Assembly (NCBI RefSeq): GCF_017301615.1
Contig: NZ_CP059066.1
Span: 682,001-746,000, forward strand
Direction of reading: 5' to 3'
Length of the DNA stretch: 64,000 nucleotides
DNA from: Koleobacter methoxysyntrophicus
Lineage (GTDB): Bacteria > Bacillota > Thermosediminibacteria > Koleobacterales > Koleobacteraceae
The notes under the pieces were generated by a model. The model saw nothing but the letters and a program-made list of their open reading frames with translations. It searched no databases and was not told where the DNA came from. Every line of letters begins with the position of its first letter. Within the stretch, counting starts at the first letter, position 1. Below, piece by piece: positions 1-64,000 of the stretch. A program made the translations under genes and the position numbers.

Positions 1-7
1 CCCCGTA

Positions 8-1432
8 GTTTCAATTCCTCATAGGTAGGATAAAATCACTTCCAACAGGTGTCATATCGTTCAGCTCCTTTCTCGTTTCAATTCCTCATAGGTAGGATAA
101 AATCAAATGGACCTCATAAAAAAAGAAGTAGAGAAATCAGGTTTCAATTCCTCATAGGTAGGATAAAATCAGAAGGCAGGCTTAAGACCCGCTCAACTTC
201 TCACCGTGTTTCAATTCCTCATAGGTAGGATAAAATCTCATAATTTCTTCCCCTTCTTCACCAAGAAGGGCTGGTTTCAATTCCTCATAGGTAGGATAAA
301 ATCCATTCTCGCTCCGGCCGGTTTCAACCTCGCCATCTCGTTTCAATTCCTCATAGGTAGGATAAAATCCGCCGCCAGGGAACCTACACCGATAAAACTC
401 CTTTCGGTTTCAATTCCTCATAGGTAGGATAAAATCCTTTATATATCTCACCTTCAGGATATTTTTCCCAAAAGTTTCAATTCCTCATAGGTAGGATAAA
501 ATCCTCCTTATCTCCAGGAGGATTAAAAAGAAAATTTGCGTTTCAATTCCTCATAGGTAGGATAAAATCACAAGTACTCTATAATAGAGAATACAAGGCA
601 CTTGCGTTTCAATTCCTCATAGGTAGGATAAAATCAGAATAATTCTCCCTAAACGAAATGAAAAGGGAGAGTGTTTCAATTCCTCATAGGTAGGATAAAA
701 TCAGGACCAGCACCGCCAGATACCATCTGTCGGCACCGGGTTTCAATTCCTCATAGGTAGGATAAAATCCTGTATGGAAGCCTCTACTGCATCAGTTTGA
801 GCTAGTTTCAATTCCTCATAGGTAGGATAAAATCGATACAATGACCAAGGCTGAAGCTGAAAAGGCAGTGTTTCAATTCCTCATAGGTAGGATAAAATCG
901 AATGAATCTCGATTCGCTTTGCGGCAGGATTTTCGGTTTCAATTCCTCATAGGTAGGATAAAATCTTTACCATTGCCAATGGGGTACAACTATACCCTAT
1001 TGGGTTTCAATTCCTCATAGGTAGGATAAAATCTAGAAAAGGAAGAGCGTTTTATCTTTTGGAATAAAGCCGTTTCAATTCCTCATAGGTAGGATAAAAT
1101 CCAGCTAAAAAATATAAAAAAAGTACTTGACACAAAAAGTTTCAATTCCTCATAGGTAGGATAAAATCAAAAATGATAAGAGATTTATAATACAAGCAAG
1201 TTCAGTTTCAATTCCTCATAGGTAGGATAAAATCCTGAAGGATGTATGTCATGTGTTCAATGTGGTTATAGGTTTCAATTCCTCATAGGTAGGATAAAAT
1301 CGAATATTGGACAGGATTTATTTAAATGAAGGGAGTTGTTTCAATTCCTCATAGGTAGGATAAAATCTTTTCTCCCTTTGTAATTAGAATTGTTTTTGAT
1401 TAGTTTCAATTCCTCATAGGTAGGATAAAATC
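8..1432 (-). CRISPR. Type I-B-like CRISPR array, 22 repeats
   Basis: Twenty-two copies of a 30-bp repeat (plus-strand reading begins GTTTCAATTCC and ends GGATAAAATC) start at 8, 75, 141, 208, 274, 340, 407, 474, 540, 606, 673, 740, 805, 870, 936, 1004, 1072, 1139, 1205, 1272, 1338 and 1403. The repeats look identical by eye and the 21 complete spacers are 35-38 nt. The array continues past the left edge. Read on the minus strand the repeat ends in ATTGAAAC, the usual 8-nt crRNA handle of I-B systems, so transcription should run leftward from the AT-rich side next to cas2. Uniform repeats up to the last one before the leader suggest recent activity. Spacer targets cannot be determined here. 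Confidence 0.98.
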
Positions 1433-1550
1433 CCATTTTGCCCATAATACTCCTAATATAAACATTCTACAAAGCTAATGAATTTCCTTTTTCGCTTTTG
1501 CTTAAATTTTATTTAGATATTGGAATCATAACATCTGCAGATAAAAAATA
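1433..1550 (-). promoter_or_regulatory. CRISPR leader region
   Basis: This AT-rich stretch lies between the last repeat and the hairpin behind cas2. By repeat orientation it is the leader, holding the pre-crRNA promoter and the integration site for new spacers. I could not pick a unique promoter; T/A-rich runs near 1445-1470 are candidates. Confidence 0.7.
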
Positions 1551-1600
1551 TATGTCGTCGATCCTAACAGGTTTTTACATTATCATAGATCGACGACATA
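1551..1600 (-). terminator. Hairpin after cas2, probable terminator
   Basis: A perfect 13-bp inverted repeat (TATGTCGTCGATC at 1551-1563, its complement at 1588-1600, 24-nt loop) starts a few bases after the cas2 stop. On the minus strand it is followed by ATATATTTTTTATC, as in an intrinsic terminator. It would insulate the CRISPR leader from cas2 transcription. The long loop is unusual, so a leader-binding role is an alternative. Confidence 0.6.
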
Positions 1601-1604
1601 ACTT

Positions 1605-1868
1605 TTATAATATGTTCTCATCTCCACCTTTTTTAATTCCAATTATTTCTCTTTTAGAATACCTCGTTGTCCTAAAGGTATAAAATATGACAGAATCTTC
1701 GTTTTTATTGATCTTTTTACTTATTTCCGTTTTGAGTTTCACGAAATTCGCATCCGATATTTCACCCTCTAAAACTGAGTTTTGTACCCAATAAAGGTAT
1801 TTTCTTGCAGTTTTTAGAACCCTCGCGACTCTTTTTTGATTAACATCATATACCAAAATGACAAACAT
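1605..1868 (-). CDS. cas2: CRISPR-associated endoribonuclease/integrase subunit Cas2
   Basis: An 87-residue protein, the normal Cas2 length. It opens with the beta-strand MFVILVYDVN, whose Asp is the conserved metal-binding position, followed by RVARVLKTARKYL and the core WVQNSVLEGE. Cas2 is the dimeric centre of the Cas1-Cas2 complex that inserts spacers at the leader end of the array. A good ribosome site (AAGGGG, about 8 nt upstream) supports the ATG. It is transcribed toward its array, as expected for the last gene of a I-B operon, but cas1 is not upstream: transposon debris and 16.9 kb of housekeeping genes lie between them. The gene appears intact. Confidence 0.95.
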   Translation of the reverse strand: MFVILVYDVNQKRVARVLKTARKYLYWVQNSVLEGEISDANFVKLKTEISKKINKNEDSVIFYTFRTTRYSKREIIGIKKGGDENIL

Positions 1869-1914
1869 TACAATCCCCTTCTGCTTCTAAAATTTTCAGG
1901 TTCTTTTCCAAACG

Positions 1915-2012
1915 GGTTAGCGGACTAACATTCGCCTGGTCAGGCCCCGGGTCATCTTCATCCCAATTCTTCTTTGCCCAGGTTAGCGGACTAACATTCG
2001 CCTGGTCAGGCC
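1915..2012. repeat. Pair of 32-bp repeats with two small palindromes each
   Basis: Two identical 32-bp units at 1915-1946 and 1981-2012, beginning GGTTAGCGGACTAAC and ending GCCTGGTCAGGCC, are separated by 34 bp. Each holds two short inverted repeats, GTTAG/CTAAC and GCCTG/CAGGC. The 66-bp period equals that of the CRISPR array, but the sequence is unrelated to the array repeat. A minus-strand reading frame crosses them and overlaps the cas2 start, but it consists mostly of repeat translation and I do not call it a gene. A two-repeat degenerate CRISPR or a REP-like palindromic element are both possible. Confidence 0.75.
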
Positions 2013-2037
2013 TGTTTAATTTCTTAAAATACACCAC

Positions 2038-2264
2038 TAAGCGTTACATAAAATTTTTTAACAGAATACAACTCAAATTTTATCTGAGTTTTTTCAGAAA
2101 GTCTCTATTCCTCTATTCAGGCCCCATTGGGTACCTTGGATAGATTTTTTCACCCCCCAAGCGGGGTGTTTTTGCTTTGTAATGGAATCTGCTGATTTTA
2201 GCAGATTCCATAAGGATTTATTCAATAATTAAAGTATGTATTCATTGTCGGGCATATACCAAAC
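2038..2264. other. Gene-free stretch with three hairpins
   Basis: No gene seen. It holds a weak plus-strand terminator-like hairpin (AACTCA 2070-2075, TGAGTT 2085-2090, then T6), a GC hairpin (CACCCC/GGGGTG, 2151-2168) followed by T5, and a perfect 12-bp stem with a 6-nt loop (ATGGAATCTGCT 2182-2193, complement 2200-2211). None has an obvious upstream gene on the plus strand, so they are probably remnants of mobile elements. Confidence 0.6.
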
Positions 2265-2567
2265 TTGACATCCGTAGATCACCACCACAATCGAAGTAGA
2301 GGTATTGATTACCAATATTTCAAGGAGGCGGTGGTTGTGCTGGACCATGTCCGCACTCACGAAGAGTACTTATGTTTCATGCTGCCCAGGATTAAAAAGC
2401 TATTTCTGGGAAAACCCGGGCAGGTGCTGTTTTATCTCGATGCCGCACTCAAGGCTTGTGTGTTAAAGCTGGATAATGGCATCGAGCTGTTGCACGCTTG
2501 TTACTCTAAACATTTCGGCAGACCGGCTGATTTTGACCCGGCAGATATGCTACACTCTTTGTTACAT
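2265..2567 (+). pseudogene. N-terminal fragment of a transposase-like gene cut by an IS
   Basis: An open frame of about 100 codons (TTG start) runs straight into the left end of the IS at 2568 and stops just inside it. It has the composition of a transposase N-terminus, with histidines near the start and a segment FDPADMLHSLL resembling the ordered start of several DDE transposases. No continuation was found beyond the IS, where other relics lie. It is read as an older element truncated by the IS; the family is not assigned with confidence. Confidence 0.45.
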
Positions 2568-4141
2568 AGTTACCATTGAAAAACTCAATTTTAAATCTTA
2601 ACCCTTTTCCGCGGGGCATTTACAACATAGTCTTTACCCATTATTTTCTTTATTCTACCATTTTTCAGCAGGTTTGTGCCATAATTCTGGCAATCTTGGT
2701 GATATTATGGGTAAAAATGGACAGATTGACCCATATGCCTATATTCTCACCATGGAAGAGGCATACATCAAAACCATATTTCCTTTTCAACAGGCTAATA
2801 GTGGCTTCACTGCCAGAACGCCATCGTGTTAACCTTTTAAACCAATGCTGGCGCTCATGTTTTACTCTATTTTCACTTTTCTTGCCTGGTTTAGGAAAAG
2901 CCACATGTTTTACATTAAGACCTTGTATTTCCTGTTCATTTTTGCTGGAGTAAAAACCTCTATCTCCAGCAACTTCTTCGGGGGCTTTATTTAAAACATC
3001 TATAGTCTTCTCTACTATAGGTACGGCTAGGGTTTTATCAGCAGGGTTCCCTTTTTCGACCCGGCTGCAAATTATAAGGCCTTCTTCTGACTCTGACAAT
3101 GTTACTTTTCTACCAAACTCTACATCAGCCCTTGACTTGCCTCTTTTTATAGGCAAAATGCTGACTATCCTGTCGGGGATGGAGGTGTTGCCTTTTAATA
3201 CTTCATTGGTTTGTTCTATGACTCTGCCTACTGTGGAAATTGCATCATCGAGTTTTTGTATAAGAATAGCTTTTGATTTGTCGTGTGCCTCTTTTATTTC
3301 ATTCTTTGCTATGCTAGAAACCTTGCTGGCTGAGCTTAATACGTTCCTGGTTATTTTTACTAGCTCTTTTACTGTCTTTTTGACATTTTCTTTGGCTTCA
3401 TTGGCCCTGTTCTTGGTGAATTTGACTATGTTCAGTATCCTTTTTTTGACTGACCTTGTTCTGTCTTGAAACTCTGCTTTAGTTGCAATTCCTGCATCCT
3501 TCACCTTTTTGACTAGTCTTGTCAATACTTTGACTCCATCTGAAAGGAGACTGGCATCAGTAGGATGATGTATGTTGGATTTTACTACTGTTGTATCTAT
3601 CCTGATTTTCTTAGCTTTTATTAGTTTTTTCTCCAGGGCTTTTTGAAGTATAAGGGTGTTTAATTTCTCTAATGTGTCTTCTCCAAACCTTTTGGTTAGT
3701 TTTGATAGGGTGCTATGATCAGGTACTTCTTTACAAACGGGTATATGACAAAATACCTTCCATGAAATGCTGTCAGATACTTCTTCGCATAAGGTCTCAT
3801 ATCCAAGTTCATACCTGAATTTGAGATACTTCATTCGTATATATGTGTCAACAGGAGTGCGTGGCCTTCCACACCTGGAATTGAATTTCTCTATGAACGG
3901 CTCAAGGAAAGCTTCTTCTTCTAGTATTTTATCAACTACTGCTAGTTCTCCTTTTAGCTCTAAAGCTGATTTTGGAAGTAATAGGTTGAATACGCTCAGC
4001 TGCTTGAATTCTTCATTTTTTATTCTCAGCATCCTTCATCCCTCTTCTTCTAACTATATTTTACTATAAATGTCCAATATTTTGGAGATGAAGTTGCTGA
4101 TTTTTTGCGGGGTTGACAGGCCTATTTTTCAATGGAAACTA
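2568..4141 (-). mobile_element. Complete-looking insertion sequence, ISNCY/IS5-like
   Basis: About 1.57 kb bounded by imperfect terminal inverted repeats: the left end reads TAGTTACCATTGAAAAA and the right end is complementary to it with one mismatch (TAGTTTCCATTGAAAAA). One transposase gene occupies most of it. A truncated second copy in the same orientation begins directly after the right end (4144). No clear target duplication was recognised because a relic abuts one side and a copy the other. Confidence 0.75.
2665..4032 (-). CDS. DDE transposase (DUF772/transposase DDE type)
   Basis: A 455-residue transposase. The N-terminus carries the DUF772-type segment RPRTPVDTYIRMKYLKFRY. A first acidic residue lies in KIRIDTTVVKSNIHHPTD, a second in GDRGFYSSKNEQ, and the third is probably the Glu of SGSEATISLLKRKYGF. 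Between the first two is a long lysine-rich, coiled-coil-like insertion (about residues 170-275). The frame is open throughout, so the element could be active. It catalyses cut-and-paste movement of its own IS. I place it near the ISNCY/IS5 groups by general resemblance only. Confidence 0.85.
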   Translation of the reverse strand: MLRIKNEEFKQLSVFNLLLPKSALELKGELAVVDKILEEEAFLEPFIEKFNSRCGRPRTPVDTYIRMKYLKFRYELGYETLCEEVSDSISWKVFCHIPVCKEVPDHSTLSKLTKRFGEDTLEKLNTLILQKALEKKLIKAKKIRIDTTVVKSNIHHPTDASLLSDGVKVLTRLVKKVKDAGIATKAEFQDRTRSVKKRILNIVKFTKNRANEAKENVKKTVKELVKITRNVLSSASKVSSIAKNEIKEAHDKSKAILIQKLDDAISTVGRVIEQTNEVLKGNTSIPDRIVSILPIKRGKSRADVEFGRKVTLSESEEGLIICSRVEKGNPADKTLAVPIVEKTIDVLNKAPEEVAGDRGFYSSKNEQEIQGLNVKHVAFPKPGKKSENRVKHERQHWFKRLTRWRSGSEATISLLKRKYGFDVCLFHGENIGIWVNLSIFTHNITKIARIMAQTC

Positions 4142-4143
4142 CT

Positions 4144-4325
4144 TAGTTACCATTGAAAAACTCAATTTTAAATCTTAACCCCTTTTCACGGGTCCTTGAT
4201 AACATAGTCTTCACCCAGTTATTTTCTTTATCCTGCTATTTTTCGGCAGGTTTGGGGCATAAGTTTTGCTAACTTGCTGACATTATGGGTAAAAATGGAC
4301 AGATTAACCCCTCTGCCTGTATTCC
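4144..4325 (-). mobile_element. Truncated second copy of the ISNCY-like element
   Basis: This stretch repeats, with roughly 80% identity by eye, the left end and transposase 3' end of the preceding IS (2568-2745): it begins TAGTTACCATTGAAAAA and includes the coding stretch ending in the shared GGGTAAAAATGGACAG. It breaks off at 4325, where an IS1634-family relic begins. The divergence shows that it is an older insertion. Confidence 0.75.
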
Positions 4326-4326
4326 C

Positions 4327-4640
4327 TACTTTGACACTTCATCTGCCATAAACCCTAATAAAAGGGCAGTCTACAAAACAAATACAAACAACCCTTTTAA
4401 TGTTAAAGGGTAAACCCTTCTGCTAAAATCACATTTTTCGGCGGTCTAATCAATCTGTACCTTTGGTCTTGATGAAAAAGTTCTTCTGCTCAATTTCGAC
4501 TTCAGCGAAGTTCATGGAGTTTAATGCTTCACGAATCTTGTTTGGTGAGACCGTCTCGCCAGCCTTTTTGAGTTTGAACTCCAATATTCTTTCTAGCAGG
4601 AAAGCCAGGAAGGAAATTGCGAAGTGCCCTTTGATCCCTT
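4327..4640 (-). pseudogene. C-terminal relic of an IS1634-family transposase
   Basis: The minus-strand translation (about residues IKGHF to IKTKGTD) matches the C-terminal 80 or so residues of the intact transposase at 21869-23494, including LERILEFKLKKAGE and SMNFAEVEIEQK, with scattered changes. The non-coding end, including CTTTGACACTTCATCTGCC at the terminus, is also shared. The rest of the gene, with the catalytic core, is missing. It marks an old IS1634-family insertion beside guaB. Confidence 0.8.
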
Positions 4641-4665
4641 CTATGTTTATTATTATAGCAAATAA

Positions 4666-4712
4666 AGCGACATTCATCACCCGCTTAAACGAAGTGGGCA
4701 ATTTCTGTCGCT
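4666..4712 (-). terminator. Hairpin downstream of guaB
   Basis: AGCGACA (4666-4672) pairs with TGTCGCT (4706-4712), enclosing an inner stem CCCGCTT/AAGTGGG. On the minus strand the structure follows the guaB stop by about 45 nt and is followed by TTTATTTG. It is a plausible intrinsic terminator for guaB, although the T-tract is interrupted. Confidence 0.5.
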
Positions 4713-4756
4713 GTTTAAGTCAAATCTCCCCACAGGCAAGTTCTTATAAATACCAA

Positions 4757-6250
<1,494 letters not shown>

Positions 6251-6274
6251 TTAGTATTAGATGATATTAGGCTA

Positions 6275-6303
6275 AGTTTATCAGAGTTTTTTTATTATGT
6301 CAA
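6275..6303 (-). promoter_or_regulatory. guaB promoter
   Basis: On the minus strand a consensus -35 TTGACA (6298-6303) and -10 TAAACT (6275-6280) are 17 bp apart, about 70 bp upstream of the guaB ATG. The IS inverted repeat starts at 6321, so the IS entered just upstream without touching the core promoter. Confidence 0.7.
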
Positions 6304-6538
6304 GAAGGGCTAAATTTAAACAGAGCTGACGCATGAAATTTTTTAAAAATCTTACGAGGTCTGAAACTGGAGTTTTTACCTCTTCATCTATAAATTTTTC
6401 AGAAAAAATCCAGGTCTATCCACGGCAGTACCTTCTTTTTTGCCTGCTTTTGCTCGTTTTAACATGCCGGGCAGCTGCAAAAGGGCAGACGGGTAGTGCA
6501 GCGCAGCGTTGTCGTTCTACTTGTATTGGATCTGTTTG

Positions 6539-7606
6539 TTATGCCGCCGGCCGGCTGGTTTTCCAATTGTCTTCATATACCAGTCGTAACTGGCCGGGGG
6601 ATTCTATCACCCTGCGAAGTCGTTTTGTATCAAATTCTCTATGAGTCATGGCTGCGCGAAATTTCTTGATAAACGACTGAATGCCAAATTCTTTAACATG
6701 CTCCGTTAGGGGAATTGAATGTAGTGCCATTTCATTTAGCATCCGGGCAATATGCATGAGATAGTGGTATCCCCGCATAGCATTCCAATCATATGAAAAA
6801 ATATGTTTATAGTGATACCCCTGGTGCTTTTCTTTCAAAATGTTGTTCTCCTGCAACCAGCGTTTTCGCGCTATCAAATTGCAGCGTTCATGAACATTCT
6901 TTCGGTTAATAGGACTACTGGAAATCCAGGCATGACGGGCGGTTTTCATTATCACACAGCCTTTTTTATCAATCTTTTCCCAGCTCTCTTCGCACATTAC
7001 CAGATGAATTGTCAGAACTCTGCGTTTTTTGCCATAACTATACTCATACTCGATATCGTTAACCCACCGAAACATTTGCTGACGGCCCTGCCACGTTCGC
7101 TCATAGCGGTTCTCCCCGTTGGTATCCAGACGCATCAAGCCTTGTGCTTCTTCCCATACTGAAGGAAGTGATTTGTCTTTGAGTACGATCATAAATTCCC
7201 ATTTGTTTTTCCGGCAGATTTCTATAACCGGCCCTTTGGCATACAACCCGTCCAAGATAAGCGTGAGCGGCAGTTTCGGAAACTCCTGTTTCAGCCGTTT
7301 TGCCAAGCGATAAAATGCTTTCAATTCACAGTCCTGTTTCCATTCTTCGTCGTTTTCGATGGCTTCCAATTCGGCACTGTTTTCTAAAAATACACTCATC
7401 AGCGGCAGAACCATGCCATTGGAAAAGATCAAAACCGCCTCTAGCACATAGGCATAATACTGGTATTCACCGTCTTTGCTCCGAATCTTGCGGTGAAGGT
7501 AGCGCTCATCCCAGCATTTGTCCATAACGTATTTTTGCGTCCCATCAACAGCTGCGAGATATCTTTTTTTGTGCAGCAGGTTTCGAAACTTCTTTTTACG
7601 GATCAA
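6539..7606 (-). CDS. Transposase, catalytic part (ORF B)
   Basis: A 355-residue IS4-like DDE transposase portion. The first Asp lies in YLAAVDGTQKYVMD, the second in TLILDGLYAKGPV and the Glu probably in RKRWLQENNILKEK, followed by the usual YLMHIARMLNE helix. It lacks the N-terminal DNA-binding part, which is encoded by the preceding frame. Its TTG start overlaps the stop of ORF A (TTGA) right after a run of six A. A -1 slip there would join the two frames into one protein of about 470 residues, so the TTG may not be used independently. Alternatively the split is a mutation that inactivated the transposase. Confidence 0.8.
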   Translation of the reverse strand: MIRKKKFRNLLHKKRYLAAVDGTQKYVMDKCWDERYLHRKIRSKDGEYQYYAYVLEAVLIFSNGMVLPLMSVFLENSAELEAIENDEEWKQDCELKAFYRLAKRLKQEFPKLPLTLILDGLYAKGPVIEICRKNKWEFMIVLKDKSLPSVWEEAQGLMRLDTNGENRYERTWQGRQQMFRWVNDIEYEYSYGKKRRVLTIHLVMCEESWEKIDKKGCVIMKTARHAWISSSPINRKNVHERCNLIARKRWLQENNILKEKHQGYHYKHIFSYDWNAMRGYHYLMHIARMLNEMALHSIPLTEHVKEFGIQSFIKKFRAAMTHREFDTKRLRRVIESPGQLRLVYEDNWKTSRPAA

Positions 7607-7953
7607 TTTTTTAGCAGATTAATATAGAGGTTTTCGATTTGAGCCACATCTATCTTTTCCAACAAGCGGCACAGGGTATCCTGGTGCGGCATTGCGGTCA
7701 ATTCCGGAAAAAGGACTTTAAGGTTTTCAAGTAACTGCGGGGTGGTCATTTCCTGGTTGGTTTCCCGCCTTGAGGACATTTGAAAGACAAACATGAAGAT
7801 CCCGTAAAACATCATCACTGTCATTTGATGCTTGATTTTCTTGGGATTACGCGGATCAGGTATTTTTGCCAATTTCTTTAAAAGCCCCGGTAAAAGTTGG
7901 CCGTACACTTTCAGCTTTTCTTCGGTCATATGCTGGATGACTGCTTTCTCCAC
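7603..7953 (-). CDS. Transposase, N-terminal part (ORF A)
   Basis: A 116-residue protein (GTG start; an ATG eight codons later is possible) with the conserved N-terminal transposase pattern IPDPRNPKKIKHQMTVMMFYG, where a PDPR segment precedes a membrane-like helix, and PHQDTLCRLLEKID. It ends LLKN-stop at CTA AAA AAT TGA. Six A residues immediately before the stop and the 4-nt overlap with ORF B make a programmed -1 frameshift likely. Its 5' end overlaps the DruA-like gene by nearly 100 nt, so the three genes are translationally linked. Confidence 0.75.
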   Translation of the reverse strand: MEKAVIQHMTEEKLKVYGQLLPGLLKKLAKIPDPRNPKKIKHQMTVMMFYGIFMFVFQMSSRRETNQEMTTPQLLENLKVLFPELTAMPHQDTLCRLLEKIDVAQIENLYINLLKN

Positions 7954-8833
7954 ACAGGATTGCCCGAAAATCGTGACGCAGAGGATACATGTAAATCCAC
8001 TTGGGTGAGGAAAGATGCTGATTGAACCGATCCATCCTCCCCCTGCCCGTCGTCTGTCCCAAACACACCCAATTAGCCGCCTGATAACATGTCCCCTGAT
8101 ACAGCTCTACATCCACAAACGTCTCCAACAGCACCGGCTCAAACCCGTATCGCTCCCGCCAATCTACAGGAACCTGCCGCGCAGCTAAAGACAATACTTT
8201 GCTGGCCAGATTTTTTACCTTGACCCAAGGAAAAATCAAAAACCGGCTGTTATTCACAATGAGATGCAGCCGCTGGCTGCGCTCTTCCTTATTCCAACCA
8301 ATCCAGGCATCCCGTTTGGCCAAAGCCCATGCCGCCGCAGAAAACAGTATGCAGCCCAACCGCCTCTTTTCCGGCGAACTGGACCAAATAAAATACCGCT
8401 GGTGAGCACCAAACGGACGCTTATACCCAAGCATGTGGTAACGCTCTACATACTCGTTCCACAAGTGAATTCCCTCTTTGCTACGTACGCTCTCCAATTC
8501 AATGTTATATTCGGATACTGTTCCCCTTATCTCCGGCTCGGGCTCGGTTTTCTGCCCGGGAACAATTTGTTCGCGTGCACGAGGTTTTATTTTTCTTTTT
8601 TCAGGAAGCACAATGGCTTTTTCTTTCTCCAGTCTGTTCAGCAGCTTTCTGCAGGCATCTATTTTATAGCGACCATTGGGTGCTTTCCATGATAAACATT
8701 CACAGATCGTCTGTGCCAGCTCGTGGCGGCTCAAATTCGGAAATAACCGCACCATCTCGATGATATCTTGTAGTTCTTCATCCGTAAACATGCGCCCGTA
8801 TAACAACACGGTCCCATTTTCGTTATGTCTCAT
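7856..8833 (-). CDS. DUF4338 (DruA-like) protein carried by an IS
   Basis: A 325-residue protein of the DUF4338 family, the family named DruA after the Druantia anti-phage system. The N-terminal third is a winged-helix-like DNA-binding region (LSRHELAQTICECLSW, GRYKIDACRKLLNRLEKE). The conserved core contains GAHQRYFIWSSSPEKRRLGC, FSAAAWALAKRDAWIGW, NNSRFLIFPWVKVKNLASK, GFEPVLLETFVD, then TCYQAANWVCLGQTTGRGRM. The start at 8833 is chosen because AAAGGAG sits 8 nt upstream; the longer frame to 8863 would place its start over that site. No other Druantia components (DruB-E) are nearby, so this is an IS-associated family member, not a Druantia locus. Its role in transposition or target choice is unknown. 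Confidence 0.8.
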   Translation of the reverse strand: MRHNENGTVLLYGRMFTDEELQDIIEMVRLFPNLSRHELAQTICECLSWKAPNGRYKIDACRKLLNRLEKEKAIVLPEKRKIKPRAREQIVPGQKTEPEPEIRGTVSEYNIELESVRSKEGIHLWNEYVERYHMLGYKRPFGAHQRYFIWSSSPEKRRLGCILFSAAAWALAKRDAWIGWNKEERSQRLHLIVNNSRFLIFPWVKVKNLASKVLSLAARQVPVDWRERYGFEPVLLETFVDVELYQGTCYQAANWVCLGQTTGRGRMDRFNQHLSSPKWIYMYPLRHDFRAILCGESSHPAYDRRKAESVRPTFTGAFKEIGKNT

Positions 8834-8988
8834 AGCGTCGGCTCCTTTCTTCTGATAACCCACACTAAATTATCTCATAACGAAAATCTTTTGTCCAGAG
8901 GGTTTTGCGAAAAATTTTTTTTCACAGGCGCCTGGAACCCCCGCTTAACCTGGATACTTAAAGTCATGCGTCAGTTCTGATTTTGTGT

Positions 8989-9030
8989 CAGAGCTAACGT
9001 ATGAAAAATGCTTAAAATCCTTTATCTTTT
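8989..9030. repeat. Solo IS end related to the 6321-8979 element
   Basis: CAGAGCTAACGTATGA followed by an AT-rich stretch resembles the left end of the neighbouring element (CAGAGCTGACGCATGA) in the same orientation. Only an end-like piece is visible, so it is read as the remnant of an earlier copy at the same place. Confidence 0.55.
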
Positions 9031-9130
9031 ACGATTTCATACAGAAAATAGTGCGACCCTGAATAGCAGCGGTGTGCAGAAATCCCTATTATTGCTACTT
9101 ATATTTAATCATACTTTGTCCTTATTTCAA

Positions 9131-9160
9131 TTGACAAAGCCCCAATCTTAAATTTATAAT
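9131..9160 (+). promoter_or_regulatory. Promoter of the gene at 9192
   Basis: TTGACA at 9131-9136 and TATAAT at 9155-9160 are separated by 18 bp, both perfect consensus boxes, about 30 bp upstream of the start codon. Confidence 0.75.
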
Positions 9161-9191
9161 AAGTTATAGATTATACAAAGGGGTGGTACTT

Positions 9192-9590
9192 TTGTTAAAA
9201 AATAACCTCTGTAATGAATTTCAAAATATGGTTTCTGAATACCTTATAAGGCATAAAAGTATAATTGATGTTATGTCAAAACTCCAGGAATCTAATGCAC
9301 GGATAAATAGGGCCCTGGCCAAGTCCATCACAGTGTGCGGTTGTCTGCAGGTCAATGCCAAAAAGCAGAACTTTCCGCTTGATTCTAATCTGTCAGAATT
9401 AAAGAATTACACCCAGAGCCATCTGGAAGGTGCCCTGTGTTCTAACTGTGCTGAAGTCCTGGAAAATGAAATCGGTTCCAATTTGTTTTATATTGCAGCC
9501 CTTTGCGACCTCTTGGGTTTAAATCTTCAGGAAGTCTTGAAAAAAGAGCATGATAAAATAGCTACCCTGGGTATTTATAACCTCTCATGA
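9192..9590 (+). CDS. Conserved Firmicutes protein of unknown function
   Basis: A 132-residue, helix-rich soluble protein with no membrane segment. It has segments I recall from small conserved proteins in other Clostridia: LQESNARINRALAKSITVCGC, then LEGALCSNCAEVLENEIG and LFYIAALCDLLGLNLQEVL. The Cys residues (CGC and CSNC) could bind metal. The helical arrangement resembles a MazG-like fold, but I cannot support an enzymatic assignment. TTG at 9192 is preferred because AAAGGGGTGG lies about 5 nt upstream; the GTG at 9183 falls inside that site. It is the only plus-strand gene in this part of the window, with its own promoter and terminator, back-to-back with an IS and convergent with radA. 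Confidence 0.75.
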   Translation: MLKNNLCNEFQNMVSEYLIRHKSIIDVMSKLQESNARINRALAKSITVCGCLQVNAKKQNFPLDSNLSELKNYTQSHLEGALCSNCAEVLENEIGSNLFYIAALCDLLGLNLQEVLKKEHDKIATLGIYNLS

Positions 9591-9598
9591 ACTCCTTT

Positions 9599-9622
9599 AA
9601 AGGGCATGGAAGCCCTTTTTTG
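9599..9622 (+). terminator. Intrinsic terminator
   Basis: AAAGGGC-ATGGAA-GCCCTTT followed by T residues begins 9 nt after the stop of the preceding gene. Confidence 0.85.
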
Positions 9623-9677
9623 CTTATAGTCAATTCTTTTTTGTTTCCTTAAAACTTTGTATTATCAAGATATGCTT

Positions 9678-11039
9678 CTATCCACCTAATATTATTTCCA
9701 ATCCCTGTCTCAATGTCTTTACCCCTACTATATTTATACCTTCGACATTTTTAAGGCCTTTTAAATTATCCTCCGGAATCACGCAGGTATTAAAACCCAA
9801 TTTCGATGCTTCTTTTACCCTGCTTTCAATGTAACTTACCCCCCTTATCTCTCCTGCAAGGCCAATTTCACCTATAGCAACGGTGAGGGGATTAATCCTT
9901 ATTTCCTTAAAACTGGAAGCAATGGCTGCAGCTATCCCCAGGTCAACGGCGGGTTCATCTATCCTTATACCCCCTGCCACATTAAGGTATGCATCCTGAT
10001 TTGCAAGATTAAGGCCTATCCTCTTTTCCAGCACGGCCATAAGGAGAATAACCCTGTTGTAGTCCAACCCGGTAGTCATCCTCCTGGGCATTCCAAACGT
10101 AGTAGGGCTTAAAAGGGCCTGAATCTCTATTAAAATAGGTCTGGTACCTTCGATGCTGGAGACTACCACAGACCCCGATACTCCTACGGGCCTGCCGGAT
10201 AACAGCATCTCCGAAGGGTTTTTTACTTCTTTAAGCCCACTATCCCCCATTTCAAATATGCCGATTTCATTAGTTGACCCGAAGCGGTTCTTAACAGCCC
10301 TTAAAATCCTGTATATATAGTGCCTCTCCCCTTCAAAATAGAGCACGCAATCCACCATGTGTTCAAGGACACGGGGGCCGGCTATCGAACCGTCCTTTGT
10401 TACATGGCCTATAATAAATACAGGAATACCGGAACCCTTCGCAAGCCTTAAGAGGCAGGCAGTGCATTCCCTTACCTGGCTGACGCTCCCCGGGGCCGAT
10501 TCCAAGTCGGGGTGATAAGCCGTCTGAATAGAATCCACTACCACAAAGGCCGGTTTTATGGATTCTATATATGCCTGTATTGCATCTATATTGGTTTCCG
10601 ATGCGAGATACAGCTCTTTTGAATTCAGCCCCAGGCGCTGAGCCCTCATTTTGATCTGGTTTAATGATTCTTCCCCGGATACATAGAGAACCTTCCCCGA
10701 ACCTGAAGCTAAAGCTGCCGATACCTGCAGTAAAAGCGTAGATTTACCGATACCGGGGTCTCCCCCAACAAGAACAAGGGAACCGGGAACTATACCGCCG
10801 CCCAGAACCCGATCGAGTTCTCCTATCCCCGTGGAAAATCTTATTTCCCCTTCCAGGTCGATTTCATTAATATTTGCCGGCTTGTTAACAGCCGTTATGT
10901 ACTCCTTTGGCCTTCCCTTTTTATCTGTTATTTCTTCCTTAAAGGTATTCCAGTTTCCGCATTCCGGGCATTTACCCATCCATCTGTTAGTTTCACGGCC
11001 GCAATGCTGACATATGTATCGGGTTTTAATCTTTGCCAA
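9678..11039 (-). CDS. radA: DNA repair protein RadA/Sms
   Basis: RadA is a RecA-like DNA helicase that promotes branch migration in recombinational repair. The 453 residues contain an N-terminal zinc finger (CQHCGRETNRWMGKCPECG), Walker A GGDPGIGKSTLLLQ, the RadA signature KNRFGSTNEIG and a C-terminal Lon-protease-like domain (from about residue 310) ending in the usual VGVKTLRQGLEIIL. It starts at TTG with GGAGAGGAG upstream. It follows clpC, as in many Firmicutes, but a strong hairpin lies between them, so it probably has its own promoter as well. Confidence 0.97.
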   Translation of the reverse strand: MAKIKTRYICQHCGRETNRWMGKCPECGNWNTFKEEITDKKGRPKEYITAVNKPANINEIDLEGEIRFSTGIGELDRVLGGGIVPGSLVLVGGDPGIGKSTLLLQVSAALASGSGKVLYVSGEESLNQIKMRAQRLGLNSKELYLASETNIDAIQAYIESIKPAFVVVDSIQTAYHPDLESAPGSVSQVRECTACLLRLAKGSGIPVFIIGHVTKDGSIAGPRVLEHMVDCVLYFEGERHYIYRILRAVKNRFGSTNEIGIFEMGDSGLKEVKNPSEMLLSGRPVGVSGSVVVSSIEGTRPILIEIQALLSPTTFGMPRRMTTGLDYNRVILLMAVLEKRIGLNLANQDAYLNVAGGIRIDEPAVDLGIAAAIASSFKEIRINPLTVAIGEIGLAGEIRGVSYIESRVKEASKLGFNTCVIPEDNLKGLKNVEGINIVGVKTLRQGLEIILGG

Positions 11040-11111
11040 AACAGTTCACTCCTCTCCTTCCAGTATAATTCTAAACAGCTTTGACATTTTCCTTCCTTTT
11101 TAAAAATGTTT

Positions 11112-11143
11112 ATAACCTCCCGGTATTTCAGCCGGGAGGTTAT
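11112..11143 (-). terminator. Terminator after clpC
   Basis: A 12-bp perfect stem (ATAACCTCCCGG and its complement, 8-nt loop) lies 16 bp past the clpC stop. Its downstream arm is followed on the minus strand by AAACATTTTTAAAAA. It separates the ctsR-mcsA-mcsB-clpC operon from radA. Confidence 0.8.
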
Positions 11144-11158
11144 TTTAAAGGTCTCTGT

Positions 11159-13594
11159 TTATACATTTGCGGTTTTTTCTTTTTTAGTAAAGGTGAGTTT
11201 TCCATCAGCTCCATCTATGATGACGGTATTGCCCCTGGATATTTCACCCTGCAGCATCTTTTCCGAAAGCTGGTCCTCTACCAGCCGTTGAATAGCCCTT
11301 CTTAAGGGTCTGGCCCCATAAAGGGGATCAAATCCCTCTTTTGTAAGGATTTCCTTGGCGCTTTCGGTAACTTCGATTTGAATTTCATAGTCTTTCAGCC
11401 GCTCATTCAGTTCATTCAGCATTAATTCCACAATTTTCTTGATGTGTTCTTCATTCAGTGCATGGAATACTATTACTTCATCTATCCTGTTTAAGAATTC
11501 AGGGCGGAAGGTCTTTTTCAGCTCCTCCATTATACTTTCTTTCATCTTATTGTAAGATTCTTCTTCCCTCCTATGGGGAACGAAACCAAGGGTTTTTTCC
11601 TTTTGTATGAGATGGGCGCCTACATTAGATGTCATTATTAAAACGGTATTCCTGAAATCAACGGTTCTTCCCTTGGCATCTGTAAGCCGTCCATCCTCCA
11701 GAATCTGCAGCAGTATATTAAATACATCGGGATGGGCTTTCTCGATCTCATCCAGGAGGATTACGGAATAAGGCCTTCTCCTTACCTTTTCCGTCAGCTG
11801 GCCCCCTTCTTCAAATCCCACATATCCGGGAGGTGCCCCTACTAGACGGGATACCGTATACCTCTCCATATATTCCGACATATCTATTCTGGCCATTGCT
11901 TCCTCATCACCGAATAGGGCTTCTGCAAGTGCCCTGGCCAACTCCGTTTTACCGACGCCCGTAGGCCCAAGGAATATGAAGGAACCAATAGGTCTTTTTG
12001 GGTCTTTCAGCCCCGCTCGAGCCCTTCTAATGGCCCGGGCTACGGCCTTAACCGCTTCTTCCTGACCGATTACCCTCCTATGGAGGATATCCTCCATTTT
12101 CAGAAGCCGTTCTGTTTCTTCTTCCGTCAATTTGCTTACGGGGATTCCCGTCCAGCTGGAAACTATTTTAGCTATTTCTTCTTCATTCACATTCAGTCTA
12201 TCCAGTTTCTTGTCCTGCTGCCATTTTTGTTTTAGATGTTCAAGCTTCTCTTTAATCTCGCCTTCCTTATCCCTCAAACGGGCTGCCTTTTCAAACTCCT
12301 GGCTTTTTACAGCGGCGTCCTTTTCCTTCTGGATTTCTTCCAGCTGGTCTTCCAGCTCCTTCAGTTCAGGGGGGGCGGTAAGGGCCTTCAGCCTTACCCT
12401 TGATGCAGCTTCATCAATTAAGTCTATGGCCTTATCAGGAAGGAATCTGTCAGTTATATAGCGGTTCGATAGTACTGCAGCCGCCCTGATAGCCTCATCG
12501 GTTATCTTGACCCTGTGATGGGCTTCATATTTATCCCTTAACCCTTTCAAGATAGCTATTGTATCCTCTACAGTGGGTTCATCTACGACGATTGGCTGGA
12601 AACGCCTTTCCAGAGCAGGGTCCTTTTCTACATGCTTCCTGTACTCATCCAGCGTTGTTGCCCCGATAGTCTGAAGTTCTCCTCTGGCAAGTGCCGGTTT
12701 TAATATATTGGATGCATCTATGGCTCCTTCTGCCGCACCGGCTCCTATAATCGTATGCATTTCATCTATAAAGAGGATGATATTGCCGGCTTCTTTTATT
12801 TCATTCATTACCCTTTTTAGCCTTTCTTCAAATTCACCTCTGAACTTCGTTCCCGCTACAACAGATGCAAGGTCCAGTGTTACAACCCGCTTATCTTTAA
12901 GGATTTCCGGAACATCCCCTTCTACTATCCTCTGGGCAAGACCTTCTGCAATTGCGGTTTTTCCTACGCCCGGTTCCCCTATAAGGCACGGATTATTTTT
13001 TGTCCTCCTTGATAATACCTGGATTACCCTCTCTATCTCTTTTTCTCTGCCTATTACAGGATCCAGCTTCCCTTCTGCTGCCAGTTCCGTCAGGTCCCTG
13101 CCGAATTGATCCAGATTCGGGGTTTTTGTCTGTTTTCTGCTCTTGCCGGGCATTTTTGCATCTCCGCCCAGCATCTTTATGACTTCATTCCGGGCCCTCT
13201 CCAGATCGATCCCAAGATTCATCAAAACCTGAGAGGCAACTCCCTCGCCTTCCCTTATCAAACCCAGAAGTATGTGCTCCGTTCCGATATAGTTGTGGCC
13301 CAACCGCCTTGCTTCATCATATGCCAGCTCCAGAACCTTTTTTGCTCGGGGTGTATAACCGATAAAGTTCTTTGGAGTCGGGTCGCCTTTACCTAAAAGC
13401 TTCTCGATCTCTTTTCTTACCGTGTTGAGGTCTGTTCCCAGACTTTGCAGAACCTTTGCGGCAATCCCTTCCCCTTCTGCTATAAGCCCGAGGAGAAGGT
13501 GTTCCGTTCCTATAAGGTTATGGTTCAGTTTCTTTGCCTCTTCCTGGGCCAGTAATATAACCCGCTGCGCCCTTTCAGTAAATTTGCCAAACAT
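11159..13594 (-). CDS. clpC: ATP-dependent Clp protease ATPase subunit ClpC
   Basis: ClpC is the Hsp100 unfoldase that feeds ClpP; in Firmicutes it degrades arginine-phosphorylated and adaptor-bound substrates. The 811 residues show two N-terminal Clp-N repeats ([13 protein letters not shown] and [13 protein letters not shown]), a first AAA+ domain with [13 protein letters not shown], a UVR-type middle coiled coil ([17 protein letters not shown]), a second AAA+ domain with [11 protein letters not shown] and the C-terminal ClpB-D2 small domain. Length is standard. The ATG overlaps the mcsB stop (TAATG), so the two are translationally coupled. It is the last gene of the CtsR-controlled operon. 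Confidence 0.98.
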
Positions 13595-14676
13595 TAATAT
13601 ACACCTCCACTGTCTTTTGTTTTCTTTACACTCAACCTATTTCTAACTATCTTTGCCCGTCTGACATCCCTTTCAGCAGGACTCAATTCCTTTCCTGCTA
13701 GTTTCTGTAAATACGCCGGCCTCAGAATGACCATCATTTCGGTTAATATTCTCGGATTTATGTTATCGATGAGCTTGAGGTCAATTCCCAACCTCACATC
13801 AGATAAAAGCCGCATGGCTTCTTCTGATGTTAATATATAGGCATTGCTGAGGATGCCATATGCCCTGCCAATTTTATCCTGAAGCTTGATCTTCTTCTCC
13901 TTCAACAAAAGACCCCTTGCTGTTCTTTCCTGTTCTATTATCTGCCTGGTCACACTATTTAAATTATCAATAATTTCTTCTTCTGCCTGACCTAGGGTTA
14001 TCTGGTTAGATATCTGATATATATTACCTATAGCCTGGGTCCCTTCCCCGTAAAGCCCCCTAACAGTCAACCCTACATGACCGATGGCAGAAAAGATCCT
14101 GTTTAATTGATTGGTCATTACAAGGGCAGGGAGGTGCACCATAACGGAAACCCTGATCCCGGTCCCCACGTTTGTGGGACATGCAGTAAGATATCCAATT
14201 TGCTCATTAAAGGCATAATTTAACCTCTCTTCGAGGACATCATCGAGCTTTGTGCAGAGGTCCCATGCCTCTTCCAGTTGCTGGCCTGAAAAAAGGGACT
14301 GGATCCTCAGGTGATCCTCTTCATTTATCATTATGCTTACCCCTTCGTCCCTGCTGAGCAGGACCGCTCCGTATTCATTATTGGCAAGGGCAGGGCTTAT
14401 AAGGTGTTTTTCCACTAAGGCTTTCCTTTCAAGCTTTGATAGGTCCTTCATCCTTATTAACTCAAAGTCCCCCGCCAGCACCCTGTTATTCTGTATTGCA
14501 TCATAGACCTCGCTGATAACCTTCTCGCTCTGTTCTTTATTCATCATGTGAGGAAAAGGAACATCAGCCAGATTTCTTGCCAGACGAACCCTTGAACTTA
14601 TTACTATATCCGATTCGGGGCCATTGCCTTCCATCCACTTGCTTGCTGATTCATTTATGAAATTTTCAAGTGACAT
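13594..14676 (-). CDS. mcsB: Protein arginine kinase McsB
   Basis: McsB phosphorylates arginines on misfolded proteins and on CtsR, tagging them for ClpCP. At 360 residues it is the usual length. Guanido-kinase motifs are clear: [13 protein letters not shown] near the start, [10 protein letters not shown], and the nucleotide/active-site segment [13 protein letters not shown] with its conserved Cys. The C-terminal [12 protein letters not shown] is the region that binds phosphoarginine. It lies between mcsA (11-nt gap) and clpC (1-nt overlap), the classical order. Confidence 0.97.
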
Positions 14677-14687
14677 TATTCTCCCCC

Positions 14688-15203
14688 CTATTCTCTTCCA
14701 ATCTGATTTTCCAGCTCCCGTATTTTATCCCGCAGTTCTGCAGCTTTTTCGAATTCCTCTTTCTTTACCGCCTGTTCCAGCTGCCTCTTTAACTTGTCTA
14801 TTTCCTTCTTCAATCTTATTTTTCCACCTGTTCTTCGTGGGACTTTTCCGGTATGGACATGACTGCCGTGAATTCTTCTCAGTATCGGTTCAATCCTGCC
14901 ATGGAAGGAACCATAACACTGACTGCACCCGAACCGGCCGTATTGGCTGAACTGGTTAAAAGTCATACCGCAAAAAGGGCACTGGATTTTTTGAGAAATG
15001 TTAACACCTATAGGACTTTCCTTTGCACTATCAAGTAAACCAGCCAAAAGATTATGGATAGTAAAATTCGGCTGAAAACTGAAGCTGAAATCCTCCAGTT
15101 CTCTTGCACATTCTTCACACAGGTGTCTTTCCGTTTTTTCACCGTTAACTACCTTGGTTATATGAACAGATGCCGGCCTTTTTCCGCACTCTTCACAAAG
15201 CAT
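14688..15203 (-). CDS. mcsA: Zinc-finger activator of McsB, McsA
   Basis: McsA binds and activates the arginine kinase McsB. The 171 residues hold four CxxC motifs (CEECG and CEECA in the first half; CPFCG and CSQCY around residues 75-97), expected to bind two zinc ions, and a C-terminal UVR coiled coil (EEFEKAAELRDKIREL), which also contacts Clp ATPase. It follows ctsR by 12 nt in the operon. Confidence 0.96.
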   Translation of the reverse strand: MLCEECGKRPASVHITKVVNGEKTERHLCEECARELEDFSFSFQPNFTIHNLLAGLLDSAKESPIGVNISQKIQCPFCGMTFNQFSQYGRFGCSQCYGSFHGRIEPILRRIHGSHVHTGKVPRRTGGKIRLKKEIDKLKRQLEQAVKKEEFEKAAELRDKIRELENQIGRE

Positions 15204-15215
15204 ATGTCTCCCTCC

Positions 15216-15683
15216 CTACAGAGATTTATAATATAGTATTGAGGACAGAATCCCTTTTAAAATGTTGGCCCTCACAACATCGCGGGTAGGAACTTTGAGG
15301 TTCAAGTTCTTCCTATCGATAGCCGCCCGGATTATCAGGGCTTCTCTAGGGGTTATAACTTTCTCCTCCATCAGCCTTTCCACAAAATTTACAGCACAGG
15401 ATTGGGATATGGAATCACCTATCTCCTCCAACATGTTCCTTACCAGGTCATCTTCATCTATACTCAACCTAGTAATTCTTATATATCCTCCACCGCCCTG
15501 TCTGCTTTCAACATGATAGCCCCTTTCTAAAGAAAAGCGTGTTGATAAAACATAATTTATCTGGGAAGGGGCACACCGGAATTTGCTTGCCAGCTCATTC
15601 CGCTGGATTTCTAAAACCTCTCCCTCTATCTCCTGAAACATCTTTTTAATGAAATCCTCTATGATATCTGATAGACTAGCCAT
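15216..15683 (-). CDS. ctsR: Transcriptional repressor CtsR
   Basis: CtsR represses clp and other heat-shock genes and is inactivated by heat and McsB. With the ATG at 15683 the protein has 155 residues, the family length; GGAGGGGG lies 5 nt upstream. The open frame extends 50 codons further, but that part crosses the promoter and is not coding. The N-terminus MASLSDIIEDFIKKM, the winged helix (EIQRNELASKFRCAPSQINYVLSTRF) and the glycine-rich wing RQGGGGYIRI are typical. The C-terminal dimerisation part ends near ANILKGILSSILYY. First gene of ctsR-mcsA-mcsB-clpC. Confidence 0.97.
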   Translation of the reverse strand: MASLSDIIEDFIKKMFQEIEGEVLEIQRNELASKFRCAPSQINYVLSTRFSLERGYHVESRQGGGGYIRITRLSIDEDDLVRNMLEEIGDSISQSCAVNFVERLMEEKVITPREALIIRAAIDRKNLNLKVPTRDVVRANILKGILSSILYYKSL

Positions 15684-15698
15684 TCTACCCCCTCCATA

Positions 15699-15761
15699 TT
15701 GACTTTGACTATCTTTGACCTTTGTTAATTCTATTATATATCTTTTTAACAAATTATGCAA
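15699..15761 (-). promoter_or_regulatory. ctsR operon promoter with CtsR operator
   Basis: On the minus strand TTGCAT (15756-15761) and TATAAT (15733-15738) are 17 bp apart. Just downstream (about 15699-15720) lies the CtsR heptad pattern GGTCAAA-GAT-AGTCAAA followed by a third partial GTCAAT. This matches the tandem heptad consensus of CtsR and indicates autoregulation and heat induction of the operon. Confidence 0.88.
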
Positions 15762-15771
15762 TATATTCCCT

Positions 15772-15800
15772 GAAAAAAACTTCAGGCAAATGCCCGAAGT
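15772..15800 (-). terminator. Terminator of the small gene at 15830-16063
   Basis: ACTTCGGGC and its near-complement flank a short loop on the minus strand, followed by T7. It lies 30 nt after the stop of the upstream gene and just ahead of the ctsR promoter, separating the two transcription units. Confidence 0.8.
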
Positions 15801-15829
15801 AAAAACAGAGAAAAACAATGAGGGCCCTG

Positions 15830-16063
15830 TCACGTCTTCTTTTTGTTCTTCAATTGCTTCTGCCTTTTTTCTCGGGCGAGTTCCCGGGACAGTTCATTTA
15901 AATGTTCAACCCTTTCTTCCTGTTCTTCCGATGAGGTCCACCCAAAGAGGCTCGACATGACCTCACCATAAGCGGTACTGTCATTAAGCTCATCCTCAAC
16001 AGGGTCATCTATATTGCGGTCATGGACTTCTTTGATTCTTCTATGCCTTCTGGTAAAACCCAT
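15830..16063 (-). CDS. Small charged protein of unknown function
   Basis: A 77-residue protein from the ATG at 16063, chosen because AAGGAGG lies 7 nt upstream; the open frame extends 23 codons further without a ribosome site. It begins MGFTRRHRRIKEVHDRN, has an acidic middle (DDPVEDELND) and ends in a lysine/arginine-rich helix (RELAREKRQKQLKNKKK). No membrane segment or family I recognise. It sits between the EF-G paralogue and the ctsR operon, with its own terminator. The excellent ribosome site and terminator argue that it is a real gene. Confidence 0.65.
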   Translation of the reverse strand: MGFTRRHRRIKEVHDRNIDDPVEDELNDSTAYGEVMSSLFGWTSSEEQEERVEHLNELSRELAREKRQKQLKNKKKT

Positions 16064-16164
16064 CTTTTTTCCTCCTTGTTTTAGGCAAATTTTTAATGGA
16101 ATCCCTATTGCTAGTTTTTCCTGTTTGACCATTATTATGACCCCGAAACTGAGTATTTTAACAA

Positions 16165-16192
16165 GAAGAAAACCGGGTTCTGAAAACCCGGT
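16165..16192 (-). terminator. Terminator of the EF-G paralogue
   Basis: ACCGGGTT-TTCAG-AACCCGGT on the minus strand followed by TTTCTTCTT, 10 nt beyond the stop codon. Confidence 0.85.
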
Positions 16193-16201
16193 ATAAATAC
16201 T

Positions 16202-18283
16202 CTATTCTTCCTGTTTCTGTTTTTTGGCTTCTTCTATTATTTTCTCGCTGATATGGGCAGGTACCTCTTCATAATGGCTGAAAGTCGCTGTAAATGTCCC
16301 CCTACCCTGGGTCATTGACCTTAAATCTGTAGCATATTTGAACATTTCTGCCTGGGGAACCTGTGCCTTAATTACCTGGAACCCGTTTTTCGGGTCCATT
16401 CCCAAGATTCGGCCCCGTTTTTTATTCAGGTCACCGATTATATCCCCCATATATGCTTCGGGAACAACAACCTCTACATTCATTATGGGCTCAAGCAGCA
16501 CCGGACTGGCCTGGAGAGCTCCCTTCTTAAAGGCCATGGAAGCTGCTATTTTAAAAGCCATTTCAGAAGAATCAACAGTATGATATGACCCATCATACAG
16601 AATCGCTTTGACATTTACTACAGGATACCCTGCCAGCACCCCTTCTTTAAGCGATTCCCTGAGCCCCTTTTCAACAGCAGGGATATACTGCTTCGGCACA
16701 GCTCCTCCGAATATCTTATCTTCGAAGACGAATTCCTCATCACTATCAGTTAGAGGCTGAAGCTCCAGCCATACATGGCCGTACTGACCCCTACCACCGC
16801 TCTGTTTCTTGTGTTTTCCTTCTACCTTAACAGATGACCTGATGGTTTCCCTATAAGGAACCTTGGGGGTATCCAGCAGCACTTCTGTTCCGAATTTAGA
16901 GGACAGGCGGCTGCATATTACCTCAAGGTGAACATCTCCCATGCCTTTTATTATAATCTGATTGGTTTCAGTATCTTTGGTCACTTCAAAGGTGGGGTCT
17001 TCTTCAGCCAAGCGGCTTAGGCCTGATCCTATCTTTTCCTCATCCCCTTTAGCCTTCGGCTGTATTGCAGCAGCGATAACGGGTTTGGGGAACTGGATTT
17101 CTTTAAGCTGGATCGGATTGTCTTTATCACAAAGGGTATCACTGGTAGTAGTGTACTGAAGTTTTGCTACCGCAGCCAGGTCTCCTGCCTGAACCTCTGG
17201 AACGGCTTCTTGTTTCTTCCCGTGCATAACGTAAATCTGGCCGATCTTTTCCGTTTCGCCCTTATTAGAGTTATACACCGTTGAATCCGACTTCAGCACC
17301 CCTGAATATACCCTGAATAAGGTCAGTCTGCCGACATAAGGGTCTGCCATAGTTTTGAAAACAAGGGCACAGAAGGGCTCAATGTCATCGGCCTTCCGTT
17401 CGGTTTTCTCTCCGGTCTTGGGATTTACCCCTTTAACAGCAGGTGCGTCTTTAGGAGACGGAAGATAGTTTATAATGGTATCCATTAGAGGCTGTATACC
17501 TTTGTTGGCCGTTGCAGACCCGCAGAGGACGGGAACGATTTTGCCGTTCAGGACACCGTTTCTTAACCCCGAATGAATTTCATCTTCCGTCAATTTCTCT
17601 CCTTCCAGATATTTCATCAGAAGCTCATCGTCGCTTTCAGCAACGGCTTCTATTATCATGTCTCTGTAGCTGTCTATTTTATCTTTAAGGTCACCGGGGA
17701 TTTCGCCTTCAGTCAGATTTTTCCCATCGAAATAATAGGCTTTCATATCTACAACATCAACGAATCCTTTAAAATTAGCTTCTGCCCCGATGGGAAGCTG
17801 GAAGGGAACTACATTTTGACCGAATTTGTCCCTTAAATCATCCAGGACTTTAAAGAAATTAGCATTCTCCCGATCCATTTTATTTATAAAAAACATCTTT
17901 GGCAGTTCATATTCATTTGCATAATCCCAGACCTGCTCCGTTCCTACCTCTATACCCGAAACGGCACATACCACTACAATCGCCCCGTCGGAAACCCTCA
18001 ACCCTCCTTTTACTTCTCCAACAAAATCGAAGTAACCCGGAGTATCAATGATATTTATCTTATGCTCCTTCCATGGACACGGAGCTAAAGCGGCATTTAT
18101 GGAAATCTGTCTCTTGATTTCTTCAGGGTCATAATCTGTAGTAGTGGTACCGTCTTCGACTCTCCCCAAACGGTCGATAACACCCGAATTATACAGCATA
18201 GCTTCGGCCAGGGACGTTTTTCCGGCACCACTATGGGCGATAAGTCCTATATTTCTTAATCTCTCTGTAGCAAATTTCTTCAT
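16202..18283 (-). CDS. Elongation factor G-like GTPase (FusA2-type paralogue)
   Basis: A 693-residue translational GTPase with EF-G domain order. The P-loop is HSGAGKTSLAEAML, not the HIDAGKTTTTERIL of canonical EF-G, and the effector region reads EDGTTTTDYDPEE; both mark the EF-G paralogue often annotated as an elongation factor G-like protein. DTPGYFDF (G3) and NKMDREN (G4) are intact. Domain IV includes SGGRGQYGHVWLEL. The canonical fusA would sit in the rpsL-rpsG operon elsewhere. ATG 18283 has GGGAGGAG 5-7 nt upstream; a TTG one codon earlier is also in frame. The exact role of this paralogue is not settled. Confidence 0.9.
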   Translation of the reverse strand: MKKFATERLRNIGLIAHSGAGKTSLAEAMLYNSGVIDRLGRVEDGTTTTDYDPEEIKRQISINAALAPCPWKEHKINIIDTPGYFDFVGEVKGGLRVSDGAIVVVCAVSGIEVGTEQVWDYANEYELPKMFFINKMDRENANFFKVLDDLRDKFGQNVVPFQLPIGAEANFKGFVDVVDMKAYYFDGKNLTEGEIPGDLKDKIDSYRDMIIEAVAESDDELLMKYLEGEKLTEDEIHSGLRNGVLNGKIVPVLCGSATANKGIQPLMDTIINYLPSPKDAPAVKGVNPKTGEKTERKADDIEPFCALVFKTMADPYVGRLTLFRVYSGVLKSDSTVYNSNKGETEKIGQIYVMHGKKQEAVPEVQAGDLAAVAKLQYTTTSDTLCDKDNPIQLKEIQFPKPVIAAAIQPKAKGDEEKIGSGLSRLAEEDPTFEVTKDTETNQIIIKGMGDVHLEVICSRLSSKFGTEVLLDTPKVPYRETIRSSVKVEGKHKKQSGGRGQYGHVWLELQPLTDSDEEFVFEDKIFGGAVPKQYIPAVEKGLRESLKEGVLAGYPVVNVKAILYDGSYHTVDSSEMAFKIAASMAFKKGALQASPVLLEPIMNVEVVVPEAYMGDIIGDLNKKRGRILGMDPKNGFQVIKAQVPQAEMFKYATDLRSMTQGRGTFTATFSHYEEVPAHISEKIIEEAKKQKQEE

Positions 18284-18466
18284 CAAAACTCCTCCCTTTA
18301 ATGATGATTTTAAGTCTGCTTTATTTAAATCTTTACTTTATTTATTCTATTTTGTCGGTTTTTTTCCTTCTTTTTAAGGTTATATATTTTTTCCTCTACA
18401 TTATAATTAAATTCTGTTTTAATAGTTTATTATATTTTACCATATTTTACTTTATTTATTCTCATT

Positions 18467-18706
18467 TTATACCTTCATGGTCCTATGAAGCAAATAAAAT
18501 TGGATTAAATGATGAGCATCAATTTGTGTTTTATCTGCAGGTTTTGCTGGGGTAATAACAGTTTCATCAGGTAAAACATTGTTTTTAAAAAATTTAAGTC
18601 GTAGATGCAGTTTTATTCCTGCTTTAGTTTTTCTAAAGGTTGCCCACAGGATATTCACTACTTGACAAATCTGGATTTCATTTATGCAACACCAGTGAAA
18701 ATACAC
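18467..18706 (-). pseudogene. Transposase relic next to cas1
   Basis: The 18284-18760 gap contains this open frame, of which the central part (TKAGIKLHLRLKFF, then LPDETVITPAKPADKTQID) resembles the catalytic middle of IS4-type transposases (pattern KAGIKLH...TPAKPADKTQMD). Both ends are unrelated to a transposase and no catalytic set is complete. It sits 54 bp past the cas1 stop, where cas2 would be expected. The remainder of the gap is AT-rich with no recognisable gene. Confidence 0.55.
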
Positions 18707-18760
18707 TTTTTGTTTTAAAAGGATTGCAGGGTTTTCCCCTTTTGTCCTCTTTCTGTTCCT

Positions 18761-19753
18761 TTACCATCTTGAGATATACGGTTTATATTCTTCTTCTCCT
18801 ATAAGATGTTTCTCGAGTTTATATAGTTCTAGACGAATTAACCTCCTGTAAGAAACTTCCCTTCCGAGTTTTCTATGCCTTATTGTTGTTTTTAATCTGT
18901 TATCGAATTCCTGAATAAATACCTTCTTTCCTCTTTCTTTCAGCAGGATTCCACCCATGTCTCTCTCAAAATCATTTTTAGTAATCATCTTTTTACCTAT
19001 CAAAGTGAAGATTAATCTATCAATAATTATCGGCTTGAAAATCTCTGCTATATCAAGATTCAATGTAAACCTTCTAAAATTTGTGGTATGCAGGTAGCCT
19101 ATTCTCGGGTCTAAATGGGTTTTGTAAATTTCGCTTAGTATAAGGGTGTATAAGAGGGAATTCCCGAAACTTATCAAAGCATTGAGTTCATTTCTGGGAG
19201 GTTTCCTGCTCCTATTATTGAACACAAAGTCCTCATTATCGATAATTGTATCGAACCCTTTATAATAATAGTCCCTCATATTACCCTCTATTCCCATAAG
19301 TTCGGAAGAATCACAGCAATTGTCTGTTTTGCCGATCAGGTTTTCAATTTGGGTAGAAATATCCTCCAGGTCTTTTCCCCTGTTTATATAGTATCTTAAT
19401 ACGTTTTGTATATTCTTCCCGCTGCCCCGAACAAAAGCCCGGGCAATTGCCAGCCTCTTTTCTATATCCAGGTAATGTTCAGATTGTTTCAAAGTCATAT
19501 AACCTGAATTAAGGTGTTCCCTCGGATAATATGACCCTATATAGTACCCGTAGTAATTAAAGAAATGAATCGTAATTTCTTTTTGCGAAGTTAATTCTAA
19601 AAATCTCTTGTTAAGTTCCAGTTCTCCAAATACGAAAATATCATTTATATCTTCTATGGGCAAAAATTTCTTACCTTCTTCCGTTTCAAAGTAAACTGTA
19701 TTATCTTTTCTTCTAATCTGACCATCATTGAAGATATATATATTCTTTTTCAT
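18761..19753 (-). CDS. cas1: CRISPR-associated endonuclease/integrase Cas1, type I-B
   Basis: Cas1 is the catalytic subunit of the spacer integrase. The 330 residues match type I-B Cas1 in length and pattern: MKKNIYIFNDGQIRRKDNTVYFE at the start, EDINDIFVFGELELNK, FFNYYGYYIGSYYPRE, then ALISFGNSLLYTLI with the metal-binding residues, and the His of DPRIGYLHT. The C-terminus has SYRRLIRLELYKLEKHLIGE. It follows cas4 by 13 nt in one operon. Unusually cas2 is not downstream; a transposase relic and an unrelated gene are. The frame is intact, so the protein could still work with the distant Cas2. Confidence 0.96.
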   Translation of the reverse strand: MKKNIYIFNDGQIRRKDNTVYFETEEGKKFLPIEDINDIFVFGELELNKRFLELTSQKEITIHFFNYYGYYIGSYYPREHLNSGYMTLKQSEHYLDIEKRLAIARAFVRGSGKNIQNVLRYYINRGKDLEDISTQIENLIGKTDNCCDSSELMGIEGNMRDYYYKGFDTIIDNEDFVFNNRSRKPPRNELNALISFGNSLLYTLILSEIYKTHLDPRIGYLHTTNFRRFTLNLDIAEIFKPIIIDRLIFTLIGKKMITKNDFERDMGGILLKERGKKVFIQEFDNRLKTTIRHRKLGREVSYRRLIRLELYKLEKHLIGEEEYKPYISRW

Positions 19754-19766
19754 TCATAACACCCCG

Positions 19767-20276
19767 TTAAGAATAACACATTTCTCGATAACCGCAGTTC
19801 TTACAGAAAGGGATCTTTTCAACTTTAGGGGGAACTTCCATATACATTATCCTCAATATATCCTTTATTGTCTGTTCTAACTGCTTTTCTGTATCAGGTG
19901 TGAGCTCAACTTCTTCCCTTCGCTTCTCCCTAGGAAACATTAATACGCCCTTTGCCTCTAGACCTGCCGATTTTAGCTCTGATAAATAGAATAGGAGCTG
20001 CATCCTTGCACTTTCCTGAAACTTTGAGCTCTTTTTAACTTCCCCTACTACCAATTGGCCGTCTCCTCTTCTCATGATATCAATCTTAATGTTACCTAAA
20101 GAAACCTCTTTTTTATCCCTATCATAGCTGTTTTCTTGAATAAACCTTCCGATAGTTATATTTGTATCATCCTGATCCGGTTCCAGGTTTCTAGCTATAA
20201 GCCATACTTCTCTTTTGCAGATAAAATAGTACCATATTAAAGTTCCTGTTATCTTTTTTTCTTTCATAAAATACAC
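19767..20276 (-). CDS. cas4: CRISPR-associated exonuclease Cas4, type I-B
   Basis: Cas4 is a RecB-like nuclease with a 4Fe-4S cluster that trims prespacers and helps PAM selection with Cas1-Cas2. The 169 residues include the first cluster cysteine in YYFICKREVWL, the RecB nuclease motif GDGQLVVGEVKKSSK and QLLFYLSEL, and the three C-terminal cysteines in FCKNCGYREMC. Either the first Met or the fourth codon may be the start. The gene begins 14 nt after the stop of a short reading frame that looks like the tail of cas3, the normal upstream neighbour. Confidence 0.95.
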   Translation of the reverse strand: MYFMKEKKITGTLIWYYFICKREVWLIARNLEPDQDDTNITIGRFIQENSYDRDKKEVSLGNIKIDIMRRGDGQLVVGEVKKSSKFQESARMQLLFYLSELKSAGLEAKGVLMFPREKRREEVELTPDTEKQLEQTIKDILRIMYMEVPPKVEKIPFCKNCGYREMCYS

Positions 20277-20290
20277 CCTTTATCATCAAA

Positions 20291-20410
20291 TCATAAAATC
20301 CATGAATCATCATTAAATACAAATCCCGTCTCTTTTGAATAGAACCTTTCTACATCCAAATTCGAAAGATACGCAAATCCTTCGGCGGACGCTATTTTAT
20401 CAATTTCTAA
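20291..20410 (-). pseudogene. Relic of the 3' end of a deleted cas gene, probably cas3
   Basis: Between cas6 and cas4 a reading frame without a start runs on the minus strand from the last bases of cas6 to a TGA 14 nt before cas4. It encodes about 36 codons: KIASAEGFAYLSNLD, then VERFYSKETGFVFNDDSWIL. The Y..ETGF pattern near a C-terminus resembles the end of I-B Cas3 proteins, and cas3 is normally the gene before cas4. I read it as the tail left by a deletion that removed cas8b, cas7, cas5 and most of cas3. The family call is by recall; the absence of a start and the position are seen directly. Confidence 0.5.
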
Positions 20411-21140
20411 TCTCAAAGCAACCAAAACCTTGAGAATTTTTACTTCCTAAACCTGTAAAATATGTAAATTTAATCAATTCCGGGTTGCCCTTTAGGATAA
20501 AACTTCCTAATGAGCCTTTTACTATTGTGTTGTGATATGTCGTAATAATCGGTTTAGGTTCTGTATTTTCTGTATAATAAATTTCAAATTCTTCATCATC
20601 GGGAATCTTTCCATAAAGCGCTGAATATTTCCGGAGGGCATTATCTTTAACATGTCGGGAAAAAAGCGGGTCTAAAGGTGAATAGTATATGGTTTTCTTC
20701 TGCCCATTGACTGTTAATGTACTGTAAACCACTATGGGCGACAGCATATCGATTTTTACCTGTCTGCTTTTAAAATCAGGGGATTTAACATTAACGCTCA
20801 CGAGGTTTATTTGTTTATCCTTAAGGAAAAGATCGTTGGATTTAAAAAATGTTGTGGTTATGTCATTTACTAAATCGTCAATTAAAGACGATATGTGGAG
20901 CTGAATAGGGGGATGGAATTTGATGGTTTTATCGGCCCGTATGTATTGGAATCTCCCAAGTAGCCTTGAAAAAGTAAACATCTTATACTTCCTCTTCCCC
21001 TTTTTAAAGCCTATTTCGTGAATAAAGGTCCTTAAAACTTCATTGGTAAGATTATTATAAATAAAGCCCTGAAGAATTTGGTTGTAATTGGCAGGTAAAA
21101 CCAGTTCACCTTCAAAATCGAAATTACATATTAGCCTCAA
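20400..21140 (-). CDS. cas6: CRISPR pre-crRNA processing endoribonuclease Cas6
   Basis: Cas6 cuts the repeat in pre-crRNA, leaving the 8-nt ATTGAAAC handle. The 246 residues show the ferredoxin-like pair: N-terminal RLICNFDFEGELVLPANYNQILQGFIY and the C-terminal glycine-rich loop FTGLGSKNSQGFGCFEI, the family hallmark. It starts at TTG with GGTGAG upstream and is the first gene of the cas6-cas4-cas1 operon. In a complete I-B locus cas8b would follow; here the reading frame relic and cas4 follow directly. Confidence 0.93.
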   Translation of the reverse strand: MRLICNFDFEGELVLPANYNQILQGFIYNNLTNEVLRTFIHEIGFKKGKRKYKMFTFSRLLGRFQYIRADKTIKFHPPIQLHISSLIDDLVNDITTTFFKSNDLFLKDKQINLVSVNVKSPDFKSRQVKIDMLSPIVVYSTLTVNGQKKTIYYSPLDPLFSRHVKDNALRKYSALYGKIPDDEEFEIYYTENTEPKPIITTYHNTIVKGSLGSFILKGNPELIKFTYFTGLGSKNSQGFGCFEIRN

Positions 21141-21246
21141 AGTATCTCACCGCCTAATTTTATGCTGTATTAGATAATTCTACAAATGTTATAGTTTTCC
21201 TGCTAAATTTGATAAAATTTTACATATGATTTTGCAGGACATAAAG

Positions 21247-21273
21247 AAAAAAGGCACCCTTTTAAGAGTGCCT
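21247..21273 (-). terminator. hsp20 (copy 1) terminator
   Basis: AGGCACTC-TTAAAA-GGGTGCCT followed by T6 on the minus strand, 20 nt after the hsp20 stop. The same hairpin recurs at 23658-23684 behind copy 2, where the T-run is one shorter because the IS end begins there. Confidence 0.88.
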
Positions 21274-21770
21274 CGGCTGTCATATTAAAATTTTTATTCG
21301 ATTTCAATATCTATAACCTCTCCGCGGATAGATTCCTTTAAAGGAATAGTGATTTTAAGTATCCCGTTTTCGAACTTAGCCTTTAAATCCTTTACATCCC
21401 CTACCTGTTCAGGCAGGGCAAAGCTTTTCTGGAATCGGCCGTATCTTCTTTCCATCCTTAGGTAATTGTCTGAATCAATGGTTTCATCCCTTCTGATTTC
21501 ACCTTTAACCACCAATCTGTTGTCTTCTACCCTAGCCGTAATATCTTCTTTTTTCAGACCGGGGAGTTCAATCTCGAAGTGCAGCTCCCCATCCTTTTCA
21601 TAGATATCGGTACGACCGTACCCCGTACTGAAACCGAATTCACTGTCAAAGCTGTCCAGCAAACTTCCGATACTGGATGCCAGTTTAAACGGTTCTTCCC
21701 AAATCCTAGGCAGTCTGGCCATAACCCACTACCTCCTCTTTTTTAAGAATTTTTAGTTTTTATTAGCACT
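21248..21770. repeat. Left copy of a ~523-bp direct repeat flanking the IS1634-family element
   Basis: This segment and 23659-24181 appear identical by eye and directly abut the two ends of the IS. It contains the hsp20 terminator, the whole hsp20 gene, its ribosome site and the first arm of CIRCE. IS1634 of Mycoplasma is known for creating long, variable-length direct repeats, so this is best read as a very long target-site duplication. Confidence 0.9.
21294..21722 (-). CDS. Small heat-shock protein Hsp20, copy 1
   Basis: A 142-residue alpha-crystallin-type chaperone that holds unfolding proteins. The crystallin domain spans about residues 35-135, with ELHFEIELPGLKKEDI and the C-terminal GILKITIPLKE carrying an I-x-I/V-like anchor (KITIP). 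The protein is identical to that of copy 2. This copy has lost its upstream context: 48 bp before the ATG the IS begins, so the promoter and the second CIRCE arm are gone. Expression would depend on read-through from the transposase gene, which points toward it, or on a promoter in the IS end. Confidence 0.95.
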   Translation of the reverse strand: MARLPRIWEEPFKLASSIGSLLDSFDSEFGFSTGYGRTDIYEKDGELHFEIELPGLKKEDITARVEDNRLVVKGEIRRDETIDSDNYLRMERRYGRFQKSFALPEQVGDVKDLKAKFENGILKITIPLKESIRGEVIDIEIE

Positions 21771-23658
21771 CCCAACTTTGACACTTCATCTGCCGTAAAC
21801 CCTGATAAAATGGGCATATTTCGAACTAAATTTGTACATTTTAGGACTACAAAATAGCCCTTTGAATGTTAAAGGGTAAACTCTTCTACGGGAATCACAT
21901 TTTTCAGGGGTTTGATTCGCAGGACACGAAGAATCTTACTGCTCAGGTCTGTACCTTTGGTCTTGATGAAAAACCTCTTCTGCTCAATCTCAACCTCAGC
22001 AAAGTTCATGGAATTCAAAGCTTCACGAATCTTATCCGGGGAGGCCGTCTCACCAGCTTTTTTCAGTTTGAATTCCAATGTTCTTTCCAGCAGGAAGGCC
22101 AAAAAGCAAATTAAGAAGTGCCCTTTAATCCTCGGTTCGGTCCAATGAAAAATAGGCCTGACCTCCAGAGTACTTTTCATGATCCGGAACGATTCTTCGA
22201 TCTTCCACAAGGTATGATAGGCTTCCAGCGCATCCTGGGGTTTTATGTCCTGCTCATTGGTCTGGATACCGTAGTAGCCGTCAAACCGTTCATCTCTGGC
22301 TATGGCTTCTTGGTCTAGATACCAGACCTCTTCGCCGGAATTTTTGAGGTATTTTTTGCCACCGCGTTTGTTGCTGGCCGTAATCTTGGATTGATCTTTT
22401 AAAAGCAGTTCGGCCTTTTGAATGAGCCTTTCTCGATCTTTTTGGTCTTTTCTGGCTCTTTTAGACGAATATGTAATGATAAGTTTTTCTTTTAGTTCGC
22501 AGGTCTTACCGTCTTGTTTGAATCTGTTAATGTGGTCTATTACTTTGTAGAGTACCTTTTCGTCTTGATCTGAACTTAATTCGATATAACCTTCTGGGTC
22601 AAAGACCTGTTCCTCTATCTTTCTGCCCATGTTCTTGAACCGTGCGGCAAAGATGTAGCTGTAGTTTCTATCGACGATCCTTTTCAGGTTCAGCTTGCTG
22701 TTTATACCCCTGTCAGCTACTATGATGACCCTGCGAATACCAAAACGCTTCTCTAGTTTCTCAAGTGCCGTATCCAGGGTCTTGCCGTCAAAGGTGTTGC
22801 CGGGAAACAGTTCATAGCCGATAGGTCGGCCTTCACAGTCAACCAAGAGACCCAATACTACCTGGACTTCATTGAACTTCCCGTCTTTGCTGAAACCGAA
22901 ATCTCTCAGTGTATCCGCTTTGACGCTCTCGAAGGAAAAGGTGGTTACATCATAAAATACTACGTCTACCTGCATATTGAAGAGGTTTCGGTTTTTATGA
23001 AACATTAATTCTTCTATTTGCTCTTTCTGGATATGGATGATGTCTAGTGCACGGTACAGGTGGTGTAATTCTACGTTCGGCAGCTGCACATAATACCCTT
23101 GGTTGGCATAAGTGGCTAACTTGCTCTTCGGCTGTAAAAGATGCTGGATGACCATGAGAAAACAGGCATTGCTCAAGTTAAACTGGGTCTTCCCTTTTTC
23201 TTTTATCCGGGTCAGTATCTTATCAAGTTCAAACACCTCCCAGATTTTTCTGTAGACGAGGTAGCCCCAGTTTACTATCCTTGCATCGGAAAAGCTTTCT
23301 AGGTCAATGACTTTCTTTGCCTTGGAAAGCTCTAACAGCCTCATTCCAAGACGCTGGAAGCTGGGGTTGTTCTCTATCTCGTCTAATCGACCCAGATTCA
23401 GAAGCACCCTATGTTTTACGTTTTTGCCCTCTCGATAGGATTCTACAAGCTGTGCGTATTTGTATTTTCCTGATTGGGTAATTTTGATGAACATAGGTAT
23501 ATTATACCACTATATGGCTTTGTAGTCAATTACATCTGGAATATTTATTATGAAATATTGCCACTACATTTTTTAGAGCTTAAAATATAATATGCCCATT
23601 TTTCAAGGGTTCCAAGCCCTTAATTCGAAAAAAATCGCTCGCAACTGTCAAACTCGGG
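21771..23658 (-). mobile_element. IS1634-family insertion sequence
   Basis: A 1.89-kb element with terminal inverted repeats CCCAACTTTGACA (left) and the complement of CCCGAGTTTGACA (right), one transposase gene and ~523-bp direct repeats on both sides. A degenerate relative remains beside guaB (4327-4640). Identity of the flanks means the insertion is recent. Confidence 0.92.
21869..23494 (-). CDS. IS1634-family DDE transposase
   Basis: A 541-residue transposase. The catalytic acids are recognisable in DVVFYDVTTFSFES, VIIVADRGINSKLNLK and LWKIEESFRIMKSTLEVRP, the last followed by the family motif RIKGHFLICFLAFLLER. The frame is intact and the flanking duplication is undamaged, so it is probably functional. 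It reads toward hsp20 copy 1 with no clear terminator between. Confidence 0.93.
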   Translation of the reverse strand: MFIKITQSGKYKYAQLVESYREGKNVKHRVLLNLGRLDEIENNPSFQRLGMRLLELSKAKKVIDLESFSDARIVNWGYLVYRKIWEVFELDKILTRIKEKGKTQFNLSNACFLMVIQHLLQPKSKLATYANQGYYVQLPNVELHHLYRALDIIHIQKEQIEELMFHKNRNLFNMQVDVVFYDVTTFSFESVKADTLRDFGFSKDGKFNEVQVVLGLLVDCEGRPIGYELFPGNTFDGKTLDTALEKLEKRFGIRRVIIVADRGINSKLNLKRIVDRNYSYIFAARFKNMGRKIEEQVFDPEGYIELSSDQDEKVLYKVIDHINRFKQDGKTCELKEKLIITYSSKRARKDQKDRERLIQKAELLLKDQSKITASNKRGGKKYLKNSGEEVWYLDQEAIARDERFDGYYGIQTNEQDIKPQDALEAYHTLWKIEESFRIMKSTLEVRPIFHWTEPRIKGHFLICFLAFLLERTLEFKLKKAGETASPDKIREALNSMNFAEVEIEQKRFFIKTKGTDLSSKILRVLRIKPLKNVIPVEEFTL

Positions 23659-24181
23659 AAAAAGGCACCCTTTTAAGAGTGCCTCGGCTGTCATATTAAA
23701 ATTTTTATTCGATTTCAATATCTATAACCTCTCCGCGGATAGATTCCTTTAAAGGAATAGTGATTTTAAGTATCCCGTTTTCGAACTTAGCCTTTAAATC
23801 CTTTACATCCCCTACCTGTTCAGGCAGGGCAAAGCTTTTCTGGAATCGGCCGTATCTTCTTTCCATCCTTAGGTAATTGTCTGAATCAATGGTTTCATCC
23901 CTTCTGATTTCACCTTTAACCACCAATCTGTTGTCTTCTACCCTAGCCGTAATATCTTCTTTTTTCAGACCGGGGAGTTCAATCTCGAAGTGCAGCTCCC
24001 CATCCTTTTCATAGATATCGGTACGACCGTACCCCGTACTGAAACCGAATTCACTGTCAAAGCTGTCCAGCAAACTTCCGATACTGGATGCCAGTTTAAA
24101 CGGTTCTTCCCAAATCCTAGGCAGTCTGGCCATAACCCACTACCTCCTCTTTTTTAAGAATTTTTAGTTTTTATTAGCACT
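23659..24181. repeat. Right copy of the ~523-bp direct repeat
   Basis: Matches 21248-21770 (constant offset of 2411) with no difference found by eye. Its left side meets the IS end inside the A-run of the hsp20 terminator; its right side continues into the intact CIRCE and promoter, so this is the copy in native upstream context. Confidence 0.9.
23705..24133 (-). CDS. Small heat-shock protein Hsp20, copy 2
   Basis: Same 142-residue alpha-crystallin protein as copy 1 (ELHFEIELPGLKKEDI, GILKITIPLKE). This copy keeps the full control region: ribosome site GAGGAGGTAG-like 7 nt upstream, CIRCE 41 bp upstream of the ATG and a consensus promoter beyond. It should therefore be repressed by HrcA in normal conditions and induced by heat. 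Its terminator now ends at the IS boundary. Confidence 0.95.
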   Translation of the reverse strand: MARLPRIWEEPFKLASSIGSLLDSFDSEFGFSTGYGRTDIYEKDGELHFEIELPGLKKEDITARVEDNRLVVKGEIRRDETIDSDNYLRMERRYGRFQKSFALPEQVGDVKDLKAKFENGILKITIPLKESIRGEVIDIEIE

Positions 24182-24200
24182 CTCTCTTAGTGAGTGCTAA
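24174..24200. promoter_or_regulatory. CIRCE operator (HrcA site)
   Basis: A perfect CIRCE element: TTAGCACTC (24174-24182), 9-bp spacer, GAGTGCTAA (24192-24200). It lies between the promoter and the start of hsp20 copy 2. HrcA binds this inverted repeat and is the known repressor of groE/dnaK operons; hsp20 under CIRCE is less usual. The IS target boundary falls at the end of the first arm. Confidence 0.97.
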
Positions 24201-24213
24201 TTCTCACACTTTC

Positions 24214-24242
24214 ATTTTAAAAAAAGTCGTTTTCTGTGTCAA
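24214..24242 (-). promoter_or_regulatory. hsp20 promoter
   Basis: On the minus strand TTGACA (24237-24242) and TAAAAT (24214-24219) are 17 bp apart, with CIRCE beginning 13 bp downstream. This sigma-A type promoter is present only for copy 2. Confidence 0.82.
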
Positions 24243-24344
24243 AACCTTTTATATTCAAATACTTCCGTTTATATGCTGAATAAAATAAATATATTGTAAT
24301 TTTTCCCTCAAATTCATCCGTTCTCTTTCTTGTAACAAAAATTA

Positions 24345-24384
24345 AAACAAACCTTAACCCCTGTCATAGGGCGAAGGTTTGTTT
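24345..24384 (-). terminator. Terminator of the CBS/PAS sigma-54 activator operon
   Basis: AAACAAACCTT (24345-24355) pairs with AAGGTTTGTTT (24374-24384), an 11-bp stem immediately behind the stop codon at 24389. On the minus strand the second arm ends in TT followed by TAATTTTTG. Confidence 0.8.
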
Positions 24385-24388
24385 ATTT

Positions 24389-26137
24389 CTACTTAACAGA
24401 TATACCGTATTTTTTGGCTTTCCTTACGATGGTGGACTGATTAACATTAAGTGCTCTGGCTGCCTTTCTGGTCGTTCCATACTTTCTGAGGGCTGCTGCT
24501 ATCAGGTTTTTTTCCACCCCTTCCACTGCTTCTTTAAGTGAAACAGAATCACCCTGCAAATACGAAACACCGATTTTGCTGTCACTACCCCTTATAGACG
24601 CAGGAAGGTTTTCGGGTTCTATGATATCATCTTTTGTCAGGACTATAAGCCGTTCTATTACATTTTCCAGTTCCCTTACATTCCCGGGCCATGAATAATC
24701 TATCAGATAATCAACGGCTTTAGATGATATTTTTTTGTTCAATCCGTATTTTCCATTGAACTTATTAACGAAATGGATTATCAGGGGCGGAATATCATCC
24801 TTTCTTTCCCTCAAGGGCAGAATGTTTATAGGAACCACATTCAGCCTGTAAAAAAGGTCTTCCCTAAACTCCCCTTTTTTGGCCATTTCCTCCAGATTCT
24901 TGTTGGTTGCCGCTATAATCCTGACATCAAGCTTAACGGGGTCTGCCCCCCCAACCCTGATTAGCTCCTTATCCTGGATAACTCTCAAAAGTTTCGGCTG
25001 TAAATGAAGCGGCAATTCCCCGATTTCATCAAGGAATATCGTACCTTTATCGGCTAATTCGAACATGCCGGGTTTCCCTTCTCTGTTTGCCCCTGTGAAG
25101 GCTCCTTTTTCATATCCGAACAATTCTGATTCCAGAAGGTTTTCTGGAATAGCAGCACAGTTAACCTTAATAAAAGGGCCTTCCCTTCGCTTGCTCGCCA
25201 TGTGTATTCCCCGGGCAATTACTTCCTTGCCTACCCCTGATTCACCGGTGATCAAAACGGTGGTATCCACCTCCGCTACCCTGGAGGCTATTTCGAGTAT
25301 CCTCTTCATTTCAAGGCTGCGGGCAACTATATTGTCAAAATTGATCTGTCTATTCCTCAGTTCCTGGAGTTCAAGCTGGTATCTCTCGGTTAGTTCCCGG
25401 GTTTCTTCCAGCTGTTTCTTAAGGTTAATCAGTTCCGTAATGTCCCTTACATTTGTAACGACCCTTACAATTTCACCTTTTTCATTAAATACCGGGTTTC
25501 CCGTTATCAGAACCCTCTTTCCTGTCTTAATGTCATGCATAATTGTTACGGGTTTTCTTTTCTCGAGGACTAAAAGGGTCACAGACTGGGAGTATACCCC
25601 TTTTTTGACCAGCTCCTTCATGCTCCTTCCGATAACCTCTTCCGGTTTTATCCCGGTAATCCTCTGATATGCGCTGTTAATTCGGAGGGTAATCGCCTTC
25701 CCGTCGGTTATATAAAAACCATCATAAGATGACTCTATGATGGCATTAAGCTCTCTGTTGAGGCGTTTTACCTCCTGGAGGTCCCTGTAATAGCCTTTAA
25801 CAAGATTAGTTCTTGTCAAAAGTCCGACGACCTTACCGTCATTATTCAGCACGGGCATGGTTTTGACGTGGCAGTCCCAGGCTTTTTCAACAGAATAGTT
25901 TTCATTTATTGTCACAACTTTAGTTATCATGATGTCTTTAACCGGAGTATCATGATGGAGTCTATTAACAAAGGCTTCTATAATATGTCTCTTAGTTATA
26001 AAACCCAGAATCTTTTTTCCCGAATCGACAACAGGTATACCGTCCACATCGTATTTTAAAAACAGCCGGGCAGCTTCTATAATAGTATTTTCAGGGTTTA
26101 GCGTTTTAGGGTTTTTCTCCATAATATCTTTAATCAA
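24389..26137 (-). CDS. Sigma-54-dependent activator with CBS pair and PAS domain
   Basis: A 582-residue enhancer-binding protein. Two CBS motifs (about 1-60 and 65-122; [40 protein letters not shown]) suggest adenine-nucleotide sensing. A PAS domain follows (about 130-245, [19 protein letters not shown]). The AAA+ domain (about 265-500) has Walker A GESGVGKE, the sigma-54 contact GAFTGA and [21 protein letters not shown] TyrR-type helix-turn-helix closes it ([20 protein letters not shown]). It overlaps wecB by 8 nt and is the last gene after tagO and wecB, an odd partner for cell-wall genes. The target promoters are unknown; none of -24/-12 type was noticed next to it. Confidence 0.9.
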
Positions 26138-27317
26138 ATTGCCGCTCCCCCTTTAGACAGCCTGTTGATTCATATATAAAATCTTGAGGCCTTTTCTGTT
26201 CCAGACCGAAATAATAAAGAATGGCATGATATATCCTTTTCGAAGCATATCCGTCTCCGTAAGGGTTTATGGCCCCGGACATCTTCCGGTATTCACTTTC
26301 ATCAGCCAGGAGCTTTACAGCCTCCTTGAATATGCCTTCCCGGCAGGTCCCGACTACGCGAACCGTCCCGGCATCTACCCCTTCCGGCCTTTCAGTAACA
26401 TCCCTCAAAACCAGGACGGGTTTTCCCAAAGCCGGTGCTTCTTCCTGCAGCCCTCCTGAATCTGTCAGCAGAAAATAGGATTTATTAATCAGGTTATGCA
26501 TTTCCCGGGTGTCAAGGGGATCAATAAGATGCACTTTTTCTACATCTCCAAGAATAGGGAATACGGTATCCCGCACTGACGGGTTATAATGAACCGGATA
26601 AATTACCTCTACCTCCGGAAATTCTTCTACCAGATCCCTGATAGCCATGCATATATTTTCAAGGGGCTGACCGAAGTTTTCCCTCCTGTGGGCTGTTACA
26701 AGGACGACCTTCTTGTTTTTGTAGTCGATGACATTTAAAAGTGGGGTCGAAAAAACGTACCTTTCATCAACGGTTGTCTTGAGGGCGTCGATGACTGTAT
26801 TGCCGGTAACGAATATCCATTCAGGTTCTACACCTTCCCTTATCAGATTTTCCTTAGCATTCCGGGTCGGTGCAAAATGGATATCCGCGAGGCTTCCCGT
26901 CAGCTTTCTATTTATTTCTTCCGGAAAAGGGAACCACTTATTGCCAGTTCTCAAACCGGCCTCCACATGACCCACCCGTTTTTGCTGATAGAAAGCAGCA
27001 AGGCTTGCTGCGAGGGTAGTTGTGGTATCGCCGTGGACCAGGACAATGTCCGGGTCAGAGCTGCATATGACTTTTTCTAAGCCTTTTAAAGCAGCTGATG
27101 TAATATCGGATAAAGACTGCCTTTCCTTCATTATATCCAGGTCATATTCCGGGATAATATTAAAAAGGCTCAACACCTGATCTAGCATCTCCCTATGTTG
27201 AGCCGTTACTGCAACAGTGCATTTTATCTCCCTGCTCTCTTTTAAAAGCCGGACAAGGGGCGCCATTTTTATAGCCTCCGGCCGGGTACCGAAAACCGCC
27301 AATACCTTTATCTTCAC
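26130..27317 (-). CDS. wecB: UDP-N-acetylglucosamine 2-epimerase (non-hydrolysing)
   Basis: Interconverts UDP-GlcNAc and UDP-ManNAc, the precursor of wall teichoic acid linkage units and other surface glycans. Family motifs are [12 protein letters not shown] at the N-terminus, [36 protein letters not shown] and [22 protein letters not shown]. The start is put at the GTG (27317) because GAGGTGGG lies 7 nt upstream; four more codons are open. About 395 residues, slightly longer than usual at the C-terminus. It follows tagO by 18 nt and overlaps the sigma-54 activator gene. Also called mnaA in Firmicutes. Confidence 0.95.
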
Positions 27318-27335
27318 GTTATATCCCACCTCTAG

Positions 27336-28370
27336 TTAGATGTCCAGCTGTTTTGATTGACGCAAACTCGTAATTCCCCACTGCCGCCCGGCTATCACAA
27401 GCAGTGTTATTAATACGATCAATATAAATCCTGCCTGAAGCAATCCCATCTCGCTAAGGGCTATTGCACTCATCCCTAAAGCGGCACTGATAGAATACAT
27501 TATAAGCACCGTCTGTCTCTGGGTCAGTCCTATAGCCAGCAGCCGGTGGTGGAGATGGTCCTTATCGGCCTTCATTACGGGATATCCATTAATAGCCCTT
27601 CTTAGAATCGCAAAAGCCGTATCGAATATAGGAAGACCCAGGGCTAGAATCGGCACTGCAAGGGCTATTGCCGTCGCGCTCTTTATGGCCCCCATTACCG
27701 ATATTGCAGCCAGGACATAACCCAAAAACATTGCACCGGTATCTCCCATAAAGATCTTTGCGGGGTTGAAATTGAATGGCAAAAATCCCACTGCCCCTCC
27801 GGCCAGGGCTGCTGTCAGGATAACCACGGGCCCGAGGCCTTCATTCAATGCCACCAGCATCAGGGTAAAAGATGCTATAGAAGCTATCCCCGCTGCCAAA
27901 CCGTCCAGGCCGTCTATGAAATTAAGTGTATTGGTAACCCCTACTATCCAAAATATCGTTATAGGTATGCTCAATTTCCCAAGGTAAACCATATCCCCTA
28001 AGGGGTTTGTAACCCATTCGACTTTTATCCCGAAATAAACCAGTATTCCGGCCGCCGCTACCTGCCCCAGCAGTTTAATCTTTGCGGGAAGGTTATATAT
28101 GTCATCCAGAACCCCCAGGATGGTAATAAGGGTTCCCCCTATGATTACCCCTTTAATGTTATCCGTTACGGGCATGGTAATGAGGACGGTAACAATAAAG
28201 GCGATATAAATAGCCAGACCCCCTATCCTGGGTATGGGTTTGGTATGAACCCTTCTTTCGTCTTTAGGGATATCTACCGCTCCTGTTTTCCAGGCCAGCC
28301 TTTCTACGAATGGCGTTAATATATAGGAAATTACAAGGGCAACAATAAAGGCATATATATAAGTTTTCAT
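27336..28370 (-). CDS. tagO: Undecaprenyl-phosphate N-acetylglucosaminyl-1-phosphate transferase
   Basis: An integral membrane enzyme of the MraY/WecA family that loads GlcNAc-1-P onto undecaprenyl phosphate, starting teichoic acid or other glycan synthesis. The 344 residues form about ten membrane helices. Motifs are RRVHTKPIPRIGGLAIY, GVLDDIYNLPAKIKLLGQ (the DD of the family), TNTLNFIDGLDGLAAGI and AKIFMGDTGAMFLGY, then a cytoplasmic KADKDHLHHRLLAIG loop. It is upstream of wecB, matching the pathway. Confidence 0.95.
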   Translation of the reverse strand: MKTYIYAFIVALVISYILTPFVERLAWKTGAVDIPKDERRVHTKPIPRIGGLAIYIAFIVTVLITMPVTDNIKGVIIGGTLITILGVLDDIYNLPAKIKLLGQVAAAGILVYFGIKVEWVTNPLGDMVYLGKLSIPITIFWIVGVTNTLNFIDGLDGLAAGIASIASFTLMLVALNEGLGPVVILTAALAGGAVGFLPFNFNPAKIFMGDTGAMFLGYVLAAISVMGAIKSATAIALAVPILALGLPIFDTAFAILRRAINGYPVMKADKDHLHHRLLAIGLTQRQTVLIMYSISAALGMSAIALSEMGLLQAGFILIVLITLLVIAGRQWGITSLRQSKQLDI

Positions 28371-28511
28371 AATAATAACACCTCGTTTATCTACTCCTCA
28401 ATATTCGTCAAAAATCAATACACAGCACAATAGATGATAGATGCTTGAGCTTTTTGGGAAAATCATCTTATTAAATTGTAACTTACCCGACAGTATTTGT
28501 CAACTTGTGCA

Positions 28512-28952
28512 TCATTCAATCCGGTCAAGTTTAACCCCTGCTTCCCTGAGCATCTCTATAGAAAGGTCGTCAGGATAATCTCCCTTATATACAATCCTTT
28601 TTATTCCTGCGTTAATAAGCATCTTGGCACAGAGGCTGCACGGCTGTGTTGTGCTGTATAGGGTCGCCCCTTTTATACTGACCCCTATCATGGCAGCCTG
28701 AATTATGGCATTCTGTTCGGCGTGAATACCCCTGCAGAGTTCATGTCTTTCCCCCGGGGGAACGTTTCTTTCCCCCCGGATGCATCCCGTTTCTTCGCAG
28801 TGTTTAAGCCCTGTAGGGGCACCATTGTAACCGGTAGTTATAATCCTATTATCCCTTACAAGCACTGCTCCTACCTGTCTCCTCAAGCATGTTGAACGTC
28901 TGGATGTCAGTTGGGCTATTTCCATAAAATATTCATCCCAGGATGGTCTCAT
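28512..28952 (-). CDS. dCMP deaminase (ComEB-like)
   Basis: Zinc enzyme that converts dCMP to dUMP for thymidylate synthesis. From the ATG at 28952 (GGGAGGC upstream) the protein has 146 residues, the family size; 31 further open codons upstream overlap the upp end and are not counted. Zinc ligands are in [13 protein letters not shown] (His-Ala-Glu) and [12 protein letters not shown] (PCxxC), with an extra cysteine/histidine set ([14 protein letters not shown]) characteristic of dCMP deaminases. It follows upp by 20 nt. Confidence 0.95.
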
Positions 28953-28972
28953 CAGACTGCCTCCCAATCGAA

Positions 28973-29629
<657 letters not shown>

Positions 29630-29691
29630 TTAGGGCTTTTCTATGTATACGGTAAAACAAAACTTCCGAAATTTCTGCTGTCACAGGTAAG

Positions 29692-30936
29692 CTACTTCAG
29701 GCTGGGATAGAGGGGAAATTTCTCACAAAGGATTTTTACCCTCTTTCTTATCCGTTCTATAAGCAGCTTATCCCCAGAACCCGTTAAAGCATCTGAAATC
29801 AAGGAGGCTATCTCTTCCATTTCCTGTTCCTTCATCCCTCTGGATGTAACAGCCGGGGTTCCCAGTCTTATGCCGCTGGTTACAAAAGGCGTTTCTGGGT
29901 CAAAGGGTATGGTATTCTTGTTAACGGTTATACCTACCTCATCCAGAACGGTTTCTGCTTCCCTGCCCGTTACCCCCTTATTCCTAAGGTCAACAAGTAC
30001 CAGGTGATTATCGGTACCCCCGGATACCAGGTTGAAACCGTTCTGCTTCAAAGCCTCTGCCAGCGCCTTTGCATTATTTATTACCTGTTCCTGATAACTC
30101 TGAAACTCGGGCATCATGGCCTCTTTAAAGCAGACAGCTTTTGCTGCAATCACGTGCATCAGCGGCCCTCCCTGGGTTCCCGGGAATATGGCTTTGTCTA
30201 TGTCTTTCGCAAACTCATGTTTACATAATATCATTCCGCCCCTCGGCCCTCTCAAAGTTTTGTGGGTCGTTGTGGTTACAAAATGGGCATAAAGCACGGG
30301 ATTAGGATGAAATCCTGCCGCTACGAGACCGGCAATATGAGCCATGTCTACCATTAAATAGGCGCCTACCGAATCGGCAATCTCCCTAAAGCGTTTGAAA
30401 TCTATGATTCTCGGATATGCGCTGGCACCGGCGATTATCATCCTTGGCCTGTGTTTTTTGGCAAGGTCCATAACCTTGTCATAATCGATATATCCCGTTT
30501 CCTTATCTACTCCGTACGGAATAAAGTTGAAATACTTACCGGACAGATTTACAGGACTGCCGTGGGTAAGGTGCCCCCCATGGGTAAGGTCCATTCCCAT
30601 TACGGTATCCCCTATATTCAGGGCAGCAAAATAGACGGCTATGTTGGCTTGAGCACCGGAATGAGGCTGGACATTGGCATGTTCTGCATTAAAGACCTCT
30701 TTAGCCCTCTCGATCGCCAGTTTTTCTACAATATCCACATATTCACACCCGCCGTAATACCTCTTACCGGGATAGCCTTCAGCATATTTATTGGTCAGCG
30801 GTGTGCCCATAGCCTCCATAACGGCTCTGCTTACAAAATTTTCCGAGGCAATGAGTTCGATTTTGTTTCTCTGCCTCTCTACTTCCTTTTCAATAGCATC
30901 GGCAACTTCTCTATCTATAAGTTTCAGGAAGTTCAT
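29692..30936 (-). CDS. glyA: Serine hydroxymethyltransferase
   Basis: PLP enzyme exchanging serine and glycine with tetrahydrofolate, the main source of one-carbon units. The 414 residues have [20 protein letters not shown], the glycine-rich [25 protein letters not shown] and the PLP-lysine segment [14 protein letters not shown]. Normal length, strong match throughout. It lies between rpiB (28 nt upstream) and upp (89 nt downstream) in a conserved Clostridia gene order. Confidence 0.98.
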
Positions 30937-30964
30937 TTGTTGTCACCGTTCCTTTCCATCAACT

Positions 30965-31450
30965 TTATCTTATCGGTTCCTCCTGCTTAGTATCATTGCA
31001 ACATATGAATCCGTTTCTTTCTACCGCCTTTATCTTATTAACTCTCCTCTCGTGCCTCCCCCCTTCAAATTCTGTTCTCAACCAAATGTCAACAATTTCT
31101 CTGGCCAGACCCGGGCCTATAACCCTTTCGCCCATAGCCAGAATATTGGCATCATTGTGTTCCCGGGATGCCCTGGCGGAAAAACAGTCATGACATAGGG
31201 CAGCCCTTATACCCGGAACTTTATTTGCAGCAATGGAGATTCCGATCCCTGTTCCGCATATGAGAATCCCTCGGTCAAATCTGCCTTCAGCTACACTCTT
31301 TGCAACGGGTAGTGCAATATCCGGGTAATCCACCGGTTCACATGTATAACAGCCAAAATCCTTATACTCTATCCCCCTTTCTTCAAGGTATTCAATTATA
31401 ACCCTTTTTAGGTTGAAACCCCCGTGATCGCTCCCTACAGCAATTCTCAA
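30965..31450 (-). CDS. rpiB: Ribose 5-phosphate isomerase B
   Basis: Interconverts ribulose 5-phosphate and ribose 5-phosphate. Residues 1-145 cover the RpiB/LacAB fold: AVGSDHGGFNLK, the active-site cysteine at about position 65 in ILICGTGIGISIAANK, HDCFSARASREHNDANIL and EFEGGRHERRV. A 15-residue tail (NGFICCNDTKQEEPIR) extends the usual end. It starts at TTG with GGAGGGG upstream and is the first gene of rpiB-glyA-upp-dCMP deaminase. Confidence 0.96.
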   Translation of the reverse strand: MRIAVGSDHGGFNLKRVIIEYLEERGIEYKDFGCYTCEPVDYPDIALPVAKSVAEGRFDRGILICGTGIGISIAANKVPGIRAALCHDCFSARASREHNDANILAMGERVIGPGLAREIVDIWLRTEFEGGRHERRVNKIKAVERNGFICCNDTKQEEPIR

Positions 31451-31829
31451 GCTTTATCCCCTCCTAAAAAATTTATCCCGATTTTTGCCGCCTGAAAAAG
31501 TAGTTTCGATATCTTCCTCTTTTCCCATTATTTCCTTATTACGTCTTTATGTTTTTCCTTATTTATAGATTTTATTCCAGGGTTCTAAGCTTTTTAACCC
31601 TCTCTGCATACGTTCAGGCAGCTCTACCCTCTCCCTTGACCTGTAAAAGATAAAGGTTTTTATGAAAGCATAACATAAAAATATTCTGCCTGTAAAGGTC
31701 TTTTCCCTTCAAAAGCTTCAAATAAATTTGGAATTTCTTTTTTAAACCGCTCATTTAACCCAAACTTAGCAGGCAGTCAATAAAAACTCCTTCCCGGTTT
31801 CCAGATATACTATTGTCATCGTAATTAAA
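31451..31829. other. Gene-free stretch upstream of rpiB
   Basis: About 380 bp, AT-rich, with no open frame of substance and no RNA motif I recognise. It must contain the rpiB operon promoter (minus strand), but no box pair stands out. The mcp terminator closes it on the right. Confidence 0.6.
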
Positions 31830-31848
31830 AGGGCCTGAATACGGCCCT
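31830..31848 (-). terminator. Terminator of the chemoreceptor gene
   Basis: AGGGCC-GTATTCA-GGCCCT on the minus strand followed by TTTTAATTA, 6 nt past the stop. Confidence 0.8.
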
Positions 31849-31853
31849 ATCTT

Positions 31854-33389
31854 TTAAACAGTCAGGTCAATCCCTACTACCCCTATAATATTATCCCTAT
31901 CATCTCTGATAGGTGCTGAAATAGTAATGCACGGCTTGTACGTAAAAACCGATATATATGCATCTGATATATAGGTCCTTCCGGAAATGGCTTCTTTAAA
32001 CCATTCTCTGTGCTTTAGCGAACTCATCTCAATTTCTAGGGTTATGTAAATGAAGTTGCCATCTCTATCCGTTGAGAAAACCGCTTCAATATTTTTATCG
32101 CTTTCTATTATCTCTTTAAACAGATTTTTGTGCTGCTCTTTGTCAAGGGACTTCAATCGTGAATCCGCTGCAAGCTCTCTTATTTTCTCCAAATATTTTT
32201 CAGCTTTTTGCTTAACCTTTTCTCCGGCCTTGTCCTTTTTTTTAAATTCAGAGATAATGGTATAATTTTCTTCGGTAAGCTCTGTAAGTTCCCGGGCTGA
32301 GCTCAAAATTGAATCCATATTTTTCTCCAGTTCCTGGGTAGAAGCCATTACTTCCTGTGAACCTGCCGCAGTTTCCTGGGATACCGCTGCCATCCTCTCG
32401 GCAGCCTTCAGGACGTTTTCCACCTTTTTCTTCTGTTCATCGGTAGCCAGGGTTATATCCCGGACAGAAGCCTTTATCTTTTCCACCCCTTCAGCTATCC
32501 TGTCAAAACTCCTCAGTGTCTCATCACTCCTGCTCAGGTTTTCTTCCACCTTCTTTACGGTCTGCTCAACCTGACGGGCCGTATCAACAGTAGCCTTCTG
32601 TATTTTATCTATAATTGCTGCAATATCTCCTGCTGATTTCTTCGACTCTTCGGCCAGCTTCCTTATCTCCGACGCTACCACGGCAAATCCTCTTCCCGCT
32701 TCGCCGGCTCTTGCGGCTTCTATAGCTGCGTTAAGGGCTAACAGGTGTGTCTGCTCTGCTATATCGGTAACTATGTTTACAATCTTCCCCACCTGGGACG
32801 TCTCCTTCTCAAGACCCCTCATCCTTTCGGCAGCCTCCAGGTTTGCCCCCGATGATTCCTTTATGTCGTCTATAAGCTGCTGAATCACCGTTCTGCTTTC
32901 TTGAGCAGCTTCAGCCACCTGGACCGTTATTTGCAGCGTGTCCTTTGACCTGTTCGCTATGTCTTCGGCAAACCGGGATAAAAAACCGGCATCCTCCGAT
33001 GTCTGTTCTGCTGCCCCGGCCTGTTCCTGGGTACCCGACGAAATCTCTTCTACAGCCCGGGATATTTCCGATGAAGCCATCTTTACCTGCTGGATGCTGT
33101 CTTTAAGGCTCTTTGCCGAAAGGCTTGTCTTCTCCGTCGTTACCTGAAGCTGTGTCAGCATCTTCCTCATAAAACCGAGTAAATTCTCTACAGCTTCTAC
33201 TATATCCCTGAATAAACCGCCGGCTCCCTTTAACTCCAAAGAACTTATTAAATCACCTTCTGAAAGACCCCTGATATATTCCGATATCCTGCCAAGGTTA
33301 ACGCTAATCCCTCTCCTGGCCGCTGCAGAACACATTAAGCCCGCTAACACTACCGCGATAACAGCATACAATACCGGGATACTGTCCAT
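31854..33389 (-). CDS. Methyl-accepting chemotaxis protein with C-terminal sensor
   Basis: A 511-residue chemoreceptor. One membrane helix at residues 5-24 is followed by a HAMP-like stretch ([17 protein letters not shown]) with no extracellular domain. The methylation/signalling region covers about 80-390, with the hairpin tip [43 protein letters not shown]. Residues 400-511 form a Cache/PDC-like ligand domain ([45 protein letters not shown]) on the cytoplasmic side. This order, sensor after signalling tip, is uncommon and implies sensing of an internal or membrane-permeant ligand. Single-gene unit with its own terminator. Confidence 0.88.
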
Positions 33390-33726
33390 TTCCGTTTATC
33401 CCCCCTGAAATCAAAATAAAAGGATATTCAACAGCTGCAGAAAACCGAAAGCTTACTGTGTTAACAGATGTATAATATATAATATTTTGACAAAAATTTA
33501 AAAAATCCTGCCTTTTTTCCCATATTTTCCTTAAATAATGATAAAATAAAAAGGCCTGTTCGGCCCATCCCTCCGCTTGCCGTTCGCACCGCTCTTAGCT
33601 CCGCTCACTCTGGAATTTGGCTCTATATTGTGAAATTAGGGTATATATTTTTTCTGCGTTTAAGTGTAAAATTTAAATGTAAAACAGAATGGAAAGAAGA
33701 CATACTACATGAAAAGGGGGATAAAA
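33390..33726. other. Intergenic region between chemoreceptor and LysR gene
   Basis: Divergent promoters must lie here. A GC-rich patch (about 33555-33612) contrasts with the AT-rich surroundings. On the minus strand TTTACA-17 bp-TATATA is followed, after the GC patch, by a small hairpin GGGCC-GAACA-GGCCT with T5 (33549-33565), suggesting a short transcript or an attenuated leader ahead of the chemoreceptor gene. No known riboswitch motif was recognised. Confidence 0.4.
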
Positions 33727-34641
33727 ATGGATTTCAGGCAGATCGAAGCCTTTGTATATGTTGTCCGCCTTAAAAGTTTTTCCAAAGCAGGTGAAGCGAT
33801 GTATTTAACACAACCGACCATAAGTGCCCATATAAACTCCCTGGAAAACGAATTGGGAATAAAGCTCCTCGACAGGTCAAACAAAGAAATTATTCCCACA
33901 AAAGCGGGCAGAATATTTTTCGATTACGCAGTTAATTTAATCAATACAAGGGATAACGCGATATTCAGATTAAGCGAATATTCCAGCAAAATGGAAGGGA
34001 AGATCGAAATCGCCGTTTCCACCATCCCGGGGCAGTATTTGCTGCCCGGGGTGATAAAGGATTTTCATGAAAAATACCATAATATAAGGTTTTCTATACA
34101 GCAGTTTGACTCTAGAGAAGTCATAAAGGAGCTGCTGGACGGTAGAGTTGAAATCGGCATCGTGGGGTCCAGGGTAGAAAACGACAAATTAATTTATGAT
34201 TTTCTAACAGAGGATCAGTTGGTTCTTATCACCCCTAACAATGATAGATATGCAGATATTAATTCACGCACCCTGCCGTTTGAATATATCGCCCGGGAAA
34301 ATTTTATTTTCCGCGAGCCGGGTTCCGGGACCAGGCTGGAATTTGAAAGAGCCCTTAAACAAAAGGGAATTGACCCCAAATCGTTGAATGTTATAGTGCA
34401 AATGAGCAGTCCAGAAGCAATAAAACATTCTGTCAGTATCGGCCTTGGGATTTCGGTAGTATCTCTTTTAAGCATAAAAGACTACCTGAAATTCAGGCAA
34501 ATAAGGATATTCGATATCGAAGGTTTAAATTTAAGAAGGGCATTTTATTTTGTTCACCATAAAAACAGGCCGATTTCACCAATTACCCAAGCCTTTAAGG
34601 ATTTCACCCTCAAATATTATAAATCTAAGGTTATCCCCTGA
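33727..34641 (+). CDS. Selenium-metabolism-associated LysR-family regulator
   Basis: A 304-residue LysR regulator. The winged helix (MDFRQIEAFVYVVRLKSFSKAG, LTQPTISAHINSLENELGIKLL) is close to the subgroup found beside yedE-type selenium genes; the effector domain spans about 90-295. ATG 33727 is preferred since AAAAGGGGG lies about 6 nt upstream; six codons upstream are also open. The neighbours (class V aminotransferase, YedE, TusA-like, DUF3343) support a role in selenium metabolism. It converges with the aminotransferase gene; the two ends overlap by 11 bp inside one hairpin. Confidence 0.88.
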   Translation: MDFRQIEAFVYVVRLKSFSKAGEAMYLTQPTISAHINSLENELGIKLLDRSNKEIIPTKAGRIFFDYAVNLINTRDNAIFRLSEYSSKMEGKIEIAVSTIPGQYLLPGVIKDFHEKYHNIRFSIQQFDSREVIKELLDGRVEIGIVGSRVENDKLIYDFLTEDQLVLITPNNDRYADINSRTLPFEYIARENFIFREPGSGTRLEFERALKQKGIDPKSLNVIVQMSSPEAIKHSVSIGLGISVVSLLSIKDYLKFRQIRIFDIEGLNLRRAFYFVHHKNRPISPITQAFKDFTLKYYKSKVIP

Positions 34642-34650
34642 TAACCTTTT
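34627..34650. terminator. Bidirectional terminator containing both stop codons
   Basis: AAGGTTATC (34627-34635), loop CCCT, GATAACCTT (34640-34648), with T residues after it on the plus strand and A residues before it. The LysR stop (TGA 34639-34641) and the aminotransferase stop (34631-34633) both lie inside the stem-loop. Confidence 0.8.
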
Positions 34651-35782
34651 TAACGGCATCAATGGTGTATTCTACTTCTTTCTGTGTATTAAAATGGCTG
34701 AAGCTGAATCTTACAGTGCCCTGCGGAAATGTTCCCAGGGTTTTATGGGCTGAAGGAGCGCAGTGCATCCCGCATCTCGTCATTATGCCGTAGTTTTTTT
34801 CAAGGTTATAGGCAATTTCTGCATTGTCCTTATTTATAAAGTCTATCGAAATAACAGCCGTCCTGCCTTCTATACCCTCTAGGCCCGCAAGGGCTATGCC
34901 TTTCATATCATGAAGGCCTTTTAGAAACATGTCTGCCAGCTCCATTTCCCGCCGTCTTACATTTTCTATACCCTCCTTTTCCAGGTACGAAAGGGCAGCA
35001 TTCAGTCCAAAAATGCCGGGCAGGTTTAATGTGCCGGGTTCAAATCTGTCCGGAAGGAAGGGCGGCACTTCTTCGCTATCGGACAGGCTGCCGGTACCTC
35101 CGCTTACAAGGGGTTCCATAATATCTGCCACATTATCAGTAACAATAAATCCTCCTATCCCCTGCGGTCCTAAAAGCCCTTTATGACCCGTAAATGCCAA
35201 GGCATCCATCTTTGCCCTTTCAAAATCGATGTCCAGTATTCCTGCAGTCTGGGCAGTATCGACGATAAACAGCAGGCCTTTTTCTCTGCATATACTTCCG
35301 ACCTCTTCAATAGGAAGGATTGTACCGCAGACATTGGAGGCATGGGTTATAACAACAGCCTTCGTGTTGTGCTTAACTTGGTTAGAGATGTCTTCGGGAT
35401 TTAATCTTCCTTTCGAATCACAGGGAATTCTGGAAAATTCCACGCCCGTTTTTTTAAGCTGCATTAGGGGCCTCATAACAGCATTATGTTCCATCGAAGA
35501 TACGATGCAGTGGTCACCCGGTTTTAAAAGCCCTTTAATTAGGAAATTTAAGCTCTGAGTAACATTCATATTGAAAATTACATTTTCAGGTTTTTTGAAA
35601 TTAAAAAGCCTGCAAAGTTTCTCCCTTGTATCGAACACTACCTCCTCTGCAGAACTGGCAGTGCTGTAGTTTCCCCTTTTTATATTGCTCCCGATGTATT
35701 CTATATAGTATTTCATCTGTTCACCTACCCCGGGAGCCTTCGGAAAGGTCGTAGCAGCATTATCGAGATATACCCTATCCAT
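34631..35782 (-). CDS. Class V aminotransferase, cysteine desulfurase family
   Basis: A 383-residue PLP enzyme of the NifS/Csd type. Visible: YLDNAATTFPKAPGV at the start, HNAVMRPLMQLK, TQTAGI-type substrate region (VDTAQTAGILDID), the PLP lysine in AFTGHKGLLGPQGIGG, and the C-terminal RCGMHCAPSAHKTLG, whose Cys is placed like the catalytic Cys of desulfurases. In selenium clusters this subfamily is thought to act as a cysteine desulfurase/selenocysteine lyase supplying S or Se. It is divergent from yedE, with a shared 275-bp promoter region. Confidence 0.88.
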   Translation of the reverse strand: MDRVYLDNAATTFPKAPGVGEQMKYYIEYIGSNIKRGNYSTASSAEEVVFDTREKLCRLFNFKKPENVIFNMNVTQSLNFLIKGLLKPGDHCIVSSMEHNAVMRPLMQLKKTGVEFSRIPCDSKGRLNPEDISNQVKHNTKAVVITHASNVCGTILPIEEVGSICREKGLLFIVDTAQTAGILDIDFERAKMDALAFTGHKGLLGPQGIGGFIVTDNVADIMEPLVSGGTGSLSDSEEVPPFLPDRFEPGTLNLPGIFGLNAALSYLEKEGIENVRRREMELADMFLKGLHDMKGIALAGLEGIEGRTAVISIDFINKDNAEIAYNLEKNYGIMTRCGMHCAPSAHKTLGTFPQGTVRFSFSHFNTQKEVEYTIDAVKKVIRG

Positions 35783-35937
35783 GTTTTTCCCCCTTCATAT
35801 ATTATTGTCTGACACCGGAAAACAGCAAATAGGCTCTATTGCCTGCAAACAGGCTGTACCTGTAAAACCATAACAAAAATCGATAATATAGTTATGATTC
35901 CCTCTCTACAATTTTACTATAATAAATGCCTACACAG

Positions 35938-36022
35938 CTATAGGTCTTTTCTATAGTTAAAGAAACAACCATAGACAAGAACAATTACACACTTAAAAGC
36001 TGTTATACTATAATTGCTATAG
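35938..36022. promoter_or_regulatory. yedE promoter with CTATAG repeats
   Basis: On the plus strand TTACAC (35985-35990) and TATAAT (36009-36014) are 18 bp apart, upstream of the yedE GTG. The hexamer CTATAG, itself palindromic, occurs at 35938, 35951 and 36017, the first two 13 bp apart and the third just past the -10. These are candidate sites for the nearby LysR regulator, by inference only. Confidence 0.5.
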
Positions 36023-36057
36023 CGAGGTTTTTCATACTGTATTTAGGAGGGATTCTG

Positions 36058-37137
36058 GTGGACAAAAAAAGACATATAGTGCTGGCAGGTGCAGCTATAG
36101 GACTGCTTGCAGTGATTCTGGTTCAATTCGGCAATGCAGTCAATTACGGTCTTTGTATCGCCTGCTTTATCAGAGATACCGTTGGGGGGTTGGGCCTTCA
36201 CCGGGCAGCAGTGGTTCAATACATAAGGCCTGAAATTATAGGAATCGCTCTGGGTGCCTTCCTGATAGCTGTCGGGAAAAAAGAGTTCAGTGTGCGGGGC
36301 GGGTCTTCTCCTTTTTCCAGATTTATCCTGGGGTTCATCGTAATTATCGGTGCTCTAATGTTTTTAGGATGTCCCCTTAGAATGGTGCTCAGATTGGCCG
36401 GCGGGGATTTAAATGCCGTTTTCGGGCTGTTAGGATTTGTTTCAGGTATATTAATTGGAATCACATTTTTAAACCGCGGATTTACACTGAAAAGGACTTA
36501 TCCTCTAACTGGGTTTGAAGGCTATCTATTTCCTGCCGTTAACATAGGGCTTCTCCTGCTGTTGATTACTTCACCGACATTTATTTTCTTCAGTGAAAAA
36601 GGGCCCGGAGCAGCCCACGCCCCTGTAGCCATATCATTAGCAGCCGGCCTCATAGTAGGGATTGCTGCTCAGAGGACCAGGCTCTGTATGGTAGGCGGGA
36701 TAAGGGATATTGTTTTATTTAAAGATGTTTACTTGATCACGGGTTTTATAGTTATTTTTGCATCGGCCTTAATAGGGAACCTGATAGTTGGAAAGTTCAA
36801 TTTAGGATTTGCAGGTCAGTCTATTGCCCATACTGACGGTCTCTGGAATTTTTTAGGGATGATGCTGGCCGGTTGGGGATCGGTGCTTTTAGGGGGATGT
36901 CCTCTAAGGCAGATTATTCTGGCGGCAGAAGGGAATATCGACTCTGTCATAACAGTAATAGGAATGGCCGCTGGTGCTGCTTTCGCCCATAACTTTGGTC
37001 TGGCCGCTTCTCCCAGCGGCCCTACATTGAACGGCCAAATTGCCGTAGTTATCGGTTTTGCTGCCGTATTTGCCATCGGATATTTTAATATAGACAGGTC
37101 GTCAGATATTAAGATGAAAGGAGATGTTGAACTGTGA
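36058..37137 (+). CDS. yedE: YedE-type selenium transport/metabolism membrane protein
   Basis: A 359-residue polytopic membrane protein with the YeeE/YedE fold (about ten helices, two homologous halves). The selenium-type signature is clear: GNAVNYGLCIACFIRDTVGGLGLHR and VVQYIRPEIIG in the first half, LMFLGCPLRMVLRLAGGD, then AAQRTRLCMVGGIRDIV and SVLLGGCPLRQIILAAEG in the second. These paired cysteines are thought to relay a sulfur or selenium compound across the membrane. Start GTG with AGGAGGG 7 nt upstream. It overlaps the TusA-like gene by 4 nt (GTGA). Confidence 0.9.
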   Translation: MDKKRHIVLAGAAIGLLAVILVQFGNAVNYGLCIACFIRDTVGGLGLHRAAVVQYIRPEIIGIALGAFLIAVGKKEFSVRGGSSPFSRFILGFIVIIGALMFLGCPLRMVLRLAGGDLNAVFGLLGFVSGILIGITFLNRGFTLKRTYPLTGFEGYLFPAVNIGLLLLLITSPTFIFFSEKGPGAAHAPVAISLAAGLIVGIAAQRTRLCMVGGIRDIVLFKDVYLITGFIVIFASALIGNLIVGKFNLGFAGQSIAHTDGLWNFLGMMLAGWGSVLLGGCPLRQIILAAEGNIDSVITVIGMAAGAAFAHNFGLAASPSGPTLNGQIAVVIGFAAVFAIGYFNIDRSSDIKMKGDVEL

Positions 37138-37346
37138 ATTTCCCTCAAATTGATGCCAGGGGAAGATCCTGCCCCGAACCGGTGCTTTTAACAAAAAAAG
37201 CAGTGGAAAAATCCCCAAATGGGGTAGTGGTCATAGTTGACAATCCCACAGCAAGGGATAACGTAACCCGTTTCGGTAAAAACGGGGGTTACAATGTCGA
37301 TATAAAGCAGGACGGCCCTGACTATATTTTAACCCTGAGCAGGTAG
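37134..37346 (+). CDS. TusA/SirA-like sulfur (selenium) carrier, YedF N-terminal type
   Basis: A 70-residue protein of the TusA fold with the sulfur-carrying motif DARGRSCPEPVLLTKKAVE; the Cys accepts a persulfide or possibly a selenopersulfide. In selenium clusters the partner is often the longer YedF with a second, DsrE-like domain; this protein has only the TusA part. GTG start overlapping the yedE stop, so translation is coupled. Confidence 0.85.
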   Translation: MNFPQIDARGRSCPEPVLLTKKAVEKSPNGVVVIVDNPTARDNVTRFGKNGGYNVDIKQDGPDYILTLSR

Positions 37347-37352
37347 ATAACT

Positions 37353-37586
37353 ATGGAATATGTAGCTACATTTTATACCCACTCCGGTGCAATAAAATAT
37401 AACAGATATTTAAGGTCAAGGGGTATAAATTCGGAGGTCATGCCCGTTCCCAGAAAATTCAGTTCAAATTGCGGCATAGGAGTAAAATTTGCTACAGAGG
37501 AACCGATAAAAACCCTTATAAGTGAAGATATGGAGAAGCTTTTCAAGATTGAGGATGGAAGAGATGAACTCATATACAGCGGTTAG
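37353..37586 (+). CDS. DUF3343 protein, putative Se/S carrier-like
   Basis: A 77-residue protein (YVATFYTHSGAIKYNRYLRSRGI, MPVPRKFSSNCGIGVKF) of the DUF3343 family, small proteins that accompany yedE and yedF and are proposed to carry selenium or sulfur; one Cys (SNCG) is the likely site. It follows the TusA-like gene by 6 nt and ends the operon. The last 30 bp of the gene are partly repeated downstream (37617-37646). Confidence 0.85.
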   Translation: MEYVATFYTHSGAIKYNRYLRSRGINSEVMPVPRKFSSNCGIGVKFATEEPIKTLISEDMEKLFKIEDGRDELIYSG

Positions 37587-37645
37587 ACGCACAATACGCT
37601 CTGTCGCAAGCAGCACGGAAAAGACGAACTCATAGATAACGGTTT

Positions 37646-37672
37646 GGCCCTGCAGGTTTAAACTGCAGGGCC
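37646..37672. terminator. Hairpin between convergent units
   Basis: GGCCCTGCAG (37646-37655), 7-nt loop, CTGCAGGGCC (37663-37672): a perfect 10-bp GC-rich stem between the selenium operon (plus) and the oppF end (minus). T-runs are poor on both sides, so termination strength is uncertain. Confidence 0.65.
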
Positions 37673-37696
37673 TGATTGTTGGCAGGAAATCCTTTT

Positions 37697-38665
37697 TTAA
37701 TATAAATGACATGCAGTAAAATGGTTTGCAGCAGCTTCTTTAAATACCGGCTCTTCCTTTTTGCACTTTTCTTCAGCGAACTTGCAGCGCGTATGGAACC
37801 TGCAGCCGGTTGGCGGATTTATAGGGCTTGGGACATCCCCCTTAAGAAGGACTTTTTTCCTTTTTACTTTGGGATTTGGTATCGGTATTGCAGATATCAG
37901 TGCCTGTGTATATGGATGGAGCGGATTTTTATATATTTCTTCGCTATCTGCCAGTTCAACAATCTTCCCTAAATACATTACACCTACTCTATCTGAAATA
38001 TGTTTTACAACATTGAGGCCGTGGGCTATAAAGAGATAGGAAACACCGAAATTATCTTTTAAATCTTCAAGCAGATTTAATATCTGGCTTTGGATGGATA
38101 CATCAAGGGCTGATACCGGCTCGTCACAGATTATTAAATCCGGATTTGTAGAAAGTGCCCTAGCGATGCCGATCCTCTGCCGCTGCCCACCTGAAAACTC
38201 GTGGGGATACCGTTTTAAATGCATAGGAGAAAGCCCTACCATTTCTAAAAGGTTTTTTATCCTGTCTTCTAATTCCCTGCCCTTCGCAATATTGTGGAAT
38301 TCCAGGGCTTCTCCTATTATATCCATTATTGTAAGCCGCGGATTTAATGAGCTGTAAGGGTCTTGGAAGATTATCTGCAGTTTAGGACATACTCTTCTCA
38401 TCTCTTCCCTTGTAAGCTCCATTAAATCCATCCCGTTGTACATAACTTTTCCCTCGCTGGGTTCTATAAGCCTGAGCATACACCTTCCCAGTGTAGTTTT
38501 GCCGCAGCCGCTTTCCCCAACAATACCCAGGGTTTCGCCCTTCTTAATACTAAGGCTCACCCCGTCTACAGCCTTCACATAACCTACAGTCCTCTGAAAG
38601 ACCCCTGCTTTAATCGGGAACCACTTTTTCAAGTTTTCAGCACTAATCAAAATACCGTTACCCAT
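37697..38665 (-). CDS. oppF: Oligopeptide ABC transporter ATPase OppF-like
   Basis: A 322-residue nucleotide-binding subunit for peptide import: Walker [16 protein letters not shown], signature [16 protein letters not shown], Walker [15 protein letters not shown] and the C-terminal oligopeptide-type extension [23 protein letters not shown], whose four cysteines suggest an iron-sulfur cluster. Overlaps oppD by 8 nt. Last gene of the peptide operon. Confidence 0.95.
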
Positions 38666-39659
38666 TATTCCCTACCTCCTCAGGCTTAGAACCTGCAATA
38701 AAACACCTTACCCGCCTTTTCTCGTTTATATTGATAAGTGAAGGGGTTTTCTCCATACATATTTGCTTTGCTTCAGAACACCTCGGGTGAAAGCGGCATC
38801 CCCTCGGGAAATCAACGGGATTGGGGACCGTCCCTTCGATAGTGTAAAGCCTTCCCTTTGGGGAATCAAGGGTAGGAATCGATTTTAAAAGCCCCCTCGT
38901 ATAAGGGTGTATAGGGTTTTCAAACAGTTCTTCACTGTCAGCTTCTTCAACAATCTGCCCTGCATACATCACCATTACCCTCTGAGCCATTTCTGCCACA
39001 ACACCAAGGTCATGTGTAATTAGAATTACACTCATACCAATTCTTTCTTTTAAATTGATAATAAGATCCAGTATCTGAGCCTGAATTGTAACATCAAGGG
39101 CTGTCGTAGGCTCATCCGCTATCAAAAGCTCCGGATTGCAGGACAGGGCCATAGCAATCATTACCCTCTGCCTCATGCCTCCTGACATCTGATGGGGGTA
39201 TTCGTTAAATCTCTTTTCAGGGTTGGGGATACCCACAAGTTTAAGCATCTCAACAGTTCTTTCTTTAGCTTCTTTTTCGGAAAGTTTTCGATGAAGGATT
39301 ATGGCTTCCGAAATCTGCCTCCCCACTGTAAAAACAGGGTTTAATGACGTCATCGGTTCCTGAAAAATCATCGATATTCTATTCCCTCTGATCCCTCTCA
39401 TTTCGGATTCGGATTTTTTTAACAAATCCTCCCCTTTGAATAAAACCCTGCCTGAATTTATTTCTGCCGGGGGGGAAGGCAGGAGCCTCATAATTGCAAG
39501 TGAAGTAACCGATTTCCCGCATCCCGACTCCCCTACGATACAGAGCGTTTCCCCTTTTTCTACACGGAACGTTACTTTATCTACAGCAGTAATAAGACCT
39601 TCATCGGTAAAAAAATTTACAGTTAACCCTGTTATATCAAGGATATTTTTGCAATTCAC
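38658..39659 (-). CDS. oppD: Oligopeptide ABC transporter ATPase OppD-like
   Basis: A 333-residue nucleotide-binding subunit: Walker [17 protein letters not shown]-loop [12 protein letters not shown], signature [16 protein letters not shown], Walker [15 protein letters not shown] and the cysteine-bearing tail [21 protein letters not shown]. Pairs with OppF to energise OppBC. It follows the NlpC/P60 gene by 19 nt. Confidence 0.95.
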
Positions 39660-39678
39660 TTACATTCCCCCTTAAGGC

Positions 39679-40890
39679 CTACGGAATTACCCTTCTTGCA
39701 CCTATGTACCTTTTATCAAGGTATTCTGAATAATCAGGGTCTTGCGGATTAAAGCTGTTTATTGCAATCCCGGATTTACTGCCGGCATGTATAAATCTGT
39801 CTTTCCCGATAAAAATCCCCACATGGGAAGGGCCTTCTTTATAAGTCTGAAAAAACACAAGGTCTCCGGCCTTTAATTCTTTTTTATCCTTAACCTCCAT
39901 TCCCTGGCAGAACTGCATATCCGCATCCCGCCTTAAAAAATATCCGTTTACTCTAAAGGCAAACTGCGTAAGCCCGGAGCAGTCAAAACCGTATGCAGTA
40001 GTCCCGCCCCAGAGATAGGGAAGGCCCAAATACTGCTTTGCCGTAGCTATGATACTTTCTGCATCCTTTTTTTCTATAAATGCTTCTTCCCTCGAATCTA
40101 AAACCGCACAATATTCTTTTGCAACAAAGGCCTTTCCCGCACCCGGTATCACTGCAGCTATGTATTCGCCTTCTTCGGAAATATACGGGATAACGGTTCC
40201 CTGAACCAGCTTTTTGTCAAACACAGGATTCAAACCTTCATCAAAAGCCTCAGCCATTTTTGCCTTTACAAGCACAAATCTGTTCTTCAAATAGGAATCA
40301 AGGGCATTTTTACTGCACCGCCAGATAAATTTCCCATCTATCCAACCTAAATAATTGTCTTCCATTTGAACAAAATACCACCCGTTTTCCCCTTCCAGAA
40401 CCTTTAGAATATCCCCCATTTTTGCTTGTGTAACCACATCGGCACCTTCAGCTTTGAAAGGCCCGCTGCCCAGGTTTACCACAGGGTATTTTACTACTGC
40501 AAAAATTTTATCTTCCAGATCATTATCAGGTAGAATATATACACGGTCTTCAAATTCGATAGAAGATTTATCTAATAATCTCAAAAAGCTCTCTATATAT
40601 TCGGCCTTTATTTTTTGGCTGCTTGCCCTGCCTTCAAAGGTCAAAATTCCGTCTTTGGTTTTTGGTTCAATCCTGAGCACGACTTCTCTATCCGTCAAAT
40701 TGTTTCTTCTGAAAACCTCTTCTTTAGCTGATTCTGAAATTTCAAAAATCTCGGTTTGCGAAAAGGCCGAAACCGCTTCATCATGCTGAGGTAAAGTATC
40801 TTTGTTCATTTTTATATCACACCCCCACAATAAAACCGCAACAGCAAAAATCGGAATTATCAACACCCGGAAAATAAACCTCTTCGCCAT
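39679..40890 (-). CDS. SH3b-NlpC/P60 cell-wall endopeptidase lipoprotein (YkfC-like)
   Basis: A 403-residue exported peptidase. Signal helix FRVLIIPIFAVAVLLWGC ends in a lipobox (LLWG-C), so it is probably a membrane-anchored lipoprotein. SH3b-like regions cover about 150-270 (ILKVLEGENGWYFVQMEDNYLGWIDG), and the NlpC/P60 domain about 285-403 has the catalytic Cys in YGFDCSGLTQFA and His in SHVGIFIG with FIHAGS. Family members such as YkfC cut gamma-D-Glu-diamino acid bonds of murein peptides. Its position inside an opp operon with a dipeptide epimerase supports that substrate. Confidence 0.9.
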   Translation of the reverse strand: MAKRFIFRVLIIPIFAVAVLLWGCDIKMNKDTLPQHDEAVSAFSQTEIFEISESAKEEVFRRNNLTDREVVLRIEPKTKDGILTFEGRASSQKIKAEYIESFLRLLDKSSIEFEDRVYILPDNDLEDKIFAVVKYPVVNLGSGPFKAEGADVVTQAKMGDILKVLEGENGWYFVQMEDNYLGWIDGKFIWRCSKNALDSYLKNRFVLVKAKMAEAFDEGLNPVFDKKLVQGTVIPYISEEGEYIAAVIPGAGKAFVAKEYCAVLDSREEAFIEKKDAESIIATAKQYLGLPYLWGGTTAYGFDCSGLTQFAFRVNGYFLRRDADMQFCQGMEVKDKKELKAGDLVFFQTYKEGPSHVGIFIGKDRFIHAGSKSGIAINSFNPQDPDYSEYLDKRYIGARRVIP

Positions 40891-40913
40891 AAATATCCCC
40901 CCGACAGGATAAT

Positions 40914-41822
40914 CTATCTTTTCAGTTTTGGATCAAGGGCATCTCTTAATCCATCTCCAAGGAGATTAAAAGAAAATACCATAACCATAATAGCAATGCC
41001 GGGCCAGACCGAATACATCGGATTTGACCTTATATATGCCCTTGCCGCGTATATCATATTCCCCCAGCTGGGTGTCGGGGGCTGTACCCCAAGGCCTAAA
41101 AATGAAAGGGAAGCCTCTGCCAGTATGGCGGTTGGTATGCCCAAAGTGACGGATACAATAATCGGCCCTATACAGTTTGGCAGTATGTGTTTTAATATGA
41201 TCCTTGCATCAGAAAGCCCCTGAGCCCTTGCAGCCTCAATGAACTCCATTTCCTTTATGCTTATAACCTGACTTCTGACGAGCCTTGCCATCCCCGCCCA
41301 ACCTATCAGGGCAAGGGCAATAAAAATATTATAGATACTGGGCCCCAAAGCAAACATAACACCTATATAGAACAGAAGACTGGGGAAGGCAAATAATATG
41401 TCTGCAAGCCGCATGATAACCATATCTATTTTGCCTCCGTAGTAACCTGCAAGGGAACCCATACTTACCCCGATAAGAGTCACAAGGATTTGGGAAATGA
41501 TACCGACACTCATGGATATGCGTGCACCGTAGAGCACTCTCGAAAATATATCTCTCCCGAACTCATCTGAGCCCAACAGATAAACGCCATTTCTGGATAT
41601 CCTAGATGGGGCACCGGCAGGTCTTAATCTGTTGTCAAGGTCCTGTTTTATAGGGTCTGCCGGCGAAAGCAGCGGGGCAGAAACAGCAATAATAGAAAAA
41701 ATTATAATCATAAAGAGCCCTATCATTGCAGGTCTGTTTTTTTTCAACCTTTTAAACGCTTCTTTCCAAAATGAATAGCCCTTCAAGTTCTGTCTTTCTC
41801 CCTGGATCTTATTTTCAGCCAA
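40914..41822 (-). CDS. oppC: Oligopeptide ABC transporter permease OppC-like
   Basis: A 302-residue permease with an N-terminal cytoplasmic segment, first helix around residues 35-55, and the inner-membrane domain containing GSDEFGRDIFSRVLYGAR and the ATPase-contact EAA loop (EAARAQGLSDARIILKHILPN). C-terminal FSFNLLGDGLRDALDPKLKR is typical. Confidence 0.95.
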   Translation of the reverse strand: MAENKIQGERQNLKGYSFWKEAFKRLKKNRPAMIGLFMIIIFSIIAVSAPLLSPADPIKQDLDNRLRPAGAPSRISRNGVYLLGSDEFGRDIFSRVLYGARISMSVGIISQILVTLIGVSMGSLAGYYGGKIDMVIMRLADILFAFPSLLFYIGVMFALGPSIYNIFIALALIGWAGMARLVRSQVISIKEMEFIEAARAQGLSDARIILKHILPNCIGPIIVSVTLGIPTAILAEASLSFLGLGVQPPTPSWGNMIYAARAYIRSNPMYSVWPGIAIMVMVFSFNLLGDGLRDALDPKLKR

Positions 41823-41837
41823 TTACAAGCCCCCCCC

Positions 41838-42758
41838 TTACTGCAACCTTATCCTGGGGTCTAAATAAGCATAAGAGAGGTCAACAATCAGATTCCCGAT
41901 GACAAATACTACAGCAGTGAAAAACACTGTGCCTTGAACCAGAGGAAAATCGCGGTTGGACAGCGCCCAAATAGAAAGCCTTCCGAGCCCCGGGATGGCA
42001 AAAATCGTTTCGGTTAGTATAGAACCGGTCAAAAGCCCGCTTATCTGCATACCGATTATCGTAACTACCGGTATAAGTGCATTTTTCAGGGCATGACCGA
42101 ATATAACAGACCTCTCCCCAAGCCCCTTTGCCCTGGCAGTCCTGATATAATCCTGTCTTATTACATCGAGCATCATGCTCCTTGTATACCTTGCAATCGA
42201 AGCAGCAAACCTTATGCCTAAAACAACTGCCGGCAGCACCATATGTTTTGCAGAACTGTAACCTGATATAGGAAACCACCCCAAATATAAACCAAAAACA
42301 ATCTGTGCCATTACCGCCACCCAGAATATCGGAGCACTTATTCCTGCAAGGGCGATAAACATTGAACAGTGGTCAAAGAAGGAATACTGCTTTACCGCAG
42401 AAACGATGCCAACAATAATCCCGATTATTATCGCAACAGCGGCAGAAGAAAGGGCCAGCTTTAAAGTGGTGGGAAAAGTGTCCATAATCATCTTCATAAC
42501 CGGCTGTCCTGTTTTAAATGACCTCCCCAGGTCACCCCTACATGCATTAAACAGAAACCTTAAAAACTGTACATGAAGGGGGTCATTCAATCCGAGCTGA
42601 CTTCGAATCTTTTCGATGGTTTGAGGGTCCGCATGTTTCCCAACCATCTCAACTACCGGATCCCCGGGAACAACATTTAGCAGGATGAAGGTTATAAGAG
42701 ACACCCCTATTATGACGGGTATGGAAAACAGCAACCTTCTAGCTATATATTCCAGCAA
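41838..42758 (-). CDS. oppB: Oligopeptide ABC transporter permease OppB-like
   Basis: A 306-residue permease: start MLEYIARRLLFSIPVIIGVS, FILLNVVPGDPV, EAA loop YIRTARAKGLGERSVIFGHAL and the end LSYAYLDPRIRLQ, all typical of DppB/OppB proteins. About six membrane helices. A 14-bp hairpin separates it from the upstream binding-protein gene. Confidence 0.95.
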   Translation of the reverse strand: MLEYIARRLLFSIPVIIGVSLITFILLNVVPGDPVVEMVGKHADPQTIEKIRSQLGLNDPLHVQFLRFLFNACRGDLGRSFKTGQPVMKMIMDTFPTTLKLALSSAAVAIIIGIIVGIVSAVKQYSFFDHCSMFIALAGISAPIFWVAVMAQIVFGLYLGWFPISGYSSAKHMVLPAVVLGIRFAASIARYTRSMMLDVIRQDYIRTARAKGLGERSVIFGHALKNALIPVVTIIGMQISGLLTGSILTETIFAIPGLGRLSIWALSNRDFPLVQGTVFFTAVVFVIGNLIVDLSYAYLDPRIRLQ

Positions 42759-42781
42759 ATAACCGCACCTCCTTAAAATCA

Positions 42782-42813
42782 GGAGAAATGCGCTTTTTTA
42801 AGCGCATTTCTCC
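42782..42813 (-). terminator. Intercistronic 14-bp hairpin between oppA and oppB
   Basis: GGAGAAATGCGCTT (42782-42795) and its exact complement (42800-42813) with a 4-nt loop. It is followed on the minus strand by TGATTTTAAGG. Such hairpins after binding-protein genes act as partial terminators or mRNA stabilisers, giving more binding protein than permease. Confidence 0.75.
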
Positions 42814-42827
42814 ACATTTTCACTTTT

Positions 42828-44420
42828 CTATTCCGTCTCTTTGTACCCGTAGGTGTAAACTGTGATACCGGTAGGATGGATAAATACACCTTTTACATCC
42901 TTTTGGGTTGCAAGGAGGCTTTTAAGATGGAACAGGGGGATTACCGCCACATCCTGTTTTATGATAATGTCTTCAATTTCCCTGTAAAGCTCAGAACGTT
43001 TTGCCGGATCCGTTTCTATGCGTGCCTGTTCCAGCATATCCTGAACCTGTTCATTGTTATATCCGGAAGACATCTGGTTTGTTCTGGAGAAAAATGTATA
43101 AAGATAGTTATCCGGATCGGCAATATCTGCCCACCAGTTGCCGTAGTTTGCCGGAATTTTCCCTTTTCTTCTGGCATCTCTGAAAACAGCGCTTTCCATT
43201 ATTTTTATTTCAAGATCGATACCTATCTCTTTCGCCATAGCCTGAATTGCAATGTTCGCATCAGTTACAGTTTCCCCGCCCCACTGCCAGGCTTCAGCCT
43301 TAATATTGCCTCCGAGGTCCTGTATCAGCTTTTTAGCTTCTTCAGGGTTATAGTCATAAGCAGGGCCTTTTCCGCTCTCATATGCTCCAGGTATCCCGGG
43401 CGTAACAAAGGCCTTTGCTACTGTTCCGCGCGGCCCGTAAAGGGTTTCAACAAGTTTTTCTTTATCTAGGGCCATTGCCATAGCCTTTCTCACTCTTAAA
43501 TCCGACCAAGCAGGGTCATTTCTGTTCATCAGGAAGTAATAGGTATTTAATGCTACGTTTTCCAGTATATTGTATTTTCCGGAATCCTTCAGCCTTTGAT
43601 ATTCAGTAATTGGAATTGAAGCAATATCTAAAGTTCCATTTTCAAATTCCATTACTGCTGTAGTCTCATCTGGAATTATCCTAAACCTTATTTCATCAAA
43701 CTTCGGAATGCCGGGTTCAAAATAATAGGGGTTCTTCTCCAACACTATCTCGGTATTGGGTATATATTCTTTCAACTTGAACGGCCCTGTACCTACCGGA
43801 TTAAACTTCCATTCATCTCCCGCCTCTTTCACCAGTTTTTCAGAATAAATGGCCGCAGAGGGAACAGCCAGGTTTTGGATGAAGGGTGCATAGGGTTCTT
43901 CTAAAATAATCTGGAATCGGTAATCATCGATTTTTTTAAAGCCCTCAAGCGAAACGCTCTTTCCTTCCATAAAATCCTTTGCTCCCAAAATGGGGTCAAA
44001 CAACCATGTGCTCATACCTTTACCATTAGGATCCAGCATCCGTTCGATTGTAAACTTGACGTCATCAGCCTTTAGTTCGGTCTGGCCGTCGCTGAACACA
44101 ATCCCTTTTTTTAATTCAAATGTATAAATTTTACCGTCTTCAGAAACTTCCGGCATTTTTGCTAAAAGTTCGGGTTCCAGTTCAAGGGTTTCTCCCTTAT
44201 ATCTGACCAAATTGCTGTATAAAAGCCTACCCATGCTGTACATGATGAGAAGTGTACTTTCCTGTACATCAAAACCACCGGGGTCCCTTGTAAAATAATC
44301 ATTCAAAACTTGAACGGCCTGTTGTTGCGGCTGCGGTTCTTCACCTTTTTGGCCACAGCCTGCAATAAGACCTGCTATTAAGGCAACAATCAAAATAGAC
44401 GCAAAAACCTTCCTATTCAT
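42828..44420 (-). CDS. oppA: Peptide ABC transporter substrate-binding lipoprotein OppA/DppA-like
   Basis: A 530-residue solute-binding lipoprotein of the SBP_bac_5 class. From ATG 44420 (AGGGGGTTG upstream) it begins MNRKVFASILIVALIAGLIA-GC, a clean signal peptide with lipobox; 25 more open codons upstream have no signal character. Family segments are EGLKKGIVFSDGQ-like FELKKGIVFSDGQTELKADD, NPVGTGPFKLKEY and FLMNRNDPAWSDLRVRKAMA. It captures oligopeptides, here probably murein-derived, for OppBCDF. Confidence 0.93.
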   Translation of the reverse strand: MNRKVFASILIVALIAGLIAGCGQKGEEPQPQQQAVQVLNDYFTRDPGGFDVQESTLLIMYSMGRLLYSNLVRYKGETLELEPELLAKMPEVSEDGKIYTFELKKGIVFSDGQTELKADDVKFTIERMLDPNGKGMSTWLFDPILGAKDFMEGKSVSLEGFKKIDDYRFQIILEEPYAPFIQNLAVPSAAIYSEKLVKEAGDEWKFNPVGTGPFKLKEYIPNTEIVLEKNPYYFEPGIPKFDEIRFRIIPDETTAVMEFENGTLDIASIPITEYQRLKDSGKYNILENVALNTYYFLMNRNDPAWSDLRVRKAMAMALDKEKLVETLYGPRGTVAKAFVTPGIPGAYESGKGPAYDYNPEEAKKLIQDLGGNIKAEAWQWGGETVTDANIAIQAMAKEIGIDLEIKIMESAVFRDARRKGKIPANYGNWWADIADPDNYLYTFFSRTNQMSSGYNNEQVQDMLEQARIETDPAKRSELYREIEDIIIKQDVAVIPLFHLKSLLATQKDVKGVFIHPTGITVYTYGYKETE

Positions 44421-44569
44421 AAACAACAACCCCCTTTTTTTATTTGTTTTAGCCGGTTTCAACCTTCTCTGTCCCCCAACCGATTTTCTCGACAAAATCC
44501 GTTTTGTTAAGTATCTTCATTTATCACCTCCTATGGTTTAATCCTTGCGGCATTAAACTCAAGATTTCC

Positions 44570-45643
44570 CTAGAATCCGTCAATTCCAAGCCCCGGGCTT
44601 TCTGAAAAGCTTATTTCAGAACCTCTGTATAAAATACCGCCTCTTACAGAATTAGTTCCTAAAAGATACGGAGCATCGAGGTCATACCGGGTTATGTTTG
44701 ATTTAGCTGCAGCAAGATGAGCTGCTGCTGTTACAGATATCTTGGATTCCATCATACTGCCTATCATGCATTCTATGCCTTCAGATTCGGCAATCTCATT
44801 TATTTTCAGAGCATTGTATATGCCGCCGGATTTCATAAGCTTTATGTTGATTATATTTGCTGCTTTCATAGATATTATCTTAAAGGCATCAAAGGGCGAA
44901 AAAAGGCCCTCATCCACCATTATCGGCACAGGGACATTTTGTGTAACCTCTTTCAAACCTTCTAAGTCATATGCCTTTACAGGCTGTTCTACAAGCTCTA
45001 TGTCATATTCAGCAAGTTTCGTTATAGCAGCTATAGCCTCCTTTGGCTGCCACCCCTGATTTGCATCAAGCCTTAATGTAATGTTTTTCCCTACCGCTTC
45101 CCTTATGGCTTTTACCCTTTCTACATCATTTTTATAGCCTTCACCTACTTTTATTTTTAATATATTAAAACCTTCTCCAACAGCCGCAAGCGAGTTCTTG
45201 ACCATTGTATCCACATCACTTAGGCTGATGGTGATATCCGTTTCAATACTCTTTTTTGTTCCTCCGAGGAGTCTGTATAAAGGCACCTTATAATACTTTG
45301 CAAGGATATCATACAGTGCTATATCGCATGCAGCTTTGGCACTGTTATTATAAAGTATAGACCCGTGTATGCTCTTTATTATATCTTCAAAATATTCGAT
45401 ATCCATTCCTAATATGCACGGTTTTATATATTTCTCTATAGCCTCAATTATTGAACCTTTTGTCTCACCGGTAATTGCAGGCGTCGGAGCAGCTTCGCCG
45501 TATCCTGTAATACCGCTGTCGGTAGTGATCTTAACAATGATATTTTCAATCTCTAATGCTGTACGTAAAGCCGTGATAAACGGTCTTTTCAGCCGTGCTT
45601 TGATTAATCCGGTTTCTAAATTCTCGATTTTCGTTTTAACCAC
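44570..45643 (-). CDS. Dipeptide epimerase (L-Ala-D/L-Glu epimerase-like), YkfB-type
   Basis: A 357-residue enolase-superfamily enzyme. Catalytic residues are recognisable: KxK in FNILKIKVGEGY, metal ligands in LRLDANQGW, ELVEQPV and IMVDEGLF, and the second base lysine in INIKLMKSGG. Family members racemise the Glu of L-Ala-D-Glu from murein so that it can be hydrolysed and used. First gene of the operon with opp and NlpC/P60 genes. Start uncertain: the GTG at 45643 lies immediately against AGGAG (almost no spacing), and no standard start follows within 40 nt. Confidence 0.88.
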   Translation of the reverse strand: MVKTKIENLETGLIKARLKRPFITALRTALEIENIIVKITTDSGITGYGEAAPTPAITGETKGSIIEAIEKYIKPCILGMDIEYFEDIIKSIHGSILYNNSAKAACDIALYDILAKYYKVPLYRLLGGTKKSIETDITISLSDVDTMVKNSLAAVGEGFNILKIKVGEGYKNDVERVKAIREAVGKNITLRLDANQGWQPKEAIAAITKLAEYDIELVEQPVKAYDLEGLKEVTQNVPVPIMVDEGLFSPFDAFKIISMKAANIINIKLMKSGGIYNALKINEIAESEGIECMIGSMMESKISVTAAAHLAAAKSNITRYDLDAPYLLGTNSVRGGILYRGSEISFSESPGLGIDGF

Positions 45644-45660
45644 CTCCTAAAATAAAAAAC

Positions 45661-45695
45661 CCAGCCTGAGTACATAATTATTGTACCCTTGCTGG
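45661..45695 (-). terminator. Leader terminator/attenuator ahead of the murein peptide operon
   Basis: On the minus strand CCAGC..GCTGG encloses an inner GGGTAC/GTACTC stem and is followed by GTTTTTTATTTT, a good intrinsic terminator. It sits between any promoter and the first gene, with the AGGAGG ribosome site directly after its T-run. Either it is an attenuator of the operon or it catches read-through from the antiporter operon; the latter already has its own terminator at 45906. Confidence 0.7.
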
Positions 45696-45899
45696 ATTTT
45701 ATCACCTCAATGTAGTGACAAAGCAGCCAATTAGCCTGAAACCCGGCCCAAAAAGCGAGATGACTTCCTCAATAGAAACCACAGATGCCTTTCGGGGTCT
45801 AATTTAGCTTTCATATTTCATTTAATATCCATAATACTATTTTATTTATTCTACATTTTGAATAAAAATCCTTCCCGGAATCAAAAAAATTTTAAAATT
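45696..45899. other. Leader of the murein peptide operon
   Basis: About 200 bp between the two terminators. It has several GC-rich blocks (for instance GGGCCGGGTTTCAGGC on the minus strand) able to pair with one another upstream of the attenuator-like hairpin. I compared it by eye with lysine, SAM, glycine, c-di-AMP, c-di-GMP riboswitches and T-box leaders and found no match. No gene seen. Confidence 0.45.
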
Positions 45900-45905
45900 A
45901 AAAAA

Positions 45906-45926
45906 GCCCGGTGCTTTAAACCGGGC
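45906..45926 (-). terminator. Terminator of the antiporter operon
   Basis: GCCCGGT-TTAAAGC-ACCGGGC on the minus strand followed by T6, some 145 nt beyond the last antiporter gene. Confidence 0.85.
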
Positions 45927-46072
45927 CTTTTCGCTCTATTTCATTAATACATCGTTTTAATGCTGTCCTCCAGTGGTCCATTGTAACCCCAAATGTATTT
46001 TTAAAGGCTATTCCGTTAAAGGCAGTATATTTTGGTCGTTTTGCGTATTTTAGGAACCTTCTCGCTCCTTAG

Positions 46073-48187
46073 CTATAAGAACTTTATCCTAGGTGTATAC
46101 TGGATAAAAATGAACATTAGGATAACTACTACGACGGCGAAGATAAATACGCTTACATTCAGGTTTAAAACCCTCCTGAAGTGCTTAATCAAAAAACTGC
46201 TCATTACTTTTCCCGCCCGCTCGCACCTGTTTTTGAAAGGGCTTTCAATTTCCCAGGCAGTTTTTTCAAAGACTTCTTTTGCTCCGCTGCTTATGGGGCT
46301 GTGTTCAATAGTGTCATCAACCAGATGGAGCTTCTTGACCAAAGTTATAAAGAATTTAGCTATACCCCTGTATCTGGAATTTATTATAAAATCAATCAGG
46401 TTGAATCCCGAACTAACTATATAAAACAAAATCTTAACAGCAAGATTATAAAAATAATCGATAATTGAATCGATTGAGCTAAATCCGGAATTGACCATGT
46501 AAAACAACAGCCTGCCTGCGGGGTTATAAATCAAATATTCGATGCTCAACCATGAAGGCAGCTTTTTGTCAAAGAGATTAAAATACCTGAATATAATATA
46601 TATAATCCCTCCTATTGCAAGGGTTAGTAGAGATGAGAGGATATTGTGAAAATCAAAAAAAGCAAAATTCGATGCATTTCTTACTATCTGTTCATGACCG
46701 TAAAAAGATGACCCCAGTACCGCATATATTAACATATTATTGATAAGGAAATTGGGCAGAACACCTACAAGCACTACAACCCCTGAAAGGACATAAAGGA
46801 CTCCCAGAATCAAGTGGTATTTACTTCCTGGGTTTTTGACCTCCAGGTCCGGTGCCGGTTTGCCGAGGAATACACCCACAAAGAGCCTTATAAGGTAGCA
46901 GAAGGTAAGGCTGCCGGTTATTTTAAATATCTTTTCTCCCAGAAGGAATAGATTGTTTCCCGACAGGTGATATACCTCCAGTATAGATTCATGCAAAAGG
47001 GTTTTGCTTGCAAATCCGTTAAATCCCGGAAACCCTATTATCCCGAGAACGGCTACAACAAAGGCAAAGGTAGTTACCGGAAGGAGTTTTGCAAATCCCC
47101 CCAGCCTCTTCAAACTCAGTTCATGGGTCCTGAAGTATATGCTGCCTATGGTAAGGAAAAGGGTAACCTTGAAAACGGCATGGTTTAAAATATGGTAAAT
47201 TGTTCCAACAAATGCCATTCCCCCGTGACTTCCCAGATAGGCCGCTGCCCCTATCCCGACCAGTATATAACCCATCTGGCTCATACTGCTGTATGCCAGT
47301 ATCCTTTTAGCATTATCCTGGAACAGAGCCATAAAAGCCCCTAAGGACATGGTCATAAAACCTATCAACATTACTGCCGACCCAAGATAGCTGTCCCAGC
47401 CGAAGATCTGGTTTGTAGTCTTCAATACTCCAAAGGCCCCGGCCTTTATCAAGATACCCGATAGAAGGGCACTGGCAGGAGAAGGGGCTACGGGGTGGGC
47501 TTTAGGAAGCCATATGTGAAGGGGAACCATACCCGCCTTTACCCCAAAACCTGTAATCAGCAGGGCAGCTATTACGTATTTCATGTTCCCGAGGCTGTTT
47601 ATCCCTGCTGCCAAGACGGCAAAATCCAGGCTTCCCAGTTCATAAAACAGTATAAACACACCCATCAAAAGGACCAGGCCCCCGCCGATGGCCATATAAA
47701 GGTAGTATTTTCCGGCCTTCAGCGCATCAGGGGTTTCATCATGGATTACCAGAACATAAGAAGTAAAGGTCATCATTTCAAAGAAAATAAACAGTGTAAG
47801 CAGATCTCCGGAAAGGAATATTCCCAAAGTGGCTCCAAGGGTAAGAATGAAAAACATCCAGTACCTGTTCTTCTCATGGCTGTGGGATATATATTCAACG
47901 GAATAAAGGGATACCAAAAACCACACAAAGGCTGTTATAAGGGAAAGGATGAAACCGACCATATCCACCCTGAAGGTTATCCCTGAACCGATAAAATCCG
48001 ATAGTTTGTAAGTATGGCCGCCTTCAAGGGCAAAAGGGAACAGGGCAATAACAAATATCAGGGTTAATCCGCTTACACCCGTTCCTAATACATCCCTGAC
48101 ATATTCCCTTTTCTTTCCTATAAAATAAAGGAAAAATGAAATTAATATCGGCAGGCCGATCGATAATATAATAAGCAAATGTGCCAT
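46073..48187 (-). CDS. Large antiporter subunit (ND5/MrpA/MrpD family), 704 residues
   Basis: A proton/cation-pumping membrane subunit with about 14 core helices plus a C-terminal extension. The conserved Glu is in LFIFFEMMTFTSYVLVIHDE, the helix-7 lysine in FGVKAGMVPLHIWLPKAHPVAPSPASALLSG, and the next lysine in LIKAGAFGVLK. Residues beyond 480 are extra: a long tail with an internal near-repeat at about 560-610 (LLFYMVNSGFSSIDSIID, ILFYIVSSGFNLIDFIIN) and a final membrane helix. Last gene of the operon and the longest of four homologous subunits. It is not followed by hydrogenase or dehydrogenase genes. Confidence 0.9.
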   Translation of the reverse strand: MAHLLIILSIGLPILISFFLYFIGKKREYVRDVLGTGVSGLTLIFVIALFPFALEGGHTYKLSDFIGSGITFRVDMVGFILSLITAFVWFLVSLYSVEYISHSHEKNRYWMFFILTLGATLGIFLSGDLLTLFIFFEMMTFTSYVLVIHDETPDALKAGKYYLYMAIGGGLVLLMGVFILFYELGSLDFAVLAAGINSLGNMKYVIAALLITGFGVKAGMVPLHIWLPKAHPVAPSPASALLSGILIKAGAFGVLKTTNQIFGWDSYLGSAVMLIGFMTMSLGAFMALFQDNAKRILAYSSMSQMGYILVGIGAAAYLGSHGGMAFVGTIYHILNHAVFKVTLFLTIGSIYFRTHELSLKRLGGFAKLLPVTTFAFVVAVLGIIGFPGFNGFASKTLLHESILEVYHLSGNNLFLLGEKIFKITGSLTFCYLIRLFVGVFLGKPAPDLEVKNPGSKYHLILGVLYVLSGVVVLVGVLPNFLINNMLIYAVLGSSFYGHEQIVRNASNFAFFDFHNILSSLLTLAIGGIIYIIFRYFNLFDKKLPSWLSIEYLIYNPAGRLLFYMVNSGFSSIDSIIDYFYNLAVKILFYIVSSGFNLIDFIINSRYRGIAKFFITLVKKLHLVDDTIEHSPISSGAKEVFEKTAWEIESPFKNRCERAGKVMSSFLIKHFRRVLNLNVSVFIFAVVVVILMFIFIQYTPRIKFL

Positions 48188-48203
48188 GGGTCCACCCCTT
48201 CCT

Positions 48204-49667
48204 TTAGCTGAATAACAATTTTGCTGCCGTCCTAGCCAATTTTATTAAAGTGTGTTCATATATCCCTCCTACAACTATCCCAAAGGTCAATACCATCATA
48301 GGCCCCATCATCGAAACGGGGACCTCGTTGAATTTCAACTTGATACCAGCCGTTTCCTCCTGTTTATCAAAAAAGGCATTAATAATTATGGGCAGGAAAT
48401 AAACACCATTTAGCAAACTGCTGATCAAAAGAATTATCAAATAGAAGGGCATATCTGCATCCAGACTTCCCAATCCCAGATACCATTTGCTTATAAAGCC
48501 GTTTAACGGAGGGATTCCGATCATAGCCAGAGAAGCTATGGTAAAACATATCATGGTAAGGGGCATCTCCCTCCCTATCCCTTTCATTTCATCTATATTG
48601 GTTTTGCCGGTTTTATGTTTAATGGCGCCGGCACATAAAAACAGGGTGCCCTTCATAAAGGCATGGCTGAATATATGAAAGATGGCACCGAACAATGCCC
48701 GTTCATTCAAAAGCGCTATGCCTAGCAGTACATACCCTATCTGGCTTATAGAAGAATAAGCCAAAAGCCTTTTCAGGTTTTTCTGGCTGAGGGCAACTCC
48801 TGATCCGAACATTATAGTTATGGCTGCTGTTATCCTTAAAAAGGTCCCCCATCCTACCTGATTAAACACATCAAAGTGATATATATTGTAAACCAATCTT
48901 ATAATGCCGTAAATCCCGACTTTTATTGTTATACCTGAAAGCAGACTGCTTATTGGAGAGGGTGCAATGGGATGGGCGTCAGGCAGCCATATGTGCAGCG
49001 GGAAAAGCCCTGATTTAATACCGAAACCGATAAAAAAGGTTGCAAATATCGGCCAGGGAAGGGTACTCGCCCTGTTGAGCAGTTGAAGTTCTTTGAGATC
49101 GACGGTACCCAGATAATAGTAGGTCATAGATATGCCGAAAAACAAAGACAGGCTTCCCAGCAGGCACATAAACAGATATTTATTTGATGCCTCAACGGCC
49201 TCTTTAGTTTCGCTGTGGACTATAAGGATATAGGGGACAAGGGATGCTAACTCGAAAAATATAAATAAACTTAATAAACCTCCGGTAAGGGCTACCCCTA
49301 AACACCCTGACAGGGCAACCAGAAATGCGGCATAAAACCGGCTCTGGTAGTGCTTGTTTTCCATATATACAAAGGAATATATAGTTACCACTACCCAAAG
49401 AAAGCATGTAATCAGTGCCAAAAACAGGTCCAGCTCATCTACGCGGAAGGTGAGCCCCATAGGCGCCATCAGATATTTCAACCTTTTTTCAATAACAATA
49501 CCGGCTTCAATTGCGGGAAGCATTAATAAAACGGAAACAAAGGAAAACAGGGTAATCCCTAAAGTAATTGAATTCCGCAGCAATCTGTTCCTTTGCGGTA
49601 AAAAATATACTATTGGCGCCCCTATTAAGGGCATCCCTACTGCTGTCAGAGGTAGATAATTTAACAT
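48204..49667 (-). CDS. Large antiporter subunit (MrpD/NuoN family)
   Basis: A 487-residue polytopic protein. Key positions are the Glu in LFIFFELASLVPYILIVHSE, the lysine in FGIKSGLFPLHIWLPDAHPIAPSPISSLLSG and the lysine in TIKVGIYGIIR, with a later AYSSISQIGYVLLGI helix. These are the residues of the proton path in MrpD and complex I subunits. It lies between two homologues in the same operon; 16 nt to the next gene. Confidence 0.92.
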   Translation of the reverse strand: MLNYLPLTAVGMPLIGAPIVYFLPQRNRLLRNSITLGITLFSFVSVLLMLPAIEAGIVIEKRLKYLMAPMGLTFRVDELDLFLALITCFLWVVVTIYSFVYMENKHYQSRFYAAFLVALSGCLGVALTGGLLSLFIFFELASLVPYILIVHSETKEAVEASNKYLFMCLLGSLSLFFGISMTYYYLGTVDLKELQLLNRASTLPWPIFATFFIGFGIKSGLFPLHIWLPDAHPIAPSPISSLLSGITIKVGIYGIIRLVYNIYHFDVFNQVGWGTFLRITAAITIMFGSGVALSQKNLKRLLAYSSISQIGYVLLGIALLNERALFGAIFHIFSHAFMKGTLFLCAGAIKHKTGKTNIDEMKGIGREMPLTMICFTIASLAMIGIPPLNGFISKWYLGLGSLDADMPFYLIILLISSLLNGVYFLPIIINAFFDKQEETAGIKLKFNEVPVSMMGPMMVLTFGIVVGGIYEHTLIKLARTAAKLLFS

Positions 49668-49768
49668 CTTTCTCCCCCTCCCCTTATTGCGAATACAATA
49701 GTCTTAACCAGATGAAGTTTCCAAAATGGATCTAAAAGCCGTTTCTGCACCAAAATCATAATTAAATT

Positions 49769-51208
49769 TTAATAGAAAATTGAGACTATGCTGTCGATAA
49801 GGCCTTTGGTAATTGACGGAAATATGCCTAAAGCCAATCCAGTTACCGTCAGAATCACAATGGGAATCAGCATCGTTCCGGGCGGTTCATTAAACTTTTT
49901 ATTATCCTTCTTCTGGCTGAAAAAGGCATTCACGGAAACCGGGAACAGATAACAAGCCGTCAACAGGGCACTTATTAGAAGGATTACTACATAAAGTACT
50001 CGGCCTGTTTCTAGACTGCCTATTGAAAGGTACCATTTGCTGACAAATCCGTTTGTAGGAGGAATCCCCGTAAGCCCCACCGATGCAATGGTAAAGCAGA
50101 GCATTGTAATCGGCATATCCTTTCCTATTCCCTTCAGCTGAGAAACCTCTGACTTTCCCGTCATAACAAGGATGCTTCCGGCACAGAAAAACAGCGTAAT
50201 CTTCAGTACAGCATGGTTTACTACGTGCATAAGGCCGCCGGTAAAACCGCTCCGGCTGAAAAGGAATATACCCAGAAGGATATAACTCAGCTGACTGACG
50301 GTAGAATAAGCGAGCCGTTTTTTAAGATTTTTCTGGGTAAGGGCGATTAAAGAGCCGAGTAGTATAGTCAAACTCGCAGCAGTCAGAGCGATTTTATTGA
50401 TACCTGTTTTGACTAGTATTTCATTTCCAAATATATAATAGGTAATGCGTATTATTGCAAATATGCCGGATTTAACCACAGCTACGGCATGGAGCAGTGC
50501 ACTGACGGGGGTAGGAGCAACCATTGCCGATGGGAGCCATGAATGAAGGGGCACCACCGCTGCTTTAACCCCAAAGCCGATAAAAAAAGCCATGAATAAC
50601 AGTTCAATCCCCGGATATATCCTGCCAAAAATCCCTCCCGGGGCAAAATTAAGGCTACCGCTGATGGCGAATGTGGTGATAATTGCCATAAGGACCAGGG
50701 CTGCCCCTGAAAAGGAATATATCAGGTACTTTTTGCCGGCAGCGAGGGACTCAGTGCTCTCTTTGTGGATTACCAGAGGATATGTCCCCAGGGTCAGGAG
50801 TTCATAAAACAAATAGAATGTAAAGAGGTTGCCGGCAAAGGCTATACCGAGGGTTATACCCAGGCACAGGGTGAAGAAAACGAAAAATCTCTGTCTGCGC
50901 TCTCCATGGCTCATATAACCCGAGGCATAAAATGCCGTAAAGACCCACAAAATCGATACCAGGAGGCCGAAATACAGCCCTAATGGATCTACCCTAAATT
51001 CTACTGAAAGAAATTCGTTTACTTCAAAGAGATTGACGGCAGCAGGGCTTCCTCTCCCGCTCAGGTAAAGGGAAATAACAAGTAAGGCATTCAAAAATGC
51101 TGTTATAATAGCTATTTGACTGAAAAATCTCTTACCCCATACCGCGATTATGCAGCTCGAAATCAAGGGCAATATCACTGCCAAAACCGGTAGAAGCCTT
51201 AACAGCAT
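49769..51208 (-). CDS. Large antiporter subunit (MrpA/NuoL N-terminal-like)
   Basis: A 479-residue polytopic protein. The Glu is in FTFYLFYELLTLGTYPLVIHKE, the lysine in FGVKAAVVPLHSWLPSAMVAPTPVSALLHAVAVVKSG. SALLHAVAVVKSG is closer to NuoL/MrpA subunits than the DAHS/DAHP type of its neighbours, so this one may occupy the MrpA-like position. A 101-bp gap separates it from the next gene, which has its own ribosome site. Confidence 0.9.
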   Translation of the reverse strand: MLLRLLPVLAVILPLISSCIIAVWGKRFFSQIAIITAFLNALLVISLYLSGRGSPAAVNLFEVNEFLSVEFRVDPLGLYFGLLVSILWVFTAFYASGYMSHGERRQRFFVFFTLCLGITLGIAFAGNLFTFYLFYELLTLGTYPLVIHKESTESLAAGKKYLIYSFSGAALVLMAIITTFAISGSLNFAPGGIFGRIYPGIELLFMAFFIGFGVKAAVVPLHSWLPSAMVAPTPVSALLHAVAVVKSGIFAIIRITYYIFGNEILVKTGINKIALTAASLTILLGSLIALTQKNLKKRLAYSTVSQLSYILLGIFLFSRSGFTGGLMHVVNHAVLKITLFFCAGSILVMTGKSEVSQLKGIGKDMPITMLCFTIASVGLTGIPPTNGFVSKWYLSIGSLETGRVLYVVILLISALLTACYLFPVSVNAFFSQKKDNKKFNEPPGTMLIPIVILTVTGLALGIFPSITKGLIDSIVSIFY

Positions 51209-51229
51209 GTATTGTTTCCTCCCGTCTTT

Positions 51230-52711
51230 TTATAGTAAACCATTAACTGCTTTATGAATAACATCCAGTATGACCTTCGGGTATACCCCTAATGCAACTA
51301 TCAGCAAAGAGAATATTATAAGGGGCATCAATGCTAAACCTTCGGCCTCACGGGCATTTTCAAGCCGGACATTTTCATCCTTCCCGAAAAACGCCGATAT
51401 GACAACAGGCAGATAATACCCCGCATTCAGCAGGCTGGAAATTAAAATTATGATAAGGAATAAGGGTTTAGATGCTTCAAGGCTTGCAAGCCCTAAATAC
51501 CATTTGCTGTTAAATCCTGCCAATAAAGGGATTCCCACCATTGACAGGGCGCTGACGGTAAAGGCTGCCATGGTAACGGGCATCTTTCTGCCGATACCTG
51601 CCAGATGGGGAATTTCCCTTACCCCTGAACCGTGAATTATATTCCCTGCAGCCAGAAAGAGGTTGCTTTTTGTCAGGGCATGGTTCAATATATGAAATAC
51701 TGCCCCCACCATGCCCATTTCATTTTTAAGACCGATCCCTAAGAATATATATCCCATCTGAGTTACGCTCGAATAAGCCAGCATCCTCTTTATATCGGAC
51801 TGCATTATAGCCAGGACAGAACCTATTAGAATTCCCATTGATGCCATCAGTGTTATAAGGCTCATGACGGGCAATTGAGAAATGATTTTTGTACCGAATA
51901 TAACAAAGAGTATTTTAATTAGAGAAACCGCATACACCTTCAGCACAAGGCCTGAAAGAAAGGCACTTGACGGAGTGGGAGCCTGAGAATGGGCATCGGG
52001 AAGCCAGATGTGAAGTGGAAAAAGGGCAGCCTTAAGGCTGAAACCTGCCACCAGGAGGCTTAGGGCTGCAAGGATGTTCCTTGGATATATGGAAGCTGTC
52101 TCGAGCAGCTCCCTATGGATAATTGCAAAATTAAGATGCCCGGTTATGCCGTAGATCAACGCTATAGCAAATAAAACCATCCCCGACCCAAGGGAACTTA
52201 AGATGAGGTATTTTATAGTCGCCTCTATGGAAAACCTCTCATTTTTAATTGAAATTATCGCACAGGAAGCTAAAGAACAAATTTCAACAAAGACGTACAG
52301 GTTGAAAAGGTCCCTTGTAAAGACTATTCCCAGCATTGACCCCATCAGCAGAAGGAGAAGAGAATAATAATACGAAACCTTTGAGCCCTCTACCTCCTCT
52401 TCAAGGGTCTTCCCTGAATGAAGAACTATCAGCAGGCCAGTTCCTGTCAAAACAGTTCCCACAAAGGCTGAAAGGCTGTCAACGTATAGCTCAATGCCAT
52501 AAGGGGGGGGCCATCCACCCAGATAATATATTATCGGCCCGATACTGCCGGTCTTGATTAAGGTGTAAAGACAGAGAATAAATGATAATGCATTGCTTCC
52601 TAAAGCAGTAACAAAACATGTTGTATTTTTACCCCTGATAAGGGGGCATATAAAGGCTGATGATAACATGATTATTATTATAATAACAGGTATACTGTCA
52701 TTCATCTTCAT
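51230..52711 (-). CDS. mnhD: Large antiporter subunit MrpD/MbhH-like
   Basis: A 493-residue polytopic protein. The Glu is in NLYVFVEICSLASCAIISI, the lysine in GFSLKAALFPLHIWLPDAHSQAPTPSSAFLSGLVLKV. It directly follows the MrpC/NuoK-like gene (14-nt overlap), the position of mrpD/mbhH, so this is the orthologous D subunit; the three following large genes are the additional ones. Confidence 0.93.
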   Translation of the reverse strand: MKMNDSIPVIIIIIMLSSAFICPLIRGKNTTCFVTALGSNALSFILCLYTLIKTGSIGPIIYYLGGWPPPYGIELYVDSLSAFVGTVLTGTGLLIVLHSGKTLEEEVEGSKVSYYYSLLLLLMGSMLGIVFTRDLFNLYVFVEICSLASCAIISIKNERFSIEATIKYLILSSLGSGMVLFAIALIYGITGHLNFAIIHRELLETASIYPRNILAALSLLVAGFSLKAALFPLHIWLPDAHSQAPTPSSAFLSGLVLKVYAVSLIKILFVIFGTKIISQLPVMSLITLMASMGILIGSVLAIMQSDIKRMLAYSSVTQMGYIFLGIGLKNEMGMVGAVFHILNHALTKSNLFLAAGNIIHGSGVREIPHLAGIGRKMPVTMAAFTVSALSMVGIPLLAGFNSKWYLGLASLEASKPLFLIIILISSLLNAGYYLPVVISAFFGKDENVRLENAREAEGLALMPLIIFSLLIVALGVYPKVILDVIHKAVNGLL

Positions 52712-53078
52712 GCTGTCTTCTCCTTATTTCAGTAATTTCATCTATATCAACCGTTCCGTAAAAGTCATAGAGCCTGATGGTTAAAGCCAGGGCAAAGGCT
52801 GTTATGCTTACCGCCACGACTATCCCGGTAAGTATCAGGGCCATCGGCAGCGGATTGACATATCCACCACCCTCCGCAGATAGGTCTATAATAGGGGCTC
52901 TCTTCCCTTTGACATAACCATAAGAAACAAATAGAAGGAAAACAGCCGTATCCATTATATTCATACCTATGAGCTTTTTGATAAGGTTTGAGTTATAAAG
53001 CATCGTATGAAAACCGATAATAAACAATATTACAGCCCCTGTGTAATAATAATTTGAGATAAGGTTATTAAGAATCTC
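52698..53078 (-). CDS. mnhC: Antiporter subunit MnhC/MrpC (NuoK-like)
   Basis: A 126-residue protein with three membrane helices, NuoK-like: NLIKKLIGMNIMDTAVFLLFVSYG and PLPMALILTGIVVAVSITAFALALTIRLY. ATG 53078 is chosen because GGAGGG lies 5 nt upstream; it overlaps the end of mnhB by 11 nt. Confidence 0.92.
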   Translation of the reverse strand, partial: EILNNLISNYYYTGAVILFIIGFHTMLYNSNLIKKLIGMNIMDTAVFLLFVSYGYVKGKRAPIIDLSAEGGGYVNPLPMALILTGIVVAVSITAFALALTIRLYDFYGTVDIDEITEIRRRQHEDE

Positions 53079-53505
53079 CATTACGGCCCTCCTCAGCAAA
53101 CGAAGAAAACAGTATAAACATGGTACTGCAGACTTTAAAGCCCAGTGCTATATTCAGCAGAAGAATAAGCCCTCCGCTTATCAATGCTCCGGGTGTCCCG
53201 AGGGGTATCCCTGCCCCTTTATTTGTAAGGAAATTACAGCCCAGGAATAAAGCTATTAACCCAAGCAGTACATACCAAAGCATGGTTATGCCCTCTATTT
53301 TTGAGGCCAGGCTGTACGGAAACACATCCTTTGAAGGTTTTAAACCATAGCTGAGGGCATATAGAATAAAACTCGCTGCAATTATAGTACCCCCTGCAAA
53401 ACCGCCGCCCGGTGAAAGGTGGCCGTGAAATACAACATAAATACCGTATATCTGAACAAAGGGTATTATACCTCTGGCAACCGTCCTTAAAATAATGCTG
53501 TCCAT
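53068..53505 (-). CDS. mnhB: Antiporter subunit MnhB/MrpB
   Basis: A 145-residue membrane protein of the MnhB family: VARGIIPFVQIYGIYVVFHGHLSPGGGFAGGTIIAAS is diagnostic, followed by three more helices. Corresponds to MbhF in archaeal membrane hydrogenases. Confidence 0.94.
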   Translation of the reverse strand: MDSIILRTVARGIIPFVQIYGIYVVFHGHLSPGGGFAGGTIIAASFILYALSYGLKPSKDVFPYSLASKIEGITMLWYVLLGLIALFLGCNFLTNKGAGIPLGTPGALISGGLILLLNIALGFKVCSTMFILFSSFAEEGRNGDS

Positions 53506-53515
53506 GTCAATCCCT

Positions 53516-53785
53516 TTACCTCCTTTTCAGCACCGTTATTACGGCCAGGCTTGCTGCAAAAAGCACGGTGGCTTCTCCAAGGGTATCAAAAGCTCGATAA
53601 TCCAGCAGAATAGCTGTTACCGAATTAACAATCCCCGTATCTTCTACCGCGTCTTCCGTATATCTTTCTGTTATTTCATTATAAGACGGAACTTTCTCGG
53701 ATCCAAAGGTCGGCATTTCCTCTACGGTAATGACAAGGATATAAGCAAGAATGATTATAATTATCAGGGTAATTGCCGGCTTCAT
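53516..53785 (-). CDS. MbhE-like antiporter subunit (MrpA C-terminal part)
   Basis: An 89-residue protein with an N-terminal helix, a soluble loop, and the segment IVNSVTAILLDYRAFDTLGEATVLFAASLAV that matches the last part of MrpA or the separate MbhE of archaea. Overlaps the MbhD-like gene by 4 nt (ATGA type). Confidence 0.9.
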   Translation of the reverse strand: MKPAITLIIIIILAYILVITVEEMPTFGSEKVPSYNEITERYTEDAVEDTGIVNSVTAILLDYRAFDTLGEATVLFAASLAVITVLKRR

Positions 53786-54024
53786 TTCTCATCTCTCCCC
53801 GCAGTCCTCTTTATAGTTCCAATAAACAGGAGCGTAGTAATTCCCGCTCCAACAGCCGCTTCTGTTATAGCGAGGTCCGGGGCATTCAGCTGCTGCCACA
53901 GAACTGCCATTATAAGGCTGTAGCCCGTAAAAATAACCACAGCAGAAAGGAGGTTCTTTGTCCTGGCAACTGCTATAGAACACGCTATCAGGATAATCAA
54001 CAGCATCATATTAAATATTTCCAT
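53782..54024 (-). CDS. MbhD-like antiporter subunit (DUF4040)
   Basis: An 80-residue protein with about three helices; VVIFTGYSLIMAVLWQQLNAPDLAITEAAVGAGITTLLFIGTI is typical of the MbhD/DUF4040 domain that in Mrp operons is part of MrpA. As a separate gene it follows the Mbh arrangement. Overlaps mnhG by 14 nt. Confidence 0.92.
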   Translation of the reverse strand: MEIFNMMLLIILIACSIAVARTKNLLSAVVIFTGYSLIMAVLWQQLNAPDLAITEAAVGAGITTLLFIGTIKRTAGRDEK

Positions 54025-54343
54025 CAGGCTTTTCCTCCTTGTTTATAAAAAAACTGCCCTCTGCCATCGGTATCCCCCTTTTATATGCCGCTTTAGATAT
54101 TACATGGGCAGCCGTAGGGTTGGTCAACCACACAAATATAATGACGAATAACAGCTTGACAGAATCCCACGACAACCCGCTGATAAACATAAGTGAAACC
54201 AATACCAGCCCCAAACCGAGGGTATCGCATTTGGTGGTTGCATGGATGCGGGTATACACATCGGGGAACCTTAAGAGCCCGATAGTCCCTACCGTTAAGA
54301 AGAATATACCCGTAAAGAGGAGCGTCCCGACCAAAACCGTCAT
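54011..54343 (-). CDS. mnhG: Antiporter subunit MnhG/MrpG
   Basis: A 110-residue protein with three helices; LTVGTIGLLRFPDVYTRIHATTKCDTLGLGLVL is the MnhG signature. Overlaps mnhF by 4 nt. Confidence 0.95.
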   Translation of the reverse strand: MTVLVGTLLFTGIFFLTVGTIGLLRFPDVYTRIHATTKCDTLGLGLVLVSLMFISGLSWDSVKLLFVIIFVWLTNPTAAHVISKAAYKRGIPMAEGSFFINKEEKPDGNI

Positions 54344-54621
54344 TTTATGCCCTCCTCTTCCTTTTTATTTTCACCTACCATATAATCTGCAACCATAATG
54401 GTTGTCAGGAAGCTTATAAGTGCATAAACCAAAGCTACATCGAGAAAAAAGGTCTTTTCAAAGATGAAGGAGACCAGGGAAATCAATACAACGGTCTTGG
54501 TTCCGATTACATTAACCGCAACCAGCCTATCGGCAATAGTAGGTCCTCTTGCCCCTTTATAAAGGCAGAGGGATATGGTTATGACAAGGATTATACATGC
54601 AGAAATCAGCAGGTTATTCAC
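54340..54621 (-). CDS. mnhF: Antiporter subunit MnhF/MrpF
   Basis: A 93-residue protein with three helices and the family stretch KGARGPTIADRLVAVNVIGTKTVVLI. Follows mnhE by 2 nt. Confidence 0.94.
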   Translation of the reverse strand: MNNLLISACIILVITISLCLYKGARGPTIADRLVAVNVIGTKTVVLISLVSFIFEKTFFLDVALVYALISFLTTIMVADYMVGENKKEEEGIK

Positions 54622-54623
54622 TA

Positions 54624-55088
54624 TTAACCCTCCATCTTCATTATTTTTTCCTCTATACCCCAGTCAGTTAAACCGAGGGCATTTTCTTCTGTCAGAACAT
54701 GAACCAAAAATTCGTCACCCTCCACATCTACTGTTAAGGTCCCAGGGGTTAAGGTTATGGAAGTTGCCAGCATTACCTTCCCGACATCGCTCTTCAGCTT
54801 AGTGCGATATTTGACCATCCCGGGTGAAATGGGCATTCTCGGGGATAATACTATTTTAGCTACATTTATATTAGCTCTCACTATATCTACTACCAGATGG
54901 AATAGATAATCCAGCAAAATATAGGGTTTAGATATTTTAATCCCTGATATTTGATATTTTTTAAACATCCGGGTATATACCGCTGATACTGATAAGCTGA
55001 TAAGACCCCCGATAAAAATATGCTGAAAACTAAAACTCCCCGATGTTATAAGCCAGAATGTTAAAAGAATAACAAAAAAGGCTACCAT
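54624..55088 (-). CDS. mnhE: Antiporter subunit MnhE/MrpE
   Basis: A 154-residue protein with two N-terminal helices and a soluble part with the MnhE signature KSDVGKVMLATSITLTPGTLTVDVEGD. First gene of the operon, about 80 bp downstream of a sigma-54 promoter. The order E-F-G-MbhD-MbhE-B-C-D equals mbhA-H of archaeal membrane-bound hydrogenases. Confidence 0.95.
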   Translation of the reverse strand: MVAFFVILLTFWLITSGSFSFQHIFIGGLISLSVSAVYTRMFKKYQISGIKISKPYILLDYLFHLVVDIVRANINVAKIVLSPRMPISPGMVKYRTKLKSDVGKVMLATSITLTPGTLTVDVEGDEFLVHVLTEENALGLTDWGIEEKIMKMEG

Positions 55089-55169
55089 ACCGGATTATTC
55101 ACTCCCTGTCAGGCTTAATATATCAAATAAAATATAGTCTCAATTAATACCCTAAATAATTTTAATAAC

Positions 55170-55184
55170 GCAATTTTTGTGCCA
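55170..55184 (-). promoter_or_regulatory. Sigma-54 (-24/-12) promoter of the antiporter operon
   Basis: On the minus strand CTGGCACAAAAATTGCG contains TGGCAC-N5-TTGC, a perfect -24/-12 promoter with GG and GC 10 bp apart. It precedes mnhE by about 80 bp. Together with the adjacent sigma-54 activator gene and upstream palindromes this makes a complete enhancer-dependent control region. Confidence 0.88.
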
Positions 55185-55211
55185 GCTATTTGATGCCGCA
55201 GAGCAGTCAAC

Positions 55212-55236
55212 AAAAAAACCGGGACTTCCCCGGTTT
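55212..55236 (-). terminator. Terminator of the AcoR-like activator gene
   Basis: AAACCGGG-GAAGT-CCCGGTTT on the minus strand followed by T residues. It lies between the activator binding sites and the sigma-54 promoter, so activator transcription ends before the antiporter operon. Confidence 0.85.
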
Positions 55237-55299
55237 ATTTAAATTCACGAAAACCAATACATGATAATGGTTTCTGTCATATATGAATTCTATGATTTT

Positions 55300-55378
55300 T
55301 GTTCCATAACGGAACATGATTTCTGAAAATTCGAAGCTCCTCGCCGTTCTATTTTAGAACAATGTTCTATTATGGAAC
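55300..55378. promoter_or_regulatory. Three palindromic activator sites (GTTCYATWWYRGAAC)
   Basis: GTTCCATAACGGAAC (55301-55315), GTTCTATTTTAGAAC (55346-55360) and GTTCTATTATGGAAC (55364-55378) share the pattern GTTCY-N5-RGAAC. They lie about 120-200 bp upstream of the -24/-12 promoter, the normal distance for enhancer sites of sigma-54 activators; the last overlaps the 3' end of the activator gene. The likely binder is that activator's Fis-type helix-turn-helix. Confidence 0.75.
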
Positions 55379-57382
55379 GCTTTCGATCCCGTATTTTTTC
55401 ATTTTTCTATACAGGGTATTTCTACCAATACCTAAAGACTCAGCAGTTTTTGTTATATTCCCGTTAAAAATCTGCAGTGTCCTCACAATCTCTCTTTTTT
55501 CAACTTCTTCAAGGCTAAGAGGCTCATCTCCCAGCATATTATTGAGAAAAGGAGTTCCGCTATTCCTTATTGAGTCGGGCAGATGCTCTTCTGTCAGCAC
55601 ATCTCCATCAGCCAGGTTGATAGCCTGTTGAAGCACATTCTGTAATTCCCTCACATTGCCCGGCCATGAGTAATGCATCATAGCTCTTAAAAATTTCCGG
55701 TCTATAGTACTTACAGCTTTGCCCATATGCTCCCCCAGTTTTTCTTTAAAATGGGCTATAAGGATAGGGATATCTTCTTTTCTTTCCCTGAGAGGCGGGA
55801 TTTTAATCGGCATAACATTTAACCGGAAAAACAGGTCCTGTCTGAAGTTCCCTGCCCTGACCTCTGCTTCCAGGTCTTTATGGGTAGCGGCTATAACCCT
55901 AACATCAACGGGTATAACCTTATTACCCCCGATTCTGGTTATCTGCTTGGTTTCCAGGACCCTTAATAGGTGTGCCTGGGCATCCAGCGGCATATCCCCT
56001 ATTTCGTCAAGGAATATGGTACCGCCGTCGGCCAGTTCAAATTTACCCGGGCGCCCTCCTCTTTTTGCTCCCGTAAAGGCCCCCTCCACATAGCCGAAAA
56101 GTTCACTGGCTACCAGTTCCCGCGGAATTGCCCCGCAGTTTAAAAAAACAAAGGAACCGTCTCTCCTGCTGCTGAAATTGTGTATGGCCTGGGCAAACAT
56201 CTCTTTACCGGTGCCGCTTTCCCCCATCAAAAGCACCGTTGTAGTATTGGCTGCAGCAAGCTTGGCAAGCCGTATTGCTTCTTTTATCTTCTGGCTCTCC
56301 CCCAGTATATCATCAAAACCAAACCTGGCATTTGCACCGACCATTCTGTTAACCAGATTGTGAACCGTTTTTATTTCCCTTATAGTGATAACGGCTCCTG
56401 CAACCTTTTCCTTTTCCATCAGTATGGGGGTTGCAGTAGTAATGCAGCGAATTGACCTCTGTCTTGTTTCAAGCACCATCTCTTCTTCCGAAAACCCCTT
56501 ACCTGTTTTAAGGACATTAAGGATTTTCCTGGTATTGGTGTCAAAAAGCCTTTTTATATTCTGACCGATTATCTCATCCTCTCTTATACCGACCATTTTT
56601 CTCGCAGTATAATTTATTTCTGTTATCCTCCCCTTTTCATCTACAGACACCAGACCCTCGGATATCGATTCCATAATGGCATGGAAGTGCTTAACGGCCA
56701 TAGCAAGCTGTTGATTTTTTTCATCTATCTCCATCTGATTTTCAATGGCCTCGACCGCTGCCACAACCATACCCAGGGTATGGGGATGAACTTTATCATA
56801 TTCCCCCGTCATGCTGAGCACCCCTATAATCCTGCCTCTGGTATCTCTTATAGGGCATGCTGAACTGGTCCATATATGATAATCCCTGCAGTAGTGTTCT
56901 GCAGCAAATACCTGCAGTGGAGTGCCCGCTACAATGGAAGTACCTATGGCATTAGTCCCTATCCTCTGTTCACTGCAATTATCACCGGGAAAAATATTTA
57001 AGCCTTTGCGGCCTTCTATTATATCTTTATCTCCCAGGGTAACCAGGATGTATCCCTCATCATCGGCAAGGCGGACTATAAATCCGGAATTTTCCACAAT
57101 ACTGTAAAGGCTGGACATAAAGGGTTTGGATATATTGATTAACTTTTCCATTTTCTTGTATCTCTTTTCTATTTCTTCTGTATGGAGTTTGTCAGGTCGT
57201 TTTGAAGTATAAGGGTCTACACCATAAGAGCGGCTTCTTTTCCACGACTCGGCAATAACCGGCCTTATTACGTGGTTATTGATTTCTCCTGTCTCTATAA
57301 AGGCCCGCCATGCTCTGTAGAATTCCGGTTTCTTTTTTAAAATAACCTGACCCGGCACAATATCCTCCCCCTTTCCTGCCAT
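55370..57382 (-). CDS. AcoR-type sigma-54-dependent activator
   Basis: A 670-residue enhancer-binding protein. The N-terminus (residues 1-60, IRPVIAESWKRSRSYGVDP) and GAF-like domain (about 75-215, with GDNCSEQRIGTNAIGTSIV and TSSACPIRDTRGRIIGVLSM) are of the AcoR type. A PAS domain follows at about 230-340. The AAA+ domain (about 355-590) has GESGTGKEMFAQAI, GAFTGAKRGG and [20 protein letters not shown]. The C-terminal Fis-type helix-turn-helix is NITKTAESLGIGRNTLYRKM. Its target is very probably the antiporter operon just downstream, which has a sigma-54 promoter and three palindromes. The signal sensed is unknown. Confidence 0.92.
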   Translation of the reverse strand: MAGKGEDIVPGQVILKKKPEFYRAWRAFIETGEINNHVIRPVIAESWKRSRSYGVDPYTSKRPDKLHTEEIEKRYKKMEKLINISKPFMSSLYSIVENSGFIVRLADDEGYILVTLGDKDIIEGRKGLNIFPGDNCSEQRIGTNAIGTSIVAGTPLQVFAAEHYCRDYHIWTSSACPIRDTRGRIIGVLSMTGEYDKVHPHTLGMVVAAVEAIENQMEIDEKNQQLAMAVKHFHAIMESISEGLVSVDEKGRITEINYTARKMVGIREDEIIGQNIKRLFDTNTRKILNVLKTGKGFSEEEMVLETRQRSIRCITTATPILMEKEKVAGAVITIREIKTVHNLVNRMVGANARFGFDDILGESQKIKEAIRLAKLAAANTTTVLLMGESGTGKEMFAQAIHNFSSRRDGSFVFLNCGAIPRELVASELFGYVEGAFTGAKRGGRPGKFELADGGTIFLDEIGDMPLDAQAHLLRVLETKQITRIGGNKVIPVDVRVIAATHKDLEAEVRAGNFRQDLFFRLNVMPIKIPPLRERKEDIPILIAHFKEKLGEHMGKAVSTIDRKFLRAMMHYSWPGNVRELQNVLQQAINLADGDVLTEEHLPDSIRNSGTPFLNNMLGDEPLSLEEVEKREIVRTLQIFNGNITKTAESLGIGRNTLYRKMKKYGIESVP

Positions 57383-57584
57383 TTATTATGAACCCAACTT
57401 GATTATAGCACTAGTCAGCGGCCTGTTCAATGTTAGATTCTACATAGCCCGGAATCTATATCGAAGTAATATTGCCCGAAACGTATATCGGCGGCATACA
57501 GACATAAAAATGCCTCTTTCAATATAGGCAAATTACATCAATCCTACATAAAATAAACTAGATACACGAAAAGAGGTGCTGCCC

Positions 57585-57878
57585 GTGAAAGATGAGCATA
57601 TTGAATTTCCTTTATTGCTTTCGAATTATATCCTGGGAACACTTATAATCGGCTTTTCTTTATATGTTTATTATTACAAAAAAAACACTGTCCCTCTATA
57701 TATAACCCTTGCCATTGTAATAGCGGGGCCTATTGAAGACATCCTCGTATATTTAATAAAATCTATGGGTCATATTCCAGATTATCAAAAGAGGAAATAT
57801 ATATTGCTTATTGATCAGTTAACCAGTTTGGGTTTTCTATTCTTTCTATTGCTTGCTATTATAGAATCTTCAAGATGA
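57585..57878 (+). CDS. Small membrane protein of unknown function
   Basis: A 97-residue protein with three predicted helices (about 12-32, 38-60 and 75-95) and a lysine-bearing loop YYYKKNTV. The GTG at 57585 is preferred since AGAGG ends 8 nt upstream; three codons further upstream overlap that site. No family recognised. It is divergent from the sigma-54 activator gene, alone on its strand. Confidence 0.6.
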   Translation: MKDEHIEFPLLLSNYILGTLIIGFSLYVYYYKKNTVPLYITLAIVIAGPIEDILVYLIKSMGHIPDYQKRKYILLIDQLTSLGFLFFLLLAIIESSR

Positions 57879-58010
57879 CTATAAGTTACAGCATATCACT
57901 TAACCAGGTTTTTCAAATTTTGCAGTGCAATAAAGAAGGATTTTACCGCCCATTCAAGAAGCTATTGCTGCAAAAACCTTCCCGGAACTGCTTCCCCATC
58001 CCCGGGTGAT

Positions 58011-58115
58011 TTCCTCGAAAAATTTGATGGGGCCGGAAAGGAGATAATTATTACTCAGATGGGCCCTACAATTGCTGCATATGCTTCTGAAGGGGGCCTG
58101 CTCATCAGCTTCTGA
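58011..58115 (+). pseudogene. Possible DegV-family C-terminal relic
   Basis: Within the gap 57879-58138 one frame without start reads FLEKFDGAGKEIIITQMGP then TIAAYASEGGLLISF before a TGA. The IGP..GAH.GPG..G-like ending resembles the C-terminus of DegV fatty-acid-binding proteins. Nothing upstream in frame continues it. The remainder of the gap shows no gene. Confidence 0.35.
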
Positions 58116-58138
58116 AACAAAATTTTTTTAATTCAATA

Positions 58139-58167
58139 TTGACTACTGCTATATTTTAATATAAACT
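58139..58167 (+). promoter_or_regulatory. Promoter of the SAM-riboswitch operon
   Basis: TTGACT (58139-58144) and TAAACT (58162-58167) are 17 bp apart, about 17 bp ahead of the riboswitch. Confidence 0.7.
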
Positions 58168-58183
58168 TATTACTAAATATACA

Positions 58184-58311
58184 ATCTCTTATCAAGAGAG
58201 GTGGAGGGAAGGGCCCTATGAAACCCGGCAACAGCTGCGCAAAAACGCAGAATTGTGCCAATTCCTGCAGTGGGTAAACTAAATTTTACACCACTGAAAG
58301 ATGAGAGAGGT
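58184..58311 (+). promoter_or_regulatory. SAM-I riboswitch (S-box)
   Basis: A clear SAM-I aptamer: P1 strands CTCTTATC (58186-58193) and GATGAGAG (near 58300), the conserved AGAGAGGTGGAGGGA, GGGCCCTATGAAACCCGGCAAC and GTGCCAATTCC. SAM binding stabilises P1 and lets the following terminator form; without SAM the 3' P1 strand (GAGAGGTT) can pair with AACCTCTT of the terminator as antiterminator. Genes are therefore off when SAM is plentiful, consistent with methionine or homocysteine supply. Confidence 0.97.
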
Positions 58312-58337
58312 TAAAAGTTTATATGTATTTATAAACA

Positions 58338-58367
58338 AAACCTCTTTCATTGGAAAGGTTTTTTTAT
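58338..58367 (+). terminator. Riboswitch-controlled terminator
   Basis: AAACC-TC-TTTC, loop ATTG, GAAA-GGTTT followed by T7 lies between aptamer and first gene; expression-platform hairpin of the SAM riboswitch. Confidence 0.88.
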
Positions 58368-58392
58368 TTTTCCAAAAAAGGAGGTCTTTTTT

Positions 58393-59562
58393 ATGTCAAA
58401 ACAGGTTAAATCCTACGAAGAAATCAATGAAAAGATCAAGAAGGGTGAAGCGGTTGTACTAACCGCAGAGGAAATCATCGAAATGGTTGAAGAACAGGGT
58501 ATAAAAGAAACGGCCAAGAAAGTTGATGTGGTTACAACGGGAACCTTCGGACCGATGTGTTCTTCAGGAGCATTTCTAAATTTCGGCCACAGCGATCCAC
58601 CCATAAAGATGTCAAAGGTATGGTTGAATGATGTCCCTGCATATACCGGCCTTGCTGCCGTTGATGCATATATCGGAGCCACCGAATTATGTGAAAGAAA
58701 CGGCAAAACCTACGGAGGAGCCCATGTTATAGAAGACCTGATATCGGGCAAGAAAATAAAATTAAAGGCTATAGGGTCCAGAACTGACTGCTACCCCAGA
58801 AAGGAAATAGAGGGCTATATACATAAAGACACCCTTAATGAATGTTTCCTTTTCAATCCCAGGAATGCTTACCAGAACTATGCAGCTGCCACTAATTCAA
58901 CGGATAGAATTCTTTATACCTATATGGGTACGCTCCTGTCCAATTTCGGTAATGTAACCTATTCCACTTCAGGCCAATTAAGCCCTCTTTTAAATGACCC
59001 TGAATTGAGGACTATCGGGATAGGTACAAGGATATTTCTAGGCGGGGCTCAGGGATTTGTTGCATGGAACGGAACCCAGCACAACCCTTCAAGACAGAGG
59101 TCGGACAGCGGGATTCCGGTAGGACCGGGCTGCACCTTGAGCCTGATAGGTAACCTGAAAGATATGAGCCCTGAATTCATAAAAGCAGCTGTGTTTCACA
59201 AATACGGGGTGAGCCTGTTTGTAGGTGTTGGGATACCTATTCCCATCCTAGATGAAGAGATGGCAAATTTCGCGGCCGTCAGGGACAGGGATATTAAAAC
59301 GGTTATTCTGGATTACGGCATCCCCAGCCGGAACAGGCCGCTCATTAAAACAGTAAACTATGAAGAATTAAAATCAGGGGAAATCGAACTAAACGGAAAA
59401 AGGGTGCCTACAGCTCCCCTCTCCAGCATATATAAGGCACGTCAGATCGCAGAGATACTGAAAGACTGGATTAAAAAGGGAAAATTCCTGCTCCAGCAGC
59501 CGGTAGAGCAGTTACCTAAAGATATTCAATTTAAGCCTTTAAATATAGAGGAGTGTGAATAA
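58393..59562 (+). CDS. DUF39 homocysteine biosynthesis protein
   Basis: A 389-residue protein of the DUF39 (HcyBio) family, shown in methanogens to help make homocysteine from aspartate semialdehyde and sulfide. Two cysteines, 56 (GTFGPMCSSGAFLN) and 133 (GSRTDCYPRKE), fall where the archaeal proteins have their pair of important cysteines as I recall. Other conserved segments are FLGGAQGFVAWNGTQHNP and DYGIPSRNRP. It follows a SAM riboswitch and precedes NIL/ferredoxin and UPF0280 genes, the known functional partners. Start ATG with AAAGGAGG upstream. Confidence 0.93.
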   Translation: MSKQVKSYEEINEKIKKGEAVVLTAEEIIEMVEEQGIKETAKKVDVVTTGTFGPMCSSGAFLNFGHSDPPIKMSKVWLNDVPAYTGLAAVDAYIGATELCERNGKTYGGAHVIEDLISGKKIKLKAIGSRTDCYPRKEIEGYIHKDTLNECFLFNPRNAYQNYAAATNSTDRILYTYMGTLLSNFGNVTYSTSGQLSPLLNDPELRTIGIGTRIFLGGAQGFVAWNGTQHNPSRQRSDSGIPVGPGCTLSLIGNLKDMSPEFIKAAVFHKYGVSLFVGVGIPIPILDEEMANFAAVRDRDIKTVILDYGIPSRNRPLIKTVNYEELKSGEIELNGKRVPTAPLSSIYKARQIAEILKDWIKKGKFLLQQPVEQLPKDIQFKPLNIEECE

Positions 59563-59563
59563 A

Positions 59564-59992
59564 ATGACAAAACAAAGGTTTACCTTAAACTTCCCTCCGG
59601 AAAGCTCTGAAAAACCTTTAACATACCATCTTATAAAGGATTATAATCTTAAGATAAACATTCTAAAAGCAGAGATAACAGCGGGCAAGGAAGGTCATCT
59701 GCTGATAGAGGTTGAAGGAGATGAAGCTGATCTAGAAAATGGGCTCAAGTTCCTGATGGATGAGAATATTGAAGTAATACCGTTAAACCAGCAGATTACC
59801 CTGAAAGAAGATGAGTGTGTTCACTGCGGTGCCTGTACAGCCGTTTGTTTTCCCGGAGCGTTAAAACTCGACAGGGAAACATGGAAGCTGATTTTTAAAC
59901 CCGAAGAATGTGTTGTATGCGGTCTTTGTGTTAATGCCTGCCCCCTGGGAATTATCAATATTGGTTTTGGTACCGGGGTCAGGGGGGAATAA
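59564..59992 (+). CDS. NIL-domain 4Fe-4S ferredoxin
   Basis: A 142-residue protein: N-terminal NIL domain (about 1-75, as in methionine ABC ATPases) and two 4Fe-4S motifs, CVHCGACTAVCFPGAL and CVVCGLCVNACPLGI. Works with DUF39 in reductive sulfide insertion during homocysteine formation in archaea. ATG 59564 is taken since GAGGAGTG lies 8 nt upstream; a GTG at 59555 inside the end of the DUF39 gene is less likely. Confidence 0.93.
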   Translation: MTKQRFTLNFPPESSEKPLTYHLIKDYNLKINILKAEITAGKEGHLLIEVEGDEADLENGLKFLMDENIEVIPLNQQITLKEDECVHCGACTAVCFPGALKLDRETWKLIFKPEECVVCGLCVNACPLGIINIGFGTGVRGE

Positions 59993-59993
59993 G

Positions 59994-60740
59994 ATGTACC
60001 AACCCCGCTTTTACAGAAAGGAAATGGGCAGTGATAGATTTAAGGCCTTTACAGTATTATATAAAGAAACAGACCTGTGGATCGGGGTAAACGGCAATTG
60101 TAATATCGGTAGAGTAAAGGAGTTTGTTTTAAATAAGATTATAGAGCTGAGGAATCAGCTAGAAAATTATCTCAGGCTGGACCCGGGTTTTTTCAAGTCT
60201 CTATCCCCATATAGAGTACAAGAATACGCACCGGAAATCGCCAAAATCATGGCCGACGCTGCCGCTCGGGCCGGAGTAGGCCCAATGGCAGCGGTAGCCG
60301 GCGCTTTTTCCCGGGAAATAGGGAAAAGTGTAGAAGAAGAATTCGGAATCGAAGAAATAATCATCGAAAATGGCGGGGATTTATACTTGAAATCTAAAGA
60401 AACCCTCTTTATATCCGTATATGCCGGGAATTCTCCTGTATCGGGCAGAATCTGCATTGAGATTCCCCCGGTTCTTTCCCCCCTTGGAATATGCACTTCT
60501 TCGGGAACCGTCGGCCATTCTTTAAGCTTTGGAAAAGCCGATGCCGTCACTGTTCTGTGTAAAGACGCACCGACAGCTGATGCATATGCAACGGCTTTGG
60601 GGAACCTGATAAAAGGGCCGGAAGGTATTCAGAAGGCCCTTGATAAGGCACCAATGATCAAGGAAGTCCTGGGGATAGTTGTAATTGTAGGAGATAAAAT
60701 AGGGGCCAGGGGTAATTTCAAACTAGTGCCGGTTATCTAA
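59994..60740 (+). CDS. UPF0280 (ApbE-like) protein
   Basis: A 248-residue protein of the UPF0280 family, related to the ApbE FMN transferase fold (IIIENGGDLYLK, AKIMADAAARAGVGPMAAVAGAF). The archaeal homologue MA1715 is required for efficient sulfide assimilation into homocysteine. ATG 59994 lies 1 nt after the ferredoxin stop with GGGGGGAA upstream; a longer open frame inside the ferredoxin gene is not used. Last gene of the operon. Confidence 0.92.
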   Translation: MYQPRFYRKEMGSDRFKAFTVLYKETDLWIGVNGNCNIGRVKEFVLNKIIELRNQLENYLRLDPGFFKSLSPYRVQEYAPEIAKIMADAAARAGVGPMAAVAGAFSREIGKSVEEEFGIEEIIIENGGDLYLKSKETLFISVYAGNSPVSGRICIEIPPVLSPLGICTSSGTVGHSLSFGKADAVTVLCKDAPTADAYATALGNLIKGPEGIQKALDKAPMIKEVLGIVVIVGDKIGARGNFKLVPVI

Positions 60741-60861
60741 AATTAAAAAATTTTTGAATAACTAGAGGTTATCCAACTCAAATAAATCAAAGTTAGTCAA
60801 TTTATTTTAAAATTTTGGTCCGAAAATATTTCCCGATGTATTTTAATTTAAAAAAATCTTG

Positions 60862-61581
60862 CTAATTACAGAGAGCTAAAAATTCGATTCCCATATAAAT
60901 ATATTTTGTGAGAGTAATTATATCAAACACCGGCCGTTGGGTAACCTTTTGTATCCTTTTTCTAAAGGGTGACATATTAGTGCATTCTAAAACAATGCTC
61001 TTTACATCGGGATTTTCCTTTATAAGCTGAAGAGACTTGATTTCCATTTCTTTTTCACATTTTTCAAAATCGAGGTCTTCTTCATTCCCTAGAAAAACTC
61101 GTGAAAATTCTTCCATATCGTCCATTCCTGTCACTACTATGGGTATTTTTTTTATTCCTACACTCTCAAAATGCTTCTGAGTAAGAGATGCTTTGCTAGC
61201 TGTTATGATCCCTACTTTCCCTCTGCTACCCATAATTTTAAAAATAAAAGGGACCTGAATCAAACTAGAAGTAAAAACAGGTATATTGACTGAAGCTGCT
61301 AGTTGATTTTGAAACATTGCTAGAAAACCACAACTCGTTGTTATCGCTTTTACACCTTCCCTTTCTAGTTCTCGAGCTCCTTCAATAAAGGGCTCAAGCA
61401 GGGTAATATCTGCTTCCTTAACTACCCTCTCAGGCAGAGCAAATTTAATTTTTTTATATTTAACAGGGAAAGGAAAAGAAAGGGCATTTCCGATATCTCC
61501 TACCGCTCTAGGAAAACGGGTATCAAGCATCAAAATACCGATAGCCTCTCCATAATTTGTGTATCCGCCTTTTAACTTCAT
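60862..61581 (-). CDS. Aspartate/glutamate racemase-family protein
   Basis: A 239-residue protein of the Asp/Glu/hydantoin racemase superfamily, with the two catalytic cysteines recognisable in KAITTSCGFLAMFQN (about residue 85) and IVLECTNMSPF (about residue 200), and GKVGIITASKASL between the lobes. Substrate unknown; hydantoin, aspartate or maleate-type acids are all possible. It is the second gene after a TRAP-type permease, separated by 119 bp with a strong hairpin, so it may act on what that permease imports. Confidence 0.8.
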   Translation of the reverse strand: MKLKGGYTNYGEAIGILMLDTRFPRAVGDIGNALSFPFPVKYKKIKFALPERVVKEADITLLEPFIEGARELEREGVKAITTSCGFLAMFQNQLAASVNIPVFTSSLIQVPFIFKIMGSRGKVGIITASKASLTQKHFESVGIKKIPIVVTGMDDMEEFSRVFLGNEEDLDFEKCEKEMEIKSLQLIKENPDVKSIVLECTNMSPFRKRIQKVTQRPVFDIITLTKYIYMGIEFLALCN

Positions 61582-61612
61582 TCAACATCTCTCCCTTATG
61601 AAGAATATTTTG

Positions 61613-61637
61613 AGCCGGGAAAAGTCTTTCCCGGCTA
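61613..61637 (-). terminator. Hairpin between permease and racemase genes
   Basis: AGCCGGGAAA (61613-61622) pairs exactly with TTTCCCGGCT (61628-61637). T-run is poor on both strands. A further 14-bp palindrome TTGTTATATAACAA lies at 61658-61671. The two may reduce read-through or serve as a processing or operator site. Confidence 0.6.
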
Positions 61638-61700
61638 AACTACGAAAAATAACCTATTGTTATATAACAAGGTTTATTGGATTTGCTTAGTAAAGTCACA

Positions 61701-63056
61701 TTAGATAAACCATGCAATAAATCCTGATATTGCGAAATAGATTGTAACAGGAAGCGTAAGCAACATAACCTTTATCGGATCTACCTTTTGATTTATAATT
61801 CCTCCTACTATTCCCACTACAACAAAAGCTGTTAAGCCTACAGGGGGCATTGACTGCCCTGCCATGGCCAAGTGCCCTGCTCCAAGAGCAGCCTTTACGG
61901 GGTCTACTCCTATAGCTTTAAGGGCAGGACCGAGGAAAGTAATAATTGTCGTTTGTGCCGTTGTTTGAGAACCGGTAAGCATACCTACAAGTATTGTTGC
62001 AAAGCCACCACCTAATTTCATTGTGGTAGCACTTAGGTTCTCAGCGTAATTTTTAACTAGATCGATAAGTCCTGCTTGATAAAAAGCACCTATCATCACA
62101 CCAGCACACAGCTGAATTTGTATTGTCTTACTTACCTTTTTTATGCCCTCACTAATTACACTGGTAGCTTTTTTATTAACCTGAGGAAATATAAAACTAA
62201 TTAAAAGAACTACAACAAGAGCTTCAACAACTCTAAAGGTTATCCCTTTGATAATAGGAATCTTCCCTAATATTTGGTTTATACTTACAAAGAATCCCCA
62301 TTCATTAAATATGTTGTAATTAAATCCAGAAGCCAACACAACAATAAATATTAATACACCTAAAGGCACAAGGGTATGCCATTTTTCCATAAGGATCTCA
62401 GAAGCGGTTTTTTTCGGAATTAGTTCTTCGGGAAGCTGTTTAATTTTTACATATCGCCATGAAGCTAAAATTGCAACTAATACTCCTAAACCTACGGTAA
62501 AGTACCCGATTCTTATTAACGGGTCGGGAGATTCCAGCCCGACTAAAGACGCGGAAAGGAAAAAAGCCTGTGTAATTGGAGGCATTACAGAACCTAAAAT
62601 TGCTCCTGATAAAATTACACTACCTATCTGTTCGCCTTTTAATCCTATTTCGAATAGACCCATTACAACCAGAACCCCTATAACTGTAGCTGCTGCAATA
62701 GCATCTCCCAGCAGTGAACCTGCTAGAGTCAAGGTTAATATAACAGCGGCTATAAGCCCTTTAGGAGATTTGCCGAACAATGCTCGAAAGGTGTTTAAAA
62801 CTGTATCCATTGTTCCAAGTTTAACCTGTGATTCGGCATATATACTCCCAAAGAAGGACAGCATTATAACCCATGCTATTCTGTCTATCCCGGAAATACT
62901 TGCTTTCAATAATCCAACGATCCCTAGGCCACCCATGAGTGCTGCCGTAATACCTGCAATCAATAATCCTGCTCTAGGGTCACCTCCAATACGTGGAATT
63001 GAAGGTGTAAGAATTATAATAAAAAGCAGTGCTACAGGTATGAGAATTAATAACAT
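61701..63056 (-). CDS. TRAP-type large permease (DctM-like)
   Basis: A 451-residue membrane protein with about 12 helices. Typical TRAP large-subunit segments are AGSLLGDAIAAATVIGVLV, SGAILGSVMPPITQAFFLSASLVG and the second-half counterpart GAGHLAMAGQSMPPVGLTAFV. No DctP binding protein or DctQ small subunit is adjacent, so it is either an orphan DctM, or a related secondary transporter of the ion-transporter superfamily. Its partner gene suggests an amino or hydroxy acid substrate. The ribosome site is AGGAGG 6 nt upstream of the start. Confidence 0.8.
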   Translation of the reverse strand: MLLILIPVALLFIIILTPSIPRIGGDPRAGLLIAGITAALMGGLGIVGLLKASISGIDRIAWVIMLSFFGSIYAESQVKLGTMDTVLNTFRALFGKSPKGLIAAVILTLTLAGSLLGDAIAAATVIGVLVVMGLFEIGLKGEQIGSVILSGAILGSVMPPITQAFFLSASLVGLESPDPLIRIGYFTVGLGVLVAILASWRYVKIKQLPEELIPKKTASEILMEKWHTLVPLGVLIFIVVLASGFNYNIFNEWGFFVSINQILGKIPIIKGITFRVVEALVVVLLISFIFPQVNKKATSVISEGIKKVSKTIQIQLCAGVMIGAFYQAGLIDLVKNYAENLSATTMKLGGGFATILVGMLTGSQTTAQTTIITFLGPALKAIGVDPVKAALGAGHLAMAGQSMPPVGLTAFVVVGIVGGIINQKVDPIKVMLLTLPVTIYFAISGFIAWFI

Positions 63057-63672
63057 TTTTAAAAACCTCCTCGGTTTTTACTTTAATATCTTTATTTTCC
63101 ATTTTTAGGGTATTGGCTTTTTGCCGTGAGTCTTTTTATTTTGTATCTATCTGATTTATTTACCCATACTGCTCCCCTCCTCCCTAAATAGAAATTCTTA
63201 TTTTCAGTTTTCAGGGAAGAATTTTTTTCTTTGTTAAATGATAAATATGCATACACTGTGCCATATTTTCATGCTTTGCTTCTTAAACTTTGTAAAATAT
63301 TAAAAAAAGGCTTTGGAAAGCTTTTTACCTTTATAATCCTACTCATTGGAAATTCTATTTTTTCGAATCAAATTTCTCTAAAAACTTGCATAATTTATTG
63401 GTCAAATAAATTCTAAATTTTATAATTTCTTTCTAATTTTTATAAATTAGGCAGCAGTCAATATTTAGGTTTAACCCCTATTAGTAATCTTAAGAAAGTT
63501 ACCTCCTCCAAACTCCTCCAATCGTAGATATTGACATTGTTTCCTAGCTAGTATATTGTAATTATAAGTATACTAACGGCAAAAAATAAAAAATATATAA
63601 AAAACTAAGAAGGATACAACCAGTCATTGAAGAAGATATTAAAAATAAGTTTAAAGAATGGGGGACATAGCC
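63057..63672. other. Divergent intergenic region
   Basis: About 615 bp, very AT-rich, between the permease (minus) and the last gene (plus). No credible gene; a 61-codon frame at 63231 has no ribosome site and poor composition. On the minus strand a strong GGAGGAGGGG precedes ATG-GGT-AAA-TAA, a three-codon minigene, about 110 bp ahead of the permease. No -24/-12 promoter was found on either strand. Confidence 0.5.
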
Positions 63673-64000
63673 TTGAAATCAATCAAGGTTTTGATAATAG
63701 GAGCCGGAAAAGGCGGCAGTTCTATACTGAGGTTCTTCTTGAAACAAAAAGCTATCAGAATAGTCGGTGTATCGGATATAAATCTTAATGCCCCGGCAAT
63801 AAAAATTGCCCTAGAAAATAACATACCTGTTTTTTCAGATTTCAAAAAAATGCTTTTTGAAAAGCGAAATGAAACAGACGTTATTATTGAAGCAACAGGC
63901 CTTTTGTCGGTTCAGGAAGAATTAAAAAGATTAAAACCAAATCGTGTTTCCGTGTTGGAAGCCGAAGCTGCAAGTTTAATGATGACAATCATAGAAGAAA
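63673..64000 (+). CDS. Rossmann-fold N-terminus of a probable signalling protein (partial)
   Basis: The first 109 codons of a gene cut by the window edge. It begins with a dinucleotide-binding fold: VLIIGAGKGGSSILRFF, VGVSDINLNAPAIKIALENNI, DVIIEATG, as in DapB-like NAD(P)-binding domains, then EAEAASLMMTIIEE. I recall this N-terminal domain fused to PAS and histidine-kinase or sigma-54 activator modules in Clostridia, so a sensor or regulator of the divergent permease operon is likely. TTG 63673 is chosen because GGGGGA lies 7 nt upstream; ATG 63658 is in frame but lacks a ribosome site. Confidence 0.65.
   Translation, partial: MKSIKVLIIGAGKGGSSILRFFLKQKAIRIVGVSDINLNAPAIKIALENNIPVFSDFKKMLFEKRNETDVIIEATGLLSVQEELKRLKPNRVSVLEAEAASLMMTIIEE

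Follow-up and report, generated by a model that had tools for sequence, protein, structure and literature searches.

Gene order and genomic setting

The window, a stretch of 64,000 nucleotides from the closed genome of Koleobacter methoxysyntrophicus (3.10 Mb, 100% complete), carries 11 genes on the minus strand that run from 55088 to 46073 as a single operon (Table 1). The gene order from 5' to 3' is MrpE-F-G-MbhD-MbhE-B-C, followed by four antiporter-like subunits (APLS) labelled P4, P3, P2 and P1 in the order of transcription. Most neighboring genes overlap or are separated by less than 25 bp, the exception being P3 and P2, which are 101 bp apart. Pfam and NCBIfam assignments have confirmed the claim of an earlier note that the order E-F-G-MbhD-MbhE-B-C-D equals mbhA-H; the three further ND5/ND2-like subunits that it placed after D were also recovered, giving four PF00361 proteins. 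With Pfam E-values of 1e-11 to 1e-72 across the operon and a layout that is seen again in many genomes, a chance origin is not an issue.

Table 1. Features of the operon and its flanks, with positions in the window.
Feature	Position	Strand	Basis
Terminator-like hairpin between upstream regulator and MrpE	55216..55236	-	pattern scan
MrpE/MbhA-like subunit, 154 aa	54624..55088	-	NCBIfam MrpE models, best 2.3e-30
MrpF/MbhB-like subunit, 93 aa	54340..54621	-	PF04066 9.9e-16; MbsB/MbhB alignments
MrpG/MbhC-like subunit, 110 aa	54011..54343	-	PF03334 5.3e-31
MbhD-like subunit (C-terminal part of MrpA), 80 aa	53782..54024	-	PF13244 1.5e-21; 6cfw_D 2.4e-9
MbhE-like subunit (C-terminal part of MrpA), 89 aa	53516..53785	-	PF20501 3.3e-11; MbsE, MbhE, MrpA alignments
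MrpB/MbhF-like subunit, 145 aa	53068..53505	-	PF04039 2.9e-29
MrpC/MbhG-like subunit, 127 aa	52698..53081	-	PF00420 1.8e-24
P4, APLS 1, MrpD/MbhH-like, 493 aa	51230..52711	-	PF00361 7.4e-67; MbhH 1.7e-72
P3, APLS 2, 479 aa	49769..51208	-	PF00361 1.3e-62
P2, APLS 3, 487 aa	48204..49667	-	PF00361 9e-72; trees
P1, APLS 4, 704 aa	46073..48187	-	PF00361 5.5e-57; AlphaFold2; Foldseek
26-aa tandem repeat in P1 lateral helix, residues 554-605	46373..46528	-	self-match score 65 vs 34 for best of 200 shuffles
First lateral helix of P1 (76 residues), predicted with low confidence at pLDDT ~60-76	46316..46543	-	AlphaFold2
Palindromic hairpin 3' of operon, terminator-like, T-runs on both strands	45906..45926		pattern scan

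Family searches of the whole genome found no PF00361 proteins other than the four in the operon, and a single MnhB, also in the operon. The same searches gave zero matches to PF00146, PF01058, PF00346 and PF00374, and proteins of the NuoB, NuoD, NuoH and [NiFe]-hydrogenase types were not found anywhere in the genome. Thus, neither the operon nor the rest of the genome encodes an electron module of the complex-I or Mbh type, and the possibility that such a module is encoded elsewhere was rejected. The lack of hydrogenase and dehydrogenase subunits noted earlier for the operon is borne out and, for complex-I and Mbh types, extends genome-wide. A CRISPR array was looked for near a Cas1-like ORF and was not found.

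Cation module and antiporter-like subunits

The operon encodes a complete E, F, G, B and C cation module, and Pfam places the equivalent of the MrpA C-domain in the separate MbhD and MbhE proteins. The MrpC/MbhG-like subunit matches MbsG (1e-28), MbhG (1.5e-21) and MrpC (1.6e-11). Site counts indicate that the MbhD Glu and MbhE Asp/Glu residues in the cation exit path are kept, with the conserved motifs APDxAxxE in the MbhD-like and DTLGE in the MbhE-like subunit. In the operon, the MrpF-like subunit has Asn in place of Asp35 and the MrpC-like subunit has Asp-Thr...Phe in place of Ser-His37...His40. These replacements are family-wide: 63 of the 67 F sequences have N for D35, H37 is mostly T or S, and H40 is Y or F in 67 of 68 C sequences. 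Because two published Na+ path positions are changed throughout the family, the ion moved could differ from Na+.

A Glu in TMH5 and Lys residues in TMH7, TMH8 and TMH12 are present in all four APLS (E143, K227, K258 and K403 in P4; E136, K215, K246 and K391 in P3; E139, K218, K249 and K394 in P2; E137, K217, K248 and K395 in P1). P3 also carries the MrpA/NuoL-type TMH8 histidine (H240), and the key Glu/Lys/His residues are intact in all four subunits. P1 has a C-terminal extension consisting of TM15, a lateral helix and TM16; its AlphaFold2 model (pLDDT 87.3) resembles MrpA with lateral helix and TM16, the best Foldseek match being MrpA (7qru_A). In trees, MrpA, NuoL and HyfD group together (98), the four APLS of the operon all fall outside this group, and the closest relatives of P2 beyond its own order are Rnf-linked P2 proteins.

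Related operons with two to six antiporter-like subunits

Of the related operons whose 3' end was captured, 39 have four APLS, mostly as P4-P3-P3-P1 in Lachnospiraceae and their kin, and the remaining ones have two, three or five and more; across relatives the count ranges from 2 to 6 with an unchanged cation module. Four is the most frequent number in the related operons that were recovered. The four-APLS layout is common in anaerobic clostridia and not unique, so the rarity implied by the earlier note was not upheld, and the view of a rare or unique operon was rejected since the same layout recurs in many genomes. The order P4-P3-P2-P1 itself is repeated in four genomes (G002, G044, G085 and G197). 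In Lachnospiraceae, the two P3 paralogues separate into one clade for each operon position, and three genomes with an operon lacking P2 keep an orthologous P2 elsewhere. Complete three-APLS operons also exist, as P4-P3-P1 in Clostridium and as P4-P2-P1 in many genomes. In the P3 series, one extra APLS is accompanied by a longer P1 tail after the TMH12 Lys (median 297 vs. 243.5 residues, n = 39 and 16). When all operons are taken together, the length of this tail does not follow how many APLS there are (Spearman -0.06, n = 98); such scaling is seen only within the P3 series. The predicted lateral helix measures 76 residues in the P1 described here and 41 in a three-APLS Clostridium P1 (model pLDDT ~60-76).

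Interpretation and comparison with known systems

The operon probably encodes a single complex that contains all four APLS and is a stand-alone Mrp antiporter of group 3. We infer the subunit order, transport direction, ion and stoichiometry as follows. E, F, G, MbhD, MbhE, B and C would form the cation module at one end, on which the MrpD/MbhH-like P4 would be docked; P3 and P2 would lengthen the arm, and P1 would cap and brace its far end through the lateral helix and the last TM helix. The membrane potential would pull protons inward along the arm while Na+ (or another cation) is pumped outward. In a published coupling model, each APLS passes one proton, and a complex with two APLS moves about 2 H+ for each Na+ (PMC7419157). 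With four APLS, the H+/Na+ ratio could then be as high as about 4, above that of a two-APLS Mrp. Such a low gear would allow a weak proton-motive force to uphold a large Na+ gradient for a Na+-type ATP synthase; F-ATPase c subunits with the Na+-type signature GQG...AETTGIY are encoded in the genome, as is Rnf.

The earlier note had offered a series of four subunits or two alternative complexes. Two complexes, e.g., P4-P3-P1 and P4-P2-P1, could share one cation module, and both of these sets exist as complete operons in relatives, but this reading is quite improbable here. The genome has only one cation module, and the four genes lie in one operon with a fixed order that other genomes share. 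One series is favored because of this single Na+ module and conserved order, and because the P3 copies of Lachnospiraceae are maintained as separate clades and an orthologous P2 is kept elsewhere in three genomes. Another soluble oxidoreductase module, unrecognizable by the families searched, is very unlikely to be the driver: some group-4 hydrogenase-related complexes do have separately encoded electron-input partners (PMC6349859), but such complexes retain NuoB/D/H homologues, of which this genome has none, and the stand-alone operons of relatives have no adjacent genes of that kind.

The main rival reading is a partnership with Rnf (ferredoxin:NAD+ oxidoreductase), in which the four-APLS complex would be a membrane extension of Rnf, and Rnf would serve as its electron-transfer module through either physical contact or close functional coupling. 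The earlier note had named oxidoreductase subunits encoded elsewhere as its route to refutation; those of complex-I and Mbh types are missing from the genome, and Rnf is encoded elsewhere in it and adjoins the operon in relatives, which partly opens that route and makes Rnf the principal competitor. In 18 phylum relatives from nine families (f10, f14, f15, f52, f66, f67, f97, f111 and f116; G030 and G034 included), rnfCDGEAB lies immediately upstream of a related operon in the same orientation, usually with ApbE just 3' of the operon, and metagenome-assembled genomes of soda-lake Syntrophomonadaceae have the same arrangement. Rnf is followed by P2-P1 alone in G034, G113 and G275, and G034 (98% complete) has no MnhB in its genome. 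By its published locus tags, 'Ca. Contubernalis alkaliaceticus' likewise has an antiporter block (HUE98_01720-01765) next to its Rnf genes (HUE98_01685-01710; PMC10608574). In K. methoxysyntrophicus, a complete rnfCDGEAB lies at ~1.98 Mb and the Mrp operon at ~0.73 Mb, so that the two are unlinked and 1.25 Mb apart; however, the genes downstream of this rnf (NusG_II, Gx transporter, Maf and RadC) form the same context as in relatives that have P genes there. Literature searches for Rnf-Mrp operons gave only papers listing both systems separately, and an RNF review does not mention the linkage. The placement of these genes behind Rnf in relatives suggests a connection between the two systems that is as yet unexplored. 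Even so, the Rnf reading is rather unlikely for the present operon, since adjacency is not contact and Rnf and Mrp can cooperate through Na+/H+ gradients only. Moreover, P3 occurs in none of the Rnf-linked operons, the majority of P1-bearing operons are not Rnf-linked, and the P2 described here, which a first tree had suggested to belong to the Rnf-linked P2 clade, falls outside it in a larger tree. It is unlikely, too, that Rnf and the multi-APLS arm are one enzyme, with Rnf replacing a NuoB/D/H-type module and driving, or being gated by, a complex-I-like row of APLS; the simplest form would be Rnf-P2-P1, the full form Rnf-cation module-P4-P2-P1, and the present operon a derivative with unlinked rnf.

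A structural proposal holds that the number of APLS sets the protons coupled per ion (PMC7419157). The clostridial operons form a natural series in which the cation module stays constant, the number of APLS runs from two to six and a redox module is lacking, which makes this rule directly testable across homologues. If the widespread Rnf-Mrp linkage is physical, energy-limited anaerobes would have a respiratory enzyme of a new architecture.

Among known systems, canonical Mrp (groups 1 and 2; 6Z16, 7QRU, 7D3U) resembles the present complex in the cation module, the Glu/Lys relay of the APLS, and a terminal APLS that bears the lateral helix and the last TM helix. It has two APLS instead of four, and in its MrpA a single chain contains the N- and C-domains and carries both the lateral helix and the TMH8 His, which are here found on P1 and P3, respectively. 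A fused MrpA is absent here, and N, T and F stand where group 1 has MrpF D35 and MrpC H37/H40. The membrane arms of MBH and MBS of Pyrococcus furiosus (6CFW, 6U8Y) contain subunits A-H in the identical order and give the best PDB sequence matches for MrpC, MrpF, MbhD, MbhE, P1, P3 and P4. In contrast to these enzymes, the operon has no hydrogenase or sulfane reductase module and has three more APLS than MBH; the whole genome lacks the NuoB/NuoD/NuoH-type and [NiFe] large subunits of MBH, MBS and Ech, and genome-wide family searches found neither the peripheral arm nor the NuoH of complex I. Complex I variants with a fourth APLS have been described by Chadwick et al. (2018), as cited in PMC7419157. 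They share with the present complex the four APLS and, reportedly, a terminal subunit whose lateral helix is lengthened by an insertion, but are quinone-linked dehydrogenases, whereas the present complex has no peripheral arm.

Group 3 Mrp have no mrpA and only mrpD-type subunits, sometimes in several copies, as is the case here. The stand-alone Mrp of P. furiosus belongs to this group, with the order mrpEFGBB'CD (PMC8415708). It shares the EFG-B-C-D order and separate MbhD/MbhE-type domains with the present operon, and neither has MrpA or a redox module; it differs in having one APLS instead of four and in the MrpF D35 and MrpC histidines, which are replaced here. A plasmid operon of Peptoclostridium acidaminophilum (WP_025436688 to WP_025436695), annotated as antiporter or proton-conducting subunits, has the order E-F-G-MbhD-MbhE-B-C-P4-P3-P1, differing in the P2 that the present operon has in addition. 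Overall, the complex appears to be an Mrp of a known general kind (group 3), built with four putative proton-pumping subunits instead of the usual two.

Gene content and absence of an electron-transfer module

The operon at 55088-46073 (-) contains eleven genes after re-calling and typing. Pfam assigned MrpF, MnhG, MbhD, MbhE, MnhB, a NuoK/MrpC-like protein and four Proton_antipo_M proteins, and MrpE was identified from NCBIfam. The four large antiporter-like subunits (APLS) were named P4, P3, P2 and P1 in transcription order. The automatic names L, M, N, A and D are untrustworthy for them because, among the NCBIfam models shown for these subunits, only NuoM (TIGR01972) on P2 matched above its curated cut-off, by 4 bits. 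The genome is closed (3.10 Mb, 100% complete), and searches of it matched PF00361 only in the four operon genes and MnhB only in the operon copy; PF00146, PF01058, PF00346 and PF00374 had no match anywhere in it, and all these searches gave matches in control genomes. A complex-I-type electron module is absent across the whole genome. The earlier note had reported a four-APLS operon without such a module, and the re-called genes, Pfam and NCBIfam assignments and genome-wide searches confirmed it.

The genome also carries the full rnfCDGEAB cluster (about 1.98 Mb), a separate V-type ATPase, and F-type c subunits with Q in helix 1 and AETTG in helix 2, which we read as a Na+-binding signature, in line with what is established for Na+ c rings. 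The two rotary ATPases (F-type and V-type proteolipid; L113-L117) lie at about 1.508 Mb and 1.484 Mb of the contig G000:C1. One F-type c is a single-hairpin Na+-type and one is a double-hairpin with AQTTG in the second hairpin, Gln standing in place of Glu.

Features of the window, key residues of the large subunits and Rnf-linked loci
Feature	Position or members	Strand	Remark
Terminator-like hairpin	55236-55216		flanks operon
Terminator-like hairpin	45906-45926		flanks operon
Sigma-54-dependent AcoR-like activator	55370-57382	(-)	upstream of operon, terminator-like hairpin between
SAM riboswitch (RF00162, 88.4 bits)	58186-58307	(+)	upstream of 389-aa ORF 58393-59562
Cas1-like ORF (by-eye recognition only)	18761-19753	(-)	transposase-like ORFs nearby; search for an adjacent CRISPR array negative
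P1 key residues	E137, K217, K248, K395
P2 key residues	E139, K218, K249, K394
P3 key residues	E136, K215, K246, K391
P4 key residues	E143, K227, K258, K403
Loci with rnf directly upstream of Mrp-type operon	L151, L154, L156, L158, L159, L161-L165, L169, L170, L184, L193
Further loci of this kind	L018, L024, L026, L033, L035, L036, L039, L040

Residues and the P1 extension

All four APLS keep Glu of TMH5, Lys of TMH7, Lys of TMH8, His/Lys of TMH11 and Lys of TMH12. Among them only P3 has an extra TMH8 histidine (H240), a residue reported as specific to MrpA and NuoL (PMC7419157), and scoring by motif placed this histidine in the third APLS gene in 34 of 41 four-APLS operons. The cation module retains MrpF D29, MrpC T75, the MbhD Glu and the MbhE Asp/Glu; MrpF D35 is replaced by Asn and the MrpC His pair by Thr and Phe, a pattern common to nearly the whole family.

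Only P1 has a C-terminal extension with a lateral helix and TM16. The AlphaFold2 model (65 sequences, mean pLDDT 87.3; Met1 missing from the numbering) predicted TM15 at 512-534, a 76-residue helix at 548-623, a second helix at 634-672 and TM16 at 677-702, with pLDDT of about 60-76 over most of the extension and <50 in short stretches. Foldseek ranked MrpA chains highest (7QRU, then 9A6H and 6Z16). The extension includes a 26-residue tandem repeat (score 65; the best of 200 shuffles scored 34), and the lateral helix has 41 residues in the model of a three-APLS Clostridium P1. The median distance from the TMH12 Lys to the C-terminus was 243.5 in P4-P3-P1 operons (n=16) vs. 297 in P4-P3-P3-P1 operons (n=39; Mann-Whitney p 6e-8, uncorrected for operon kinship). 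Lengthening with an extra APLS is supported only inside this one series, because the median is 341 in Rnf-linked P4-P2-P1 and tail length had no overall correlation with APLS number across operons.

Relatives and the Rnf linkage

Scanning of genome contigs yielded 552 confirmed relatives, and 79 loci were kept. Kept operons with a captured 3' end contained four APLS in 39 cases, three in 16, two in 2, and five and six in one each. P1 was found in 46 of 299 genomes drawn from the phylum (32 of 210 genera). G002, which belongs to the same taxonomic order as the window organism, and G044, G085 and G197 (family f24) have the large-subunit genes in exactly the arrangement P4-P3-P2-P1. In the tree, P1 forms its own clade (support 99), and P4, P2 and P3 share another branch with MbhH and MrpD (95), separate from MrpA/NuoL. 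In Lachnospiraceae and kin the two P3 copies fall into separate clades, meaning that a duplication of P3 gave rise to the fourth APLS there; the window set, unlike theirs, has P3 plus P2. Four-APLS sets thus have at least two compositions, which may reflect either independent gain or differential loss.

Flank clustering and E. coli rsx queries located rnf genes immediately 5' of the Mrp-type operon in soda-lake Syntrophomonadaceae MAGs and in G030. After the phylum survey the Rnf-linked total was 18 genomes of nine families, G030 and G034 included. The upstream rnf is a complete rnfCDGEAB where the contig allows, and ApbE, the flavin transferase that Rnf uses, usually lies just after P1. In L155 (G113), L157 (G275) and L019 (G034) rnfCDGEAB is followed by P2-P1 only, without the cation module; G034 has no MnhB and no APLS other than P2-P1. 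Rnf-linked P2 forms one clade (25 rows, support 96) with four unlinked members, three of them from G108, G072 and G030. P2 seems to be needed even in a displaced position, because these three genomes keep an unlinked P2 and their Rnf-linked operon is without it. No Rnf-linked operon carries P3. The linkage to Rnf is more surprising than the operon itself, and the gene order of the window genome does not show it: the rnf cluster of this genome has NusG_II, Gx transporter, Maf and RadC downstream, as in Rnf-linked relatives, and no P genes in the slot behind it. Rnf and antiporter locus-tag blocks adjoin in one Dethiobacteria species, the two not being joined by the authors (PMC10608574). An RNF review (PMC12174285) makes no mention of Mrp, and no paper describing the linkage was found within the literature searched.

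Other arrangements were also noticed. In family f22 (L171, L177-L183) a protein bearing a pair of RnfG-like FMN-binding domains lies directly upstream of MrpE, and in L183, the single locus inspected for this, a NusG_II protein then follows P1. APLS-related proteins of 1285-1291 aa adjoin Ech/Mbh-like hydrogenase genes in L022 and L023 (G027, G029). The complex-I nuo operon of Sinorhizobium meliloti plasmid pB (L107) has four APLS, namely a D-type with the TMH8 His, a second D-type, NuoM and NuoN, with no NuoL annotation within the stretch shown.

Possible coupling and comparison with known complexes

In an electrostatic model, each APLS adds one coupling point and one proton, and Mrp exchanges about 2 H+/Na+ (PMC7419157). 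Extended to four APLS, this model would allow up to 4 H+ per Na+; a small proton-motive force might then suffice to maintain a large Na+ gradient for use by a Na+-type ATP synthase, or vice versa. The transported ion may differ from Na+, given the substituted cation-path residues. Overall, the operon is a variant of group 3 Mrp, common among clostridia and poorly described, which gives real mechanistic leverage. The nearest solved relatives of its MrpC, MrpF, MbhD and MbhE are the P. furiosus complexes MBS and MBH. In MrpA one subunit bears both the TMH8 histidine and the lateral helix/TM16 extension, whereas these two features are split in the window operon between P3 and P1, respectively.
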